From: Nitrospiria bacterium
Lineage (GTDB): Bacteria; Nitrospirota; Nitrospiria; JACQBZ01
DNA: 52,451 nucleotides
NCBI GenBank assembly: GCA_035517655.1
Contig: DATIYJ010000064.1
Span: 1-52,451, forward strand
Reading direction: 5' to 3'
The position numbers and the translations under genes were made by a program. Within the stretch, counting starts at the first letter, position 1. Every line of letters begins with the position of its first letter. Positions 1-52,451 of this stretch are shown here, in pieces. Below the pieces are notes generated by a model, which saw nothing but the letters and a program-made list of their open reading frames with translations, searched no databases and was not told the origin of the DNA.

Positions 1-77
<77 letters not shown>

Positions 78-82
78 ACGGC

Positions 83-111
83 ATCATAACAACTTGGACC
101 GACACTGTCAA
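83..111 (-). promoter_or_regulatory. Promoter of tRNA-fMet
   Basis: On the minus strand TTGACA (111-106), a 17-nt spacer and TATGAT (88-83) form a near-consensus sigma70-type promoter. The -10 box ends five bases before the mature tRNA 5' end. Confidence 0.8.
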
Positions 112-114
112 GGC

Positions 115-143
115 TTGATTTCGCCGTCGCATCATGATAGAAA
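115..143 (+). promoter_or_regulatory. Possible leaderless promoter of def
   Basis: TTGATT (115-120), 17 nt, TAGAAA (138-143), then only six bases to the ATG at 150. No Shine-Dalgarno sequence precedes the ATG. The -10 match is weak, but the geometry repeats at several other genes in the window. Confidence 0.4.
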
Positions 144-149
144 ACGATC

Positions 150-665
150 ATGGCGGTTCTTCCGATACATGAATATCCGGACGCGGTCTTGAAGGCAAGG
201 GCGAAGCCCGTGACCGAGTTCAACGATGACCTGCAAAAGCTGATCGACGACATGTTCGAGACGATGTATGCCGCGCCGGGGTTGGGCCTGGCCGCGCCGC
301 AGATCGGACGGTCGCTGCGGCTGTTCGTTTACGACCTGAAAGAAGGGGAAGATCAACCGCGGCACAGCGGCGTTCTCATCAACCCGGAGTTTATTTCGAA
401 GTCGGGAACCCAGACGGGGGAGGAAGGCTGTCTGAGCGTTTCGGAATATCGGACCCAGGTGACGCGGGCCAATAAGGTCGCCGTCAAGGGGATCGATCGA
501 AACAGAAGGGAAATCACCGTGGAAGGCGAAGGACTCATGGCCCGTCTGCTTCAGCACGAGATGGATCATCTGGACGGGGCACTGTTTGTCGACCGAATCA
601 GCAGCCTCAAACGCCAAATGTACCTCAAGCGCCTGAAGAAGCGCCTGAAGGCCGAATCGAGATAA
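150..665 (+). CDS. def: Peptide deformylase
   Basis: Removes the N-formyl group from nascent proteins. All three family motifs are visible in the 171-residue product: GLGLAAPQIG (residues 44-53), EEGCLS (91-96, with metal ligand Cys94) and QHEMDH (135-140, with His136 and His140 as metal ligands and Glu137 as catalytic residue). Length is normal for the family. The ATG at 150 fits the usual N-terminus. The stop codon abuts the fmt ATG, so the two are probably translationally coupled. Confidence 0.97.
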   Translation: MAVLPIHEYPDAVLKARAKPVTEFNDDLQKLIDDMFETMYAAPGLGLAAPQIGRSLRLFVYDLKEGEDQPRHSGVLINPEFISKSGTQTGEEGCLSVSEYRTQVTRANKVAVKGIDRNRREITVEGEGLMARLLQHEMDHLDGALFVDRISSLKRQMYLKRLKKRLKAESR

Positions 666-1598
666 ATGCGATTGATCTTTATGGGAACCCCGGAATTTGC
701 CCTGCCCAGCCTAAACGCGCTGCATCAGTCCGGCCATGCCGTTCTGGCCGTTGTCTGTCAACCGGATCGGCCGAAAGGACGCGGAGGACGCCTCACGCCT
801 CCTCCCGCCAAGGTCATGGCCGAGCGGTTCGGCCAGCCGGTCCTCCAACCCGCGAAGATGAAAGATCCCGCTTTCCATGACGCCCTCCGCGCCTTCGGGC
901 CGGAGATCATCACCGTGGTGGCCTTTGGCCGGATCCTTCCTCCGGAAATCCTCGATCTGCCGCCGCGGGGCTGCATCAATCTTCACGCGTCCCTTCTGCC
1001 GAAATACCGTGGCGCGGCCCCGATCCAGTGGGCCATCATCAACGGCGAGCAGGAAACCGGTGTGACGACAATCCGGATGGATCCCGGAATGGATACGGGG
1101 GACATCCTTCTTCAGGAACGGGTGCCGATTTTGCCGGAGGATACGGCCGGAACCCTGTCGGCTCGGTTGGCCGAACGAGGGGCCGACCTGATGCTTCAAA
1201 CCCTGAAAGGCATCGAGTCCGGGGAAATTCTTTCCGTTCCGCAGGATCATGCCCAAGCCACGCTTGCGCCGATCCTGGAAAAAGAAGCGGGCGAAATCGA
1301 CTGGACCCAGCCGGCCGTCCATATTCTCAACCGGATTCGCGGGCTTGCTCCCTGGCCCGGCGCCTACACCTTTTATCAGGACGAGCGATGGAACATCTGG
1401 AAGGCCGATCTGGGGGATCAGGCGGCGGACGGAATACCCGGGACGATTCTCAAAGCGGGCCGAGCGGGGATTTCGGTCGCGACCGGTCAAGGTCTTCTTG
1501 AAATTCTGGAGCTTCAGCCGGCGAATCGACGGCGGATGGGCGTTCGGGAGTTTTTGGCCGGACATTCGGTTGATCCCGGCGTCGTGCTCGGGGGGTAA
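666..1598 (+). CDS. fmt: Methionyl-tRNA formyltransferase
   Basis: Transfers a formyl group from 10-formyl-tetrahydrofolate to initiator Met-tRNA. The 310-residue protein carries the catalytic-domain signature: Asn105 and His107 in CINLHASLLPKYRG, the SLLPKYRG loop (109-116) and Asp143. A C-terminal OB-like domain follows from about residue 205. It starts immediately after the def stop, the common def-fmt arrangement, and the initiator tRNA lies divergently upstream. Confidence 0.97.
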   Translation: MRLIFMGTPEFALPSLNALHQSGHAVLAVVCQPDRPKGRGGRLTPPPAKVMAERFGQPVLQPAKMKDPAFHDALRAFGPEIITVVAFGRILPPEILDLPPRGCINLHASLLPKYRGAAPIQWAIINGEQETGVTTIRMDPGMDTGDILLQERVPILPEDTAGTLSARLAERGADLMLQTLKGIESGEILSVPQDHAQATLAPILEKEAGEIDWTQPAVHILNRIRGLAPWPGAYTFYQDERWNIWKADLGDQAADGIPGTILKAGRAGISVATGQGLLEILELQPANRRRMGVREFLAGHSVDPGVVLGG

Positions 1599-1600
1599 AC

Positions 1601-1630
1601 TTGCATCAAGGTTTCGAACTCAGGTACAAT
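1601..1630 (+). promoter_or_regulatory. Promoter of htpX
   Basis: TTGCAT (1601-1606), an 18-nt spacer and TACAAT (1625-1630), just after the fmt stop. The leader of about 35 nt contains AAGGAGG ahead of the ATG at 1673. Confidence 0.55.
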
Positions 1631-1672
1631 GGTCGTGTGTTTATCCAATGCTGAAGGAGGTTTGCTAAGAAC

Positions 1673-2530
1673 ATGAACAAGCTGAAGACAACTTTTTTCC
1701 TGGCGTTGCTCGCGGGTTTGTTTGTTGTCGTGGGCTCGCTGATCGGCGGCCGGTCCGGCGCGACGATCGCGTTTGCGATCGCGCTGGTCATGAATGCCGG
1801 CGCCTACTGGTTTTCGGATAAAATCGTGTTGAGGATGTACGGCGCCAAGGAAGTTTCGGAGGCCGAGGCTCCGGTCCTGCATCGGCTGGTCCGGAATCTG
1901 GCCACGCGCGCGCAGTTGCCGATGCCGAAGGTCTACATCATCGAGAGTGATACGCCCAATGCCTTTGCCACGGGGCGTGATCCCCGGCATGCGGCGGTCG
2001 CCGCCACGACCGGGATCCTTCGGATCCTGTCGGAAGAGGAGCTGACGGGTGTGATGGCCCATGAATTGTCCCATGTGACCCATCGGGACATCTTGATCAG
2101 CACGGTGGCGGCCACGATTGCCGGGGCGATTTCCTACCTGGCTCAGATGCTCCAGTGGACCATGATCTTCGGCGGGGGAGATCGCGAAGAGCGGAATCCG
2201 CTTGGTTTTGTAGCCGAGATCGCCGTGATGATTCTGGCCCCGATTGCGGCGACCCTGATCCATCTGGCCGTCTCCCGATCGCGTGAATATGACGCCGACC
2301 TGGGCGGAGCGCAGCTCTGCGGCCATCCCCTGTGGCTGGCCGAAGCGTTGAAAAAACTGCATCTGGGCGTTCAGCGAATCCCGATGCAAGCCAATCCGTC
2401 GACGGCCCATCTGTTCATCGTCAACCCCTTAACGGGGAAAGGCGTCGTGTCGCTCTTTTCAACCCATCCGCCGATCGAGGATCGAATCGCTCGCCTTGAA
2501 GTCATGGCCGGAATCCGGCGGGCGGCATAA
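1673..2530 (+). CDS. htpX: Membrane zinc metalloprotease HtpX
   Basis: M48-family inner-membrane endopeptidase involved in membrane-protein quality control. The 285-residue protein has the HELSH zinc site (residues 130-134) and the downstream third ligand in [10 protein letters not shown] (Glu205). Hydrophobic segments are visible at about residues 6-23, 28-47, 142-162 and 182-201. AAGGAGG precedes the ATG. It ends with a TAA that is in frame with the following rsmB reading frame. Confidence 0.95.
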
Positions 2531-2539
2531 GGGACTATC

Positions 2540-3889
2540 ATCAAACCCGATGCGCGGCGAGTCGCCTGGGATGTTCTCTGTCACGTAGAGTCGGCCAAGC
2601 GGGCGGACCCTATTCTGGAACGGGCTCTGAGCGCGACCGGTTTAAACCCTCTTGACCGGGCCTTCATCACCGAATTGGTCTACGGCGTACTGCGACAGCG
2701 CGGCTATTTGGACTGGGTGATCGGCCGGTTTGCGCAGTCCCGCCGCCGACAATCCGCTAAACTGAAAAATCTCTTGCGGTTGGGGAGCTACCAGATTTTG
2801 TTTCTGGACCGCGTCCCGGCCTCGGCGGCCGTGAATGAAACCGTCGGGTTGGCCAAAACCTTGGGCGGTAAAGCGGTCGCCGGGTTCGTCAATGCCGTTT
2901 TACGGGCCATGACGCGGTCCGAAACGATTCCATTGCCGGATCCGGCGGACGATCCGGTCCTTCACATTTCCGTCAAATATTCCCATCCCGAATGGCTTGT
3001 CAAGCGCTGGCTTAAAAGGCTGGGGCCGGAGCAAACCGTCGCGCTTTGCGTCTTGAACAATGAAATTCCTCCGGTGACCGTGCGCGTCAATTCGCTTCAA
3101 ATTTCCCGCGAGGCATTGACGGCCGAGTTGAAAGACGAAGGAATCGATGTGACGCCCTGCCGGGTTTCGTCGTCCGGCTTGATGCTCCGAAGCGTAACCG
3201 ATTTGAAGCGATGGGCGGCCTATGAACGGGGCGATTTCTACATCCAGGACGAAGCGGCGCAGCTCGTCGGGTTTGCCGTCGATCCAAAACCCGGAGAGCG
3301 CATCCTGGACAGCTGCGCCGCGCCGGGAGGAAAGACCACGCACCTGGCCGAGTTGATGAGCGATCGAGGCAAAATCACGGCCGCCGACGCCGATCCGAAA
3401 CGGTTGGAACGGGTCGGTCAAAATGCTTCGCGGCTAGGGCTTACTTCGATCCGCACGATCGCGGCCGATGCGGCTAGAAACCTTGAGGCGCTCGGAACAA
3501 TCCTCTACGACCGGATTCTTGTGGATGCCCCGTGCAGCGGACTGGGAATCCTTCGCCGGAACCCCGATGCCAAGTGGTATAAAAACGAGACGGTGATCGG
3601 AAAGATGGCTGCGCTCCAATTGAAGATCCTGAATAACGTGGCGCCGCTCTTGAAACCCGGAGGGGTGTTGGTGTACAGTACCTGCACGACCGAACCGGAA
3701 GAAAATGAGAACGTGATCGGCGCGTTTCTTTCCGGGCGCCGTGAATTTCGAATCGAATCGCTGCGGGCGGTCTGGTCCGACGCCCCGGACATCGTGACGG
3801 CGGAGGGGTATCTGAATACTTTATTGAATCCCTACGGCATGGATCACTTCTTTGCCGCGAAACTGATCAAACAGGCGAAAGGAGAATAA
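2540..3889 (+). CDS. rsmB: 16S rRNA (cytosine-C5) methyltransferase RsmB
   Basis: Methylates a cytosine of 16S rRNA (C967 in E. coli) using SAM. The C-terminal half has the Fmu/NOL1 motifs: SCAAPGGKT for SAM binding, VDAPCSG with the release cysteine, and YSTCTTEPEE with the catalytic cysteine. The N-terminal NusB-like domain is present, but its frame (ARRVAWDVLCHVES onward) contains no ATG, GTG or TTG before the TTG at 2675, which would delete about 45 residues of that domain. The frame is open back to the htpX TAA at 2528-2530. I therefore propose the ATC at 2540 (or 2537), five bases after AAGGGA. The product would be 449 residues, normal for RsmB. A sequencing error in the start codon is the alternative. 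Confidence 0.88.
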   Translation: MKPDARRVAWDVLCHVESAKRADPILERALSATGLNPLDRAFITELVYGVLRQRGYLDWVIGRFAQSRRRQSAKLKNLLRLGSYQILFLDRVPASAAVNETVGLAKTLGGKAVAGFVNAVLRAMTRSETIPLPDPADDPVLHISVKYSHPEWLVKRWLKRLGPEQTVALCVLNNEIPPVTVRVNSLQISREALTAELKDEGIDVTPCRVSSSGLMLRSVTDLKRWAAYERGDFYIQDEAAQLVGFAVDPKPGERILDSCAAPGGKTTHLAELMSDRGKITAADADPKRLERVGQNASRLGLTSIRTIAADAARNLEALGTILYDRILVDAPCSGLGILRRNPDAKWYKNETVIGKMAALQLKILNNVAPLLKPGGVLVYSTCTTEPEENENVIGAFLSGRREFRIESLRAVWSDAPDIVTAEGYLNTLLNPYGMDHFFAAKLIKQAKGE

Positions 3890-3890
3890 G

Positions 3891-4565
3891 ATGACGACGC
3901 CGGCCGGGTCCAAGAAGATCGCTCCGTCGATTCTCTCGGCGGACTTTGCCCATTTGGCGGAGGAGATCGCCAAAGTCACCGAGGCCGGCGCCGATATGAT
4001 CCATGTGGACGTGATGGACGGCCATTTTGTTCCGAACTTCACGATCGGTCCGCCGATCGTGAAGGCCATCCGCAGGGCGACCCGGCTTCCGCTCGACGTC
4101 CATCTGATGATGACGAATCCGGAGGATTTCATTCAGGACTTTATCAAGGCGGGAAGCAACTATATCACGGTTCATGTCGAGACCTGCCCCCATCTCCATC
4201 GGACGATTCAGTCGATCAAGGAAGAGGGGGTGAAGGCGGGCGTGACCTTGAATCCCGCGACGCCGCTTTCGAGCGTCGAGGAGATTCTGGGCGACGTGGA
4301 CCTCCTTTTGATCATGTCGGTCAACCCCGGTTTCGGCGGCCAGAGCTTTATTCCGTCCGCGCTGGAAAAGCTGCGCGCGGCCCGAAGGATGATCGATCAA
4401 CACGGGGCGAAGGCCGAACTCGAAATCGACGGCGGCATCAAGGTCGAAAACGTTGCGACCATCGCCCAGGCCGGCGCGGACATCTTTGTCTCCGGTTCGG
4501 CCATCTTTCACAGCAAGGATTACAAAGATACGATTCAAAAGATGCGGGCGGCGATCGGGTCTTAG
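3891..4565 (+). CDS. rpe: Ribulose-phosphate 3-epimerase
   Basis: Interconverts ribulose 5-phosphate and xylulose 5-phosphate in the pentose phosphate and Calvin cycles. The 224-residue TIM barrel shows all signatures: APSILSADF at the N-terminus, HVDVMDGHFVPN with metal ligands, DVHLMM, MSVNPGFGGQ and the phosphate-binding EIDGGI and VSGSAIF near the C-terminus. It begins one base after the rsmB stop, so it is in the same operon. Confidence 0.96.
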   Translation: MTTPAGSKKIAPSILSADFAHLAEEIAKVTEAGADMIHVDVMDGHFVPNFTIGPPIVKAIRRATRLPLDVHLMMTNPEDFIQDFIKAGSNYITVHVETCPHLHRTIQSIKEEGVKAGVTLNPATPLSSVEEILGDVDLLLIMSVNPGFGGQSFIPSALEKLRAARRMIDQHGAKAELEIDGGIKVENVATIAQAGADIFVSGSAIFHSKDYKDTIQKMRAAIGS

Positions 4566-4598
4566 GCTGCATCGGTGTTTTATACAAGAGGTTCTTCG

Positions 4599-5582
4599 GT
4601 GGAGTGGAGAAGACCTGCCGTCTTGCCCAAGGTCGGATATGTTTTTATTGTCTTTCTTATTTCAAGCCTTTCGGTCGCTTGCGGATTCGGCGGGAAAGCG
4701 GACAACAGCAGTAGCGGAAGCGGCGGCAAGAGCGTCTGGACCACGAAGACCTCAATGCCCACTCCGCGGACGGGTCTGGCGGTCGGGGTCGTGAACGGCA
4801 TCCTCTATGCCGTCGGAGGCGACGTCGAAACCAACACGGGAGTGCTTGATCTGCCAACCGTGGAGGCCTACGATCCGGTGACGGACAAGTGGACTCCGAA
4901 GGCTCCCATGCCCACCCCGCGGTCGGGTCTGGCCGTTGGCGTCGTCAGCGGCATTCTCTATGCCATCGGAGGCGACAACGGCTCTACCACTGTTGAGGCC
5001 TATGACCGTGTGAAGGATTCTTGGACCACGAAAACTCCGATGCCCACCGCGCGGTACGGCCTGGGGGTTGGCATGGTGAATGGCCTTATTTACGCTGTGG
5101 GAGGCGTCATCGCGCCCGGCAAACCGGGTACGGTCGATGTTTACGATCCCGAAAAGGACATGTGGGCCACGACGACCGGCTTGATGCCGACTGAACGGAT
5201 GTTGCTCGGCGTCGGCGTGGTGAACGGCATCCTTGATGCCGTCGGAGGAAGCCCCGACGGTTCGACGAATCTTCCGACGGTCGAGGCCTACGATCCGGCG
5301 TCCGGCTGGTCCACGGAAACGCCGATGCCCACCGCGCGGGGCGGTTTGGCCGTTGGCGTCATTAACGGGATTCTTTATGCCGTGGGCGGCCAATTGCCGG
5401 ATATTTCCGTCGGCAGCTCAGTGGCAAAAACTCTCGAGGCCTTTGATCCGGCAACCAATAAATGGACCGCCAAGGCCCCGATGCCGACCGGACGGACATT
5501 GCTGGCCGCCGGGGTGGTGAACGGGGTCCTGTACGCCGTCGGGGGCGACGATGCGGGGACGGTCGAAGCCTTCATACCCTGA
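4599..5582 (+). CDS. Kelch-repeat beta-propeller lipoprotein
   Basis: An exported protein of unknown partner. A hydrophobic signal segment (VFIVFLISSLSVAC) ends in a lipobox-like SVAC, followed by a Ser/Gly-rich linker. Six kelch motifs of about 50 residues follow, each of the form MPTxRxGLAVGVVNGILYAVGG, consistent with one six-bladed propeller. The repeats are also similar in DNA, so the copy number could vary by recombination. I chose the GTG at 4599 because AGAGG lies seven bases upstream (4587-4591); an in-frame GTG at 4575 is the alternative. Likely role: surface or periplasmic binding. Confidence 0.8.
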   Translation: MEWRRPAVLPKVGYVFIVFLISSLSVACGFGGKADNSSSGSGGKSVWTTKTSMPTPRTGLAVGVVNGILYAVGGDVETNTGVLDLPTVEAYDPVTDKWTPKAPMPTPRSGLAVGVVSGILYAIGGDNGSTTVEAYDRVKDSWTTKTPMPTARYGLGVGMVNGLIYAVGGVIAPGKPGTVDVYDPEKDMWATTTGLMPTERMLLGVGVVNGILDAVGGSPDGSTNLPTVEAYDPASGWSTETPMPTARGGLAVGVINGILYAVGGQLPDISVGSSVAKTLEAFDPATNKWTAKAPMPTGRTLLAAGVVNGVLYAVGGDDAGTVEAFIP

Positions 5583-5601
5583 TTTCGGTCCGGTAAAGGT
5601 C

Positions 5602-5952
5602 ATGGCCGAGGTGACGATTTATCATAATCCGCGTTGCGGGACGTCCCGGAAGACGCTGGAACTCATCCGAAAGAAAGGGATTGAACCGGACGTCGTCGAA
5701 TATCTCAAAACGCCGCCGACCGAGAAAGAGCTGGACCGGATCTTGACGCTCCTGAAGATGGAGCCGCGGGAATTGATCCGAACGAAAGAGACGGAGTATA
5801 AAAAGTTCAAGCTCGATCAACCGAAACTTTCCCGCACCGACCTGATCGCCGCGATGGTCAAGCATCCGATCTTGATCCAGCGACCGATCGTCCTGTCCAA
5901 AGGCCGCGCCGCCCTCGGTCGGCCCCCCGAAAACGTCGAGAAAATTCTTTAG
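5602..5952 (+). CDS. ArsC-type (glutaredoxin-fold) reductase
   Basis: A 116-residue thioredoxin-fold protein of the ArsC/Spx/YffB family. The N-terminus has the arsenate-reductase signature IYHNPRCGTSR with the single redox cysteine. The later arginine region LIRTKE and the HPILIQRPIV segment are also present, as in glutaredoxin-coupled ArsC. The ATG at 5602 gives the family-typical N-terminus; the frame is open further upstream into the kelch gene but that part is not coding. No ars operon surrounds it, so arsenate may not be the physiological substrate. Confidence 0.88.
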   Translation: MAEVTIYHNPRCGTSRKTLELIRKKGIEPDVVEYLKTPPTEKELDRILTLLKMEPRELIRTKETEYKKFKLDQPKLSRTDLIAAMVKHPILIQRPIVLSKGRAALGRPPENVEKIL

Positions 5953-5995
5953 TTCCCAGCTCATCCCCGCCGTCACGGTTGAGTACAGGATCGAT

Positions 5996-6001
5996 TATAA
6001 T
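5996..6001 (+). promoter_or_regulatory. -10 box close to the DUF3187 gene start
   Basis: A perfect TATAAT ends six bases before the ATG at 6008, with no Shine-Dalgarno in between and no convincing -35 at 17 nt. If used, it would give a leaderless transcript. Confidence 0.45.
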
Positions 6002-6007
6002 TATCAC

Positions 6008-7018
6008 ATGAAGTTATTCCTCCTCATTTTCTGCGTTCTATGGATCCTGGTACCGGATCCAATTTCCCAGGCGGAGCCGCCCGCGGAGGGAAGCGGGCCT
6101 TTTCCCACCCGGAACTACAGTCCCATCCAGCTCCTCTTTCTTTCTCTTCCCGTTGAAAAGGCGGCCACGGTTCCTCGCGGTTCGTCCGAATTGAGCTTGG
6201 GGGCCGCGGAAAGTAACACGATCCTGGTCAAAGCGAATCCCAACGTCGATGTTCTTATGAAATTTGAAACCGTCCGTTCGGCGCTGCAAATCAAGCATGG
6301 TTTCACCGATCGTTTCGAGGCGGGTATCGAGGTTCCGTTTTATTACAGAAACGGCGGTTTTCTGGATCCATTTATTATACGCATAGAAAAAGCCTTCCGC
6401 AGTTTAAATCTGAATCGCCATCTGTTTAACGACGGCTCCTTTGGAGGTTTTATGATCAAGCGGGACGGGGAAATAATTCTATCCGGCGGCGACCGTCAAT
6501 CCGGACTGGGGGATGTGTCTTTGAACGGCAAATATACGGTTCTTCAAGAGGGCCCCGTACAACCGGCCATGGCACTGCGCGGAGCCGTTAAATTCCCTAC
6601 CGGGGATTTCGATCGGGCGTTCGGATCGGGGAAGACGGATGTCGGCGCTGGACTTGTGCTCCAGAAGAGCATGGGCCGTCGGTGGGTCTTTTATTTGAAT
6701 CAAAGTGTCGTCGACCCCGGCGGCCGTTTCGGGACGACCGATTTAACCTTGCATCCGATTTATTCCGCTGCTTTGGCGGCGGAGTTTTTGTTCGCGCCTT
6801 CATTGTCCATCGTGGGGCAATTTGATTATTACACGACCCCTTTCCGCCACGCGGGAGATCGTCTGTTGGATCAAGGAGTCGCGGAGGCCGTTCTGGGATT
6901 CAATTATCGATTCAAGCCCCGACTCCTCTGGCAACTGTACGGAATCGAAAACTTCGCGGACCCCGGAGGAGCCTCGGCGGATTTTACGCTGGGCACCAAT
7001 ATCACGTGTCAGTTTTAG
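6008..7018 (+). CDS. DUF3187-family exported protein (probable outer-membrane beta-barrel)
   Basis: 336 residues with a clear signal peptide (MKLFLLIFCVLWILVPDPIS, cleavage near AEPPAE). The mature N-terminus GPFPTRNYSPIQLLFLSLP matches my memory of the DUF3187 family. The remainder is rich in alternating polar/hydrophobic strands ending in Phe (FTLGTNITCQF), which suggests an outer-membrane beta-barrel. Function unknown. It stands alone between the ArsC-like gene and pheS. Confidence 0.75.
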   Translation: MKLFLLIFCVLWILVPDPISQAEPPAEGSGPFPTRNYSPIQLLFLSLPVEKAATVPRGSSELSLGAAESNTILVKANPNVDVLMKFETVRSALQIKHGFTDRFEAGIEVPFYYRNGGFLDPFIIRIEKAFRSLNLNRHLFNDGSFGGFMIKRDGEIILSGGDRQSGLGDVSLNGKYTVLQEGPVQPAMALRGAVKFPTGDFDRAFGSGKTDVGAGLVLQKSMGRRWVFYLNQSVVDPGGRFGTTDLTLHPIYSAALAAEFLFAPSLSIVGQFDYYTTPFRHAGDRLLDQGVAEAVLGFNYRFKPRLLWQLYGIENFADPGGASADFTLGTNITCQF

Positions 7019-7062
7019 CGGGATCGACCGGCATTTGAGCCGTTCATCCCCCCACTCTTGCC

Positions 7063-7091
7063 TTGACAAAATCTCCTCCCGTCGGTATTGT
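7063..7091 (+). promoter_or_regulatory. Promoter of pheST
   Basis: A consensus TTGACA (7063-7068), 17-nt spacer and TATTGT (7086-7091). The pheS frame is open across this TTG, which could be mistaken for a start codon but is the -35 box. The leader before the ATG at 7123 is about 25 nt. Confidence 0.8.
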
Positions 7092-7122
7092 AAAGGCCGA
7101 CCGTTTTCCGTCACGGGGTTTC

Positions 7123-8694
7123 ATGTCGTCAGAGATCGCACAGCTTTTATCCGGTTTGCATCCGCTCGAGCGTAATGTGCTCCGGACGCTTAAAATGCGT
7201 CCGACGTTGTGGGATCATGAGTTGATGCAGGAGACCGGTCTGGATGAATCGCGCCTTTCCATGGCGCTGGGATGGCTGATGATAAAAGATCTTGTGAAAA
7301 TTGAGGAGGAAAGAGCGACGCCCTTCGTATCCGTTACGGAACTCGGCAGAAAATATGCGGAGCACGGAGTACCGGAGAAGCGGATACTCGATCGATTGAA
7401 AGCAGGTGAGAAAATCACCGTCAAAGATCTTCCCCAACTTGAAAGCATGGACTCCTCTGAAGTCAGCACCGCTATCGGAAACCTGAGAAACAGGGACCAT
7501 GAAGTTGTTCGGATGGGACCCGGCGGGGTTTTAGAGTCGAAGAACGCATCCCTGCCGGTTATGGTTGAATCGGTGCTGCCGGGCCTTTTGAGGCGGCTAT
7601 CTTTAGCCGCAGACGCGGTGGATGAATCGGGACTTTCGGTTGAAGAGAAGCATCTTCTCGATGATGTTCTTGAAAAAACTTGGAAGACGCGAGGCGTGAT
7701 CAAGCGACACGAGAAGAAATCAAAACGGATCTCGCTTACCGATATAGGCCGAGATTTGGCGCTTCAACTGACGCAGGAAACCGCGCTAGCGGAGGAAATC
7801 GCCCAACTGACGCCGGAGCTGCTCAAAGACGGGGCGTGGAAGGGAAAATCTTTCCGTAAATACAGTATCGGCCTCCGTCCCTCCCGAACAGCCGCGGGAC
7901 GGAAGCATCCCTACCGGGAGTTTCTCGACGGCGTCAAGGCCAAGCTGGTATCGATGGGCTTCCAGGAAATGCGCGGGCCGCTGGTCGAATCCGAATTTTG
8001 GAACAGCGACGCGCTCTTCATGCCGCAGTTTCACCCGGCGCGGGATATTCATGACGTCTATTTCGTGGACCATCCCAAAACGGTTGCGACTCTGCCCGAA
8101 CCGTATGCGGCGCAGGTCGCCAAAACGCACGAGTCGGGCTGGAAAACCGGCTCGCGCGGATGGCGCTACTCGTTTGATATCGGGCGGGCGAGGCGGCTTG
8201 TTCTGCGGAGCCAGGGCACGGCGGTCTCGGCCCGAACCTTGGCGGCGGCTCCGCGGATTCCCGGAAAATATTTCTCGATCGCACGATGCTTTCGTTACGA
8301 CCTGGTCGACGCGACCCATGCCCCCGATTTTTTTCAGGTCGAAGGGATCGCGCTGGGCGATCAGATCACCTTCCGGACGCTTCTGGGCCTCTTAAAATTG
8401 TTCGCGACCGAGATGGCCCGTGCCGCGGAGGTCAAATACCTGCCGGCCTATTTTCCGTACACCGAGCCGTCGGTCGAAATGCATGTCCGTCATCCGAGTC
8501 TCGGCTGGATGGAGCTGGGCGGGGCGGGGCTGTTCCGTCCGGAGGTGACCTTCCCGTTGGGTGTCAAGGTTCCCGTGATCGCCTGGGGGTTGGGATTGGA
8601 CCGGATGGCGATGGTCGCGCTCGGCATCGGCGACATTCGGGATCTTTTCTCGAGCGACCTCGATCTGATCCGAACCAAGCGGGCGAAGCCGTAA
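7123..8694 (+). CDS. pheS: Phenylalanyl-tRNA synthetase alpha subunit, archaeal/eukaryotic type
   Basis: Catalytic subunit that charges tRNA-Phe. The protein has 523 residues, against roughly 330-350 for ordinary bacterial PheS. Residues 1-230 are winged-helix-like modules (for example LERNVLRTLKMRPTLWDHEL) in place of the bacterial coiled coil, as in archaeal and eukaryotic subunits. The class II core follows: motif 1 region around 283-298, motif 2 at 389-408 (CFRYDLVDATHAPDFF) and motif 3 at 488-496 (WGLGLDRMA). It is followed three bases later by a matching archaeal-type pheT. Start chosen at ATG 7123 downstream of the promoter. Confidence 0.95.
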   Translation: MSSEIAQLLSGLHPLERNVLRTLKMRPTLWDHELMQETGLDESRLSMALGWLMIKDLVKIEEERATPFVSVTELGRKYAEHGVPEKRILDRLKAGEKITVKDLPQLESMDSSEVSTAIGNLRNRDHEVVRMGPGGVLESKNASLPVMVESVLPGLLRRLSLAADAVDESGLSVEEKHLLDDVLEKTWKTRGVIKRHEKKSKRISLTDIGRDLALQLTQETALAEEIAQLTPELLKDGAWKGKSFRKYSIGLRPSRTAAGRKHPYREFLDGVKAKLVSMGFQEMRGPLVESEFWNSDALFMPQFHPARDIHDVYFVDHPKTVATLPEPYAAQVAKTHESGWKTGSRGWRYSFDIGRARRLVLRSQGTAVSARTLAAAPRIPGKYFSIARCFRYDLVDATHAPDFFQVEGIALGDQITFRTLLGLLKLFATEMARAAEVKYLPAYFPYTEPSVEMHVRHPSLGWMELGGAGLFRPEVTFPLGVKVPVIAWGLGLDRMAMVALGIGDIRDLFSSDLDLIRTKRAKP

Positions 8695-8697
8695 CCC

Positions 8698-10401
8698 ATG
8701 CCGACGATCCAGGTCAAAATGAAGGATCTTGAGACTCTCCTGGGCCGGCCCATCACACGGTCGGAGTTGACCGACCGGCTGCCGTTGGTGAAGGGCGAGA
8801 TCAAAGAGCACGACGAGTCCACCGGCGAGTTGAAGCTCGAATTGAACGACACGAACCGGCCGGACCTGTGGTGCGTCGAGGGAATCGCCCGGCAGATCAG
8901 AACGCATCGCCTGAGGAAGGCCGTTCCATACCCCTTCTACAAGGGGAAACGGAAAGCGGCGGCCGTCATCGAGGTGGCGCCATCCTTGAAAGCCATCCGC
9001 CCGCACATCGGCGCCTGCGTCGCGCGCGGGTTGTCCATCGATGAAGAGACCTTGGTGCAACTGATCCAGACGCAGGAGAAGCTGAGCGAGAGCTTCGGTC
9101 GAAAGCGGCAACTGGTTTCGATCGGGCTCTATCGCCTGGCCGAGATCGGTTTTCCCGTGTTCTACAAAACGGTCGAACCGGACGGCGTCCGATTCGTTCC
9201 CCTCGGGTTCGATCTCCCGATGACGCCGGCCGAGATTTTAAAAAAGCATCCCAAGGGTCTGGCGTACGCGGGCATTTTGTCCGGAACCACGGCCTATCCT
9301 CTGCTGGTCGATCGGGAGAACAAGGTTCTTTCATTCCCGCCGATCATCAACAGCCGCGCCGTCGGTGAGGTGCGGGCGGGGGATCGCGATCTGTTCGTCG
9401 AGGCGACCGGGACCGATCATCGTATGGTGATGCTCGCCGTGAATATTCTGGCGGCGAACCTTGCCGATCGGGGCGCCGAGATCGACCCGGTCGAGGTCCG
9501 TTATCCGTACGCCACCGACCTGGGTCGAAGGATTGCCATGCCGTCCGTTTTGTCCAGGCCGATGAGCGTGGAGTTGGATCAATTTAGTTCGGCCCTGGGT
9601 CAAACGGTCACGATCCCGAACGCAATGTCGGTCCTGAAGGCGTACGGGTACGATGTTAAAGTCCGCGGGCGGCGCCTCACGGTCTCCGTTCCGGCCTATC
9701 GGGACGATCTGCTTCATCCGGTGGACGTGGTGGAGGATTTTGCCATCAGCCGCGGGTATGAAAGTTTTGAGCCCGAGATGCCGTCCGAATTCACCGTGGG
9801 AGGGCTCTCGGCGATCGAGCAGTTTTCGGATCGGGCACGGGAATCCATGATCGGGATGGGATTCCAGGAAGTGATCTCAAACATCCTGACGAATCAGGAG
9901 GAATCGGTCGATCGGATGAACCTTTCCGGCAGGAAGGTCGGTCTGGTCTCGGTTGAGAACGTGATGTCCCAGACCTACTCGGCGCTGCGGAATGGGATCA
10001 TCCCGTCTCTGCTGAGGGTGGAAGCCGCCAGCTCGAAAAGTTTTTACCCTCATCGGATTTTTGAGGCGGGTGAGACGGCCGTCGTGGACGCAAAAGCGCC
10101 GGAGGGAACGCAAACCCTTTTGAAGTTGGCCGCCCTCATCGCCCATCCGGCGGCCAACTTCTCGGAACTGCATTCCTTTCTGGATCTGTTGATGTACTAT
10201 CTGGGCGCGAGCTATCGATTGGAACCGGTTTCCCATCCTTCCTTCATCGAGGGTCGAGTCGGGAAGATCGTGATCGAAGGCCGCGACCTTGGCCTCATCG
10301 GCGAACTTCACCCACAGGTCCTTGAGAACTGGCAGATCGCCATGCCCGGGACGGTTTTCGAATTGGCCCTGGACGCTCTCGCCGAATCGTTGCAGAAATA
10401 G
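8698..10401 (+). CDS. pheT: Phenylalanyl-tRNA synthetase beta subunit, archaeal/eukaryotic type
   Basis: Partner of PheS in the alpha2-beta2 enzyme; carries the editing (B3/B4) region. At 567 residues it is the archaeal/eukaryotic form: bacterial PheT is near 800 residues with an N-terminal tRNA-binding EMAP-like domain and a C-terminal ferredoxin-fold anticodon domain, and neither is seen here. The LELNDTNRPDLWCVEG segment (47-62), a B5 region at about 285-360 and a degenerate class II core at 370-567 (ending TVFELALDALAESL) fit the short form. Start ATG is three bases after the pheS stop. Confidence 0.95.
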   Translation: MPTIQVKMKDLETLLGRPITRSELTDRLPLVKGEIKEHDESTGELKLELNDTNRPDLWCVEGIARQIRTHRLRKAVPYPFYKGKRKAAAVIEVAPSLKAIRPHIGACVARGLSIDEETLVQLIQTQEKLSESFGRKRQLVSIGLYRLAEIGFPVFYKTVEPDGVRFVPLGFDLPMTPAEILKKHPKGLAYAGILSGTTAYPLLVDRENKVLSFPPIINSRAVGEVRAGDRDLFVEATGTDHRMVMLAVNILAANLADRGAEIDPVEVRYPYATDLGRRIAMPSVLSRPMSVELDQFSSALGQTVTIPNAMSVLKAYGYDVKVRGRRLTVSVPAYRDDLLHPVDVVEDFAISRGYESFEPEMPSEFTVGGLSAIEQFSDRARESMIGMGFQEVISNILTNQEESVDRMNLSGRKVGLVSVENVMSQTYSALRNGIIPSLLRVEAASSKSFYPHRIFEAGETAVVDAKAPEGTQTLLKLAALIAHPAANFSELHSFLDLLMYYLGASYRLEPVSHPSFIEGRVGKIVIEGRDLGLIGELHPQVLENWQIAMPGTVFELALDALAESLQK

Positions 10402-10493
10402 ATGCTTCCAAACAATAAAGCGATAGCTTCCCCACATTCCTTCCCATCATTGCCGAGCGATTCAAGACCTGAACGCAGTCGAGGAGACCGATC

Positions 10494-11237
10494 ATGACAA
10501 CGATACTTCATGGAAACTCGTTGAACCAACCGATCGTCGATGTTCGCCGTGACCGCGAACGATTTCATACCCGGGCCGGCTGGCTGGATTCCTATCACAG
10601 TTTCAGTTTCAGCCATCATTACGATCCGGCCAATACGCATCATGGGCTGTTGCGGGTCAGCAACGACGACGTCATCAAGGCCGGGACCGGGTTTTCGACC
10701 CATCCCCATCAGGATATGGAGATCGTAACGTGGGTGCTCGATGGAGAACTGGAGCACAAGGACTCGGTTGGAAACAAGGGCATTATCTATCCGGGGCTGG
10801 CGCAGCGGATGAGCGCCGGAACCGGCATCTGGCATTCGGAGATGAATCCGAGAGGGGACCGCGACGTCCGTCTGGTCCAGATGTGGGTCCTTCCGGATAC
10901 GGAAAGCGCGGACCCCGGCTACGAGCAGCTCGACATCAATTCCCAGCTCAAGCAGGGTGGGCTGGTTCCCATCGCTTCGGGTCGCGGGCATCAGGCCGCG
11001 ATCTCGATCCGTCAGCGCGGCGCCGTGTTATGGGGCGGGCGTCTTCGTCCGGGAGAATCGGCGCGGATCCCGGAGTCGCGCTTTGTCCATCTTTATGTGG
11101 CCAAGGGCGCCGTGGAATTGGAAGAGGCTGGCTCTCTCGCGGCCGGGGACGCCGTCCGGCTCACCGCAGCCGGCGCGCGGCGGATGACGGCTGATCCGAC
11201 CACCGGCGCGGAAGTGCTTTTATGGGAGATGGAATGA
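10494..11237 (+). CDS. Pirin family protein (YhhW-like)
   Basis: A 247-residue bicupin with the pirin signature: AGWLDSYHSFSF near the N-terminus, then the metal site STHPHQDMEIVTWVL (two His) and GTGIWHSEMNP (His and Glu). Such proteins bind Fe; some bacterial members act as quercetinases or regulate metabolic enzymes. GGAGA precedes the ATG. The gene converges on rplT, 22 bases away. The substrate cannot be told from sequence. Confidence 0.92.
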   Translation: MTTILHGNSLNQPIVDVRRDRERFHTRAGWLDSYHSFSFSHHYDPANTHHGLLRVSNDDVIKAGTGFSTHPHQDMEIVTWVLDGELEHKDSVGNKGIIYPGLAQRMSAGTGIWHSEMNPRGDRDVRLVQMWVLPDTESADPGYEQLDINSQLKQGGLVPIASGRGHQAAISIRQRGAVLWGGRLRPGESARIPESRFVHLYVAKGAVELEEAGSLAAGDAVRLTAAGARRMTADPTTGAEVLLWEME

Positions 11238-11259
11238 TGGTCAAGAACGGCTTGAGGGA

Positions 11260-11628
11260 CTAGGCCGCCGCCGCGGCCAACTTGGCTTTGGCTGTTTCCG
11301 CGATTTTTGCGAACCCCTGGGGATCGGTCACGGCCAGATCGGCCAGGACTTTCCGATCCAGGCCGATTCCCGCTTTCTTCAATCCGGCCATAAACTTCGA
11401 GTACGAAAGACCGTGACCGGACACGGCGGCGTTAATCCGCACGATCCAAAGCCGCCGAAAATCCCGTTTCCGTTGCCGTCGGTCGCGGTAAGCGTATTGC
11501 CGGCCTTTGTCCACCAGCTCCGTTGCGGTTCGGAAAAGCCGATGCTTGCCGCCCCAAAATCCCTTGGCCAGTTTCAACCGGCCCTTGCGGCGTGTTCTTG
11601 TTTTGGGACCTCCTTTTGCGCGTGGCAT
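11260..11628 (-). CDS. rplT: 50S ribosomal protein bL20
   Basis: 122 residues beginning [16 protein letters not shown], with the very basic N-terminal arm, then [21 protein letters not shown] and a globular C-terminal RNA-binding domain. An Ala-rich tail ends the protein. AAGGAG lies before the ATG. It is the last gene of thrS-infC-rpmI-rplT; L20 commonly represses its own operon, although I did not identify the operator. Confidence 0.98.
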
Positions 11629-11658
11629 ACCTTCACTCCTTCCTGTGCATAGTTTAGT

Positions 11659-11856
11659 TCAGGCGTATGGCAACAGGCGTTTGATCGACTGTTGATCCGC
11701 CTTCGAAACCAGTCCCGTGGACTTGAGGTGTCTCTTACGGGACCGAGTTTTGTGGGTTAATAAATGGCGCTTTCCGGTCTGCCTATGTTTAATCTTGCCG
11801 GTTCCGGTCCGCTTGAACCGTTTGGCCACTCCTTTGTGTGATTTTAGCTTCGGCAT
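11659..11856 (-). CDS. rpmI: 50S ribosomal protein bL35
   Basis: 65 residues, MPKLKSHKGVAKRFKRTGTG onward, with the typical Lys/Arg-rich composition. The frame is open seven codons further upstream, but the ATG at 11856, about ten bases after AAGGA, gives the family N-terminus. It sits 27 bases after infC and 30 before rplT. Confidence 0.98.
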   Translation of the reverse strand: MPKLKSHKGVAKRFKRTGTGKIKHRQTGKRHLLTHKTRSRKRHLKSTGLVSKADQQSIKRLLPYA

Positions 11857-11883
11857 TTGTTTAGCACGTCCTTTCAACGAACA

Positions 11884-12402
11884 TCACGCGGTTTGGGGTT
11901 TGGGCGACAGGATCAAGATCATGTTTCGCCCTTCCAGTCGAGGTTGCTGTTCGATGATTCCGATGTCGTTCACGGCCTCGATCACCTTGCCCAGGGTCAT
12001 TTTTCCGGCATCCAGGTAAGCCATTTCTCTCCCGCGGAACATCATGGTGACCTTGACTTTATCGCTGGCCTGTAAGAATTCACGAACATGACGAATTTTA
12101 AAATCCAGGTCGTGTTTGTCCGTATGCGGTCTCAATTTGATCTCTTTCACATGCGTTGTCTTCTGATGTTGCTTCATCGCATGGAGTTTTTTGTTCTGTT
12201 CGTATTTGAATTTTCCGTAATCCATAATACGACAGACGGGCGGCTGAGACGTCGGCGCCACTTCCACCAAATCATAGCCCAGCTCCGCGGCCTTCGTAAT
12301 GGCCTCTCGCGTCGGCAGGACCCCGAGCTGTTCTCCGTCGACTCCGATGACACGGACTTCTCGGACACGGATTTCGTTGTTGACACGCTGTTTGACCGCG
12401 AT
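11884..12402 (-). CDS. infC: Translation initiation factor IF-3 (ATC start codon)
   Basis: Prevents 30S/50S association and proofreads initiator tRNA. The C-terminal domain (KEIKLRPHTDKHDLDFKI, then VKVTMMFRGREMAY) is obvious. The N-terminal domain (VNNEIRVREVRVIGVDGEQL) lies upstream of the first ATG/GTG in this frame. Extending the frame leads to an ATC at 12402-12400, eight bases after a perfect AGGAGG (12416-12411), giving a 172-residue protein of normal length. IF3 genes classically use AUU or AUC starts, which make infC translation self-limiting. It follows thrS by 61 bases. Confidence 0.95.
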   Translation of the reverse strand: MAVKQRVNNEIRVREVRVIGVDGEQLGVLPTREAITKAAELGYDLVEVAPTSQPPVCRIMDYGKFKYEQNKKLHAMKQHQKTTHVKEIKLRPHTDKHDLDFKIRHVREFLQASDKVKVTMMFRGREMAYLDAGKMTLGKVIEAVNDIGIIEQQPRLEGRNMILILSPKPQTA

Positions 12403-12463
12403 AGGGGACTCCTCCTTTCTTTACGGTGGTCCGACTTCGATCACGAAATCGGGTCCTGAGTTA

Positions 12464-14443
12464 TCACGATGCCCTTTGATCGACTTCACCCTTCAGCCGA
12501 TCGATGAAGGCGTTGACGTCCACCTCGCCGAGATTGTCTCCGCTGCGTTTGCGCACCGAAAGCTTTCCGCTTTGGGCCTCGCGGGCTCCGAGAATGACCA
12601 TGTAAGGGACTTTTGCCATCTCCGCTTCGCGGATTTTTAATCCGATTTTTTCGTTCCGAGGATCCGTTTCCACCCGGAAACCGGTTTCGGTCAACCGTCG
12701 GGAGACCTCGTTCGCGTACCCGTGCTGCTGGTCCGTGATCGGCATCACCTTGACCTGGACCGGGGCGAGCCAGAGCGGAAAGGCGCCGGCGTAGTGCTCG
12801 ATCAGGACTCCGAAGAACCGTTCGATCGATCCCATCAGCGCGCGATGAATCATAATGGGTTGATGTTCTTTGCCGTCTTCCCCGATGTAGGAAAGATTAA
12901 ACCGCTGCGGCAGATTGAAGTCGACCTGAACGGTGGTGCATTGCCAGGACCGGCCGAGCGCGTCCTTGATCTTGAGGTCGATCTTGGGGCCGTAGAAAAC
13001 CCCCTCGCCGGGGTCGATGCGATAGGCCATGCCCTTGGTCTTGAGAGCCGATTCCAGGGCGGAGGTGGCCCGTTCCCAGTTTTCGGGAGAGCCCACCGCC
13101 TTTTCAGGTCGCGTGGAGACATAGATTTCGTATTCGCTGAAGCCGAAGGTTTTTAGTGTCAAGACCGTCAGGTCCAGAACCTTGAGGATCTCCTGTTCGA
13201 TCTGGTCCGGTCGGCAGAACAGATGGGCGTCGTCCTGTGTAAAGCCCCGGACCCTCAACAGACCGTGAAGGACTCCGGACCGTTCATAACGATAAACGGT
13301 GCCCAATTCCGCGAAGCGGATCGGCAGATCCCGATAGCTCCGAAGGTGAGACTTGTAGATCATGATATGGAAAGGGCAGTTCATCGGCTTGAGTTCATAC
13401 TCGATTCCTTCGATGGACATCGGCGCGTACATGTTCTCCCGATAAAAATCGAGGTGACCGCTTTGTCTCCAAAGATCCAGCCTGGCGATATGGGGAGAGT
13501 ATACGAAGTCATAACCATGCCGCTGGTGTTGTTCTCGCCAGAAATCCTCGATCTGTTTCCGGATCTGGGCGCCTTTGGGATGCCAGATAACCAATCCAGG
13601 CCCGATTTCATCCATGACGTTGTACAAATCCAGATCCCGGCCCAGCCGCCGGTGATCGCGCCGTTTGATCTCTTCCAGCCGTTTCAGATGTTGGTCCAGG
13701 GCCTCCTGGCTCGGAAAGGATGTGCCGTAAATCCGTTGCAGCATCGGGTTGCGTTCGTCCCCCCGCCAATACGCCCCTGCGCTGGTGAGCAGTTTGAAGG
13801 CCGGGACGTGCTGGGTGGAGAGGACATGAGGGCCGCGGCACAAATCGGTGAAGGGCCCTTGTTCATAAACCGTGATGGTTTCGTTTTCCGGCAGCTCACG
13901 GATGAGTTCGATTTTATACGGTTCACCTTGGGCTTCAAAGAAACGGATGGCGTCTGTTTTTGAAAGCGTCTTTCGCTCGAAAGAATAACGCGCCGAGCTA
14001 ATTTCCTTCATTTTCCTCTCGATCTTTTCCAGGTCTTCCGGGGTGAAGGGCCGTCCCAGGTCGAAATCATAATAAAACCCGTCCTCGATCGGGGGACCGA
14101 TCGCCAGTTTGGCTTTCGGAAAAAGTTCCTTAACAGCCTGGGCCATGATATGGGCGCTGCTGTGACGGAACACCTCTTGTCCTTCCGGGGAAGAGAAAAA
14201 GACCGGTTCAATGATCAGGGGAAGCGTCGACGCTTCCGCCTCCGACAACCGTTGACCCAGACCCATCACGCTTCCGTTGACTTTGACGGCGACGGGTACC
14301 TCCTTCCAGGACGATTGGGCCTGGTCGAGCACCTCGGACAACAGGGTGCCCTTTGCGAACCGTCGTTCGGTCCGGTCTGGAAATCGAACCGTTACTTCCT
14401 GGGCTGATGAGGCGGTTTCTTTCATCGAATTTAGATGCGCCAT
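12464..14443 (-). CDS. thrS: Threonyl-tRNA synthetase
   Basis: 659 residues in the usual order. A TGS domain spans about residues 15-75. The editing domain carries HSSAHIMAQAV near 93 and a later TDLCRGPHV zinc-like site. The class II catalytic core has motif 2 near RYERSGVLHGLLRVRGFTQD and motif 3 near HRALMGSIERFFGVLIEHY. The C-terminal anticodon-binding domain is complete. Start ATG at 14443; an in-frame ATG six codons later is an alternative. First gene of the thrS-infC-rpmI-rplT cluster. Confidence 0.97.
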   Translation of the reverse strand: MAHLNSMKETASSAQEVTVRFPDRTERRFAKGTLLSEVLDQAQSSWKEVPVAVKVNGSVMGLGQRLSEAEASTLPLIIEPVFFSSPEGQEVFRHSSAHIMAQAVKELFPKAKLAIGPPIEDGFYYDFDLGRPFTPEDLEKIERKMKEISSARYSFERKTLSKTDAIRFFEAQGEPYKIELIRELPENETITVYEQGPFTDLCRGPHVLSTQHVPAFKLLTSAGAYWRGDERNPMLQRIYGTSFPSQEALDQHLKRLEEIKRRDHRRLGRDLDLYNVMDEIGPGLVIWHPKGAQIRKQIEDFWREQHQRHGYDFVYSPHIARLDLWRQSGHLDFYRENMYAPMSIEGIEYELKPMNCPFHIMIYKSHLRSYRDLPIRFAELGTVYRYERSGVLHGLLRVRGFTQDDAHLFCRPDQIEQEILKVLDLTVLTLKTFGFSEYEIYVSTRPEKAVGSPENWERATSALESALKTKGMAYRIDPGEGVFYGPKIDLKIKDALGRSWQCTTVQVDFNLPQRFNLSYIGEDGKEHQPIMIHRALMGSIERFFGVLIEHYAGAFPLWLAPVQVKVMPITDQQHGYANEVSRRLTETGFRVETDPRNEKIGLKIREAEMAKVPYMVILGAREAQSGKLSVRKRSGDNLGEVDVNAFIDRLKGEVDQRAS

Positions 14444-14607
14444 TATGTTGAGTCGCTTGCCCTAAACGGCAAAGGCATCACTCCGAACCCGGTGGTGTGC
14501 ACGTTAGAGTCTACGTGGGAGCATGACTCATCGCAGAACAACGTCACACAACCTGTTCGTCACGATGCCTTTTCATCCGTCGCTCTATGACCCAATGTAT
14601 AAGATTA
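14444..14607 (-). promoter_or_regulatory. thrS leader with long-range inverted repeat
   Basis: The 164 bases between tRNA-Val and thrS hold a 9-bp perfect inverted repeat, AAAGGCATC (14471-14479) and GATGCCTTT (14564-14572), that could close an 84-nt loop in the transcript. There is no T-box antiterminator motif and no terminator, so control, if any, would differ from the Firmicute type. ThrRS represses its own mRNA in E. coli; that is only an analogy here. Confidence 0.35.
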
Positions 14608-14682
14608 TGGTAGGCACGGGCGGTCTTGAACCGCCGACCTCTACCGTGTCAAGGTAGCGCTCTACCCCTGAGCTACGCGCCT
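14608..14682 (-). tRNA. tRNA-Val (anticodon GAC)
   Basis: On the minus strand AGGCGCG pairs with CGTGCCT, followed by discriminator A and an encoded CCA (14610-14608). The D arm has TAGCTCAGGGGTAGAGC, the anticodon loop is CTTGACA with anticodon GAC, and the T arm has GGTTCAA. It is complete and 75 nt long. Confidence 0.95.
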
Positions 14683-14694
14683 ATGGTGGATAAA

Positions 14695-14723
14695 ATCCTA
14701 ATATAATCCGCTTGATTTGTCAA
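14695..14723 (-). promoter_or_regulatory. Promoter of tRNA-Val
   Basis: TTGACA (14723-14718), 17 nt, TAGGAT (14700-14695) on the minus strand, with the -10 box ending 12 bases before the mature tRNA end at 14682. Confidence 0.7.
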
Positions 14724-14834
14724 GAAAATAGGCGTGGCATGGGTCCGGTTCGATACGGAGATTCCATCTTCCTCTTGGATGCCGGAACCCAACCGATCCG
14801 GAGCGGGATTTTTTCGGATAAAAAGGTGAGCGGC

Positions 14835-15107
14835 CTATTTCACAGCGGTCTTCAGTTCCTTGCCGGCTGAAAACTTCGGAACCCGGCAGGCCGGGATCTT
14901 AATAACATCTCCGGTCTTCGGATTTCGGCCCACCCGGGGCTTTCTCTTGGTTACCGAAAACGTTCCAAAGCCGATCAAGCTGACCTTCTGCCCCTTTTTA
15001 AGGGCGGAAGTAATACCGTCAATGGCCGCATTCAGCGCGTCTCCGGCGGCCACTTTGCTGATTCCGGCCATACCGGAAATTTTTTCAATCAATTCGTGTT
15101 TGGTCAT
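14835..15107 (-). CDS. HU-family DNA-binding protein
   Basis: 90 residues, MTKHELIEKISGMAGISKVA onward, with the DNA-arm signature GFGTFSVTKRKPRVGRNPKTG. This is a nucleoid protein that bends DNA as a dimer. GAGGG precedes the ATG at 15107. The frame is open seven codons upstream but the chosen start gives the canonical N-terminus. HU and IHF subunits are hard to separate by eye; the lack of IHF-specific extensions favours HU. Confidence 0.95.
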   Translation of the reverse strand: MTKHELIEKISGMAGISKVAAGDALNAAIDGITSALKKGQKVSLIGFGTFSVTKRKPRVGRNPKTGDVIKIPACRVPKFSAGKELKTAVK

Positions 15108-15300
15108 GGAAATAAGCCCTCTACACATTCCCTGGTTGGGAACGAATCATCGGTTGATGCGATGTTAAACGTTGACTCTCAGTACCAGCGATTACGCGAT
15201 GAGTGGCGGGGGTTAAAGACCGCGAGATCGGGCAATCCGTAGTAAGAGCGTTGGTAAAATATCAACTCATTCGGCCGTTGTCAAGCGGATTTTCGCCGGT

Positions 15301-15900
15301 TTATTTTGAGCGATTATTATGGATCCGAATCTTTAGCTCTTTGATCTTTTTTCGAAGCGTGTTCCGGTTAATCCCGAGCAGATGGGACGCTTGGATTTGA
15401 TTCCCGTTTGTTTCCTTCAGCGTGATCGCGATCAACGGCCGTTCGATTTCTCGAAGCAACATGGAGTGCAGGTTGCGGCCGCCCGAGGCTTTCATTCGTT
15501 TGACGAAATCTTTGAGCCGATGCTCCATAAATTCCTCCAGAGCCAGATCCGGGGCCTTTTTCGGCTGGACCGGTTTGGCTTGGGAGGTTGAACTGGAAGA
15601 GGGCTTCTCCAGCAGTTGCATCGTGATTTCGTTGATCCGATCCGCCGTCCGTTTAAGCATCCCCGATGACCCGATGATCATATAGCGATCGTCATGGTGG
15701 CCGTTGCTCACCAGGCGCTTGAGATCCCTCGTCCAGTCTTTCTTCGTTTCCAGGATGACGAGGGGAAAGACATCGTGCTTTAATTTTTGCCGGAGGCGGG
15801 TGGTATCCCGGATCGACAGCACCGTTGCAGGGGTCGACTTTTGGAAGCAATCAAGCAGGGAAGGATCATCGTTGACCAGGAGGACGTTCTTTGCGGACAC
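15301..15900 (-). CDS. Receiver-like/Fis-type HTH regulator without AAA+ domain
   Basis: 199 residues. The N-terminal ~95 resemble a shortened response-regulator receiver: acidic pair Asp11-Asp12 (VLLVNDDPSLL), a strand ending FPLVILETKK where the phospho-acceptor Asp is replaced by Glu51, and a terminal LEKP. A Ser-rich linker follows. The C-terminus is a Fis/NtrC-type helix-turn-helix (ETNGNQIQASHLLGINRNTL). The central sigma54-activating AAA+ domain is missing, so it should act as a stand-alone DNA binder. Start is GTG. The regulon is unknown; hsp20-clpB is its upstream neighbour on the same strand. Confidence 0.75.
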   Translation of the reverse strand: MSAKNVLLVNDDPSLLDCFQKSTPATVLSIRDTTRLRQKLKHDVFPLVILETKKDWTRDLKRLVSNGHHDDRYMIIGSSGMLKRTADRINEITMQLLEKPSSSSTSQAKPVQPKKAPDLALEEFMEHRLKDFVKRMKASGGRNLHSMLLREIERPLIAITLKETNGNQIQASHLLGINRNTLRKKIKELKIRIHNNRSK

Positions 15901-15933
15901 GGTGACACCCGGACGTGGGATAGTCGTATTTCG

Positions 15934-15948
15934 TACTGTTGTTCAGTA
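15934..15948. promoter_or_regulatory. Short palindrome upstream of the Fis-type regulator
   Basis: TACTG-TTGTT-CAGTA, a perfect 5-bp inverted repeat 34 bases before the start of the regulator gene. It could be an autoregulatory operator; this is a guess from position. Confidence 0.25.
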
Positions 15949-16017
15949 AACGCGAAGAAGAAACGTCAAGAATAACGAGGACGCATAGCCTGTGTATCAC
16001 AATCCGGCAAAACCTGT

Positions 16018-16059
16018 CAATAACAAATTAAGAAAGGACCGGGCCGTTCGGCCGGGTCC
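16018..16059 (-). terminator. Intrinsic terminator overlapping the end of clpB
   Basis: In the clpB direction GGACC-C-GGCC, loop GAAC, GGCC-C-GGTCC (16059-16036) is followed by a T-rich run TTTCTTAATTT. The hairpin encodes the last ClpB residues and the TAA stop lies in the T-rich tract. Confidence 0.65.
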
Positions 16060-18640
16060 GTTTCAAGACCAGATTCCGGTTGGGAGAAACATCCGCTTCG
16101 ATCGTGTCCCCTTCTGCGAAATCTCCCCGGAGCAATTGGAGCGCAAGCGGATTTAAGATGTCCCGTTGGATGATTCGTTTCAGGGGGCGGGCTCCGTAGA
16201 TCGGATCGTAGCCTTCCTCCGCCAGATATTTTTTGGCTCGTTCCGTCAACACGAGCGTGAGTTTCTTCTCGGCCAATCGATGAGCAAGGTTCTTCATCTG
16301 GATTTCGATTATGGACATCAGTTCCGGCAGTTCCAGGGGATGAAAGATGACAATATCATCGATTCGATTCAAAAACTCCGGACGAAATTGCGCGCGAAGC
16401 GCCGCCAGGACGCTTTTGCGCATCTCCTCTTCTTTCGTTCCCGGTTCCTGGATTTGCTGGCTGCCGATATTGGAAGTCATAATGACCACGGTGTTCTTAA
16501 AATCCACGGTGCGGCCCTGCCCGTCCGTCAAGCGGCCGTCGTCCAAGAGTTGCAGGAGGACGTTGAACACTTCGGGATGAGCCTTTTCAATTTCGTCGAA
16601 GAGAACGATGGAGTACGGTTTGCGCCGGACGGCTTCGGTGAGTTGTCCGCCTTCTTCATACCCCACATAGCCCGGGGGAGCCCCAATCAGTCTCGACACG
16701 GCATGTTTTTCCATATACTCGGACATATCGATGCGCACCATGGCCTGTTCATCGTCAAAAAGAAATTGGGCCAGGGCCCGGGCCAATTCGGTTTTGCCGA
16801 CCCCGGTGGGCCCGAGGAAAATAAACGAGCCCATCGGGCGGTTGGGCTCCTGGATGCCGGCCCGACTCCGTCGCACGGCGTTGGAGACGACCGTGATGGC
16901 CTCGTCTTGACCGACGACCCGTTCTTTGAGGCGCTGTTCCATCTTGATCAACTTCTGAATCTCGGTTTCCAGCATTCGGTTGAGCGGGATGCCCGTCCAT
17001 TTTGAGACGATCTCGGCCACGTCTTCTTCATCCACCTCTTCTTTCAACATCTTTTGACGGGACTGCAGATCCTGGAGCCGGCGGTTCTCGGCCTCGAGTT
17101 GCTTGGAGAGGTCGATCAGCCGTCCGTATCGGAGTTCAGCGGCGCGGCCGAGATTCCCTTCGCGTTCGGCTTTGTCCGCTTCGATCCGGGCCCGCTCGAT
17201 TTCTTCTTTGGCACTGCGGATCTTGCGGATGGATTCTTTTTCGGCCTCCCATTGAAGTCGAAGCCGATCCCCGTCTTCTTTGAGATGAGAAATTTCGCGG
17301 TCGATTTTAGCCAGTCGATCTTTGGATGCGGGGTCCTTTTCTTTTTTGATCGCCTCTTTTTCGATTTCAAGCTGTCGAACACGGCGTTCAATTTCATCCA
17401 GCTCCGTGGGCATGCTGTCGATCTCCATCCGAAGCCGAGAGGCCGCTTCATCGATCAAGTCGATGGCCTTGTCGGGAAGAAATCGGTCCGAGATGTAACG
17501 ATGAGAGAGCATGGCGGCGGCCACCAAAGCGGCATCCTTGATCCGGACGCCGTGATGCACCTCGTACCGCTCCTTGAGGCCTCGAAGGATGGAGATCGTG
17601 TCTTCAACGGAGGGTTCCGATACCAGGACCGGCTGGAATCGGCGTTCCAACGCCGCGTCTTTCTCGATGTGTTTACGGTATTCATCCAACGTGGTCGCGC
17701 CGACGCAACGCAGTTCCCCGCGCGCCAGGGCCGGTTTCAGCATGTTGGACGCGTCCATCGCCCCCTCGGCGGAGCCGGCGCCGATCAGCGTATGCAGTTC
17801 GTCGATGAAAAGGATGATGCTGCCCTGGGCCTCCGTAATCTCCCGCAGGACGGCCTTGAGGCGGTCTTCAAACTCCCCGCGGAATTTCGCTCCCGCAATA
17901 AGGGCTCCCAAATCCAGGGCGACGACCTGTTTATTTTTCAGTCCTTCCGGCACATCACCGTTGATGATGCGTTGAGCCAGTCCCTCCGCGATGGCGGTTT
18001 TGCCGACCCCCGGTTCTCCGATTAAGACGGGATTGTTTTTCGTCCGTCGTGAAAGGACCTGAATCACACGACGGATCTCGTCATCGCGTCCGATGACGGG
18101 GTCCAGCTTGCCCCGCCGGGCCAGATCGGTGAGGTTTCGGCCATAGCGTGTCAGCGCTTGGTATTTATCCTCCGGGTTTTGGTCCGTGATCCGCTGGGAT
18201 CCCCGAATGGTCACCAAGGAGGTCAGCACCCGTTCCCTGGTCACACCGTGCCGCTTCAGCAGTTCTGAGGCAAATCCGTTGCCGGCCAGAATTCCCAAGA
18301 AAATGTGTTCGACGCTGATGTATTCATCCCGGAGTTGGCCCGCCTCGATCTGGGCTTGATCGAAGGTCTGGTTGAGCCGGGGCGTGGCGTACAATTGGCC
18401 GATTCCGGTTCCGGAAATCCGCGGGCGGTCTTTTAGATTTTGAAGGAGTTCCTTGCGCAACACCTCCGGGTCGACGCCCAATTTCTTTAACAACGGGACG
18501 GCGATCCCTTCCGACTGGTTTAAAAGAGACAGCAGGAGATGTTCGACATCGACCTGTTGATGTTGGTTCTGTTCGGCCGTTTTTTGAGCGTCGATCACGG
18601 CCTCTTGCGCTTTGATTGTGAGCCGGTCAAATTGAATCAT
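16028..18640 (-). CDS. clpB: ATP-dependent disaggregase ClpB
   Basis: 870 residues with the full ClpB architecture. It has an N domain ([20 protein letters not shown]), a first AAA+ module (Walker A GEPGVGKT at about 208-215), a long coiled-coil M domain rich in Glu/Lys/Arg, and a second AAA+ module ([14 protein letters not shown]). The C-terminal D2 small domain completes it. With DnaK it resolubilises aggregates. The frame is open about 90 codons further upstream, but the ATG at 18640 gives the family N-terminus. hsp20 lies 79 bases upstream on the same strand and a terminator overlaps the stop. Confidence 0.97.
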
Positions 18641-18719
18641 CGGGTTTCTCTGTCCGCTGAATAAAACCGCTCCGGGTCCCGGCGCGCGGCATGGATTGAC
18701 GACGAAACCGTCTCCGGTC

Positions 18720-19172
18720 TTATTTTTTAATCTCGATCGGGATGGGTTTGGACTCCATCGACCGGGCCTTCGGCAGCTTGACCTCCAGAATGCCGTCCTT
18801 GAGTTTGGCGCTGATCCCGGATTGATCCACAATGCCGGGAAGCGTGAAGGATCTTGAAAAGGTGCCGTACGAGCGTTCAATGCGGTGATAGTTTTCCTTC
18901 TTCGTTTCCTTTTCAAACCGGCGCTCCCCCTTCAGGATCAGGGCGTCGTCTTTAATCTGCAAATCGACGTCTTCCAGCCGCACGCCGGGAAGCTCCGCCT
19001 TCAGAATAATCGCGTCTTCTTTTTCCATGATGTCGACCACGGGTGTCCAGGTGCCTTGGGAAACGTCGCCGAGTTGACTGGTCGAACGAACCAGGCTGTC
19101 TTCAAACAGTTTGTTCATCCGTTCCTGAAGGGACAACAGGTCACGGAAAGGATCCCATTGAATGGGCGGCAT
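18720..19172 (-). CDS. Small heat shock protein, Hsp20 family
   Basis: 150 residues with an alpha-crystallin domain at about 40-135: [20 protein letters not shown], then [26 protein letters not shown] and a C-terminal PIPIEI anchoring motif. It is an ATP-independent holdase that hands clients to ClpB/DnaK. It is the first gene of an hsp20-clpB unit with its own promoter. No CIRCE element is seen. Confidence 0.95.
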
Positions 19173-19253
19173 CGCGCGCTCCTTGACTCAATCGTTATCC
19201 GATCGATTAATACGGGCCGTTCAAAGATTGGAGATTTAGAGATTTCGATAGGT

Positions 19254-19282
19254 ATTATAAAATCATCGTATTTTACAGTCAA
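19254..19282 (-). promoter_or_regulatory. Promoter of hsp20-clpB
   Basis: TTGACT (19282-19277), 17 nt, TATAAT (19259-19254) on the minus strand. It is a housekeeping-type promoter; I see no heat-shock sigma consensus or CIRCE repeat in the 190-base intergenic region. Confidence 0.75.
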
Positions 19283-19323
19283 GACAAGACTGTCAGATCC
19301 CGCGGTGTGATGCTCCAAATGTG

Positions 19324-19352
19324 TTGACACCTTTCACGGTGAATGATATCCT
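19324..19352 (+). promoter_or_regulatory. Near-leaderless promoter of the transglycosylase gene
   Basis: TTGACA (19324-19329), 17 nt, TATCCT (19347-19352). The ATG at 19362 follows after nine bases with no Shine-Dalgarno. Confidence 0.65.
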
Positions 19353-19361
19353 TAAATCAGT

Positions 19362-20138
19362 ATGAATAATCAGGAGATAGCTTTTCAGAAGGAGGCGTCG
19401 GTCTACGAATTCAAACGGCCGACCCTTCTCGGCGTGCCCACTGGACTCGGCGGAGTCGCTTCATTCGCCGCTGTCCTGGTGCTGGGTTGCCTGATCGGCC
19501 GGACCGATTGCGCGGCGGGTGATGTTTATCAATTCATCGATTCCGCCGGGGTGGTTCATTTCTCCAACGTCCCGGTCGATCCGCGGTACCGACAGATTCG
19601 GGTGCCGGTCCCGGTCGCTCCGGTCCGTCTGGAGGACATACACGAGACGATCCTGAGCGCCGCCCGCCGATACCGCGTGGATCCGGCCTTGGTCAAGGCC
19701 GTCATCAAGGTGGAATCGGATTTTGACCCGCATGCGGTTTCGGATGCCGGCGCCATGGGCCTGATGCAGTTGATGCCGGCCACGGCGTCCACCTTGGATG
19801 TCCAAAACCCGTTCAATCCCGCCGAAAATATTTCCGGTGGCGTTAAGCATTTAAGCTATCTACTGGGGCGGTTCAATGGAGATCTGACATTGGCGCTGGC
19901 GGCCTACCATGCCGGGGAAAAGACCGTTACCCACTACAACCAGGTTCCGCCCATCGAAAAGACGCATCGCTATATTCAAAAAGTGCTCGCGGCTTATAAA
20001 ACGTACCGCGGAAAAGAGTCCGCTCGAAAGTCCATTTATAAAGTTTTATCGCCTGACGGCCGCGTGATCTACACCAATGTTCCGGAGCAGTATCAAGACA
20101 CCCGGCGCTACCGGGTGGCTTACACCCAAGCCCCCTGA
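19362..20138 (+). CDS. Lytic transglycosylase (DUF4124 plus SLT domain)
   Basis: Cleaves peptidoglycan glycan strands. 258 residues: a hydrophobic export segment (FAAVLVLGCLIG, with cleavage likely near DCAAG), a DUF4124-like motif (DVYQFIDSAGVVHFSNVP), and an Slt70-type domain. That domain has catalytic Glu in AVIKVESDFDPHAVS, GAMGLMQLMPAT, the AAYHAGEKTV loop and ETH-like IEKTHRYIQ. The C-terminus ends in a second short DUF4124-like repeat (YKVLSPDGRVIYTNVP). Its 3' end overlaps the convergent nadB by 19 bases. A GTG at 19434 would give a shorter signal peptide but lacks a ribosome site. Confidence 0.88.
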   Translation: MNNQEIAFQKEASVYEFKRPTLLGVPTGLGGVASFAAVLVLGCLIGRTDCAAGDVYQFIDSAGVVHFSNVPVDPRYRQIRVPVPVAPVRLEDIHETILSAARRYRVDPALVKAVIKVESDFDPHAVSDAGAMGLMQLMPATASTLDVQNPFNPAENISGGVKHLSYLLGRFNGDLTLALAAYHAGEKTVTHYNQVPPIEKTHRYIQKVLAAYKTYRGKESARKSIYKVLSPDGRVIYTNVPEQYQDTRRYRVAYTQAP

Positions 20139-21724
20139 GGATGATCCGAACGCCGGAATTCAATATGACGGAGGTCGGGCCGTTTCCCCGGTTTGGGATC
20201 ATCCGAACGGTAATGCACTCCGATGCTGCTCTTCCTCAACAACGCCGCCCGCACGATCATGGAAGCCACGGTCGCCGTGTTCTTGAATTCGCCTTCCTGC
20301 CGGGAAACGACGGGCGCGGTCATGAGGAATTTCCACTGCTCCAAAACCTTCAAGGCGTTCATCAGCGATGCCCGATCTCGAACAATGCCGACCCGGTCCC
20401 ACATCGTTTCCTTAAGCCGGTGAGCGGCCGGCTCCAACGAGGCCGGGAAGACCGATTGACGGGTGATCCATTCGGATCGGTTTTTTTCAAAGACGGACCG
20501 AATCTCGGAGGACTTCACCGCGTCCTTCCGAGCGAAGGCGATCATCGCCTTGCCCGCCCGGGCGCCGAAGACCAACCCTTCCAGCAAGGAGTTGCTCGCC
20601 AGCCGATTGGCGCCGTGAATGCCGCTGCAGGCCACTTCACCCGCGGCAAATAAACCGTCCAGGGAGGTCGCGCCGGTCAGAGACGTCTTGGCTCCTCCGA
20701 TCATGAAGTGGGCGCTTGGCGCGACCGGGATGGGCGTATTCGTGATGTCGAAGCCGTACCGCAAACAGGTCTGAGTGACGGTCGGAAACCTTGCGCGAAT
20801 ATAATCGGCCTTCAAGTGCGTGATATCCAAATAGACATGAGAGGTATGACCGGACCGCATCTCTTGCCAAATGGCCCGGCTGACGACGTCGCGCGTGGCC
20901 AACTCCCCGGCGGGATCGTATCTTTTCATGAAGGTTTTCCCCCGGGCGTTGCGAAGAACCGCTCCCTCGCCCCGCAAAGCTTCGGTCAGGAGAAAGGCGG
21001 GGGCGTTGGCGACGGCGAGTGCCGTCGGATGGAATTGGACGAATTCCATGTCCTCGAGGACGCAGCCGGCGCGGTAAGCCATGGCCATTCCGTCCCCCGT
21101 GGCGACGGGAGGATTGGTGGTGCGAGAGTAAACCTGGCCGGCGCCGCCGGTGGCCAGCAAGACGGTTTTAGCCCCGATCACGCGAACGCTTCCGGATTCG
21201 GATAATAAAACGGCCCCGAGGCACCGCCCTTTGTGGACCAGCAGATCGGAGGTGAAATGCCGCGGAAGCCAGCGGATCGTTCGAAGCGGTCGGGTCTTTG
21301 TCAGCAACGTCCTCATAATCTCGGTTCCGGTCGCGTCTCCCCGCCGTAGAATGCGGGCGTAACGGTGGGCGGCTTCCCGGGCCATGACATAACGGTCTCC
21401 TTGCCGATCGAATCGGGCGCCCCACCGGATCAGTTCCCGGACCCGGGGGGGACCTTCTTTGACTAAAACCTCGACCACCTCCGATCGGCAGAGGCCCTTG
21501 CCGGCCGCGAGGGTGTCGGCCATGTGCGCCTCCACGCTGTCCGGGGAATCAAGCGCGACCGCGATCCCGCCCTGGGCGAATTCCGAGGCGCTCTCCTCCG
21601 GGTTTCCTTTGTTGACAATGACGACCCGACCGTGGCGTCCCAACTCGATGGCCGCCCGAACGCCGGCGATGCCGCTGCCGATGACGAGAAAATCCGTCAG
21701 ATCGATTTGGGACGAAGGGCTCAT
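20120..21724 (-). CDS. nadB: L-aspartate oxidase
   Basis: Flavoenzyme oxidising L-aspartate to iminoaspartate, the first step of de novo NAD synthesis. 534 residues with the FAD site VIGSGIAGVRAAIELG, ASEFAQGGIAVAL, the catalytic region VQFHPTAL and LTEALRGEGAVLRN, GEVACSGIHGANRLASNSL and a helical C-terminal domain. All are diagnostic of NadB within the succinate dehydrogenase flavoprotein family. The start overlaps the stop of the upstream lipoprotein by four bases. nadA and nadC are not nearby. Confidence 0.96.
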   Translation of the reverse strand: MSPSSQIDLTDFLVIGSGIAGVRAAIELGRHGRVVIVNKGNPEESASEFAQGGIAVALDSPDSVEAHMADTLAAGKGLCRSEVVEVLVKEGPPRVRELIRWGARFDRQGDRYVMAREAAHRYARILRRGDATGTEIMRTLLTKTRPLRTIRWLPRHFTSDLLVHKGRCLGAVLLSESGSVRVIGAKTVLLATGGAGQVYSRTTNPPVATGDGMAMAYRAGCVLEDMEFVQFHPTALAVANAPAFLLTEALRGEGAVLRNARGKTFMKRYDPAGELATRDVVSRAIWQEMRSGHTSHVYLDITHLKADYIRARFPTVTQTCLRYGFDITNTPIPVAPSAHFMIGGAKTSLTGATSLDGLFAAGEVACSGIHGANRLASNSLLEGLVFGARAGKAMIAFARKDAVKSSEIRSVFEKNRSEWITRQSVFPASLEPAAHRLKETMWDRVGIVRDRASLMNALKVLEQWKFLMTAPVVSRQEGEFKNTATVASMIVRAALLRKSSIGVHYRSDDPKPGKRPDLRHIEFRRSDHPQGAWV

Positions 21725-22188
21725 GGCGGTGAGGCGGGGACCGTTGCGGGGGCGGTGAAAGGATCGTCTCCATCGATGGTTTGCAGGCGGAGATCCGATT
21801 TGCCGGTGAGATGGAAAAGCGCGTTACCCCGGAGCTTAACCGGACCGGTTTTTTCGGGGGTCCAATGAAGTTCCCAGTGAAATGAAACCTGAATGTCGTT
21901 GTCTTGAAGCACGATCCGGTCGATCATAAATTCCAGGCGGAGGGCGCTCGCGGAAGTCAGGAACGAAGCGATCGCGCGAAGGTCGTCTTCGTGCGCGGCG
22001 GGGTACAGGGATGAGAACGCTCGGACATTCTTGCTCTCATACGTCACGCGCAGGTTCTCGACGAAGGCGTCGATTTGCAGAAGGCGCTTTGCATCGTCGG
22101 TGGGTTTGACCGGCGCATGTTCGCATCCCGAAAGCGACAGCCAACTTCCGATCAGAATCACGAACACGACACGGTATTTTATCGGCAT
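21721..22188 (-). CDS. Small lipoprotein of unknown function
   Basis: 155 residues: signal peptide MPIKYRVVFVILIGSWLSLSGC with a lipobox (LSGC), then a compact domain (VENLRVTYESKNVRAFSSLY, and HWELHWTPEKTGPVKLRGNA) that could adopt an NTF2-like fold; that is a guess. An ATG three codons upstream overlaps the -10 box, so the second ATG (22188) must be the start. It overlaps nadB by ATGA, and the pair is probably co-transcribed. Confidence 0.75.
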   Translation of the reverse strand: MPIKYRVVFVILIGSWLSLSGCEHAPVKPTDDAKRLLQIDAFVENLRVTYESKNVRAFSSLYPAAHEDDLRAIASFLTSASALRLEFMIDRIVLQDNDIQVSFHWELHWTPEKTGPVKLRGNALFHLTGKSDLRLQTIDGDDPFTAPATVPASPP

Positions 22189-22195
22189 GCGGGGC

Positions 22196-22225
22196 ATTAT
22201 ACGGTGGACCTTCGGGCCAGGTCAA
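22196..22225 (-). promoter_or_regulatory. Leaderless promoter of the lipoprotein-nadB unit
   Basis: TTGACC (22225-22220), 18 nt, TATAAT (22201-22196), then seven bases to the ATG at 22188 with no Shine-Dalgarno. Confidence 0.75.
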
Positions 22226-22243
22226 GGTCGTTGGGGATTGTTC

Positions 22244-22277
22244 TTGACATGCCTCGATCCGTATGTTAGGAAACATA
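22244..22277 (+). promoter_or_regulatory. Promoter and palindromic operator of the UspA gene
   Basis: TTGACA (22244-22249), 17 nt, TAGGAA (22267-22272). A perfect inverted repeat TATGTT-AGGA-AACATA (22262-22277) covers the -10 box, where a bound repressor would block RNA polymerase. Confidence 0.55.
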
Positions 22278-22320
22278 CCGACCCGCGATGAGGCCTGCGG
22301 GTGTTTTCAGGGGATAACGG

Positions 22321-23268
22321 ATGAAGATTTTAATGTGCACCGATGGTCAGCCGTACGCGGAGGAGGCGATCCGGTTCGGTGGACGATTCGCCCACGGACT
22401 GGACGCGGATGTGACGGTTCTGTTTGTGCGCCCCTCGGTTTCCCGTGGAGACTCGATTCGCCTGAACACGGCTCGAAAGAAGATGGGGGAATGGAATCCG
22501 GACGTTCCGTCTGTGGAAAACCTCAAGCGCGCAAAAGAAATCTTGGTGGAGAGCGGTTTGGTGCCTTTCTCGTCCGAAAGGGATGCCGGCGTTCGTCAGA
22601 CCTTCCGGGAGTCCGCGGAGGGGGGCGTTGAACTGCATTGGGTCGGCCGTCGTACCGAACGTGTGCGGTTGAAGCTTCGCGAAGGCGAATCGGCCGAACA
22701 AATCCTGACGGAGGCCCGTCGCGGACGCTATGACTTGGTCCTGACGGGATCCCGAGGCCATGAAGGGATCGCCAGTTACTTTGTGGGCAGCACGGCGCTT
22801 CGGATCGCCGAATTTGCACCCTGTTCGGTTTTGATCGCCAAGAACATTCGCGAGAGCCACGACTTTCTGATGTGCACGGATGGCTCGAGGTTGGCCGAAA
22901 AGGCCGAGTTGTTCGGCGCCCAGATTGCCCAGGCCTTGAATGCGCGGGTGACGGTTCTGTCCGTCGCTTCCGAGCCGTCCGGGCTCAAAGCCGCCCAGGA
23001 ACAGGTCCGACGGGCCGAAATGATCCTGGCCCAGTTGGGGGTTCAGGCCGACGTTGAGACGCGCGTCGGCCGTCCCTCGGAAGTGATCATTGACAAGGCC
23101 AAGAATCATGACATCGTGGTCATGGGGGCCAGCGGCAGCTCGGCCGTCAGGCGGTTTTTCCTGGGAAGCGTTCCGCTCAAAGTGATCGAATACGGCGCCT
23201 GTCCGGTCCTACTGGTTCGTGCAAAGCCCGGGTCCAAGCGGCGCGGCACCGATCGCGGCGGAAATTGA
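22321..23268 (+). CDS. Tandem universal stress protein
   Basis: 315 residues made of two UspA domains. Domain 1 (about 1-180) starts MKILMCTDGQPYAEEAIRFG and ends with GSRGHEGIASYFVGSTALRI and CSVLIAK. Domain 2 (about 180-305) starts DFLMCTDGSRLAEKAELFG and ends with the ATP-binding signature MGASGSSAVRRFFLGSVPLK and CPVLLVRAK. Such proteins bind ATP or act in stress survival. AGGGG precedes the ATG. A palindrome overlaps its promoter. Confidence 0.93.
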   Translation: MKILMCTDGQPYAEEAIRFGGRFAHGLDADVTVLFVRPSVSRGDSIRLNTARKKMGEWNPDVPSVENLKRAKEILVESGLVPFSSERDAGVRQTFRESAEGGVELHWVGRRTERVRLKLREGESAEQILTEARRGRYDLVLTGSRGHEGIASYFVGSTALRIAEFAPCSVLIAKNIRESHDFLMCTDGSRLAEKAELFGAQIAQALNARVTVLSVASEPSGLKAAQEQVRRAEMILAQLGVQADVETRVGRPSEVIIDKAKNHDIVVMGASGSSAVRRFFLGSVPLKVIEYGACPVLLVRAKPGSKRRGTDRGGN

Positions 23269-23287
23269 AGCCGCGGACGATGGGGAG

Positions 23288-23316
23288 TTGCCTTTTGCGG
23301 AAGATATCGATAGAAT
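23288..23316 (+). promoter_or_regulatory. Promoter of the AURKAIP1/COX24 gene
   Basis: TTGCCT (23288-23293), 17 nt, TAGAAT (23311-23316), followed by GAGGAGGG (23327-23334) six bases before the ATG. A dedicated strong promoter and ribosome site suit a ribosomal component. Confidence 0.6.
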
Positions 23317-23339
23317 AATCGCTCCAGAGGAGGGTGTCC

Positions 23340-23435
23340 ATGTCGAGAGTGGTTAAGAAACGGCGCAAAAAAATGCGAAAACACAAATACCGAAAGCTCA
23401 GAAAAAAGATGCGCCACCAACGACGGAAGCACTAA
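23340..23435 (+). CDS. AURKAIP1/COX24-domain protein (31 residues, bS22/mS38-like)
   Basis: A tiny gene with ATG at 23340 and TAA at 23433-23435 encoding MSRVVKKRRKKMRKHKYRKL followed by RKKMRHQRRKH. It is two-thirds Lys/Arg. The pattern VxKKRRKKMRKHKxRKLRKxMRHQRRK is the AURKAIP1/COX24 domain, found at the C-terminus of mitochondrial small-subunit protein mS38 and in short bacterial proteins, including bS22 of actinobacteria. Expected location: small ribosomal subunit. It has a strong Shine-Dalgarno and its own promoter. Confidence 0.88.
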   Translation: MSRVVKKRRKKMRKHKYRKLRKKMRHQRRKH

Positions 23436-23542
23436 GCGTCAGTTGCCTCGCGCCGAACGGTCAAGTGCGTCTTCGTCGACGTTCCGTGACCGATCCCGAT
23501 GCATGGTTGTCAATTCACCCTACCCGAAGGGAAGGACACGAG

Positions 23543-23773
23543 ATGGCCGCAGGTAAAAAAGTGTGTGTAAAGGTTCGAACCGTATACGCAAGCTACGTGG
23601 GCATTCTCCTCATCCCGCCCATGCGCAAAAGGGTTTCGGACGTTTTGAACGAGGAAGACCGGACCTTCATTAATCTGACGGATGTCCAGATCGACGGTTC
23701 AAGCGAGAAGGTCCCGTATATCTCGATCAACAAAGACATGATCGAGTCCATTATCGAGAACCCTGATCGATGA
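23543..23773 (+). CDS. Small conserved protein of unknown function upstream of lipA
   Basis: 76 residues, [20 protein letters not shown] onward; mostly short beta-strands with a central [20 protein letters not shown]. It has the look of a small beta-barrel (PilZ- or Sm-like, possibly the DUF6812 group), but I am not certain of the family. AAGGA precedes the ATG; an upstream in-frame GTG is not needed. Its stop overlaps the lipA ATG by four bases, so the two are co-translated. Confidence 0.75.
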
Positions 23774-24672
23774 GCCCGCTTTCCCCTGGCGGATTTCCCC
23801 GAGACCGATCGCGGTTGCCGCCGTGGTTTCGGGTTCGGGCCTATCCGGGTCCGCGTTATCAGGGGATGAAAAACCTGGTTCACGATTTAAAACTTCACAC
23901 CGTGTGCGAAGAGGCCCGCTGTCCGAATGTGTGGGATTGTTGGAACCGCGGAACGGCCACCTTCATGATCCTCGGTGATGTCTGTACGCGAAGCTGCGGC
24001 TTTTGCGCGGTCGCCACCGGGCGGCCGATCGAGCCGGACCTGGATGAACCCCGGCGGGTGGCTCAAGCGGTCCGGGCCTTGAGCCTGCGTCATGCCGTGA
24101 TCACCTCGGTGAACCGGGATGAATTGGCCGACGGCGGCGCGGCGATCTTTGCCGAGACGATTCGAGCGATCCGGAGGCTGCAGGATTGCGCGATCGAGGT
24201 TCTGATCCCGGATTTCAAAGGGTCGCACGAGGCGCAGGACCGGATTTTTGAAGCCCGGCCGGACATCCTCAATCACAACACCGAAACCGTTCCCCGTCTG
24301 TATCGATCGGTGCGTCCTCAGGGAAAATATTCCTGGAGCCTTGAGCTCGTTTCACGGGCCAAGCAGGCAGGCCTCGTCACCAAAAGCGGGCTGATGGTGG
24401 GCTTGGGCGAGACGGGCGAGGAAGTTCGCGCCGTGATGGCCGATCTCGTTTCGTCCGGCTGCGATATCCTGACGCTGGGTCAGTATCTGCAACCGACGCC
24501 CAACCATCTTCCCGTGATCCGGTATTATCTTCCGGAAGAGTTTTCTTCTTTGAAGGAAGACGGCCTTCGCCTCGGGTTCCGACACGTCGAATCCGGGCCC
24601 TTGGTCCGAAGCTCCTACCACGCCGAGGAACAGAGCGGACGGATGGCTGAGAAAGAGATCGAGCGCCGGTAA
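23770..24672 (+). CDS. lipA: Lipoyl synthase
   Basis: Radical-SAM enzyme inserting two sulfurs into protein-bound octanoate. 300 residues with both clusters: the auxiliary cluster [13 protein letters not shown] (about 45-57) and the SAM cluster CTRSCGFC (about 72-79). The C-terminal SSYHAEE supplies the serine ligand (RSSYHAEEQ). An N-terminal extension of about 20 basic residues precedes the [11 protein letters not shown] motif. The ATG overlaps the upstream stop (ATGA). No lipB is nearby. Confidence 0.97.
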
Positions 24673-25058
24673 ACCTGCCGAAGGCCGGCATAGCGTCCCT
24701 CTCCCTGATATAAATCCGCTTGCAAAAAATCCCGGATTCCGTATATTCCCTATCCTGTCCTGCCTCAGAACCGGAATCCGGCATCCCGGATTCATGAAGG
24801 CGTGGTATGCCCCGTTCCGATCAACAGAGCCGTCAATGGCAAATTCTTACATTCCATAAATGTCAATGGGACGGCGACCCTCCGACCGCCGTATTATCGG
24901 GCAACTTTATGAAAAGAGATGCCGGTGAAAGCAGGGAGTTCGTCCGAGGAAGGTTCTGCCGCCTTCACCTGTTTGAAAAGTTCGTCCACCGTTTTGTCGA
25001 TATTGATTGCGGTGGGTCCTGGGATACTACGGGTGCCGCATTTGGGACGGAGAGCGGT
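24673..25058. other. Intergenic region between lipA and the toxin-antitoxin pair
   Basis: 386 bases with no convincing independent gene. It contains a 5-bp hairpin TGCCG/CGGCA at about 24678-24692 just after lipA, and a 10-bp perfect inverted repeat CCGGATTCCG (24732-24741) and CGGAATCCGG (24772-24781), with a third partial copy at 24785. On the minus strand, 54 sense codons continue in the toxin frame after its TGA (25058-24894). Confidence 0.5.
24732..24781. repeat. Inverted repeat, 10-bp arms
   Basis: CCGGATTCCG at 24732-24741 and its exact reverse complement at 24772-24781, 30 bases apart. There is no T tract, so it is not an intrinsic terminator. Confidence 0.6.
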
Positions 25059-25319
25059 TCAGTAGACATGTCGGCGATGTTTCACCGTGAGAACAAAGAC
25101 CGTTTTGGAGGAGGCATGTGTTTCGTAGACGATCCGCCAGTCGCCCACGCGAAGGGAAAATTCTCCTTTGTGGTTGCCCACCAACGGTTTTCCCATTCGA
25201 GGGTCGTCCGCAAGCGATTCCAGGTTGTTGAGAATCCGATCGTAAAGCCGCCGGTCGGCGCGGGAAAGAGCGAGAAGATCTTTTTCGGCTTCCCGCGCAA
25301 GACGGACGGCATATCTCAT
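25059..25319 (-). CDS. RelE/ParE-superfamily toxin
   Basis: 86 residues: YAVRLAREAEKDLLALSRAD, NNLESLADDPRMGKPLVGNH, then FSLRVGDWRIVYETH and VFVLTVKHRRHVY. This is the compact RelE-type mRNA interferase fold, with the characteristic RVGDWRIVYE and the terminal basic HRRxVY. Its ATG overlaps the antitoxin stop by four bases, the standard antitoxin-first operon. It should cleave mRNA at the ribosome when free of antitoxin. Confidence 0.9.
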   Translation of the reverse strand: MRYAVRLAREAEKDLLALSRADRRLYDRILNNLESLADDPRMGKPLVGNHKGEFSLRVGDWRIVYETHASSKTVFVLTVKHRRHVY

Positions 25320-25588
25320 GCCGGGCCGATCTTTTTCTTGAGTTCTTCCAGCGAAACGGTCCGGCCACGGCGAACCTGGGTCTTCGCGCGGGCGATCGCG
25401 CGGCGCTCGGCCCGGTTCGAGAGAACGTCGAGCGTCTCAATCAGACCGTCGTATTCCTCGGCGCTCAGGAGCACCGCCTTTTCCACGCCGCTGCGGGTGA
25501 TCACGACGCGGCGGTATTTTTCATCCGCTTCGCGGACGAGGGACGAAAGATGTTTCTTGGCCTCGGCCAGAGAGTATGTTTTGTGCAT
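25316..25588 (-). CDS. Phd/YefM-family antitoxin
   Basis: 90 residues: MHKTYSLAEAKKHLSSLVRE forms the N-terminal DNA-binding dimer, VVITRSGVEKAVLLSAEEYDG the Phd/YefM signature, and the charged C-terminal tail (TVSLEELKKKIG) would wrap the toxin. GGAGGG precedes the ATG. It overlaps the toxin gene by ATGA. It presumably represses the operon through the palindrome at 25602-25623. Confidence 0.9.
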   Translation of the reverse strand: MHKTYSLAEAKKHLSSLVREADEKYRRVVITRSGVEKAVLLSAEEYDGLIETLDVLSNRAERRAIARAKTQVRRGRTVSLEELKKKIGPA

Positions 25589-25601
25589 GCCGCCCTCCGT
25601 A

Positions 25602-25640
25602 GTTGGTCAAATTATAGACCAACTCGCAAACCGCCGTCAA
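25602..25640 (-). promoter_or_regulatory. Toxin-antitoxin promoter and operator
   Basis: On the minus strand TTGACG (25640-25635), 18 nt, TATAAT (25616-25611). A perfect 7-bp inverted repeat GTTGGTC/GACCAAC (25602-25608 and 25617-25623) brackets the -10 box, so antitoxin binding would occlude it. Confidence 0.75.
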
Positions 25641-25675
25641 CCGCTCGGCGGCGTCCGATCAGGGACTGAGGGGTT

Positions 25676-25692
25676 GGGGGAAAAGTTCAAAA
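25676..25692 (+). repeat. 17-bp direct repeat, copy 1
   Basis: GGGGGAAAAGTTCAAAA, identical to 26166-26182. It lies 106 bases upstream of the four-helix-bundle gene; the second copy is inside the gene's 3' end. Confidence 0.85.
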
Positions 25693-25788
25693 CGTGCAAG
25701 TCGTTCAATGCGTTCAAAGCGCTGATTGTGTGGAAACCGTTTTAAACGTCTTGAACGTTTTAAACCATTTAAACTTTTTAAACTCTTG
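25685..25788. repeat. Degenerate GTTCAA/TTTAAAC-rich array
   Basis: About 100 bases of imperfect short repeats: GTTCAA recurs at 25685, 25702 and 25711, then TTTTAAACG, TTGAACG, TTTTAAACC, TTTAAAC and TTTTTAAAC at irregular 8-10 base spacing up to 25785. It is much AT-richer than the flanks and directly precedes the four-helix-bundle gene. Confidence 0.6.
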
Positions 25789-25797
25789 GAGCCCGAC

Positions 25798-26229
25798 ATG
25801 TCGGTGAAATATTTTGAGGAGTTGGAGATCTGGAAAGAGGCGCGGTCTATGACGAATACAATCTATAAAATTACCCATGCGCCCGGTTTCTCCAGGGATT
25901 ACGGATTGCGGAATCAGGTCCGTCGTGCGGCGGTCTCGGTCATGTCGAATATCGCCGAGGGATTCGAACGGGGCGGGAATCAGGAATTGATTCAGTTTCT
26001 GTACATCGCAAAAGGCTCCTGCGGCGAAGTCCGGTGGCAGCTTTATATTGCCAAAGACCAGGGGTACATTGAAGAAGAAAAGTTCAATGAATTATTCAAA
26101 TCGTTTAAGAGGTTGTCGGTCATGATCGGCAACCTGATTGCTTATTTGAAAAACAGTCGGATGAAGGGGGAAAAGTTCAAAAAGCCTCCGCACCGGACAA
26201 TGCAGGAAGAAATGGATGAGATTATGTAG
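25798..26229 (+). CDS. Four-helix-bundle protein (23S rRNA intervening-sequence/S23 family)
   Basis: 143 residues: VKYFEELEIWKEARSMTNTI, RDYGLRNQVRRAAVSVMSNI, AEGFERGGNQELIQFLYIAK and GSCGEVRWQLYIAKD. These are the hallmarks of the family first found as ORFs inside intervening sequences of 23S rRNA genes, often also found free in chromosomes. Biochemical role unknown. ATG at 25798 gives the canonical start. The gene sits behind an AT-rich repeat array, and its 3' end contains a copy of the 17-bp repeat found upstream; together with the following UUCG hairpin this looks like a mobile cassette. Confidence 0.9.
   Translation: MSVKYFEELEIWKEARSMTNTIYKITHAPGFSRDYGLRNQVRRAAVSVMSNIAEGFERGGNQELIQFLYIAKGSCGEVRWQLYIAKDQGYIEEEKFNELFKSFKRLSVMIGNLIAYLKNSRMKGEKFKKPPHRTMQEEMDEIM
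26166..26182 (+). repeat. 17-bp direct repeat, copy 2
   Basis: GGGGGAAAAGTTCAAAA, identical to 25676-25692 and in the same orientation, 490 bases downstream. Confidence 0.85.
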
Positions 26230-26231
26230 CG

Positions 26232-26249
26232 CCCGTCCTTCGGGACGGG
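26232..26249 (+). terminator. Stable UUCG hairpin after the four-helix-bundle gene
   Basis: CCCGTCC-TTCG-GGACGGG, a perfect 7-bp stem closed by a UUCG tetraloop, two bases after the stop codon. No T tract follows, so it may protect the 3' end or be a cassette boundary rather than a classical terminator. Confidence 0.45.
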
Positions 26250-26384
26250 TGAGGATTGAATGATGAATCAGCGGTGAGTGCATTTGAGATGCCGTGAAAG
26301 GTCGATTAGTTAACCTTGCGGTTCTATGTTGCATCCACACAGCGAGCGCATTTCCCATCCGTGGAGCCTGTGGGTCTTCAACGC

Positions 26385-27119
26385 TTATTGCTGTAATTCC
26401 TTCTCCATCTCCTCCGCGTCAAAGATGAAATTTTTTGTGCGGGTCTTGGCGTGGCGGGTCGCCTTGTCCACCAGACCGAGCAGGTCCGTCGCTTTCTGTT
26501 CGGGGCGAAGCTGGGCCACGGTCAGGCAGGCTTGAACCGCTTTCAGCGGAATCGCGGGAGGACGGAGCTTCGACAGCGCCTGCTGCAGCCGTTGAGCGAT
26601 GAGGTAGGCCTGGGCCTTGTCCGCCTCGGGAAGGATCACGACGAACTCGTCCCCGCCGTAGCGGAAGGCCAAATCCATTCCCTGGCGGATGATGCCCTGG
26701 ATGGTTTTGCCGACGGTCTGCAGCACGGCGTTCCCGGCGGCGTGTCCGAACCGATCGTTGATCGTCTTGAAATCGTCCAGGTCCGCAAAGAGACAGGACA
26801 GCGGTCGGTCCATTCGACGCGCCCGGGCGATTTCTTTAACGAGGGCCTCTTCCAACGCCCGCGGATGGCCCAGCGTCGTCAGGGCATCGGTGTGGGCCAA
26901 GCGCTCGACTTCGTCCCGCTGTCGAAGAAATTGCTTTCGGTAATACAGGGAAACATAAACGCCGGCCCCGATCAGGGCCGAAAGACCGATTTCATGAGCC
27001 AATCCGAGCGGATTCTGAGCGAAACGTCCCTCCTCCATATAGTTTGTCAACCAAGGAACGACCATGAGGAAATAGAAGAGGAGCGGCGTCTTGCCGGATG
27101 GGAGGCTCGAGTGGCCCAT
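26385..27119 (-). CDS. Membrane-bound diguanylate cyclase (GGDEF)
   Basis: 244 residues: two N-terminal membrane segments (LLFYFLMVVPWLTNY and IGLSALIGAGVYVSLYY), then a GGDEF domain with LSCLFADLDDFKTINDRFGH and an intact RYGGDEF. It should make cyclic-di-GMP. The inhibitory I-site RxxD is not intact: the Arg is one residue too far (RQGMD), so product inhibition may be lost. The usual LTGLPNRR is altered to LTTLGHPRA. The start at 27119 is fixed by a promoter whose -10 ends six bases upstream; the frame is open much further into the TauE gene but not coding. Confidence 0.88.
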   Translation of the reverse strand: MGHSSLPSGKTPLLFYFLMVVPWLTNYMEEGRFAQNPLGLAHEIGLSALIGAGVYVSLYYRKQFLRQRDEVERLAHTDALTTLGHPRALEEALVKEIARARRMDRPLSCLFADLDDFKTINDRFGHAAGNAVLQTVGKTIQGIIRQGMDLAFRYGGDEFVVILPEADKAQAYLIAQRLQQALSKLRPPAIPLKAVQACLTVAQLRPEQKATDLLGLVDKATRHAKTRTKNFIFDAEEMEKELQQ

Positions 27120-27125
27120 GGGGAA

Positions 27126-27154
27126 ATTATACGTGATCCGCTTCGGGGAATCAA
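27126..27154 (-). promoter_or_regulatory. Leaderless promoter of the diguanylate cyclase
   Basis: TTGATT (27154-27149), 17 nt, TATAAT (27131-27126), then TTCCCC and the ATG. The expected transcription start falls on the A of the ATG. Confidence 0.75.
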
Positions 27155-27166
27155 ACCGGCCGAAAG

Positions 27167-27916
27167 TCAGAAAAGGTCCCGGATCATCTTGAGGGATGCG
27201 ATGAGAAGGACCACGCCCAAGACCTGCTGCAGTACTTTGGATGGAACTTTCCAGGCGCCCCACCAGGAACCGATCTGTCCGCCGATCAAGACGGTGAGCC
27301 CCAGGGGAACGGCGAGTCCCGGTTCGATGGCTCCGTGGAGAACATGGGCGGCCAGTCCGCTCAAGGAGTTTAAAATAATAAAGGCGGCCGAAACCGCGGC
27401 GGTTTGTTTGGCATCCGCCCAGCCCATCAGCAATAAAAGGGGACTCAAGAAGATCCCTCCGCCGATGCCGATGAGGCCGGCCAGAAATCCAAGGGCCAGG
27501 CCCACCGGCAGTCCGATGCCGTAGATCCACGCCGGCTTCACGGGGGGACGGGGCAGAATCGGCTTTGTGAACAGGATAAACCGGAGGCCGGCGATGAGAA
27601 GCGTCCCTCCGAGAATCCCGGAGAAGGTTTGCTGCGACAGCAGCACCAACCCGCCCAGATAAGCGGCCGGGATGGAGGCCAGGATGAAAGGCCACAGCAG
27701 ACGAGGAGTGAAGTGGCCTGCGCGATAATAATTGGTGAAGCCGGTCACGGTGACCAGGATGTTCAGGATCAATACGGTCGGCGCGATTTCCGGCCGGGCA
27801 TAACCGGCCAGCACCAGAATGGCGAGATAGGCCGACGCGCCGCCGTGTCCGACCGAGGAATAAAGCATCGCGGCCAGCAGGAACAACGGAAGCAGCCAGA
27901 GCAGGTCCAAAGGCAT
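27167..27916 (-). CDS. Sulfite exporter TauE/SafE-family permease
   Basis: 249 residues with about eight hydrophobic segments and the family signatures MLYSSVGHGGASAYLAILVL near the N-terminus and GLIGIGGGIFLSPLLLLMGW in the middle. These permeases move sulfite, sulfoacetate or related organosulfonates across the inner membrane. Two upstream ATGs overlap or precede the -10 box, so I chose the ATG at 27916. Neighbours do not reveal the substrate. Confidence 0.88.
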   Translation of the reverse strand: MPLDLLWLLPLFLLAAMLYSSVGHGGASAYLAILVLAGYARPEIAPTVLILNILVTVTGFTNYYRAGHFTPRLLWPFILASIPAAYLGGLVLLSQQTFSGILGGTLLIAGLRFILFTKPILPRPPVKPAWIYGIGLPVGLALGFLAGLIGIGGGIFLSPLLLLMGWADAKQTAAVSAAFIILNSLSGLAAHVLHGAIEPGLAVPLGLTVLIGGQIGSWWGAWKVPSKVLQQVLGVVLLIASLKMIRDLF

Positions 27917-27926
27917 GATGTCCCGC

Positions 27927-27956
27927 ATTGTCGGCAAAGGCAACTCGCTTTGTCAA
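27927..27956 (-). promoter_or_regulatory. Promoter of the TauE/SafE gene
   Basis: TTGACA (27956-27951), 18 nt, GACAAT (27932-27927), then ten bases to the ATG at 27916. No Shine-Dalgarno is present. Confidence 0.55.
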
Positions 27957-27981
27957 CCGTCGTCTTGCCGGATCGGACGGG

Positions 27982-28722
27982 CTACCAGCGTTCCGACCGG
28001 ATCAAGGGATACGGAACGCCCAGGGCCGTGAGGGTTTGGGCGTTTTCCTTGATCATGCGGTCCGGCCCGCAGAGATAGTATAGCGTTCCGAGCGGTCCGA
28101 GCTGTTCTCGAAAGAAGGCCTCGTCAAACCGGCCGACACGACCGGTCCAGGGGGTTCCGTCCGGACGGGTGATGGTGTAGACGCACTGAAAATGGGTGTG
28201 TTGTTGCGCCGCCGCGTCGAATTCCGGCTTGAACGCGAAATCCGCCGGAGTTCGGGCGCTGTAGAGAAGTTTGACTCGCACCGGCCATCCTTTGGCGAGG
28301 ATATACCGGATCATGCTTCGGTAGGGGGCAATGCCGATGCCGCCGGCGATCAGCACAATTTCGTCGCTCTCGTTTTCCCTGAACACGAATTGTCCCTCGG
28401 GGCCTTTAACGTTCAGGAGATCGCCCACCTTGACGGCGTCATGCAGCCAGGGTGTGATGCGGCCTTCCGGATACCGTTTGGCCGCGATCTCGATGTAGTC
28501 CTCTTCGGCGGGGGAAGACGATATCGAAAAGGCGCGGTTCGCCGTTCCCATCCGGTTTCGTTTCGGGTTCCAGACCTCGGCCGTAATAATGACAAACTGT
28601 CCGGGCCGGAAAGCGAAGGGCTTGTTCGGCCCCAGATCAAGACGAAACGATTTGATCTCCGGCGTCTCCTGTCGGATCTCGCTGAGGACCAGGTTCATCT
28701 GTTTTTGATCGCGCGCGGGCAT
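27982..28722 (-). CDS. Ferredoxin-NADP reductase-like flavin oxidoreductase
   Basis: 246 residues of the FNR superfamily: an N-terminal FAD-binding barrel with RAFSISSSP (FAD motif RxxS), GPEGQFVF, then an NAD(P)-binding domain with VLIAGGIGIAPYRSMIRYIL, LLYSARTPADFAF and the CGPDRMIKE motif. There is no iron-sulfur domain and no C-terminal globin or oxygenase fusion. It probably passes electrons from NAD(P)H to a separate partner that the neighbourhood does not identify. Confidence 0.88.
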   Translation of the reverse strand: MPARDQKQMNLVLSEIRQETPEIKSFRLDLGPNKPFAFRPGQFVIITAEVWNPKRNRMGTANRAFSISSSPAEEDYIEIAAKRYPEGRITPWLHDAVKVGDLLNVKGPEGQFVFRENESDEIVLIAGGIGIAPYRSMIRYILAKGWPVRVKLLYSARTPADFAFKPEFDAAAQQHTHFQCVYTITRPDGTPWTGRVGRFDEAFFREQLGPLGTLYYLCGPDRMIKENAQTLTALGVPYPLIRSERW

Positions 28723-28731
28723 CGTGGCTCT

Positions 28732-28761
28732 ATCCTACCTCCATCCGATCGGGCTGTGCAA
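28732..28761 (-). promoter_or_regulatory. Promoter of the flavin oxidoreductase
   Basis: TTGCAC (28761-28756), 18 nt, TAGGAT (28737-28732), nine bases before the ATG at 28722 with no Shine-Dalgarno. Confidence 0.5.
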
Positions 28762-28821
28762 CTTGATCTTACCCCTTGCCACCTTGGATATAAAATGATA
28801 CCTTGAACGGGGTGAAAATCC

Positions 28822-29349
28822 GTGATTCCTCGATTTGTCATCATGATGATCGGTCTTCTGCTTCCCTCCCTGGCTTGGGCGGGATCGTCCTTGCCCAACG
28901 GGTACGACCGGGCGGGTTGGGGCATGACCGTCCCCGAGCTTCAGAAGCAGGTCGGGATCGAGCGGGCCGAGATGTCGGATGGATTCGGGTATGCGGAGCA
29001 TCTCGAAGAAGATCCGGACGTTTATTATCAAATGACCCCGGAACACGAGCGGGTCGAGTATTATTTCTACCGGGGCCGTCTCTACAAGGTTTTTATCATC
29101 TACGACCGCGTTTTGTTTCACACGCGGTTTTATGAGGAACTGATCGAAAAGACAAAAAAGACCTACGGGGATCCGAAGGACGCCTACCAGGAGGATTTTT
29201 TCGGCCTTCCCATCCAACATACGCGATGGGAAGATTCCACCTCCATTTTAGATCTCCGCAGGGGAGCCGGCTTCATCTACCAAGTCCGGATCGACAAGAC
29301 GACGAACGAAATCAAGACGAAAGCCCAGACCAAGAAAAAAAGCATTTAA
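28822..29349 (+). CDS. Exported protein of unknown function
   Basis: 175 residues with a signal peptide (FVIMMIGLLLPSLAWAGS, cleavage after AWA). The mature part begins NGYDRAGWGMTVPELQKQVG, a pattern seen in small periplasmic proteins whose WGMT-VPEL start recalls modules that bind or sense surfaces. A Tyr-rich middle (VEYYFYRGRLYKVFIIYDRV) and a Lys-rich tail follow. I do not recognise a named family. Start is GTG. It lies 22 bases ahead of the amino-acid dehydrogenase. Confidence 0.7.
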   Translation: MIPRFVIMMIGLLLPSLAWAGSSLPNGYDRAGWGMTVPELQKQVGIERAEMSDGFGYAEHLEEDPDVYYQMTPEHERVEYYFYRGRLYKVFIIYDRVLFHTRFYEELIEKTKKTYGDPKDAYQEDFFGLPIQHTRWEDSTSILDLRRGAGFIYQVRIDKTTNEIKTKAQTKKKSI

Positions 29350-29371
29350 CGGAGCGCGAAGGGTTGGAACG

Positions 29372-30430
29372 ATGGATTTGTTCAAGATCATGGCCAAAGA
29401 AGGTCACGAGCAACTGATTGTTTCTACCGATCCGGAGACCGGCTTAAATGCGATCATCTCGATCCACAGCACGCTGCTCGGCCCCGCCTTGGGCGGCTGC
29501 CGGTTCTGGTCGTACAAAACATTCGAGGCGGCGGCCGCCGATGCGCTTCAGCTTTCGAAGGCGATGACCTACAAGGCCGCGATCGGCGGGTTGAACCTGG
29601 GCGGCGGCAAGGCCGTGATCTGCGCGCGGCCGACGGAAAAAACGCCTGCGCTGCTTCGGGCGTTCGGCCGGGCGGTCGATGCCCTGGCGGGGCTCTATGT
29701 GACCGCTCAGGATGTCGGGATGAGCCTGTCCGATCTGGAGACGGTCCGTGAAGTGACACGGTACGCCGCCGGAATGCCCGAAGAGAAAGGCGGGAGCGGC
29801 GACCCCTCTTCCATGACGGCCCTGGGCGTCGTGCATGGGATGCGGTGCTGTCTGAAGGAGGTTTTCGGATCCGATTCGTTCCGGAATCGAACCGTTGCGG
29901 TTCAGGGCCTTGGAAAAGTCGGCCGGCATTTGGTCGGCTTGCTTTATCGGGAAGGGGCCCGGTTGATCGTCGCGGATCTGGATGCGTCAAGGGTCACGGC
30001 CGCGGTCGCCGAAGTGAAAGCGGAAACGGCGCCGCCGGGCCGGATCCATACCGCGGCGTGCGATATCTTCGCCCCCTGCGCGATGGGCGGGGTGCTTCAT
30101 TCGGCCACGATTTCCAAGCTGCGCTGCCGGATTGTCGCGGGCGCGGCGAACAATCCGCTGGCCGGCTGGGCCGATGCGAACCTTCTCCAACGCCGACGGA
30201 TTCTTTATGCTCCGGATTATGTCATCAATGCCGGCGGTCTGATGAACATCGCCTGCGAGATGGAGGGCTATCAGAAGGAAAAGGCCGAGGAGCGCGTGGC
30301 CGGGATCGCCGAGAATCTGTCGCGGGTGTTTGCCCGGGCCAAGGAAGAAAAAATCTCTCCGCTGGAGGCCGCCAACCGCCTGGTCGAAGAGCGGTTGGCC
30401 AAGACCCGCGCCTCCCGTTCCGGCGGGTAA
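29372..30430 (+). CDS. Glu/Leu/Phe/Val dehydrogenase (leucine-dehydrogenase type)
   Basis: NAD-dependent oxidative deaminase of branched-chain or aromatic amino acids. 352 residues with the substrate and catalytic region ALGGCRFWSY, LSKAMTYKAAIGGLNLGGGK (catalytic lysines), TAQDVGMSLSDLE, and the Rossmann motif VAVQGLGKVGRHLV. Length matches leucine dehydrogenase (about 350-365) rather than glutamate dehydrogenase. AAGGG precedes the ATG. Confidence 0.92.
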   Translation: MDLFKIMAKEGHEQLIVSTDPETGLNAIISIHSTLLGPALGGCRFWSYKTFEAAAADALQLSKAMTYKAAIGGLNLGGGKAVICARPTEKTPALLRAFGRAVDALAGLYVTAQDVGMSLSDLETVREVTRYAAGMPEEKGGSGDPSSMTALGVVHGMRCCLKEVFGSDSFRNRTVAVQGLGKVGRHLVGLLYREGARLIVADLDASRVTAAVAEVKAETAPPGRIHTAACDIFAPCAMGGVLHSATISKLRCRIVAGAANNPLAGWADANLLQRRRILYAPDYVINAGGLMNIACEMEGYQKEKAEERVAGIAENLSRVFARAKEEKISPLEAANRLVEERLAKTRASRSGG

Positions 30431-30479
30431 CGGTCCGGAGGAAGCCCGTTCTCGATCGCGAGCAGCAAGGACGTTGCCG

Positions 30480-31112
30480 ATGCGCGTTTTTCCAATCGGG
30501 GGTCACCGAATCCATATTGTCTGCGGACTCGTTGTTCTATTGGGCTGTCTGGCCGGATGCGGCGGGAGCGTCGGCGTCGACGAGGGCGGCCGGCGCAACG
30601 GCGGTGGAGTCCCGCCCGGGCTCAGCAAGAATCCTACGCCGTCGCCCGGTCCCGGTCCGGTTATCCAGCCTTCGACGACCCGCTTTGGCTACGTCGCAAA
30701 CGCTTCGGACAACACCCTCTCCATCTTTGCTCTGAACGCCGCGACGGGTCAATTGAGCCCGCGGGGCCATGTAACGACGGGGACGTCGCCGCAAGCGATC
30801 GCCCTTGATCCTGCGGGAAAATTTGTTTTTGTAGTGAACAATCTCTCGGATGACCTCTCGACGTACACGATCAATCCAAGCACGGGCGGCTTGACGGCCC
30901 TCAGCGGCTCTCCGTTTGCGACCGGGTCGGGTCCTGTTTCGGTTGCCGTCGATCGGTCCGGGGCGTTCGCCTATGTGGCGAACGCGGACTCGAACAACGT
31001 TTCGGCGTACGCGATCCATCCAACCACCGGGGTGCTGACGGAGATCAGCGGTTCCCCCTTTGCCGCCGGCACGAATCCTCAATCCGTCGCGGTGTCCGGA
31101 ACGATTCAGTAG
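30480..31112 (+). CDS. Short YVTN/lactonase-type beta-propeller lipoprotein
   Basis: 210 residues. Signal peptide with lipobox LAGC (CGLVVLLGCLAGCGGS), a Gly/Pro-rich linker, then about three propeller blades with FGYVANASDNTLSIFALN, KFVFVVNNLSDDLSTYTIN and AFAYVANADSNNVSAYAIH. Lactonase-family propellers usually have seven blades of about 45 residues, so this protein has less than half and either oligomerises or is a shortened gene. AAGGA precedes the ATG at 30480; the frame open upstream overlaps the dehydrogenase. Confidence 0.75.
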   Translation: MRVFPIGGHRIHIVCGLVVLLGCLAGCGGSVGVDEGGRRNGGGVPPGLSKNPTPSPGPGPVIQPSTTRFGYVANASDNTLSIFALNAATGQLSPRGHVTTGTSPQAIALDPAGKFVFVVNNLSDDLSTYTINPSTGGLTALSGSPFATGSGPVSVAVDRSGAFAYVANADSNNVSAYAIHPTTGVLTEISGSPFAAGTNPQSVAVSGTIQ

Positions 31113-31138
31113 ACCGCATTGTCTTTAACGGTTGAACG

Positions 31139-31978
31139 ATGTCGCGGTTCCGTTGGGCGTTCATCAGTCTTCTCCTGGTTCTTGTTCCGGTCGACTCGGT
31201 GTACGCCCGGTCTTCCGCTTCGATCCTTGTCTTCGATCAACTTTCCCGGCCGAATCGACCGGTCCGATTGGCCGTCCGTTTGGTAACGGGCGTGCTGTCG
31301 TTGGGCCGCCGTCCCGTCAGCGGCGAGCGGATCGAGTTCCTTTTGAACGATCGCTCCCTCGGGCAGGCGCTTTCGGGAGGCGACGGCATGGCCGTCAAAA
31401 ATTTCTACTGTTCCAAACCCGGCCTCCGCGTCGTCACGGTTCGCCTTCTTGAAAACCCAAGGTATGAAGCCGACGCGGTCGAGTTGTATGTCGCATGTCG
31501 CAAGGCCTCCGATGCGATTCTCCTTGTGGCTCTCTCCTCTCTGCAAACTCCACCGCCCCCGCAGATTCCGTTCAGTCCGGCCTCGTCTTCGGCCGCGATG
31601 CCGGAAGCCGTCAAGGTTCTTTCCGGACTTTCCAAACGGTATCAGCTCTTATATTTCGAAACAGAGGACGAAGCGCTCATCCCGGGGACAAAAGACTGGC
31701 TGTCCCGCCAGAACTTCCCCCGGGCGCCTCTTTTTGCATGGCCCTTGACGGGCGATGCCGATCGCCGGACGGAGAAGCTCGTCGAGCGGCTTGAGGATAT
31801 CCGAAAGACGGGCTGGACGAACATCGCGGCCGGGATTACCCGCTCCAAAGAAGATGCCGGTGCGTTATCCGCCATGAAGATCAGGACGGTCGTCATGGCG
31901 GAAGACGATGACAACGAACCGCTCGCGGGGGCGAAGAGGGTCACGGATTGGAAGACGGTTCCGTCGGTCTTGAAGTAA
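31139..31978 (+). CDS. Exported protein, possibly Ig-like plus HAD-like domain
   Basis: 279 residues: signal peptide (FISLLLVLVPVDSVYARS), a beta-rich region with LVTGVLSLGRRPVSGERIEF and a CSKPGLRVVTVRLLENP turn that resembles an Ig-like module, then a second domain. In that domain KRYQLLYFETEDEALIPGTK followed by WLSRQNFPRAPLFAWP recalls the C-terminal half of App1/LNS2-type HAD phosphatases. The DxDxT nucleophile of HAD enzymes is not seen, so activity is doubtful. The family assignment is weak. Confidence 0.6.
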   Translation: MSRFRWAFISLLLVLVPVDSVYARSSASILVFDQLSRPNRPVRLAVRLVTGVLSLGRRPVSGERIEFLLNDRSLGQALSGGDGMAVKNFYCSKPGLRVVTVRLLENPRYEADAVELYVACRKASDAILLVALSSLQTPPPPQIPFSPASSSAAMPEAVKVLSGLSKRYQLLYFETEDEALIPGTKDWLSRQNFPRAPLFAWPLTGDADRRTEKLVERLEDIRKTGWTNIAAGITRSKEDAGALSAMKIRTVVMAEDDDNEPLAGAKRVTDWKTVPSVLK

Positions 31979-31997
31979 GCGACCTCCCGCTGACGGA

Positions 31998-32026
31998 GTG
32001 ACAGTCGCGGCGAAATGGTGTAAACT
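31998..32026 (+). promoter_or_regulatory. Promoter ahead of the fbp leader
   Basis: GTGACA (31998-32003), 17 nt, TAAACT (32021-32026). The predicted transcript starts just at or before the first arm of the structured leader. Confidence 0.5.
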
Positions 32027-32028
32027 AA

Positions 32029-32178
32029 GGCCCCATACCGGCTGAGCCCGTGTGCGACCACGGGAAGGAAAGAAGGCAGCCAACGGGCTTGGCGAGGGAC
32101 TGCCGCGGGGTCTGGGGGCATCGGAGGACCCATCTTAATTTGCCGCACGGGCCCCCCAGATATAAATAGGAGGAGCCG
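32029..32178 (+). ncRNA. Structured 5' leader or small RNA upstream of fbp
   Basis: About 150 bases of GC-rich sequence that fold well. Helix 1 is three-tiered: GGCCCC (32029-32034) with GGGGTC (32107-32112), CGGC (32039-32042) with GCCG (32102-32105), and AGCCCGT (32045-32051) with ACGGGCT (32083-32089). The apical part contains CGGGAAGGAAAGAAGGCAGCC. Helix 2 is CTGGGGG (32112-32118) with CCCCCAG (32153-32159), ending just before GGAGGA and the fbp ATG. The GGAAGGA and GCAGCC words recall the SRP RNA tip, but the spacing and flanks do not fit. It matches no riboswitch I know. Confidence 0.45.
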
Positions 32179-33213
32179 ATGGACGCAAAAGGGATCACGC
32201 TCACGCGCCACATTCTGCTGGAACAACGCGCGCATCCGTCCGCGACGGGCGAGCTCTCGATGGTGCTCGCCCAGATCGGCCTGGTCGCCAAGATCATCGC
32301 CCGGGCGGTGAGCCGGGCCGGCTTGGTCGACATTTTGGGCGTGACCGGTGACGTCAATGTCCATGGGGAAGAGGTCAAAAGGCTGGACGAATACGCCAAC
32401 CAGACCTTCATCAACGTTTTCGGACACAGCGGACTGGTCTGCACTCTGGTCTCGGAAGAAATGGAAAAACCGAGGCATCTTTCGGAGAATTGCTCCCAGG
32501 GAAAATATACGCTTTTTTTTGATCCGCTCGACGGCTCTTCGAACATTGATGTGAACGGCACGATCGGGACGATTTTTTCGATCCATCACCGGCTCCGCGG
32601 CGATCCGCACGAGACAAACCAAGAATGGTTACGGGTCGGGTCCGATCAGGTCGTCGCCGGATACGTGATCTACGGACCGAGCACCGTCCTGATCTATACC
32701 GCCGGAAACGGCGTCCACGGATTCACGCTGGATCCTTCCATCGGTGAATTTCTTCTCTCGCATGAGAATATCCGCATCCCGTCCCGTGGCAAAACCTACA
32801 GCATTAATGAAGGCCATTATCCGGTCTGGCAAGCGCATACCCGGGCCTTTGTCGACTTTTTGAAGGAAAAGGATCCCGCCGGCGGCCGGCCCTACTCCTC
32901 ACGCTACGTCGGCTCGCTGGTGGCCGACTTTCACCGAACGCTTCTTCACGGCGGGATTTTTCTTTACCCCGGCGACACCCAAAATCCGAAGGGAAAGCTT
33001 CGGCTCCTCTACGAAGCGGCCCCGTTGGCCTTCATCGCCGAACAGGCCGGAGGCCGCGCCGGCACCGGTGAGGAAAGAATCTTGGACATCCGTCCCGTCG
33101 AACTTCATCAGAAGGTCCCGCTGCTCATCGGGAGCCCGGAAGAGATGGCCCTGGCGGAAGCATTTTTCAAGGGGCGCAAGAAGCGAGTTATTGAAAGGAG
33201 AAAGCAACCGTAG
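32179..33213 (+). CDS. fbp: Fructose-1,6-bisphosphatase class I
   Basis: Hydrolyses fructose 1,6-bisphosphate in gluconeogenesis or the Calvin cycle. 344 residues with the metal and substrate site LVSEEMEKP, FFDPLDGSSNIDVNGTIG, the Arg/Tyr region SSRYVGSLVADFHRTLLHGG and the C-terminal KLRLLYEAAPLAFIAEQAGG. All class I signatures are intact. GGAGGA precedes the ATG. Together with rpe it indicates sugar-phosphate cycling. It follows the structured leader. Confidence 0.96.
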   Translation: MDAKGITLTRHILLEQRAHPSATGELSMVLAQIGLVAKIIARAVSRAGLVDILGVTGDVNVHGEEVKRLDEYANQTFINVFGHSGLVCTLVSEEMEKPRHLSENCSQGKYTLFFDPLDGSSNIDVNGTIGTIFSIHHRLRGDPHETNQEWLRVGSDQVVAGYVIYGPSTVLIYTAGNGVHGFTLDPSIGEFLLSHENIRIPSRGKTYSINEGHYPVWQAHTRAFVDFLKEKDPAGGRPYSSRYVGSLVADFHRTLLHGGIFLYPGDTQNPKGKLRLLYEAAPLAFIAEQAGGRAGTGEERILDIRPVELHQKVPLLIGSPEEMALAEAFFKGRKKRVIERRKQP

Positions 33214-33230
33214 TTCGAACGGGTGCCTTG

Positions 33231-34673
33231 ATGGAAGCCTTTGACCTGGTCGTGATCGGCGGCGGAGCGGGAGGCTTGGTGACCGCGAGCGGCGCAGCTC
33301 GCCTGGGCGCGAAGGTGGCCCTCATCGAACGGGAGCGCTTCGGCGGCGAGTGTCTTTGGACCGGATGCGTTCCCAGCAAGGCCTTGATCCGGTCGGCGAA
33401 GATCAAGCACCTGATGGAGCATGCCGGCTCATACGGCTTCAGGGATCAGCCGGTTTCGGTCGAGTTTGACCGGGTGATGCGGCATATGCGTGACGTGATC
33501 ATGACCATCCAGCCCCACGACGATCCGGACCGGTTTCGAAAGATGGGGGTGGAGGTGATCCAGGGCCGGGCCGCGTTCTCCGGCCCCGACCGTCTGGAAG
33601 TGAACGGCCGCGTCCTGAAATCGAGGCGGTTCTGCATTGCGGTCGGCGCCGGTCCGCTCATCCCTCCGGTCGACGGGCTCGACCGTGTGCCGTACATGAC
33701 CCATCTGAATTTCTTCGACCAGTCCCGGAAGCCGGAACATCTCATCGTGATGGGCGGAGGTCCCGTCGGATGCGAGATGGGACAGACCTTTCATCGGCTG
33801 GGAAGCCGCGTCACGATCATCGAGGCGCTGGACCGTATTCTCCATAAAGACGATCGGGAGACGACCAACCGGCTTCATGAAATTTTGGTGAAGGAAGGGC
33901 TGCGGATTGAGCTGAACGCAAAGGCCGAGAAGGTCGAACGGGAAGGCGAGCGGATCCGACTCCGTTGCGGGCGGGAGGGCCAATCCTTTTCGGTGGAAGG
34001 AGATGCGTTGCTGATCGCGGCCGGAAAACGTCCAAGGGTGGAAGGGCTCGGTCTGGCCGAGGCGGGCGTCGAGTTCGATCATGGGGGGATCAAGGTGGAC
34101 CGGTGCATGCGGACGACCAATCCGCGGGTTTTTGCCTGCGGCGACGTGACGGGCGGTTTTCCGTTTACGCATATGGCGGAATACCAGGCCGGGTTGGTTG
34201 TGGCCAATGCGCTGGTCCCGTTTCTCAGGCGCAAGGCGGATTATTCGGTGGTTCCCTGGTGCACTTTTACCGATCCGGAGCTGGCCCAGGTCGGTCTGAC
34301 CGAAGAGCAGGCCCAGCGACGGTTCGGCGAAGGCGGGTACCGGGTGTGGCGGTTTGCCGTGGCCGACAACGACCGGCATATCATCGATGGAGAGAAGCAG
34401 GGAACCGTAAAGCTGCTCACGCGGCCGAACGGCCGGATCATCGGCTGCACGATCTTGAGCGCCAACGCGGGGGACCTGATCCATGAATACGCGCTGGCGC
34501 TTAGGAAAAAGGGAACGGTGGCCGATATATCGGGGATGATCCATGTCTATCCCACGCGGGCCCAGGCGAACAAACGGGCGAGCGATCAATATTTTGCCGA
34601 GAAGTTCTTTGGCGGTCGGATTCCAAAGGTTCTCTCCTGGTGGCTGAGACGGGTTCGTCCCAAGACAACCTAA
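33231..34673 (+). CDS. FAD-dependent pyridine nucleotide-disulfide oxidoreductase (MerA/Lpd-like)
   Basis: 480 residues: FAD motif FDLVVIGGGAGGLVTASGAA, the redox disulfide GGECLWTGCVPSKALI, an NAD(P) motif HLIVMGGGPVGCEMGQTFHR, the second FAD motif RVFACGDVTGGFPFTHMAEY and a C-terminal dimerisation domain ending in the HVYPTRAQANKRASDQ helix. It lacks the N-terminal metal-binding domain and the C-terminal Cys pair of mercuric reductase, so the substrate is open. A TTG just before the ATG is an alternative start. It follows fbp by 17 bases and is probably co-transcribed. Confidence 0.88.
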   Translation: MEAFDLVVIGGGAGGLVTASGAARLGAKVALIERERFGGECLWTGCVPSKALIRSAKIKHLMEHAGSYGFRDQPVSVEFDRVMRHMRDVIMTIQPHDDPDRFRKMGVEVIQGRAAFSGPDRLEVNGRVLKSRRFCIAVGAGPLIPPVDGLDRVPYMTHLNFFDQSRKPEHLIVMGGGPVGCEMGQTFHRLGSRVTIIEALDRILHKDDRETTNRLHEILVKEGLRIELNAKAEKVEREGERIRLRCGREGQSFSVEGDALLIAAGKRPRVEGLGLAEAGVEFDHGGIKVDRCMRTTNPRVFACGDVTGGFPFTHMAEYQAGLVVANALVPFLRRKADYSVVPWCTFTDPELAQVGLTEEQAQRRFGEGGYRVWRFAVADNDRHIIDGEKQGTVKLLTRPNGRIIGCTILSANAGDLIHEYALALRKKGTVADISGMIHVYPTRAQANKRASDQYFAEKFFGGRIPKVLSWWLRRVRPKTT

Positions 34674-34895
34674 AACAAACGACTTTAATCCTGTTCCATC
34701 GGCGGGTCCTGTCCTTTGGCAGCCCCATCCGTCCTCACTGCGTACTCTCCGATGTTTTATTCGGGGAATCACACGAAAGAGCCCTTGGCCTTTCCGTTGC
34801 GGGCGGACAGGGCGCCCCGCCTTCGGCCACCCGCCGGATGTCACTCTAAAGTGGTCGTTTGTATTAGTTGACCGGCGGAGAGATGCGATCGCCCC

Positions 34896-35471
34896 ATGCC
34901 ATATCGAAAACGACCGGAACATCTTGAAGCTCTCTCTGTATTCCTGGGATTGAGCCTATTCCTCTTCCTGGGTTGTGCTGCGGGCGGCGCCGGGACGGGA
35001 TCACTGACTTCGGAGGAGCGTCAGAAAATTACGGAACTGGTTCTCTCCGTGGCCGAAGACCCGGAGGAGACCCTTCAACCGTCGCGGGACGAGCTCTGGG
35101 CTATTCTGAAAAAGCACGGCTCGCCTTCCGGCCGGGAGCTCGAAGAGCTGAAAGCCCAATTTCTGGTCATCGGCCGCGGCCATCGCCTCTTTTGGTTGGA
35201 TGCCCGTGAAGCTTTGCGGAGCCACCGGATGGTGAAGAGCCCGGACCGGGCTCGATGGGAGGAAACGCTGGCCGGAGCCGGATGGCTTTCCGAACCGCAA
35301 CGGGCCCGTTTCGATGTTCTCATGAAACAGGTGATCGATGAGGAGCCGATTTCGTCCAACCACGGGGCGGACGTTTCGCTGAGCCGGCAGATGGTGGATG
35401 AAATCGTGAACGGCTGGGATGAGCGCGAGCTGGAGCATTCCGTGGCCGATCTCCTGAAGCCGCCGAAATGA
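34896..35471 (+). CDS. Lipoprotein of unknown function
   Basis: 191 residues with a hydrophobic segment and lipobox (LGLSLFLFLGCAAGG). The mature region is mostly helical and charged (TSEERQKITELVLSVAEDPE, then ARWEETLAGAGWLSEPQRAR). No family recognised. The 222 bases upstream hold no gene and no clear promoter. The gene converges on the hydrolase gene 10 bases away. Confidence 0.7.
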   Translation: MPYRKRPEHLEALSVFLGLSLFLFLGCAAGGAGTGSLTSEERQKITELVLSVAEDPEETLQPSRDELWAILKKHGSPSGRELEELKAQFLVIGRGHRLFWLDAREALRSHRMVKSPDRARWEETLAGAGWLSEPQRARFDVLMKQVIDEEPISSNHGADVSLSRQMVDEIVNGWDERELEHSVADLLKPPK

Positions 35472-35481
35472 TTGAATCGCG

Positions 35482-36444
35482 TTACTCTTTTTTCCGCAAT
35501 CCAAACACCTTCTGGAAATGGGCGAGGGCCAGACGTTGGGCGTAATCGAAAAAAAGCCCGGCGGAATAATGTCCCGTGGGAAGCATGACCATCGAGGGTT
35601 CGCCGGCGGCTTTCCAGAGGGCCATGGCGTACCGTCGTCTGATCACATGGTCAAAATAAGCGTTGATCATCAGGATCCGGTTCGGATCGAGTCGGCTGGC
35701 ATAGGTGAGGGGATCCACGTTGCGAAGGCGATGTCCGACCTCGGCGAGAAGCTCCTCCGGAGTCAAGTCCTCTTCTTCTTCGATCCGGTCTCGGAGCGAG
35801 ACCACGGTGGGCTCCGTGGATGAGAAAAGGATGCCGGCCAAGTCTCCGCCTCCCAGAATAAAAACCCCGGCCTGGATCCTCGGGTCCGCTCCGGCGACGA
35901 CGCTGCTGATGATCGCCCCCATACTGACTCCGACGATCCCGATGCGCTGGCGGTCCACAAAAGTCCGGGCATCGAGCCAGTCGATTCCTTCCATCACGTC
36001 GATCACGTCGTCCCTCAGCAGCGATTCAAAGCGGGTCAGCGCATCGTCGCTGTTTTTGGCCAGGACCAGATGTCCGTGACTCTGGAATCGGAGGCAGATA
36101 AACCCCTCCTGGGCAAAAAAATGGGCCATCTGTTTCGTGTAGTACTCGCCCTGCGTGATCGGGTGAATGATGACGACGGGAGCGGTCTGAATGTGATCGG
36201 GAAGATACAGGAAAGCCACGTGGTGTTTGAATTGGAGCTTTTGTATCGTGTAGCCGTCGCGATCCCGTTGGGAAAGGAGCCGGGGAGCCGCGAGGGACGG
36301 GTCGGTGTGGAAATAATCGGGATCGATCGAAGCGACGGGCGGCGATTCGGAACGAGTGCTGTACTGGCCGTAATAAAGACAGCCGGTCAGGGTGATGACC
36401 AGGGCGAAGAACGAGGGGATCGTAAGGCGACGGAACATTGACAT
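35482..36444 (-). CDS. Alpha/beta-hydrolase lipoprotein
   Basis: 320 residues: signal peptide with lipobox LTGC, then an alpha/beta-hydrolase fold. The nucleophile elbow is GVSMG (RIGIVGVSMGAIISSVVAG), the oxyanion region PVVIIHPITQGEYYTKQMAH, and a late His in LPTGHYSAGLFFDYAQRLAL could be the catalytic base. It is a secreted esterase, lipase or dienelactone-hydrolase-like enzyme; the substrate is unknown. It starts four bases after the upstream lipoprotein gene, so the two form an operon. Confidence 0.82.
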   Translation of the reverse strand: MSMFRRLTIPSFFALVITLTGCLYYGQYSTRSESPPVASIDPDYFHTDPSLAAPRLLSQRDRDGYTIQKLQFKHHVAFLYLPDHIQTAPVVIIHPITQGEYYTKQMAHFFAQEGFICLRFQSHGHLVLAKNSDDALTRFESLLRDDVIDVMEGIDWLDARTFVDRQRIGIVGVSMGAIISSVVAGADPRIQAGVFILGGGDLAGILFSSTEPTVVSLRDRIEEEEDLTPEELLAEVGHRLRNVDPLTYASRLDPNRILMINAYFDHVIRRRYAMALWKAAGEPSMVMLPTGHYSAGLFFDYAQRLALAHFQKVFGLRKKE

Positions 36445-36448
36445 GGAT

Positions 36449-37084
36449 TCAGATTAATTGTTTGATGAGTTCTTGCCAGGCCCGCGTGGCGACCTCTTCA
36501 AAAGTGATCGGTCTTTCTCGGACGTCCTCGCCGGCGAGCGTAACCTCGGAGGAGGCCTCCCAAGCGACCTCTCCCGATCGGACATCCCAGATCTGGGCAA
36601 AGACCCGAAGCGTGGACGATCGGGTCTCCAAAAACCGTATCCCCAAAAACGAAAATCGGGTCGAGGTGTCCTGTGTATATTGTAGCAGACTGAGCTGGAT
36701 CAGATAGCCCACCCCGAGGGCTTCACCGATTCGATTCAGACTTTCTTTTCGCAAAATGCCGGATGTCTCGTAATCCCGGATCATATTGGTATATTCATCC
36801 GCCAGATTGGCACGGTTGAGAAGGCCGATGGCCTCCTGGGGCGGAATTTGCGGGATTTCCGGATGGATCGTCCGCAGGGCCTTGGCAAAGGGGTCGCCCA
36901 GAACTCTTCGATATCCGTTCCCACCGGTGGCCGAAACGATGCCGACCTTGCGGTCTTCAAGATTCTGATGCGTGAAACGTGGGGCCCGTTCCAATTCCAT
37001 CGCATTGGAATGGAACTGCGTCAAAGGGCCGGCGCAGGCCGCAAGTCCGATGCACAGAGTGATTCCGGGGAAAATTTTTTTCAT
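36449..37084 (-). CDS. Lipoprotein of unknown function
   Basis: 211 residues with signal peptide MKKIFPGITLCIGLAACAGP (lipobox LAAC). The mature part, APRFTHQNLEDRKVGIVSAT then LNRIGEALGVGYLIQLSLLQ and LRVFAQIWDVRSGEVAWEAS, resembles the LpoB/CsgG-like or periplasmic-binding fold in which a lipoprotein reports on stress or activates a partner; this is a fold-level guess. Start at 37084 chosen for the signal peptide. A frame open ten codons upstream is non-coding. Operon with the alpha/beta-hydrolase gene. Confidence 0.72.
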   Translation of the reverse strand: MKKIFPGITLCIGLAACAGPLTQFHSNAMELERAPRFTHQNLEDRKVGIVSATGGNGYRRVLGDPFAKALRTIHPEIPQIPPQEAIGLLNRANLADEYTNMIRDYETSGILRKESLNRIGEALGVGYLIQLSLLQYTQDTSTRFSFLGIRFLETRSSTLRVFAQIWDVRSGEVAWEASSEVTLAGEDVRERPITFEEVATRAWQELIKQLI

Positions 37085-37150
37085 TCCGACTCTGAAAATG
37101 GATTGGAAACGCACAATGGGAGGCAGTATACCTTGTTTAGAGGCTTTCTG

Positions 37151-38533
37151 TCATCGGTCTCTGACGCGATGCGGCGGATCGAGTCCATCCGTCATTTTCT
37201 CGAGGATATAGGTCAGGTAGTCCTCCATGTACGGGCCGTTGAAGGACATAAACGCCTCATAGGCCGGGGAGGCGTAGTATTTGTCCGAAATAACGTAGCC
37301 GACGTAGCTGTCCGAAAAACCGACGACCATGGCTTCGAACCCTTTGGTCCGGGCGTACTGCTTGAGCGTTATGCCGATCTCGGAGCCCAGGTCGCAGGGG
37401 ACTCCGAAGAGAAGAGTTGGGCCGATTTGGACGACTTGGATCAACGCGGTGTCGCTCAGCAAGGCCCGCCCCATCCAGACGGGCAGACGGCGGGAGGCGT
37501 TCAGTTTGATTTGCGGCGGCGGGAGTTCCATCCGGATCATCCGGCTGGAAATTTCGACACGGTCTTGGGCCGGCTCGCGGCCCCCGGCCCTCTGGATCCG
37601 TTCGGCCAGGTCCCGCCCCATCCGTTCGGCGCGCTCAAAAACATTGTGTCCATCGGGAGGCCGGGGTCGTTGATCCGCCACGGCCCCCGAGGTATAGAGG
37701 GCGACAAGATCCGGATCGTCCGGTTTCACCCGTTCTTCAAGGACGCGGCTCACCACGGCCGGAAAGTCTCCCGAGAGCAAGCGGTTGGTGCTGCGCAGCA
37801 AGGTGGGATGAGCTGAAAAGTTGACCAGATAGGCCAGGGTCCGGCCTTCCGGCGATTTAAACACCAGAAAGCTCAACTCCGGATCGGTGGGGCCTCCCTT
37901 GATCATGCGATTCATGATCCGGTCCCCCGCATCGACGCGGCCGTAGGACACGGAGGCCGGCCGAAGACGGCGATACGCCTGGACCGCGGCCCTGGCCACA
38001 CGGCTCGTCGTCATTTCAAAAATGCCGTCGTTGTAAGGCCCCGCCGCCAGACTTTCCCAGAAACGTTTTCCGAGATTTCCCGGCCCGGAATGGGTATGCG
38101 TGGCCGAAATCAGCAGATGATCTTCCGGGATCGGAATCTCGGCGCGGACTTTTTGAGAGATGGAATAAAAAAAATCGTCCGTCACGGCGAGAAGATCCAC
38201 GCTCACCAGAACGACCGTCTCCCGGTCGTCGGACATCGCGAGCGCGCGGGCCATGATGGGGTCGTGGACGCCGGTGGAAATCCGGGCCCCGTAGGCGGCC
38301 AGCGGAAGGCCGACGGGGGGCGTGATCTCGATTTTCGCCGTTCCGATCCGGAAGGGACCGCGGGCATGTTCCGCCGGCGGGGTCCGGGGCAACGCGTCCA
38401 GCGTATGGGCGGTTCGATGAAAGAAGGGCTGTCGGTCGATCGGCGTGTAATCGATGGAGAGGCATCCGGTCAACGATAAGGCGATGACGGCGAGAACAAA
38501 GCAACAGATGTGTTGGGCCCGGCCCGTTATCAT
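37151..38533 (-). CDS. Neutral/alkaline ceramidase-like lipoprotein
   Basis: 460 residues: lipobox LTGC signal peptide, then the neutral/alkaline non-lysosomal ceramidase N-terminal domain with IGTAKIEITPPVGLPLAAYG, a metal region ISATHTHSGPGN, and NFSAHPTLL in which the His would complete the zinc site. The C-terminal accessory domain of true ceramidases is not clearly recognisable. Predicted hydrolysis of an N-acyl amide in the envelope. It is paralogous to the next gene upstream, 39 bases away. Confidence 0.82.
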   Translation of the reverse strand: MITGRAQHICCFVLAVIALSLTGCLSIDYTPIDRQPFFHRTAHTLDALPRTPPAEHARGPFRIGTAKIEITPPVGLPLAAYGARISTGVHDPIMARALAMSDDRETVVLVSVDLLAVTDDFFYSISQKVRAEIPIPEDHLLISATHTHSGPGNLGKRFWESLAAGPYNDGIFEMTTSRVARAAVQAYRRLRPASVSYGRVDAGDRIMNRMIKGGPTDPELSFLVFKSPEGRTLAYLVNFSAHPTLLRSTNRLLSGDFPAVVSRVLEERVKPDDPDLVALYTSGAVADQRPRPPDGHNVFERAERMGRDLAERIQRAGGREPAQDRVEISSRMIRMELPPPQIKLNASRRLPVWMGRALLSDTALIQVVQIGPTLLFGVPCDLGSEIGITLKQYARTKGFEAMVVGFSDSYVGYVISDKYYASPAYEAFMSFNGPYMEDYLTYILEKMTDGLDPPHRVRDR

Positions 38534-38572
38534 GGATCAACCGCAGGTGTGGTTGCGCGCGCGGGCCCCGTT

Positions 38573-40300
38573 CTACGGTCCGCTCTTAATCAGTTCGATG
38601 AGGGCTTGGGTGACCATCGGGGCCATCCTCGAGCTGGTGGAAAGCGTTTCCTCGTAATGGTCTTTGGAGCCGCACCGGTCGACGCCGAAAACCGGCGCGG
38701 GATGATAGGTCGGAAAAACAAAATCGTTGGCCGGAACAATGTAGCCGAGTTCGTCGTTGGCGAGGCCGAATAAAAACGAATACGGAGCGGTCAGAAATTC
38801 CTTTAGGACCGGTTCTCTTGCGACGCCGGGGTGGGCGGCCGCGATCCGTTCCTTTCCGATCCCGTCGATGCTTTTTTTCCGGTCCGTCACCTTCCAGCAG
38901 GTATCCGTGTCCTCCAGATAGCCTCCCAGCGCGATTTCCGGGAAGAGCTCCCCGGGCACCGTGATCATCTGCGCCAGGGCACGATCGATCGTCCCGGGCT
39001 GAGGGCTCTTGGCGTCCGGCCGTCCCCGGAGGGTGATGAGATCCACCTCGGTCTGGACATCCTGTCCGACGGCGGGGAGTTTTATCGGCCGGCCGTCCGT
39101 GTACGTTTCGCGTTGAATCACGCCTTTTGAGATGAGGGTCTGCAGATAGCGGTTGTCCAGCGGCAGCATGAACGTTTTTGTCTTCACATCCAACCCCTCT
39201 ACGGAAACCGGCGTCGACCCCCGGAGCGATTCCAGGACGGCTCCGGCGATCAACTCTCCGATGCGTTGCATCTTTTCCCAAGACCGTTGCGGCAAAACCG
39301 TTCCGGACTCGTCTTTGACCTTTGTACGCAAGGTGGTCATGAGACCCCCGACCGCGCCGTTGATGTAAATGGCGATGCCTCCGATGCCTTGCACCGTCCG
39401 ACCCTGAAGGGTGAACCCGCCCTTTTCGATTCCTTCGCGCAGATAGTGGGGAAAGTCGGATGAGATCAAACTGCCCTGACCGCCCGATGTTTCCGGATGG
39501 ATGGCGCCGTTTACCACGGTGGCGATGGTATGCCCCTGTAAATCTTCCAGTCGCAGGACGTTCAGGCGCTTGTCGAGCACGATCGGATCCCGCAGATCCG
39601 CGATAATCTGTCCGTACGACTCCGGCAGGGTGGTTTCGGCGAGCGAGAGACGGGCCGGCTGGAGCCGGCGGTCGGCTTCGCGAAGCGCCGCGAGGGTCTG
39701 GCTCCGTATATACTGCATCAGGCGCGGATCTTTCCCGTCCGTGAACGGATTGGGTCCCCAGAGTCCGACCGTGTCCGGACCTTCGTGCGTGTGCGTGCTG
39801 GCCACGATCAATTGACGGAACCCCAGATCCGCCGCTTCCTTTCGCATCGCCTGGACTTCCGGGTACAAATATCCCACCACATCGAGGGCGACCAGGGCCA
39901 GTTTCACATCGCCGGATTGAAGGATCAGGACCCGCGTCCAGAGCGGATCATGCACGCCGGTGGCGGTGTAATACGATTTTTTATGTTTGAACCCTGCGAG
40001 AAACGGTCCGTCCCACTTTCCGTTATGATTCGTGTCTTCAAACCGGTCCGACGGGGCGGACGGATTCAGGGGATTCGGCGCGTCGTAGCGGCCGTTCCCG
40101 TTGTCGTCCGTGTAAGGTTCCTGCCAGAGACGGCCCTGTTCATCCACCGGCGTGATGGGAAGCGCGGCGGCGCCGGCCAGCAGCGCGGGCGCCGCGGGCG
40201 TCGTCGGTTCTTGTGCGGGGTTTGGAAGGGCCGGGAAGGCCGGCAGGAGCGACAGGACCACAACGGCGATCGTTAAACGGGTCATTCCCAATAGGTTCAT
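38573..40300 (-). CDS. Neutral/alkaline ceramidase-like exported protein with Asp/Asn-rich loops
   Basis: 575 residues: signal peptide (LTIAVVVLSLLPAFPALPNP), the ceramidase-type start AGAAALPITPVDEQGR, an insertion with two calcium-loop-like segments (DDNGNGRYDA and DTNHNGKWDG, both dockerin-like), then the metal motif IVASTHTHEGPDTVG and NGAIHPETSGGQ. The latter His corresponds to that in the neighbouring paralogue. Calcium may stabilise the fold. It heads the two-gene ceramidase-like unit, with a promoter directly before the ATG. Confidence 0.82.
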   Translation of the reverse strand: MNLLGMTRLTIAVVVLSLLPAFPALPNPAQEPTTPAAPALLAGAAALPITPVDEQGRLWQEPYTDDNGNGRYDAPNPLNPSAPSDRFEDTNHNGKWDGPFLAGFKHKKSYYTATGVHDPLWTRVLILQSGDVKLALVALDVVGYLYPEVQAMRKEAADLGFRQLIVASTHTHEGPDTVGLWGPNPFTDGKDPRLMQYIRSQTLAALREADRRLQPARLSLAETTLPESYGQIIADLRDPIVLDKRLNVLRLEDLQGHTIATVVNGAIHPETSGGQGSLISSDFPHYLREGIEKGGFTLQGRTVQGIGGIAIYINGAVGGLMTTLRTKVKDESGTVLPQRSWEKMQRIGELIAGAVLESLRGSTPVSVEGLDVKTKTFMLPLDNRYLQTLISKGVIQRETYTDGRPIKLPAVGQDVQTEVDLITLRGRPDAKSPQPGTIDRALAQMITVPGELFPEIALGGYLEDTDTCWKVTDRKKSIDGIGKERIAAAHPGVAREPVLKEFLTAPYSFLFGLANDELGYIVPANDFVFPTYHPAPVFGVDRCGSKDHYEETLSTSSRMAPMVTQALIELIKSGP

Positions 40301-40306
40301 TGCTAA

Positions 40307-40315
40307 ATTATAGCA
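40307..40315 (-). promoter_or_regulatory. Extended -10 promoter of the ceramidase-like pair
   Basis: TGC-TATAAT on the minus strand (40315-40307), an extended -10, then TTAGCA and the ATG at 40300: six bases, no Shine-Dalgarno. No good -35 is present. Confidence 0.6.
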
Positions 40316-40381
40316 CAGACCATTTCCGGTAAGGCGGTTTCGGGCCTTGTGTAAAAAATAGAATCCTAAGCGGCCGAAGGA

Positions 40382-41038
40382 TCATTTGGGTGGAAGCACT
40401 CTTAAGATCGAACTGTTGTATAAAAGTCCGGCTTCACTCTGATCCATCAGCCCGTAGGCAAAAAGTTCGAACAGGAACGCCGCCTGGAACGCGTAGGCTC
40501 CTCGATCCGTAGGGTCGCAGGCCGGCACGTTCTGAAGGTCCATCTCGGGTTGCCGCGATGATATAAATTTAAAACCCTTGGGGCATTGAACGTGTTCATA
40601 TCCATCATCGTCGGAGTGACGGGCCTCATGAATCAGCGTGTAAAGCCTCTCCAGGGGGCTTGTCCGGGTGAAAAAAACGTCGCCCACGATGAAATCCCCC
40701 TTGTTCTGGTTCACGGCGACGGTCCAGGAATTACGGTACGAAATGTTGTGGATGCGGGCTAACAGCCAACGGGAAAGCTCCGGGCCGTCGAACGGAAAAC
40801 CGAACAGCTCCTTGAAACGGGTCAATCGGCGATACAGATCGTTCTTGATTTTCAAATCTCCGGGCTTCAGCGACCGGAGTTGATTGATGGTCGACTCCAG
40901 ATCGAGAATCCGCTCCTCCGATAGTCCCGAAAGCGCGATATGGTAGTTCTCCCAGTAAGGCTCCCTGGCCGCGACGGTCCCCGCGTCGAACGCAACAAGG
41001 AGGAAGAAGAAGCAGGCGGAAAACGCGATCCTATTCAT
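40382..41038 (-). CDS. Exported HExxH metallopeptidase-like protein
   Basis: 218 residues with signal peptide (MNRIAFSACFFFLLVAFDAG, cleavage after VAA). The zinc-type motif HEARH is at 137-141 in LIHEARHSDDDGYEHVQ, with acidic residues just after that could supply a third ligand. Four or more Cys (QCP, PACDP) might form disulfides. No named family recognised. It follows the Lnb-like gene by 47 bases. Frames open upstream would overlap the Lnb-like gene; the start chosen gives the signal peptide. Confidence 0.7.
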   Translation of the reverse strand: MNRIAFSACFFFLLVAFDAGTVAAREPYWENYHIALSGLSEERILDLESTINQLRSLKPGDLKIKNDLYRRLTRFKELFGFPFDGPELSRWLLARIHNISYRNSWTVAVNQNKGDFIVGDVFFTRTSPLERLYTLIHEARHSDDDGYEHVQCPKGFKFISSRQPEMDLQNVPACDPTDRGAYAFQAAFLFELFAYGLMDQSEAGLLYNSSILRVLPPK

Positions 41039-41085
41039 GAGCGACCGCGGTTTGTGTTTTCCATTGAACATTGGATTCAACATCA

Positions 41086-43023
41086 TTAGAAATAATAATT
41101 GATCCCCGCCGACCATTCCTGAAGGCTGTTCAGAATGCTCCACCCCGCCCGGACGTCGAAATTCTGAGCGATCGCATAGCGCGGGACGATCGAGGCTTTA
41201 TAATAATGGGATTCCCGTCCCAATGGAAACGTCAGGTAGTCTCCCGCGATCTGGATTCGACAATCGCTCGTGAGGTCGATCAAGGCTCCGACGGTTCCGC
41301 CGCCGCCGAGCCGATAGCGGCGATCGAGGCCGTTGGAGAGCTCCATTTGCAGATCGATCAGCGAATAAAAAAGGAACGGGGAGAAGAAGCGCGGTTGATA
41401 TGCTGTTCCGATTCCATAGTTTCCCTTGAACGAGTTGCAGTAACCGCAATCCAAATCCTTGATCGTGTCCACGCCGACGCTCAACGTCCAGGATGGTTTG
41501 TTGAAGAGCGGATCGTAGGGCGTCAAGGAGACGATGTCGATGAGTTTGAAGCTGTCGATTTTTGTTTTTTCGGATGCATTATAGCGACGGGCGGTCAAGT
41601 CCAAAAACAGGATCTGCGAGTCCTTGCCGTAGCCCGTGTCTTTGGCCAGCAGATCGTGATAAGCCGGCCGGATGGAGACCTCTTCAAAAAGTTCATTTCC
41701 GTTTCGGCCCATTCCGAGTCCGACCTGCGCGCTTCCATGGCCCAGCTCCGGCGGCGTGGAGAAGCGTGTCGTCTCCTGCGGCTCCTCACGCCGGTAGTCC
41801 AACTGGCTGCGCTCCAGAAGAATTCGTCTTGTCGTCGGGTCGATTGCGGCGGCGGTTCTCGCCTTCTGCATGTTTTTGTATTGGGCATAATCCAGATAAG
41901 CGTCCAGGATCAAGGCCTTCTCCGGTACCGTCAGGTCGCGATAGTCCTCGCGCTCGGTAACGGAGGCGTCTTCAACCAGTCGGTAAAAGATCGCCCTTTC
42001 TTTTTCGGACATTCGGATCCGCTTGTCGTTCATCTGGCTCAGAAGAGAGGGGCGGTATACCACCTTCCGAATCAAGCCGTTGTAGCGGGTGAGCGCTTTG
42101 ATCGTGTCCGCCGGGATCACCTGGAAGACGAACTGATCCGTCAAGTGAAGATCGGGATCGGCCACTTCCAATAACGAGAGGATGTGATAGGAGCAGTTTT
42201 CCTGAAAATAATAGTAATCGAAATAGTTCCCGCCCAACTCCCAGAGATGAAGCAGGAGATAGTTCATCTGATCGTCGGTCAGGTTCAGCTCGTATTCCCA
42301 CAGGTCCCGGCTTTCGAGGTTATTGTATTCCTGGACTTTGACGTAGTAGGGAAAAAGAGAAAAGATTCCCTTAAAGCCGCCGAACAGTCCTTTGACGATG
42401 TAGATCAGATTGTTGTTCGTATCGGCCACGGCCGCGTAATTGACCCCGTAATCGAGGAGTTTCTGCTCCGGGCCTTCCCGCTTCTTGTCGATTCGCAAAA
42501 AGGTGTGTCCGAACATCGAGGCCGGGTTGTTCATATAATGGGAGGCAAAAACAACGGTGATTTTCTCCGGGTTGAGATCCTTCAACCAGCTCTCGAGGCG
42601 TTCGCATCGTCGTTCCGGAAGCCGGGCGGGATCGAAGGCGAGCCGGGCCTTGAGCCATTTGTAGCGCGCCGGGAAATTGCACTGGGGATGTTCCTGGCCG
42701 GGTTTCAGGTTTTCAATCGGTTTGAAGAAATTTTTGAGGGTCGCGATCAGTTCAGCCTCCGGATCGGTCTTGCCGGTCGGCGAATTGAAAAATTCGGGGC
42801 CGTCTTCCTGGCTCTCGTACGCTCCGAAGGTCGTTTTCTTGTAATGAACGAGCAGCTGCCAGTATCGTTTCTGGGCCAGACCCTGTGTGCGGGCCTGCCG
42901 GATCAGCTCGTTTAAGTAACTTTCTTGATCGTCATTGGGCGTCTCACCGGCGGCCAAGGCCAAAGCGCCGTTCCACGCCAGTATGAACGCGGCGATCCCA
43001 ATGAGAAATTTTGTCCGTGACAT
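41086..43023 (-). CDS. DUF4105/Lnb N-terminal-type periplasmic protein with C-terminal barrel-like region
   Basis: 645 residues. Signal peptide (MSRTKFLIGIAAFILAWNGA, cleavage after ALA). The DUF4105 region, renamed the Lnb periplasmic domain, spans about 80-300: ASMFGHTFLRID with His173, LWEYELNLTDDQMNYLLLHL, and YFQENCSYHILSLL with Cys277. His173 and Cys277 would form a Cys-His pair like that proposed for Lnb lipoprotein transacylase. The C-terminal half (about 400-645) is a run of amphipathic strands ending in YYF and is probably an outer-membrane barrel. ATG at 43023 chosen for the signal peptide; an upstream ATG lies inside a terminator hairpin. Confidence 0.8.
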   Translation of the reverse strand: MSRTKFLIGIAAFILAWNGALALAAGETPNDDQESYLNELIRQARTQGLAQKRYWQLLVHYKKTTFGAYESQEDGPEFFNSPTGKTDPEAELIATLKNFFKPIENLKPGQEHPQCNFPARYKWLKARLAFDPARLPERRCERLESWLKDLNPEKITVVFASHYMNNPASMFGHTFLRIDKKREGPEQKLLDYGVNYAAVADTNNNLIYIVKGLFGGFKGIFSLFPYYVKVQEYNNLESRDLWEYELNLTDDQMNYLLLHLWELGGNYFDYYYFQENCSYHILSLLEVADPDLHLTDQFVFQVIPADTIKALTRYNGLIRKVVYRPSLLSQMNDKRIRMSEKERAIFYRLVEDASVTEREDYRDLTVPEKALILDAYLDYAQYKNMQKARTAAAIDPTTRRILLERSQLDYRREEPQETTRFSTPPELGHGSAQVGLGMGRNGNELFEEVSIRPAYHDLLAKDTGYGKDSQILFLDLTARRYNASEKTKIDSFKLIDIVSLTPYDPLFNKPSWTLSVGVDTIKDLDCGYCNSFKGNYGIGTAYQPRFFSPFLFYSLIDLQMELSNGLDRRYRLGGGGTVGALIDLTSDCRIQIAGDYLTFPLGRESHYYKASIVPRYAIAQNFDVRAGWSILNSLQEWSAGINYYF

Positions 43024-43063
43024 GGAACGGGAAGTGACGGCGCCGCCGGGTCTCCGGGCGGAT

Positions 43064-43114
43064 AAAAAAGGGGATACGATCATCTGCGTCGGACGGCAAG
43101 AATGATCGTACCCC
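43064..43114 (-). terminator. Strong intrinsic terminator between the DUF3015 genes and the Lnb-like gene
   Basis: In the minus direction GGGGTACGATCAT (43114-43102) pairs with ATGATCGTATCCCC (43083-43070), 13 base pairs with one bulged T, followed by TTTTTT (43069-43064). It separates the DUF3015 pair from the genes after it, allowing readthrough or attenuation. Confidence 0.8.
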
Positions 43115-43133
43115 CTGAGGTTTAAGGCCTTCT

Positions 43134-43619
43134 TTAATTGGTGCAGGTCGTCGACAACTCGGCATCCTGCGACACCACGCCCCGGACGGCGGTGAGCACT
43201 TCGATCGGTGTCGTCGAGTCGCTTGCAAAGATCGCTTTGTAATTTTGTTGCGCGACGGTGTTGAAGCGGGGCTGCTGGACGGTCGGACAGCCCATCAACC
43301 CGGCCAATGCGGCCAGTTGTTCTCCGTTGCCGGTTGCCATCTCTTTGGCCAAGCCGGAGAAGTTGTTCGCCACGAACTGCTCCTGTTCCAGTTTCGCCGT
43401 ATCAAATCCCTGCGCGTCGCAATTTGAAGTTCCGGACGAAATTCCGAACGCCTGATTCATAGCCGTATTGTTGGTTGTCGCGGCTAAAATCTGGACAGGC
43501 CCGGAGGTATTTCCGAAGATCAGTGAGCCGAGTCCGCAGCCGGCATCGCCGTAACCCGCAGCGAATGCGGATGAGGAAAATAGGATCGTCCCAATTATCG
43601 CCAAAATATATTTCTTCAT
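43134..43619 (-). CDS. DUF3015-family exported protein, copy 2
   Basis: 161 residues: signal peptide MKKYILAIIGTILFSSSAFA, then AAGYGDAGCGLGSLIFGNTS, an ISSGTSNCD turn, QEQFVANNFSGLAKEMATGN GEQLAALAGLMGCP, and a helical C-terminus ending in a Cys. The pattern with a Gly-rich, Cys-containing start is the DUF3015 family. Function unknown. AGGAGGG precedes the ATG. It follows the other DUF3015 gene by 59 bases. Confidence 0.88.
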   Translation of the reverse strand: MKKYILAIIGTILFSSSAFAAGYGDAGCGLGSLIFGNTSGPVQILAATTNNTAMNQAFGISSGTSNCDAQGFDTAKLEQEQFVANNFSGLAKEMATGNGEQLAALAGLMGCPTVQQPRFNTVAQQNYKAIFASDSTTPIEVLTAVRGVVSQDAELSTTCTN

Positions 43620-43678
43620 TTGACCCTCCTATAAGATTTGATTGTCAGGCCAACTCGGTAATCCGCTTCTCGTTCAAG

Positions 43679-44173
43679 TTAGATTTTGGGACAGGCGGCA
43701 ACAAGCACCGGGTCGCCGGTCAGGCCCTTCTTAAGAGAGGCCAGCATTTGCGACGGGCTTTCCTGCTCACTTGTAAAAATGGCGTTGTAGTTTTCTTTGG
43801 TGAAGGTTGCAAAATGTTGCGTCTGGTTGGCTGAGCAGCCCATGAGGCCGGCCAAGGTGTTCAGGTTTTCTCCTTGACCTGCCGCCATTTCTTTTGCGAG
43901 ACTGCTGTAATTATTCTCGACAAACACGTTCTGTTCTTTCTCGGCCATTACGAGACCGCTTTTTCCGCACCCTGATGTACCCGATGTCATTGCGAACGTC
44001 TGGTTCCAAACAGAACTGTTTAAAATCGTAGCACCCAACTGAGCCAGGATGTCATTCTTCTGTATCACTTTCCCCCCCCAACCGCATCCGGCCGCGCCGT
44101 ACCCGGCTGCGAATACGGTGGGAGCGAACGTCAAAGATACAAGCAGTGCAATCAACAGAGGGTACTTTCTCAT
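43679..44173 (-). CDS. DUF3015-family exported protein, copy 1
   Basis: 164 residues: signal peptide MRKYPLLIALLVSLTFAPTV, then AAGYGAAGCGWGGKVIQKND, AMTSGTSGCG, NVFVENNYSSLAKEMAAGQG and GLMGCS, aligned throughout with the second copy and thus a tandem duplication. Both copies keep the same four cysteines (CGxG, GTSxC, MGC and a Cys near the C-terminus). AAGGAGG precedes the ATG at 44173. Function unknown. Confidence 0.88.
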   Translation of the reverse strand: MRKYPLLIALLVSLTFAPTVFAAGYGAAGCGWGGKVIQKNDILAQLGATILNSSVWNQTFAMTSGTSGCGKSGLVMAEKEQNVFVENNYSSLAKEMAAGQGENLNTLAGLMGCSANQTQHFATFTKENYNAIFTSEQESPSQMLASLKKGLTGDPVLVAACPKI

Positions 44174-44263
44174 TGATGACCTCCTTATTGGATTGTTGAT
44201 GTTTGCCTCCGACTTCAAAACTCCGAACGTCCGAATCAATACATCCTCTTTTGGTGCTTATGC

Positions 44264-44292
44264 TTTATACAATTCTGGTCCGATATTGTCAA
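44264..44292 (-). promoter_or_regulatory. Promoter of the DUF3015 pair
   Basis: TTGACA (44292-44287), 17 nt, TATAAA (44269-44264) on the minus strand, giving a leader of about 85 nt to the ATG at 44173. Confidence 0.75.
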
Positions 44293-44337
44293 GGAATATT
44301 TTGCCGACCTTTGACCCGATGAGGATTCACGGTGCTT

Positions 44338-47268
44338 TTAATAACTGTTTCCAACCGTAAGATAGGTCTGGCGCTCGCCTCCTTCATCCAACCCTTTGGC
44401 GAAGCCCAGGCGGACCCGGACCGGGAGCAGGTGACCGAGGATCGTGTCCATTTCGACTTCGAGACCGACCCCTCTTCGAAAATCCGAGAGCGACGTGTTT
44501 CGATCCCAGGCGTTCCCGATGTCAAAGAAAAAATCGGCGTGCGTTCTTTGCAGGAAGAAAGGCCAGGTGCTGACGCCGTGCTCGATATTCTGCAGAGGGA
44601 ACCGATACTCCACCGTCCCGATCGCGGCCTTCTGGCCGCGAAGCAGCCGGGCCGGATAGCCGCGAAGGAAGAAATCGGTTTGTTCCGGGTCGAGAAATTC
44701 CTCGGCGACACTGGGCCCGCCGATCTGGAAGGCTCTCTGAATCAGTTGATCGCCCGTCGCCAGTCCACCGGTCAGGCGCGCGGCCAGGACATGATGCGGG
44801 AAGAAAAGCCCCTGGTACTCGTGCCAGCTCGCGAGGTAGCGGCTTTGATCAAAATCGCTTCCCAAGCGATGGTCGAACCGCTCGTAGCCGGCCAGCAGCC
44901 GTCGCCCGTCCTCGGGGCTGATCGAAAAGCCGTACTCGTGCGCCGTGTCCCATTGCCAGACCAGACGGAGGCCGCTCAAGTATCCTTCCTCGGGTGCCGT
45001 CGTGCCCGCCGGAATGTCGGTTAGACTTGAAAGCCGCTGGAGTTGATAACCGAAGGTCACGGACTGCGCGCGTTGAAAGAGGTTTTGTAGGATCGTCGCG
45101 TCCAGATCCAGACGCTGTTGCCGCTCCCAGTACGAGACCGTCTCGTTTGTCCGGTCGGTCAGAAGATCGGTATGCTTCACGGCCAGATCCGAAATTCCAA
45201 CATGGAAAGAAGGATAAAAAGCGTCGTTGACATACTGCAGGGAGTAAGCCCCGCGGTGTGTGGAAGTGCCGTAAAGCGCGGCCGCGTCAAATTTGTGTTT
45301 GCCCAGGACGTCCATCCCGCCCGTGGCCGCGCCGATCTGCGATCCCGACTCGTCCGATCCGAAGATCGGCGTCCAAAAACGCGGCCGCAAGGTGGGCCAG
45401 GGCGAATAAGGCGCCGCGCTTGTTTCAGGATGGGCGTCTTGGACCAAAGGAACGGGCTTCGGGTCCCGCGCCGGCATCTCGAATTTTTTCCAACTCCTCG
45501 GGTCCCACGGCATCCGGCGCAGGTCGAATCCCTCGCTGCTGTAGCCGGAGAAGAGGATTTCGCTCCCGTCCGGAGCGACTTCCGGCGTGAAAGCTCCGCC
45601 CAGGACGTTGGTGACCTGGAAAAGCTCGGAGGTCTTCACCGAATACGCGAAAAGATTGTAGATTCCGGTCCGGTCTGATGAAAATAGGACAAAGTTTCCA
45701 TCCGGAGACCAGGTCGGCGAGAGGTCCAGAGCCGGATCCATCAGAATTGGAACGATCTCACGGCGATCGATATCGAGCAGGTCCAGGCCTTGAGCGCCGT
45801 TTTTCCAGACGCTGACCGCGACCCTTTTTCCATCGGGAGACCACCGGGGTTGAAGCCAAATATCATCCTCACCCGCCCAATCCAGGGCTTCCGACCGGCC
45901 GGAGGTCAGGTCAAAGAGGACCAGACGATTTTTACCCAGCCGATTCTCAACGCAGATCAGCCGGTTTCCGTCCGGGTGGAAATCCGGGTCCCGCAGCCGC
46001 GCCCCCCGGGTCAGCCGCCGGAGTTTCTTGGATGAAAGATCGTAAAGGTAAAGATCGCTGTAGACCGAGTTGTTTCGGTGGATTTCCATTTGGGAGAAAA
46101 CCATCCGCCGCCCGTCGTACGACCAGGAAAGGGTGTAGCCGTAGTTTCGGTCGATTAAAAACCGGTCTTGTCCGGTCTCGGGGTCGATTTGGTGTATGGA
46201 CGGATACTCGTGAGGATTCACCCGGGTGTACGCGACACGATGGTCTTTCGGGTTCGTTCGCGGGCCGAGCACATAGTCTCCGAGATGGGTGAGCGGGCGG
46301 CTCGTCGCGAAACCCGTCGCCTCCAATGCGTTCCGCTGTTGCCGATACGCGGCCGTCAATTCGGCCTTCCAGTCTTCCCAGAGGCCATCGTAGGTCTGAC
46401 CGAGCACCTGCCGGCCGTTTGTGCCGACGAAGAAGGGGATGACCCGCCCGCTGTACCCGAGACTCAGATCCTTCAGCGCGCTTTCCCCGAATCGTCGCGC
46501 CAGGTAGTCGTAGAAACGGGCGCCGAAAATGTACTGGATTTGATGGTCCGGCCAGGTGTCGAGTCCGCCGGCCTGGTCCAGCGTTGGAAACCGGTTTTCC
46601 AGGATCGCCATCCGAAGGACCATGTCGGCGTACGCGCTGTCCCGGCGGTCGCTCACGCCCGTCGCCGTTTCTTCATAGACCGCCAACCCCTCGATCAGCC
46701 AGTCCGGCTGAAGGATGTTTGGGATCGCGCTGTTAAAAATGAGAAAGGGGACCGGCTGCCGACCGAAAATCCTCCGTATCAGGGCCGGAAAGCCGGTGTT
46801 CATATCCAATTGAAGGATATGGACGTATTCATGCGTGATGACGTCTCGGAGCCAGTCGTCGTACCTTTCGAGAAAGGGGAGAGAGTCCGCCAGCGGCGGG
46901 GTGAGGGCGATGTAAATGGTGTTGTTCGGGAACGGGGTGGCCGAGCCGGAGACGGAATCGTCGTTGTCGACCAGGACAAGGTGCGTCGCTTCGGCCGGCT
47001 CCCAACCCAGCTTGGGCGCGAGGATCGAATGGATTTCTTCCGCGATCCGGGCGGCGCGCCGCGCCCCGTCCTCTTCCCCTTGATGAAAGTAAACTCTGAA
47101 ATGCGGTGTCCGGAACACATTCCAGGTGAGTGAAGGATCAAACTTCGGTCCGGCGAGGAGGCTGATCGCGCAGCCGGAACAGAAAAGCCCCAAGAGGGTT
47201 CCCATGATCCATCGATGAACTATTTTAGGAATAGCGTTCGTCGGGTTGGTTCCAAAAAGAATCCCCAA
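44338..47268 (-). CDS. Fusion of HExxH peptidase-MA-like domain, TolB-type propeller and BamA-like beta-barrel
   Basis: 976 residues. The N-terminal export region (HRWIMGTLLGLFCSGC) ends in a lipobox-like SGC. The peptidase-MA-like part (about 55-300) has HEYVHILQL (HEYVH at 146-150) and WLIEGLAVYEE, where the Glu is a likely third zinc ligand. A TolB/PD40 propeller (about 340-620) shows repeated SPDGKRVAVS and SPDGNFVLFSSDRTG motifs. The C-terminus (about 650-976) looks like an Omp85 surface-antigen barrel: FFLRGYPARLLRGQKAAIGT and a strand-rich end. The start is uncertain: a TTG is 30 bases after the predicted transcription start, and an ATG at 47205 is an alternative. Confidence 0.85.
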   Translation of the reverse strand: MGILFGTNPTNAIPKIVHRWIMGTLLGLFCSGCAISLLAGPKFDPSLTWNVFRTPHFRVYFHQGEEDGARRAARIAEEIHSILAPKLGWEPAEATHLVLVDNDDSVSGSATPFPNNTIYIALTPPLADSLPFLERYDDWLRDVITHEYVHILQLDMNTGFPALIRRIFGRQPVPFLIFNSAIPNILQPDWLIEGLAVYEETATGVSDRRDSAYADMVLRMAILENRFPTLDQAGGLDTWPDHQIQYIFGARFYDYLARRFGESALKDLSLGYSGRVIPFFVGTNGRQVLGQTYDGLWEDWKAELTAAYRQQRNALEATGFATSRPLTHLGDYVLGPRTNPKDHRVAYTRVNPHEYPSIHQIDPETGQDRFLIDRNYGYTLSWSYDGRRMVFSQMEIHRNNSVYSDLYLYDLSSKKLRRLTRGARLRDPDFHPDGNRLICVENRLGKNRLVLFDLTSGRSEALDWAGEDDIWLQPRWSPDGKRVAVSVWKNGAQGLDLLDIDRREIVPILMDPALDLSPTWSPDGNFVLFSSDRTGIYNLFAYSVKTSELFQVTNVLGGAFTPEVAPDGSEILFSGYSSEGFDLRRMPWDPRSWKKFEMPARDPKPVPLVQDAHPETSAAPYSPWPTLRPRFWTPIFGSDESGSQIGAATGGMDVLGKHKFDAAALYGTSTHRGAYSLQYVNDAFYPSFHVGISDLAVKHTDLLTDRTNETVSYWERQQRLDLDATILQNLFQRAQSVTFGYQLQRLSSLTDIPAGTTAPEEGYLSGLRLVWQWDTAHEYGFSISPEDGRRLLAGYERFDHRLGSDFDQSRYLASWHEYQGLFFPHHVLAARLTGGLATGDQLIQRAFQIGGPSVAEEFLDPEQTDFFLRGYPARLLRGQKAAIGTVEYRFPLQNIEHGVSTWPFFLQRTHADFFFDIGNAWDRNTSLSDFRRGVGLEVEMDTILGHLLPVRVRLGFAKGLDEGGERQTYLTVGNSY

Positions 47269-47306
47269 TGGATCGGAGGTGTGACACGTACCGTCAAACT
47301 TTGTCT

Positions 47307-47335
47307 AACGTAACCCGTTCTTTCGGTCCTGTCAA
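47307..47335 (-). promoter_or_regulatory. Promoter of the peptidase-propeller-barrel gene
   Basis: TTGACA (47335-47330), 17 nt, TACGTT (47312-47307). It is divergent from the rpsU promoter, whose -35 lies 24 bases away. Confidence 0.6.
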
Positions 47336-47358
47336 TAAAAAGGTCCGTTCAAAACCCC

Positions 47359-47387
47359 TTGACAGCGCACGCGAACTGCCGTATGAT
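47359..47387 (+). promoter_or_regulatory. Promoter of the rpsU leader
   Basis: TTGACA (47359-47364), 17 nt, TATGAT (47382-47387), a strong promoter predicted to start transcription near 47394. Confidence 0.8.
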
Positions 47388-47393
47388 AATTCC

Positions 47394-47476
47394 CTCCGTA
47401 AGCGGACGGCTATAGAAATTTGGCGGACTGCCAAAAACGACCGAGCCCCAAACGACTGTTGAGGGCTTTTTATTTT
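47394..47476 (+). ncRNA. Hairpin-rich rpsU leader or small RNA
   Basis: About 83 nt from the predicted start to a T tract. It holds CCG/CGG around TAAG, a perfect hairpin TTTGGC-GGACT-GCCAAA (47419-47435), and the intrinsic terminator described separately. GGA occurs in both loop-like regions. It is either a stand-alone small RNA or an attenuator of rpsU, whose ATG is 85 bases further on. Confidence 0.5.
47444..47476 (+). terminator. Intrinsic terminator upstream of rpsU
   Basis: AGCCC (47444-47448) pairs with GGGCT (47463-47467), extended by CAA/TTG across a bulge, followed by TTTTTATTTT (47467-47476). Confidence 0.65.
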
Positions 47477-47561
47477 ATGACGGCCGGGCCCTTGGCGTCT
47501 TGCCGATCGGGCGATCTGACGTGATGACCCTGCGGTAATATGATGAACGAGAGGTTGGTTC

Positions 47562-47750
47562 ATGGAAGTCAAGGTTTATCAAGAAGGCCTTGAGAAGGCG
47601 ATCAAGATTCTGAAAAGGAAGATGGCCAAGGAAGGCATCTTTCGCGAGCTCCGTCGTCAGCAGGCCTATGAAAAGCCGAGTGTCAAGAAGCGCCGAAAAC
47701 GGCAGGACGCCCGGAAGCGACGGCTCAAGGCGGAACGCCGCGGTCGGTGA
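47562..47750 (+). CDS. rpsU: 30S ribosomal protein bS21
   Basis: 62 residues: MEVKVYQEGLEKAIKILKRK, then MAKEGIFRELRRQQAYEKPS and a basic tail KKRRKRQDARKRRLKAERRG, typical of bS21. It binds near the anti-Shine-Dalgarno of 16S rRNA and aids initiation. GAGAGG precedes the ATG. In a genome with many SD-less starts, its regulation is of interest. It is preceded by a separately promoted leader with a terminator. Confidence 0.97.
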   Translation: MEVKVYQEGLEKAIKILKRKMAKEGIFRELRRQQAYEKPSVKKRRKRQDARKRRLKAERRGR

Positions 47751-47764
47751 CGCGCCCGTTCAAT

Positions 47765-48943
47765 CTAATCGCTCGGGCGGACATAGATCGGGTTTGAAAA
47801 AACCCACGGCCGCCACCGTCCGCTGATCCTGAGAGAAATCTGGACTCGATACACACCGGCGTCTTCAACCGGAACGTCCAGATGCGCCGTTGTCGCCGTC
47901 CGGATGACCGTTCCGTTCCGGACAAGCTCCATCAATCCCACCACGGGGCTATCCGCCGTCAGCTTCAGTCCGGAGTTCAGCCGAACCTCATCTCCTTGAA
48001 TGCCTTGCAAGGCATCGTTGCCCGCCCAAAAGACAAACCCGGTGGCGTCCGAAAGAGAATCGAAGGCCACATAGGCATGTCCGGCGACCAAGGCCTGCAG
48101 GACAGCAGCCTCGGTCAATTCCTTCGCCAGGATGTGGGTCCGGACGAAGCGGAAACTTTGTCCGTACGGATCGATTTGGCGGCCCAGGATCCGGATGTTT
48201 TGATGCGCGTCGTTGCCGGCGATGCCCGTCCATCGCCTCTGTTGAGTCCGTTCGTCCCATTTCTTAAGATAGGCGTCCGGCCGGTCGAGAATGGATAGAA
48301 ACACTTGATCGGCATAGTCGCCGTAGGAGTAGCCGATATCGAATAAATATTTCGGGAAGCGCCAGGGGTGGTCGACCGCGTCGTCCAGAAGGTCGTAGAT
48401 CTCCATCCCGTCGATCCCCGGCGAGTCCCAATCTTTAAAACCCCCGGAATGAGCGACAAAGGCCAGCCCCCCCTGCTGCTTCGCGCGGTCGATGATCTGG
48501 GCCATGGTCAATGGTCTTGGATCCAGATAGTCTTTGAGCCCCAGCACGAGCACGCTGTTGCAGGTTTCACCCGTGTAGCCGGCGCACCCTTTGATGATCT
48601 CGGAACCTCGAAGCACCAGGATATGATCGTACCATCCCTCGAAGCCCCGCGTATAAATCCGGGGGTTGTTGTGGTCGGTCGTGATCACAAAAGCCAGCCC
48701 GGCTTGTTTGGCCGCGGCCACGATTTCATCCATCGTCCCTTTGCTGTCGTGCGAGAGCAACGAATGGACATGAATCACGCCGGGAAAGTCACGGTAGTCT
48801 CCGACCGGCGGAACCGGCCGCCGGGTTTCCTGAAGCCCCTCGATCTGCTCCCGTTGCGCCTGCCAGAAGGAATGGGTGGTGCATCCGCCGGACAGGACGA
48901 CGGTCATGAGAACGGCCAGGACCCGTGATTCCCGACGGGGCAT
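47765..48943 (-). CDS. PHP-domain (CehA/McbA-like) metallohydrolase lipoprotein
   Basis: 392 residues: lipobox SGGC in the signal peptide (VLAVLMTVVLSGGCTTH), then a PHP metal site: GVIHVHSLLSHDS (HxH), FVITTDHNNP, FVAHSGGFKDWDSPG and GNDAH. These are the four PHP motifs, probably binding three metals. A C-terminal beta-rich domain (about 300-392) ends VFSNPIYVRP. CehA/McbA members include carbaryl-type hydrolases and phosphoesterases. It overlaps the stop of the helicase gene by ATGA. Confidence 0.85.
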   Translation of the reverse strand: MPRRESRVLAVLMTVVLSGGCTTHSFWQAQREQIEGLQETRRPVPPVGDYRDFPGVIHVHSLLSHDSKGTMDEIVAAAKQAGLAFVITTDHNNPRIYTRGFEGWYDHILVLRGSEIIKGCAGYTGETCNSVLVLGLKDYLDPRPLTMAQIIDRAKQQGGLAFVAHSGGFKDWDSPGIDGMEIYDLLDDAVDHPWRFPKYLFDIGYSYGDYADQVFLSILDRPDAYLKKWDERTQQRRWTGIAGNDAHQNIRILGRQIDPYGQSFRFVRTHILAKELTEAAVLQALVAGHAYVAFDSLSDATGFVFWAGNDALQGIQGDEVRLNSGLKLTADSPVVGLMELVRNGTVIRTATTAHLDVPVEDAGVYRVQISLRISGRWRPWVFSNPIYVRPSD

Positions 48944-51852
48944 CAGGCGTCCTTTCCGAAACGGGTGTACGGGCAGATGTTCTGGTACGCACAATACCGG
49001 CAAGCCATGTAGGAGGGCCGGGCCGAAAAATCTCCCGATCGTATTCCGGAATAGACCTTGCGGATGGCGGCCGCCGTTTTTTCCAGATCCTCCTCCGTTT
49101 TTTTGGCACGGCCGACCCGGCCGGACTCCAGGAAATGAAGCTCCACGCCGTCGGGGATTTTCCCGTATTGTTTCCGATAGGCCAGGGCGTAGAGGGACAA
49201 CTGAAGGCTTTTTCGGGTTTCCTCATCCGCTTTTTTCTGGCTCTGGACGTTGGACGACTTGTAATCGATCACGCGAACCTCACCGTCGACTTCATCGATC
49301 CGGTCCCACCGGCCGGTTACTTTGGCGGACTCCGGACCCGAATCATTGAAAAATTTAAACCCTTTCTCGACCGCGGCCGGCACGATGACGGAGGCTTCCT
49401 CGTTCTGGAAAAATCGCCGGAGCGTTTCACGCCCGGCCGCCAGTCGCCGCTCCTCATGTTCGCGGCTCAGGAAGCCGTCGTTGACCCAGGCGTTTTGAAA
49501 GACCTGCAGAAGTTGATCCAGCGGCATGGGCTTTCCCGTCATTTTTTGGCGAAGGAAGGCCTGGACCGCCGTGTGCAGCGCGCTCCCGTACATCACCGTC
49601 GGGGGACGCGGGACGGGCGGCCGGATCAGATGGGCGAATTTGTATTTCAGCGGACAGGTGAGATAATCGTCGATCTTGTAATAACTCAAGACGGGGGACT
49701 CGGCAGGATGGTAGGCCGCGACGTTGGGATCGACCGGCGGCCCGGCCAATCGACGGATAACTTCCAGGGCCGCCGAACGCCGGATCGGGATCGTTTTTTC
49801 ATCCACGTCCAGCGCTTCCAAAACGAAGCGGCTGACCCGGCGGGGTTTTCCGCTTCCGTAATCCCGCGCCGAAGTGAGATACAACTCTTCTTTGGCCCGG
49901 GTCATGCCGACGTAAAATAAGCGCCGCTCCTCCTGAAGATGGAAGTCGCCGGCCGGCAGTTTGTCCTTGATCAGCGTCTCCGGAAAATCGATGGGGTCGC
50001 CGCGTTCGCGGCTGGGGAATTTCTGTTCCACCAGGCTCACCATGAACACGACCCGAAACTCAAGCCCCTTGGCCTTGTGCACCGTCAGAACGCTCACCGT
50101 GTCCTGATCCGTTTCGATTTCGGCCACCGCCGGGTCGTCGCCGGCGCGGATGAGCGCGTCCAGGTAGCGGATGACCTGCGGGACCTGCTCGTGCTTAAGA
50201 ACGGCCTCGATCCGACGGATTTTTTCAAAAAACTCCCCGATGTTTTTGATCTTGAGTTCGGATTCCAGGGACTCGGCCTTGGTCAGCTCCGTCAAGTACC
50301 CGGTCCGCTGGAGAAATCGGTAGAGAAGAATGGAAGCGGCATACCGTCCCGATTCCTCCCGAAAGTTTCGGATGTCCTGAAGCAGTCGGGTGATGACGCT
50401 CATGGCTTCACTGGAAGCGGTGAAAAGGTCCGGTTCGTTTCTAAATTGTGAAAAAACCTCTTCCAGTCTCAATTTTTTCCGGTCGGCCAGGTTGGAGCAT
50501 CGGATCAGGGTTTCCATGTCGAGACGATAGATTTCGGATGCGGCCAGTTGGTAGAGGCTCAAACTGTCGGCGGGGTCGGCCAGGACCCCGAGGAAGGCGG
50601 CAAGGGTCCGGACTTCCTCCCGTCGGTAAAGCCCGCGGTTGCCGGTGAACGAGTATGGAATCCGCTTCATGTTGAGCGCCCGCATGAACGGTTCCGCGTC
50701 CTGATTCGCCCTCACCAGGACCGCGAAATCCTTGTAGAGATAATTTCCCGTGTCCACTTTTTCCTCGATCGTACGGGCCACGGCGTCGGCTTCGGCCGAG
50801 ACGGTATCGTAGGCCAGATGAAGCACCGGCACGTCGCCCGGGCGGTTGGCCATCAAGCGCTTGTCGATCGCGTTCCGGACCTCCAGACGATCCGGATTGT
50901 TGAAACGGATCAGGCGGTAGGCGGCGTCCAGAAGGGTTTGAGTGGAGCGGTGGTTTTCGGTCAACACCACCTGCCGGGCGTCCGGGTAGTGCTCCATGAA
51001 GTTGAGAATGTTGCTGATCGCCGCCCCGCGGAATTTATAGATGCTCTGATCGTCGTCCCCGACCACGACGATATTTTGATGGCGCCGGGCCAGCAGGCGA
51101 ACCAGTTGGAACTGGGTGTAATTGGTGTCCTGGAATTCGTCTACCAGGATGAAACGAAACCGGTCCTGATACCGCTGCAAGATCATGGGGTGGTTCCGAA
51201 AAAGGTTGAGGGGCTGCAACACGAGGTCCCCGAAATCGACCCGGCCCTCTTTCATCAAAAGACGTTGGTAAGCGGCATACGTCCGGGCCAGTTCCATCTG
51301 CTGTTGCGCGAGTTCCGCAAGGTTTTTATCTTTGGGTTTTCGCCGGGCCCGCTCAACCAAGCGTTCGGCAAAAACGAGATACTCGTCCGGACCGACGTCT
51401 TCATCCTTGGCCCGCGAGATGAGCGTCAGAATCGCCTCGACGTGTTTCGTGGGGTTGCCGAGCGGCCGGTAATAATCCAGCTCGAATTTAAACAGATGGT
51501 CGAGGAAAAAAATCACCTGTTCCGGACGGGAAAGAACCTGAAAGTCGCTGGTCAGGCCGAGTACCAGACCGTGTTCGCGCAGGACGCGCTCTCCGAAGGA
51601 ATGGAACGTGCTGATGTGATAACCGAAGGCGCCCATCGGCACCAGTGTGTCCACGCGTTCTTCCATCTCATGGGCGGCCTTTTCGGTGAAGGTCAGGGCC
51701 AGGATCTCCTCCGGCCGGGCCGTTTGAGTCAGGATCAGGTGGGCGATCCGGTGGCTGATGACGAGCGTCTTGCCGGTTCCGGCGCCGGCGATGATCAGGA
51801 GCGGGCCCTTGTCATGCTCGATCGCCACCCGCTGTTGGGCCGTGAGGTCCAT
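48943..51852 (-). CDS. UvrD-family helicase fused to Fe-S PD-(D/E)XK nuclease (AdnB/AddB-like)
   Basis: 969 residues. Superfamily 1 helicase motifs: Q motif LTAQQRVAIEHD, Walker A LLIIAGAGTGKT, Walker B ILVDEFQDTNYTQF, VVGDDDQSIYKFRGA, and late motifs VSVLTVHKAKGLEFRVVF and FYVGMTRAKEELYLT. The C-terminus has a RecB-type nuclease: VRVIDYKSSN and QLSLYALAYR, with one cysteine in DDYLTCPLKYKF and three in MACRYCAYQNICPY, as in AddB-type iron-sulfur staples. Likely role: double-strand break resection. The start at ATG 51852 is fixed by the promoter; a TTG two codons upstream overlaps the -10. Confidence 0.93.
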   Translation of the reverse strand: MDLTAQQRVAIEHDKGPLLIIAGAGTGKTLVISHRIAHLILTQTARPEEILALTFTEKAAHEMEERVDTLVPMGAFGYHISTFHSFGERVLREHGLVLGLTSDFQVLSRPEQVIFFLDHLFKFELDYYRPLGNPTKHVEAILTLISRAKDEDVGPDEYLVFAERLVERARRKPKDKNLAELAQQQMELARTYAAYQRLLMKEGRVDFGDLVLQPLNLFRNHPMILQRYQDRFRFILVDEFQDTNYTQFQLVRLLARRHQNIVVVGDDDQSIYKFRGAAISNILNFMEHYPDARQVVLTENHRSTQTLLDAAYRLIRFNNPDRLEVRNAIDKRLMANRPGDVPVLHLAYDTVSAEADAVARTIEEKVDTGNYLYKDFAVLVRANQDAEPFMRALNMKRIPYSFTGNRGLYRREEVRTLAAFLGVLADPADSLSLYQLAASEIYRLDMETLIRCSNLADRKKLRLEEVFSQFRNEPDLFTASSEAMSVITRLLQDIRNFREESGRYAASILLYRFLQRTGYLTELTKAESLESELKIKNIGEFFEKIRRIEAVLKHEQVPQVIRYLDALIRAGDDPAVAEIETDQDTVSVLTVHKAKGLEFRVVFMVSLVEQKFPSRERGDPIDFPETLIKDKLPAGDFHLQEERRLFYVGMTRAKEELYLTSARDYGSGKPRRVSRFVLEALDVDEKTIPIRRSAALEVIRRLAGPPVDPNVAAYHPAESPVLSYYKIDDYLTCPLKYKFAHLIRPPVPRPPTVMYGSALHTAVQAFLRQKMTGKPMPLDQLLQVFQNAWVNDGFLSREHEERRLAAGRETLRRFFQNEEASVIVPAAVEKGFKFFNDSGPESAKVTGRWDRIDEVDGEVRVIDYKSSNVQSQKKADEETRKSLQLSLYALAYRKQYGKIPDGVELHFLESGRVGRAKKTEEDLEKTAAAIRKVYSGIRSGDFSARPSYMACRYCAYQNICPYTRFGKDA

Positions 51853-51857
51853 GGCCA

Positions 51858-51886
51858 ATTCTACTTTGGGCTACGGTCAATGTCAA
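51858..51886 (-). promoter_or_regulatory. Leaderless promoter of the helicase-nuclease
   Basis: TTGACA (51886-51881), 17 nt, TAGAAT (51863-51858), then TGGCC and the ATG at 51852: five bases, no Shine-Dalgarno. Confidence 0.8.
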
Positions 51887-52451
51887 ATTGTGAACACGGC
51901 GGCGGTCACGGTGGAAAAAACTTTGAGGGCTATGTTACCGTTTCACATTGGGATGCGAAGACAACGCTTAGAGATTATTCTCCGAACGTGGATACCCATG
52001 ACGAATACCTCAGAAGGCCATAGTGTTTCATGGGTGCTTCGCAACCAAACTTTAATGTTCTCTGACACCATTCTTCACTTTTGGCCTTGCTTTACCCAAT
52101 CAATCCCCGACCCTTGCATACATCACACCAACGATCTACCGAATCATCCCCACCCTCACTGGCGGCACACGCGCAGCATTTCGTGTCACTAAACTTCAAT
52201 TCAATTTCGGATGGGGCTTGATCATGTTTGACATCTATACATAGGTGCCCACATTTTCGAATAAAAACCGGATTCTTATCCATGACTCGTCTTCTTTTAC
52301 TTACGACGTAGCCCATCTACATACCAAATGTTAGTGGATCAGTTCCTTGCCCCAATAGCTCTATTAAGGATTAGAGTCGAGTCCTGAATTATCAGTTTTT
52401 CGATGCTTCAGTTTCGCCGGCCGTTGGTGATGAACCTTTTATTTTTATTTC
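51887..52451. other. AT-richer terminal segment
   Basis: The last 560 bases are visibly lower in GC than the preceding 50 kb, with runs such as TTTATTTTTATTTC at the end. No recognisable gene besides one short zinc-ribbon-like frame. It could be the edge of a recently acquired island continuing past the window. Confidence 0.5.
52092..52283 (-). CDS. Possible small Cys-rich (zinc-ribbon-like) protein
   Basis: 63 residues, MDKNPVFIRKCGHLCIDVKH onward, with CGHLC, KCCACAA and WCDVCKGRG, i.e. seven cysteines in CxxC-like arrangements, the last resembling DnaJ-type CxxCxGxG. Such patterning is unlikely in random sequence. ATG 52283 is chosen; there is no strong Shine-Dalgarno. It may be a genuine small metal-binding protein or a remnant. 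No family recognised. Confidence 0.4.
   Translation of the reverse strand: MDKNPVFIRKCGHLCIDVKHDQAPSEIELKFSDTKCCACAASEGGDDSVDRWCDVCKGRGLIG

Follow-up and report, generated by a model that had tools for sequence, protein, structure and literature searches.

Phenylalanyl-tRNA synthetases (PheRS) of the archaeal type have been described in the spirochaetes Spirochaeta, Borrelia, and Treponema, in which the alpha subunit has 513–528 residues, the beta subunit has 514–573 residues, and the pair was transferred together (PMC3191353). Andam and Gogarten (2011) placed the spirochaete enzyme near Thermococcales as its nearest archaea, and Nitrospira and Leptospirillum are not mentioned in that study (PMC3191353). 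No report of an archaeal-type PheRS in Nitrospirota was found in the open-access literature searched, which does not prove that none exists. In E. coli, the genes are arranged in the order thrS–infC–rpmI–rplT–pheM–pheS–pheT. Here, a pheST pair was analyzed in a window of 52,451 nucleotides (contig C64) from a Nitrospiria bacterium, the draft genome of which comprises 2.65 Mb in 71 contigs and is 99.3% complete.

Enzyme type and gene context of the window pair

The two reading frames of the pair are both intact and are separated by 3 bases. The pheS gene (7123–8694, + strand) encodes an alpha subunit of 523 residues with a winged-helix N-terminus and a class II catalytic core, and pheT (8698–10401, + strand) encodes a beta subunit of 567 residues with B1, editing B3/4, B5, and CLM regions. 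A longer pheS frame starting from TTG at 7063 begins within the −35 box of a candidate promoter; therefore, the ATG at 7123 was preferred as the better start.

The enzyme type was evaluated using NCBIfam and Pfam profiles. PheT scored 519 bits against TIGR00471, the archaeal/eukaryotic type (cut-off 283), over residues 1–560, and 129 bits against the bacterial TIGR00472, far under its cut-off of 403. PheS scored 564 bits against NF003210 and also matched PF01409. The Pfam scan of PheT detected the PhetRS_B1, B5, and CLM core domains but neither an EMAP/tRNA-binding domain nor FDX-ACB, confirming the preliminary description of a short PheT that lacks the EMAP-like and FDX-ACB domains. Moreover, among solved chains PheT came closest to Pyrococcus 2cxi and to the cytosolic enzymes of eukaryotes, bacterial chains matching far more weakly, and residues 1–354 aligned end to end with 2cxi. 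In this alignment, L203, S212, E235, and T237 of the window PheT correspond to L202, S211, D234, and T236, which we take to be the Pyrococcus editing residues.

Among 35 relatives, PheS hardly varied in its catalytic blocks, for example FSIARCFRYD..DFFQVEG or AWGLGLDRMAM. The AlphaFold model of PheS had a mean pLDDT of 76.7 and a pTM of 0.51; its best structural match was human cytosolic PheRS alpha (3l4g), and in our own reading of the DSSP string the helix and strand groups of residues 1–215 fit winged-helix modules. With its 523 residues, PheS thus agrees in length with an alpha subunit of about 500 residues, and the N-terminal winged-helix modules proposed earlier are predicted with moderate confidence, the model and the 3l4g match being in agreement. 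From these profile and structural comparisons, the window pheST is identified as an archaeal/eukaryotic-type PheRS. By analogy with its families, the alpha subunit would activate phenylalanine and charge tRNA-Phe, the beta subunit would provide the functions of the editing and B5 domains, and the N-terminal modules of alpha may take over the tRNA-binding role of the coiled coil in bacterial enzymes. The enzyme is presumably active and essential.

Downstream of pheT, a pirin-family gene (10494–11237, + strand; PF02678 and synteny) is followed by the native neighbors rplT (11260–11628, − strand; PF00453), rpmI (11659–11856, − strand; 65 residues, frame read from the sequence), infC (11884–12402, − strand; PF00707/PF05198), and thrS (12464–14443, − strand; PF00587, PF03129, and PF07973). 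The pair had been described as sitting beside rplT on the opposite strand; it is indeed convergent to rplT, but the pirin gene intervenes. Among loci of the same family, this arrangement was found only in the window and in L117, and in most others pheT and rplT are direct convergent neighbors. On the other side lies rpe (3891–4565, + strand), assigned by synteny in many of the loci L116–L125 and L151–L162; pheST commonly follows rpe in Nitrospiria and in families f14 and f21, and def–fmt–htpX–rsmB is usually found ahead in Nitrospiria and f14. The stretch from rpe to pheS (4575–7018) carries variable cargo (a kelch-repeat protein, an arsC-like gene, and DUF3187) that varies even within the family.

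A candidate sigma-70-type promoter (TTGACA-17-TATTGT; 7063–7091, + strand) with 10 of 12 consensus matches precedes pheS. Of four relatives compared, L116, L118, and L004 keep the box at an unchanged distance from pheS and L117 lacks it; the upstream gene differs among the relatives that share it (DUF3187 or arsC). Its retention despite differing upstream genes supports a promoter that would belong to pheST itself, although the regional count of such boxes is unremarkable (5 found vs. 3.8 expected, not above chance). The earlier claim of a promoter belonging to the pair is supported by this conservation but gains nothing from the count. Furthermore, infC in the window starts with ATC behind a strong Shine–Dalgarno sequence (AAGGAGG). 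ATC is conserved in relatives, being the infC start in most Nitrospiria and in f21 and f22, and ATA is used in f15, f39, and several families with a bacterial-type PheRS; both appear to be conserved rare start codons of the infC autoregulation kind.

Distribution, phylogeny, and tRNA-Phe

The preliminary description had named a bacterial-type pheST elsewhere in the genome as evidence against a replacement. The 99.3%-complete assembly contains one PF01409 gene and no bacterial-type pheT above the TIGR00472 cut-off, so the window pair is the sole copy. A weak match on contig C62 (profile positions 46–123) was taken as an EMAP-like stretch of another protein.

Across 396 Nitrospirota genomes, pheT of the archaeal type exceeded its cut-off in 212 and that of the bacterial type in 159; some genomes fell under both cut-offs, which fragmentation explains in part. 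The archaeal type occurs in families f1–f15, f18, f21, f22, and f39 and the bacterial type in f16, f17, f19, f20, f23–f38, and f40–f42, and no family among these genomes carries both. Archaeal-type PheRS is common to the whole class Nitrospiria and to several other classes, suggesting that the replacement is old and not local. Bacterial pheT above the cut-off was also absent from 11 genomes behind spirochaete, archaeal, and Nitrospiria loci, and a search for plasmid-borne relatives gave only distant, bacterial-type matches. The archaeal-type pheT was detected in 27 of 149 sampled Spirochaetota genomes; its distribution is patchy in that phylum too, with most sampled genomes lacking it. As a separate observation, in most families outside Nitrospiria the match of bacterial-type PheT to TIGR00472 is confined to positions 157–798 (about 690 residues; loci L076–L097 among others). 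The N-terminal EMAP-like part is seemingly missing from these proteins; it is present in f16, f19, and one genome of f29 (G154).

Trees were constructed for PheT (79 rows), PheS (72 rows), and both jointly (71 rows), together with a careful joint tree of 35 rows. The archaeal sample comprised Thermoproteota, Asgard, Aenigmatarchaeota, and a few others, with euryarchaea represented by the half-length Pyrococcus PheT chain and two Thermoplasmata; bacterial-type and eukaryotic PheRS were left out, and the separation from the bacterial type rests on the profile scores. As the preliminary description had anticipated, both subunits clustered with archaeal sequences, and the bacterial grouping that it had named as contrary evidence did not appear. 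All archaeal-type copies from Nitrospirota formed one clade in the PheS, PheT, and joint trees (support 95–100), and the Spirochaetota copies formed one clade in three of the four trees. The exception was PheS of L185 (G426, Spirochaetota), a long-branched sequence among archaea that may be a paralogue, the product of another transfer, or contamination.

The Nitrospirota and Spirochaetota clades were sisters (100/100), followed by the Aenigmatarchaeota L006 and L007 (100/99). In the careful joint tree, the window PheRS lay outside the spirochaete clade, in the clade sister to it, each clade having a support of 98–100; the kinship with spirochaete enzymes suggested earlier was therefore borne out. 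Trees in which Nitrospirota joined L006/L007 without the spirochaetes, or the spirochaetes did so without Nitrospirota, were 89 log units worse in each case (AU p = 8e-66 and 5e-47), and an independent archaeal origin in each of the two phyla was rejected (AU p < 1e-40) with euryarchaea barely sampled. The L006 contig was ruled out as a mis-binned bacterial contig by its archaeal neighbor genes, which were recognized by eye (topoisomerase VI A, tRNA endonuclease, and archaeal-type GlyRS). The sister relation is settled within the sample used; with euryarchaea this thinly sampled and two bacterial phyla surveyed, the donor may be another archaeal lineage and there may be further bacterial recipients.

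The tRNA-Phe identity set, which had been proposed for inspection, proved to be ordinary. The window genome has a single bacterial tRNA-Phe gene (GAA, U20, A73, and encoded CCA), its two matches, one at an end of contig C62 and one at an end of C20, representing one and the same 76-base sequence, and no changed identity was seen in this genome, U20, GAA, and A73 all being kept. Two main acceptor-stem types, GCCGAGR and GGGCAGK, occur in the phylum (GGGCTCT in f21), with no strict match to the PheRS type (loci L272–L296). From the identity set, the only departure seen was in f3 and f6, which have C at position 20. There is no sign in these genes that the tRNA had to change along with the enzyme; a bacterial tRNA-Phe with GAA, U20, and A73 would be usable with either enzyme.

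History of the pair beside rplT

We consider it very probable that the window pair is the sole alpha2-beta2 PheRS of its genome and of archaeal descent, that it goes back to one entry into bacteria and is shared with Spirochaetota, and that the bacterial pair was lost early. The archaeal pair would have entered bacteria once, with one Aenigmatarchaeota branch as the nearest sampled archaea. One of the two phyla may then have handed it on to the other, or an unsampled bacterium may have been the source for both, and within Nitrospirota it would have taken over early at the expense of the bacterial pair. The idea of an assembly chimera or a contaminating archaeal contig, to which a fragmented draft might give rise, is negligible and was ruled out, because further assemblies from the same family, class, and phylum, some of them single-contig genomes, carry the same genes with the same flanks, and the flanking genes are bacterial.

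The gene order bears on how the takeover proceeded. Among bacterial-type Nitrospirota families in which the cluster could be read, most show the order and direction of E. coli. The archaeal pair is still beside rplT in most archaeal-type families, and it is convergent to rplT in most Nitrospiria families and in f15, f21, and f22. Family f39 (L134 and L135) is the only one in which it was seen in the native slot after rplT, with thrS–infC–rpmI–rplT–pheS–pheT all in one direction. The preliminary description had read the locus as a displacement in situ. Displacement in place is only partly supported: the native pair is absent elsewhere in the window genome and the in-slot order exists in f39, but the window pair runs convergently to rplT and lies downstream of rpe. 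This convergent order could reflect in-place replacement and inversion, or insertion beside rplT.

Family f39 is informative here. In a tree of ThrS, IF3, and L20 rooted on six other bacteria, f39 grouped with the bacterial-type families (97/97), the deep branches being weakly supported. In the joint PheRS trees, by contrast, f39 was sister to f18 (100) and not early-branching. Its tRNA-Phe, used with an archaeal enzyme, has the acceptor stem GGGCAGT, one base from those of the bacterial-type families f17, f32, and f42, whereas the f18 stem is GCCGAGG. These features hint at a second, true in-slot replacement in f39; its thrS cluster, tRNA-Phe, and infC start would agree with a later swap into this family but do not amount to proof. 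Uniting all archaeal-type lineages in the thrS-cluster tree cost 13.6 log units (AU p = 0.09), so that a single replacement was not rejected. No useful extra marker genes for placing f39 and f18 in the species tree were present within the loci examined. A palindromic repeat lies in the rplT–pheS spacer of both f39 genomes (L134, 2824–2886; L135, 5114–5176) and was perhaps left by gene exchange; no further exact copy was found in the loci examined.

A more far-reaching reading, to which we give a little less than an even chance, is that archaeal-type pheST would be an exchangeable bacterial cassette. One bacterial pool would have passed between Nitrospirota and Spirochaetota, and f39 would have exchanged its bacterial pheST for an f18-like pair placed exactly behind rplT, its retained tRNA-Phe differing by at most one base from those of its bacterial-type relatives.

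It is quite conceivable, if tentative, that the pair was inserted downstream of rpe beside rplT, that the old pheST was deleted, and that f39 later took an f18-like pair into the native slot. The rpe–pheST linkage and the conflict of the f39 PheRS tree with its thrS cluster, GGGCAGT stem, and ATA start of infC fit such a course, although chance adjacency to rplT is unlikely unless homologous flanks guided the insertion, and a simpler history stays compatible with the AU test.

That simpler history, in which the bacterial pair was replaced exactly in place behind rplT in an ancestor, the window arrangement was inverted later, and f39 retains the original order, is possible but somewhat doubtful. 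The sister relation of the f39 and f18 enzymes speaks against it, as do the grouping of the f39 thrS cluster with bacterial-type families and the resemblance of its tRNA-Phe to theirs. It accords with the one-direction order in bacterial-type families and E. coli, with the persistence of the archaeal pair beside rplT and the native slot in f39, and with the AU result.

An ancestrally archaeal-type phylum whose bacterial-type families regained a bacterial pair is improbable. The rooted thrS-cluster tree does place several archaeal-type lineages around the bacterial-type group, and in most bacterial-type families PheT has no counterpart to the first 156 profile columns, but the deep branches of that tree are weak, the bacterial-type pairs hold the same position as in E. 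coli, and f16 and f19 have a full-length bacterial PheT.

Comparison with known systems

Cross-domain transfer of an aminoacyl-tRNA synthetase is ordinary in kind, yet the present case is broader than those in the literature searched; since existing annotation models give these proteins the correct scores, the finding is also partly known implicitly. About half of the sampled genomes in a phylum that is known for its nitrifiers and iron oxidisers use an archaeal-type PheRS, and marker sets based on TIGR00472 will miss pheT in them. The phylum also offers a natural experiment in which nearly identical tRNA-Phe is served by two very different synthetases. Moreover, the spirochaete PheRS is sister to a bacterial clade and not directly to an archaeal one, and a thermophilic spirochaete ancestor meeting Thermococcales is therefore no longer the natural story.

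The bacterial PheRS of the same phylum (TIGR00472) catalyzes the same reaction from the same operon neighborhood but differs in subunit sizes and bacterial beta domains, and it was found in no family that carries the archaeal pair. Human and Plasmodium cytosolic PheRS (3l4g and 7by6) share a similar core and, in 3l4g, the N-terminal winged-helix alpha; eukaryotic cytosolic chains score less per residue than Pyrococcus against the window PheT. Archaeal PheRS (Pyrococcus horikoshii beta, 2cxi; Aenigmatarchaeota L006 and L007) has the same domain order, a full-length TIGR00471 match, and similar residues at the editing positions, whereas the window pair sits in bacteria, behind a candidate sigma-70-type promoter and with a bacterial tRNA-Phe. 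The spirochaete PheRS is alike in that both subunits are archaeal-type, of similar lengths, and the bacterial pair is absent. In contrast to the spirochaete loci examined, none of which has rplT next to pheST, the Nitrospirota case concerns another phylum and several of its classes, with the pair beside rplT and, in family f39, at the native place within the operon.
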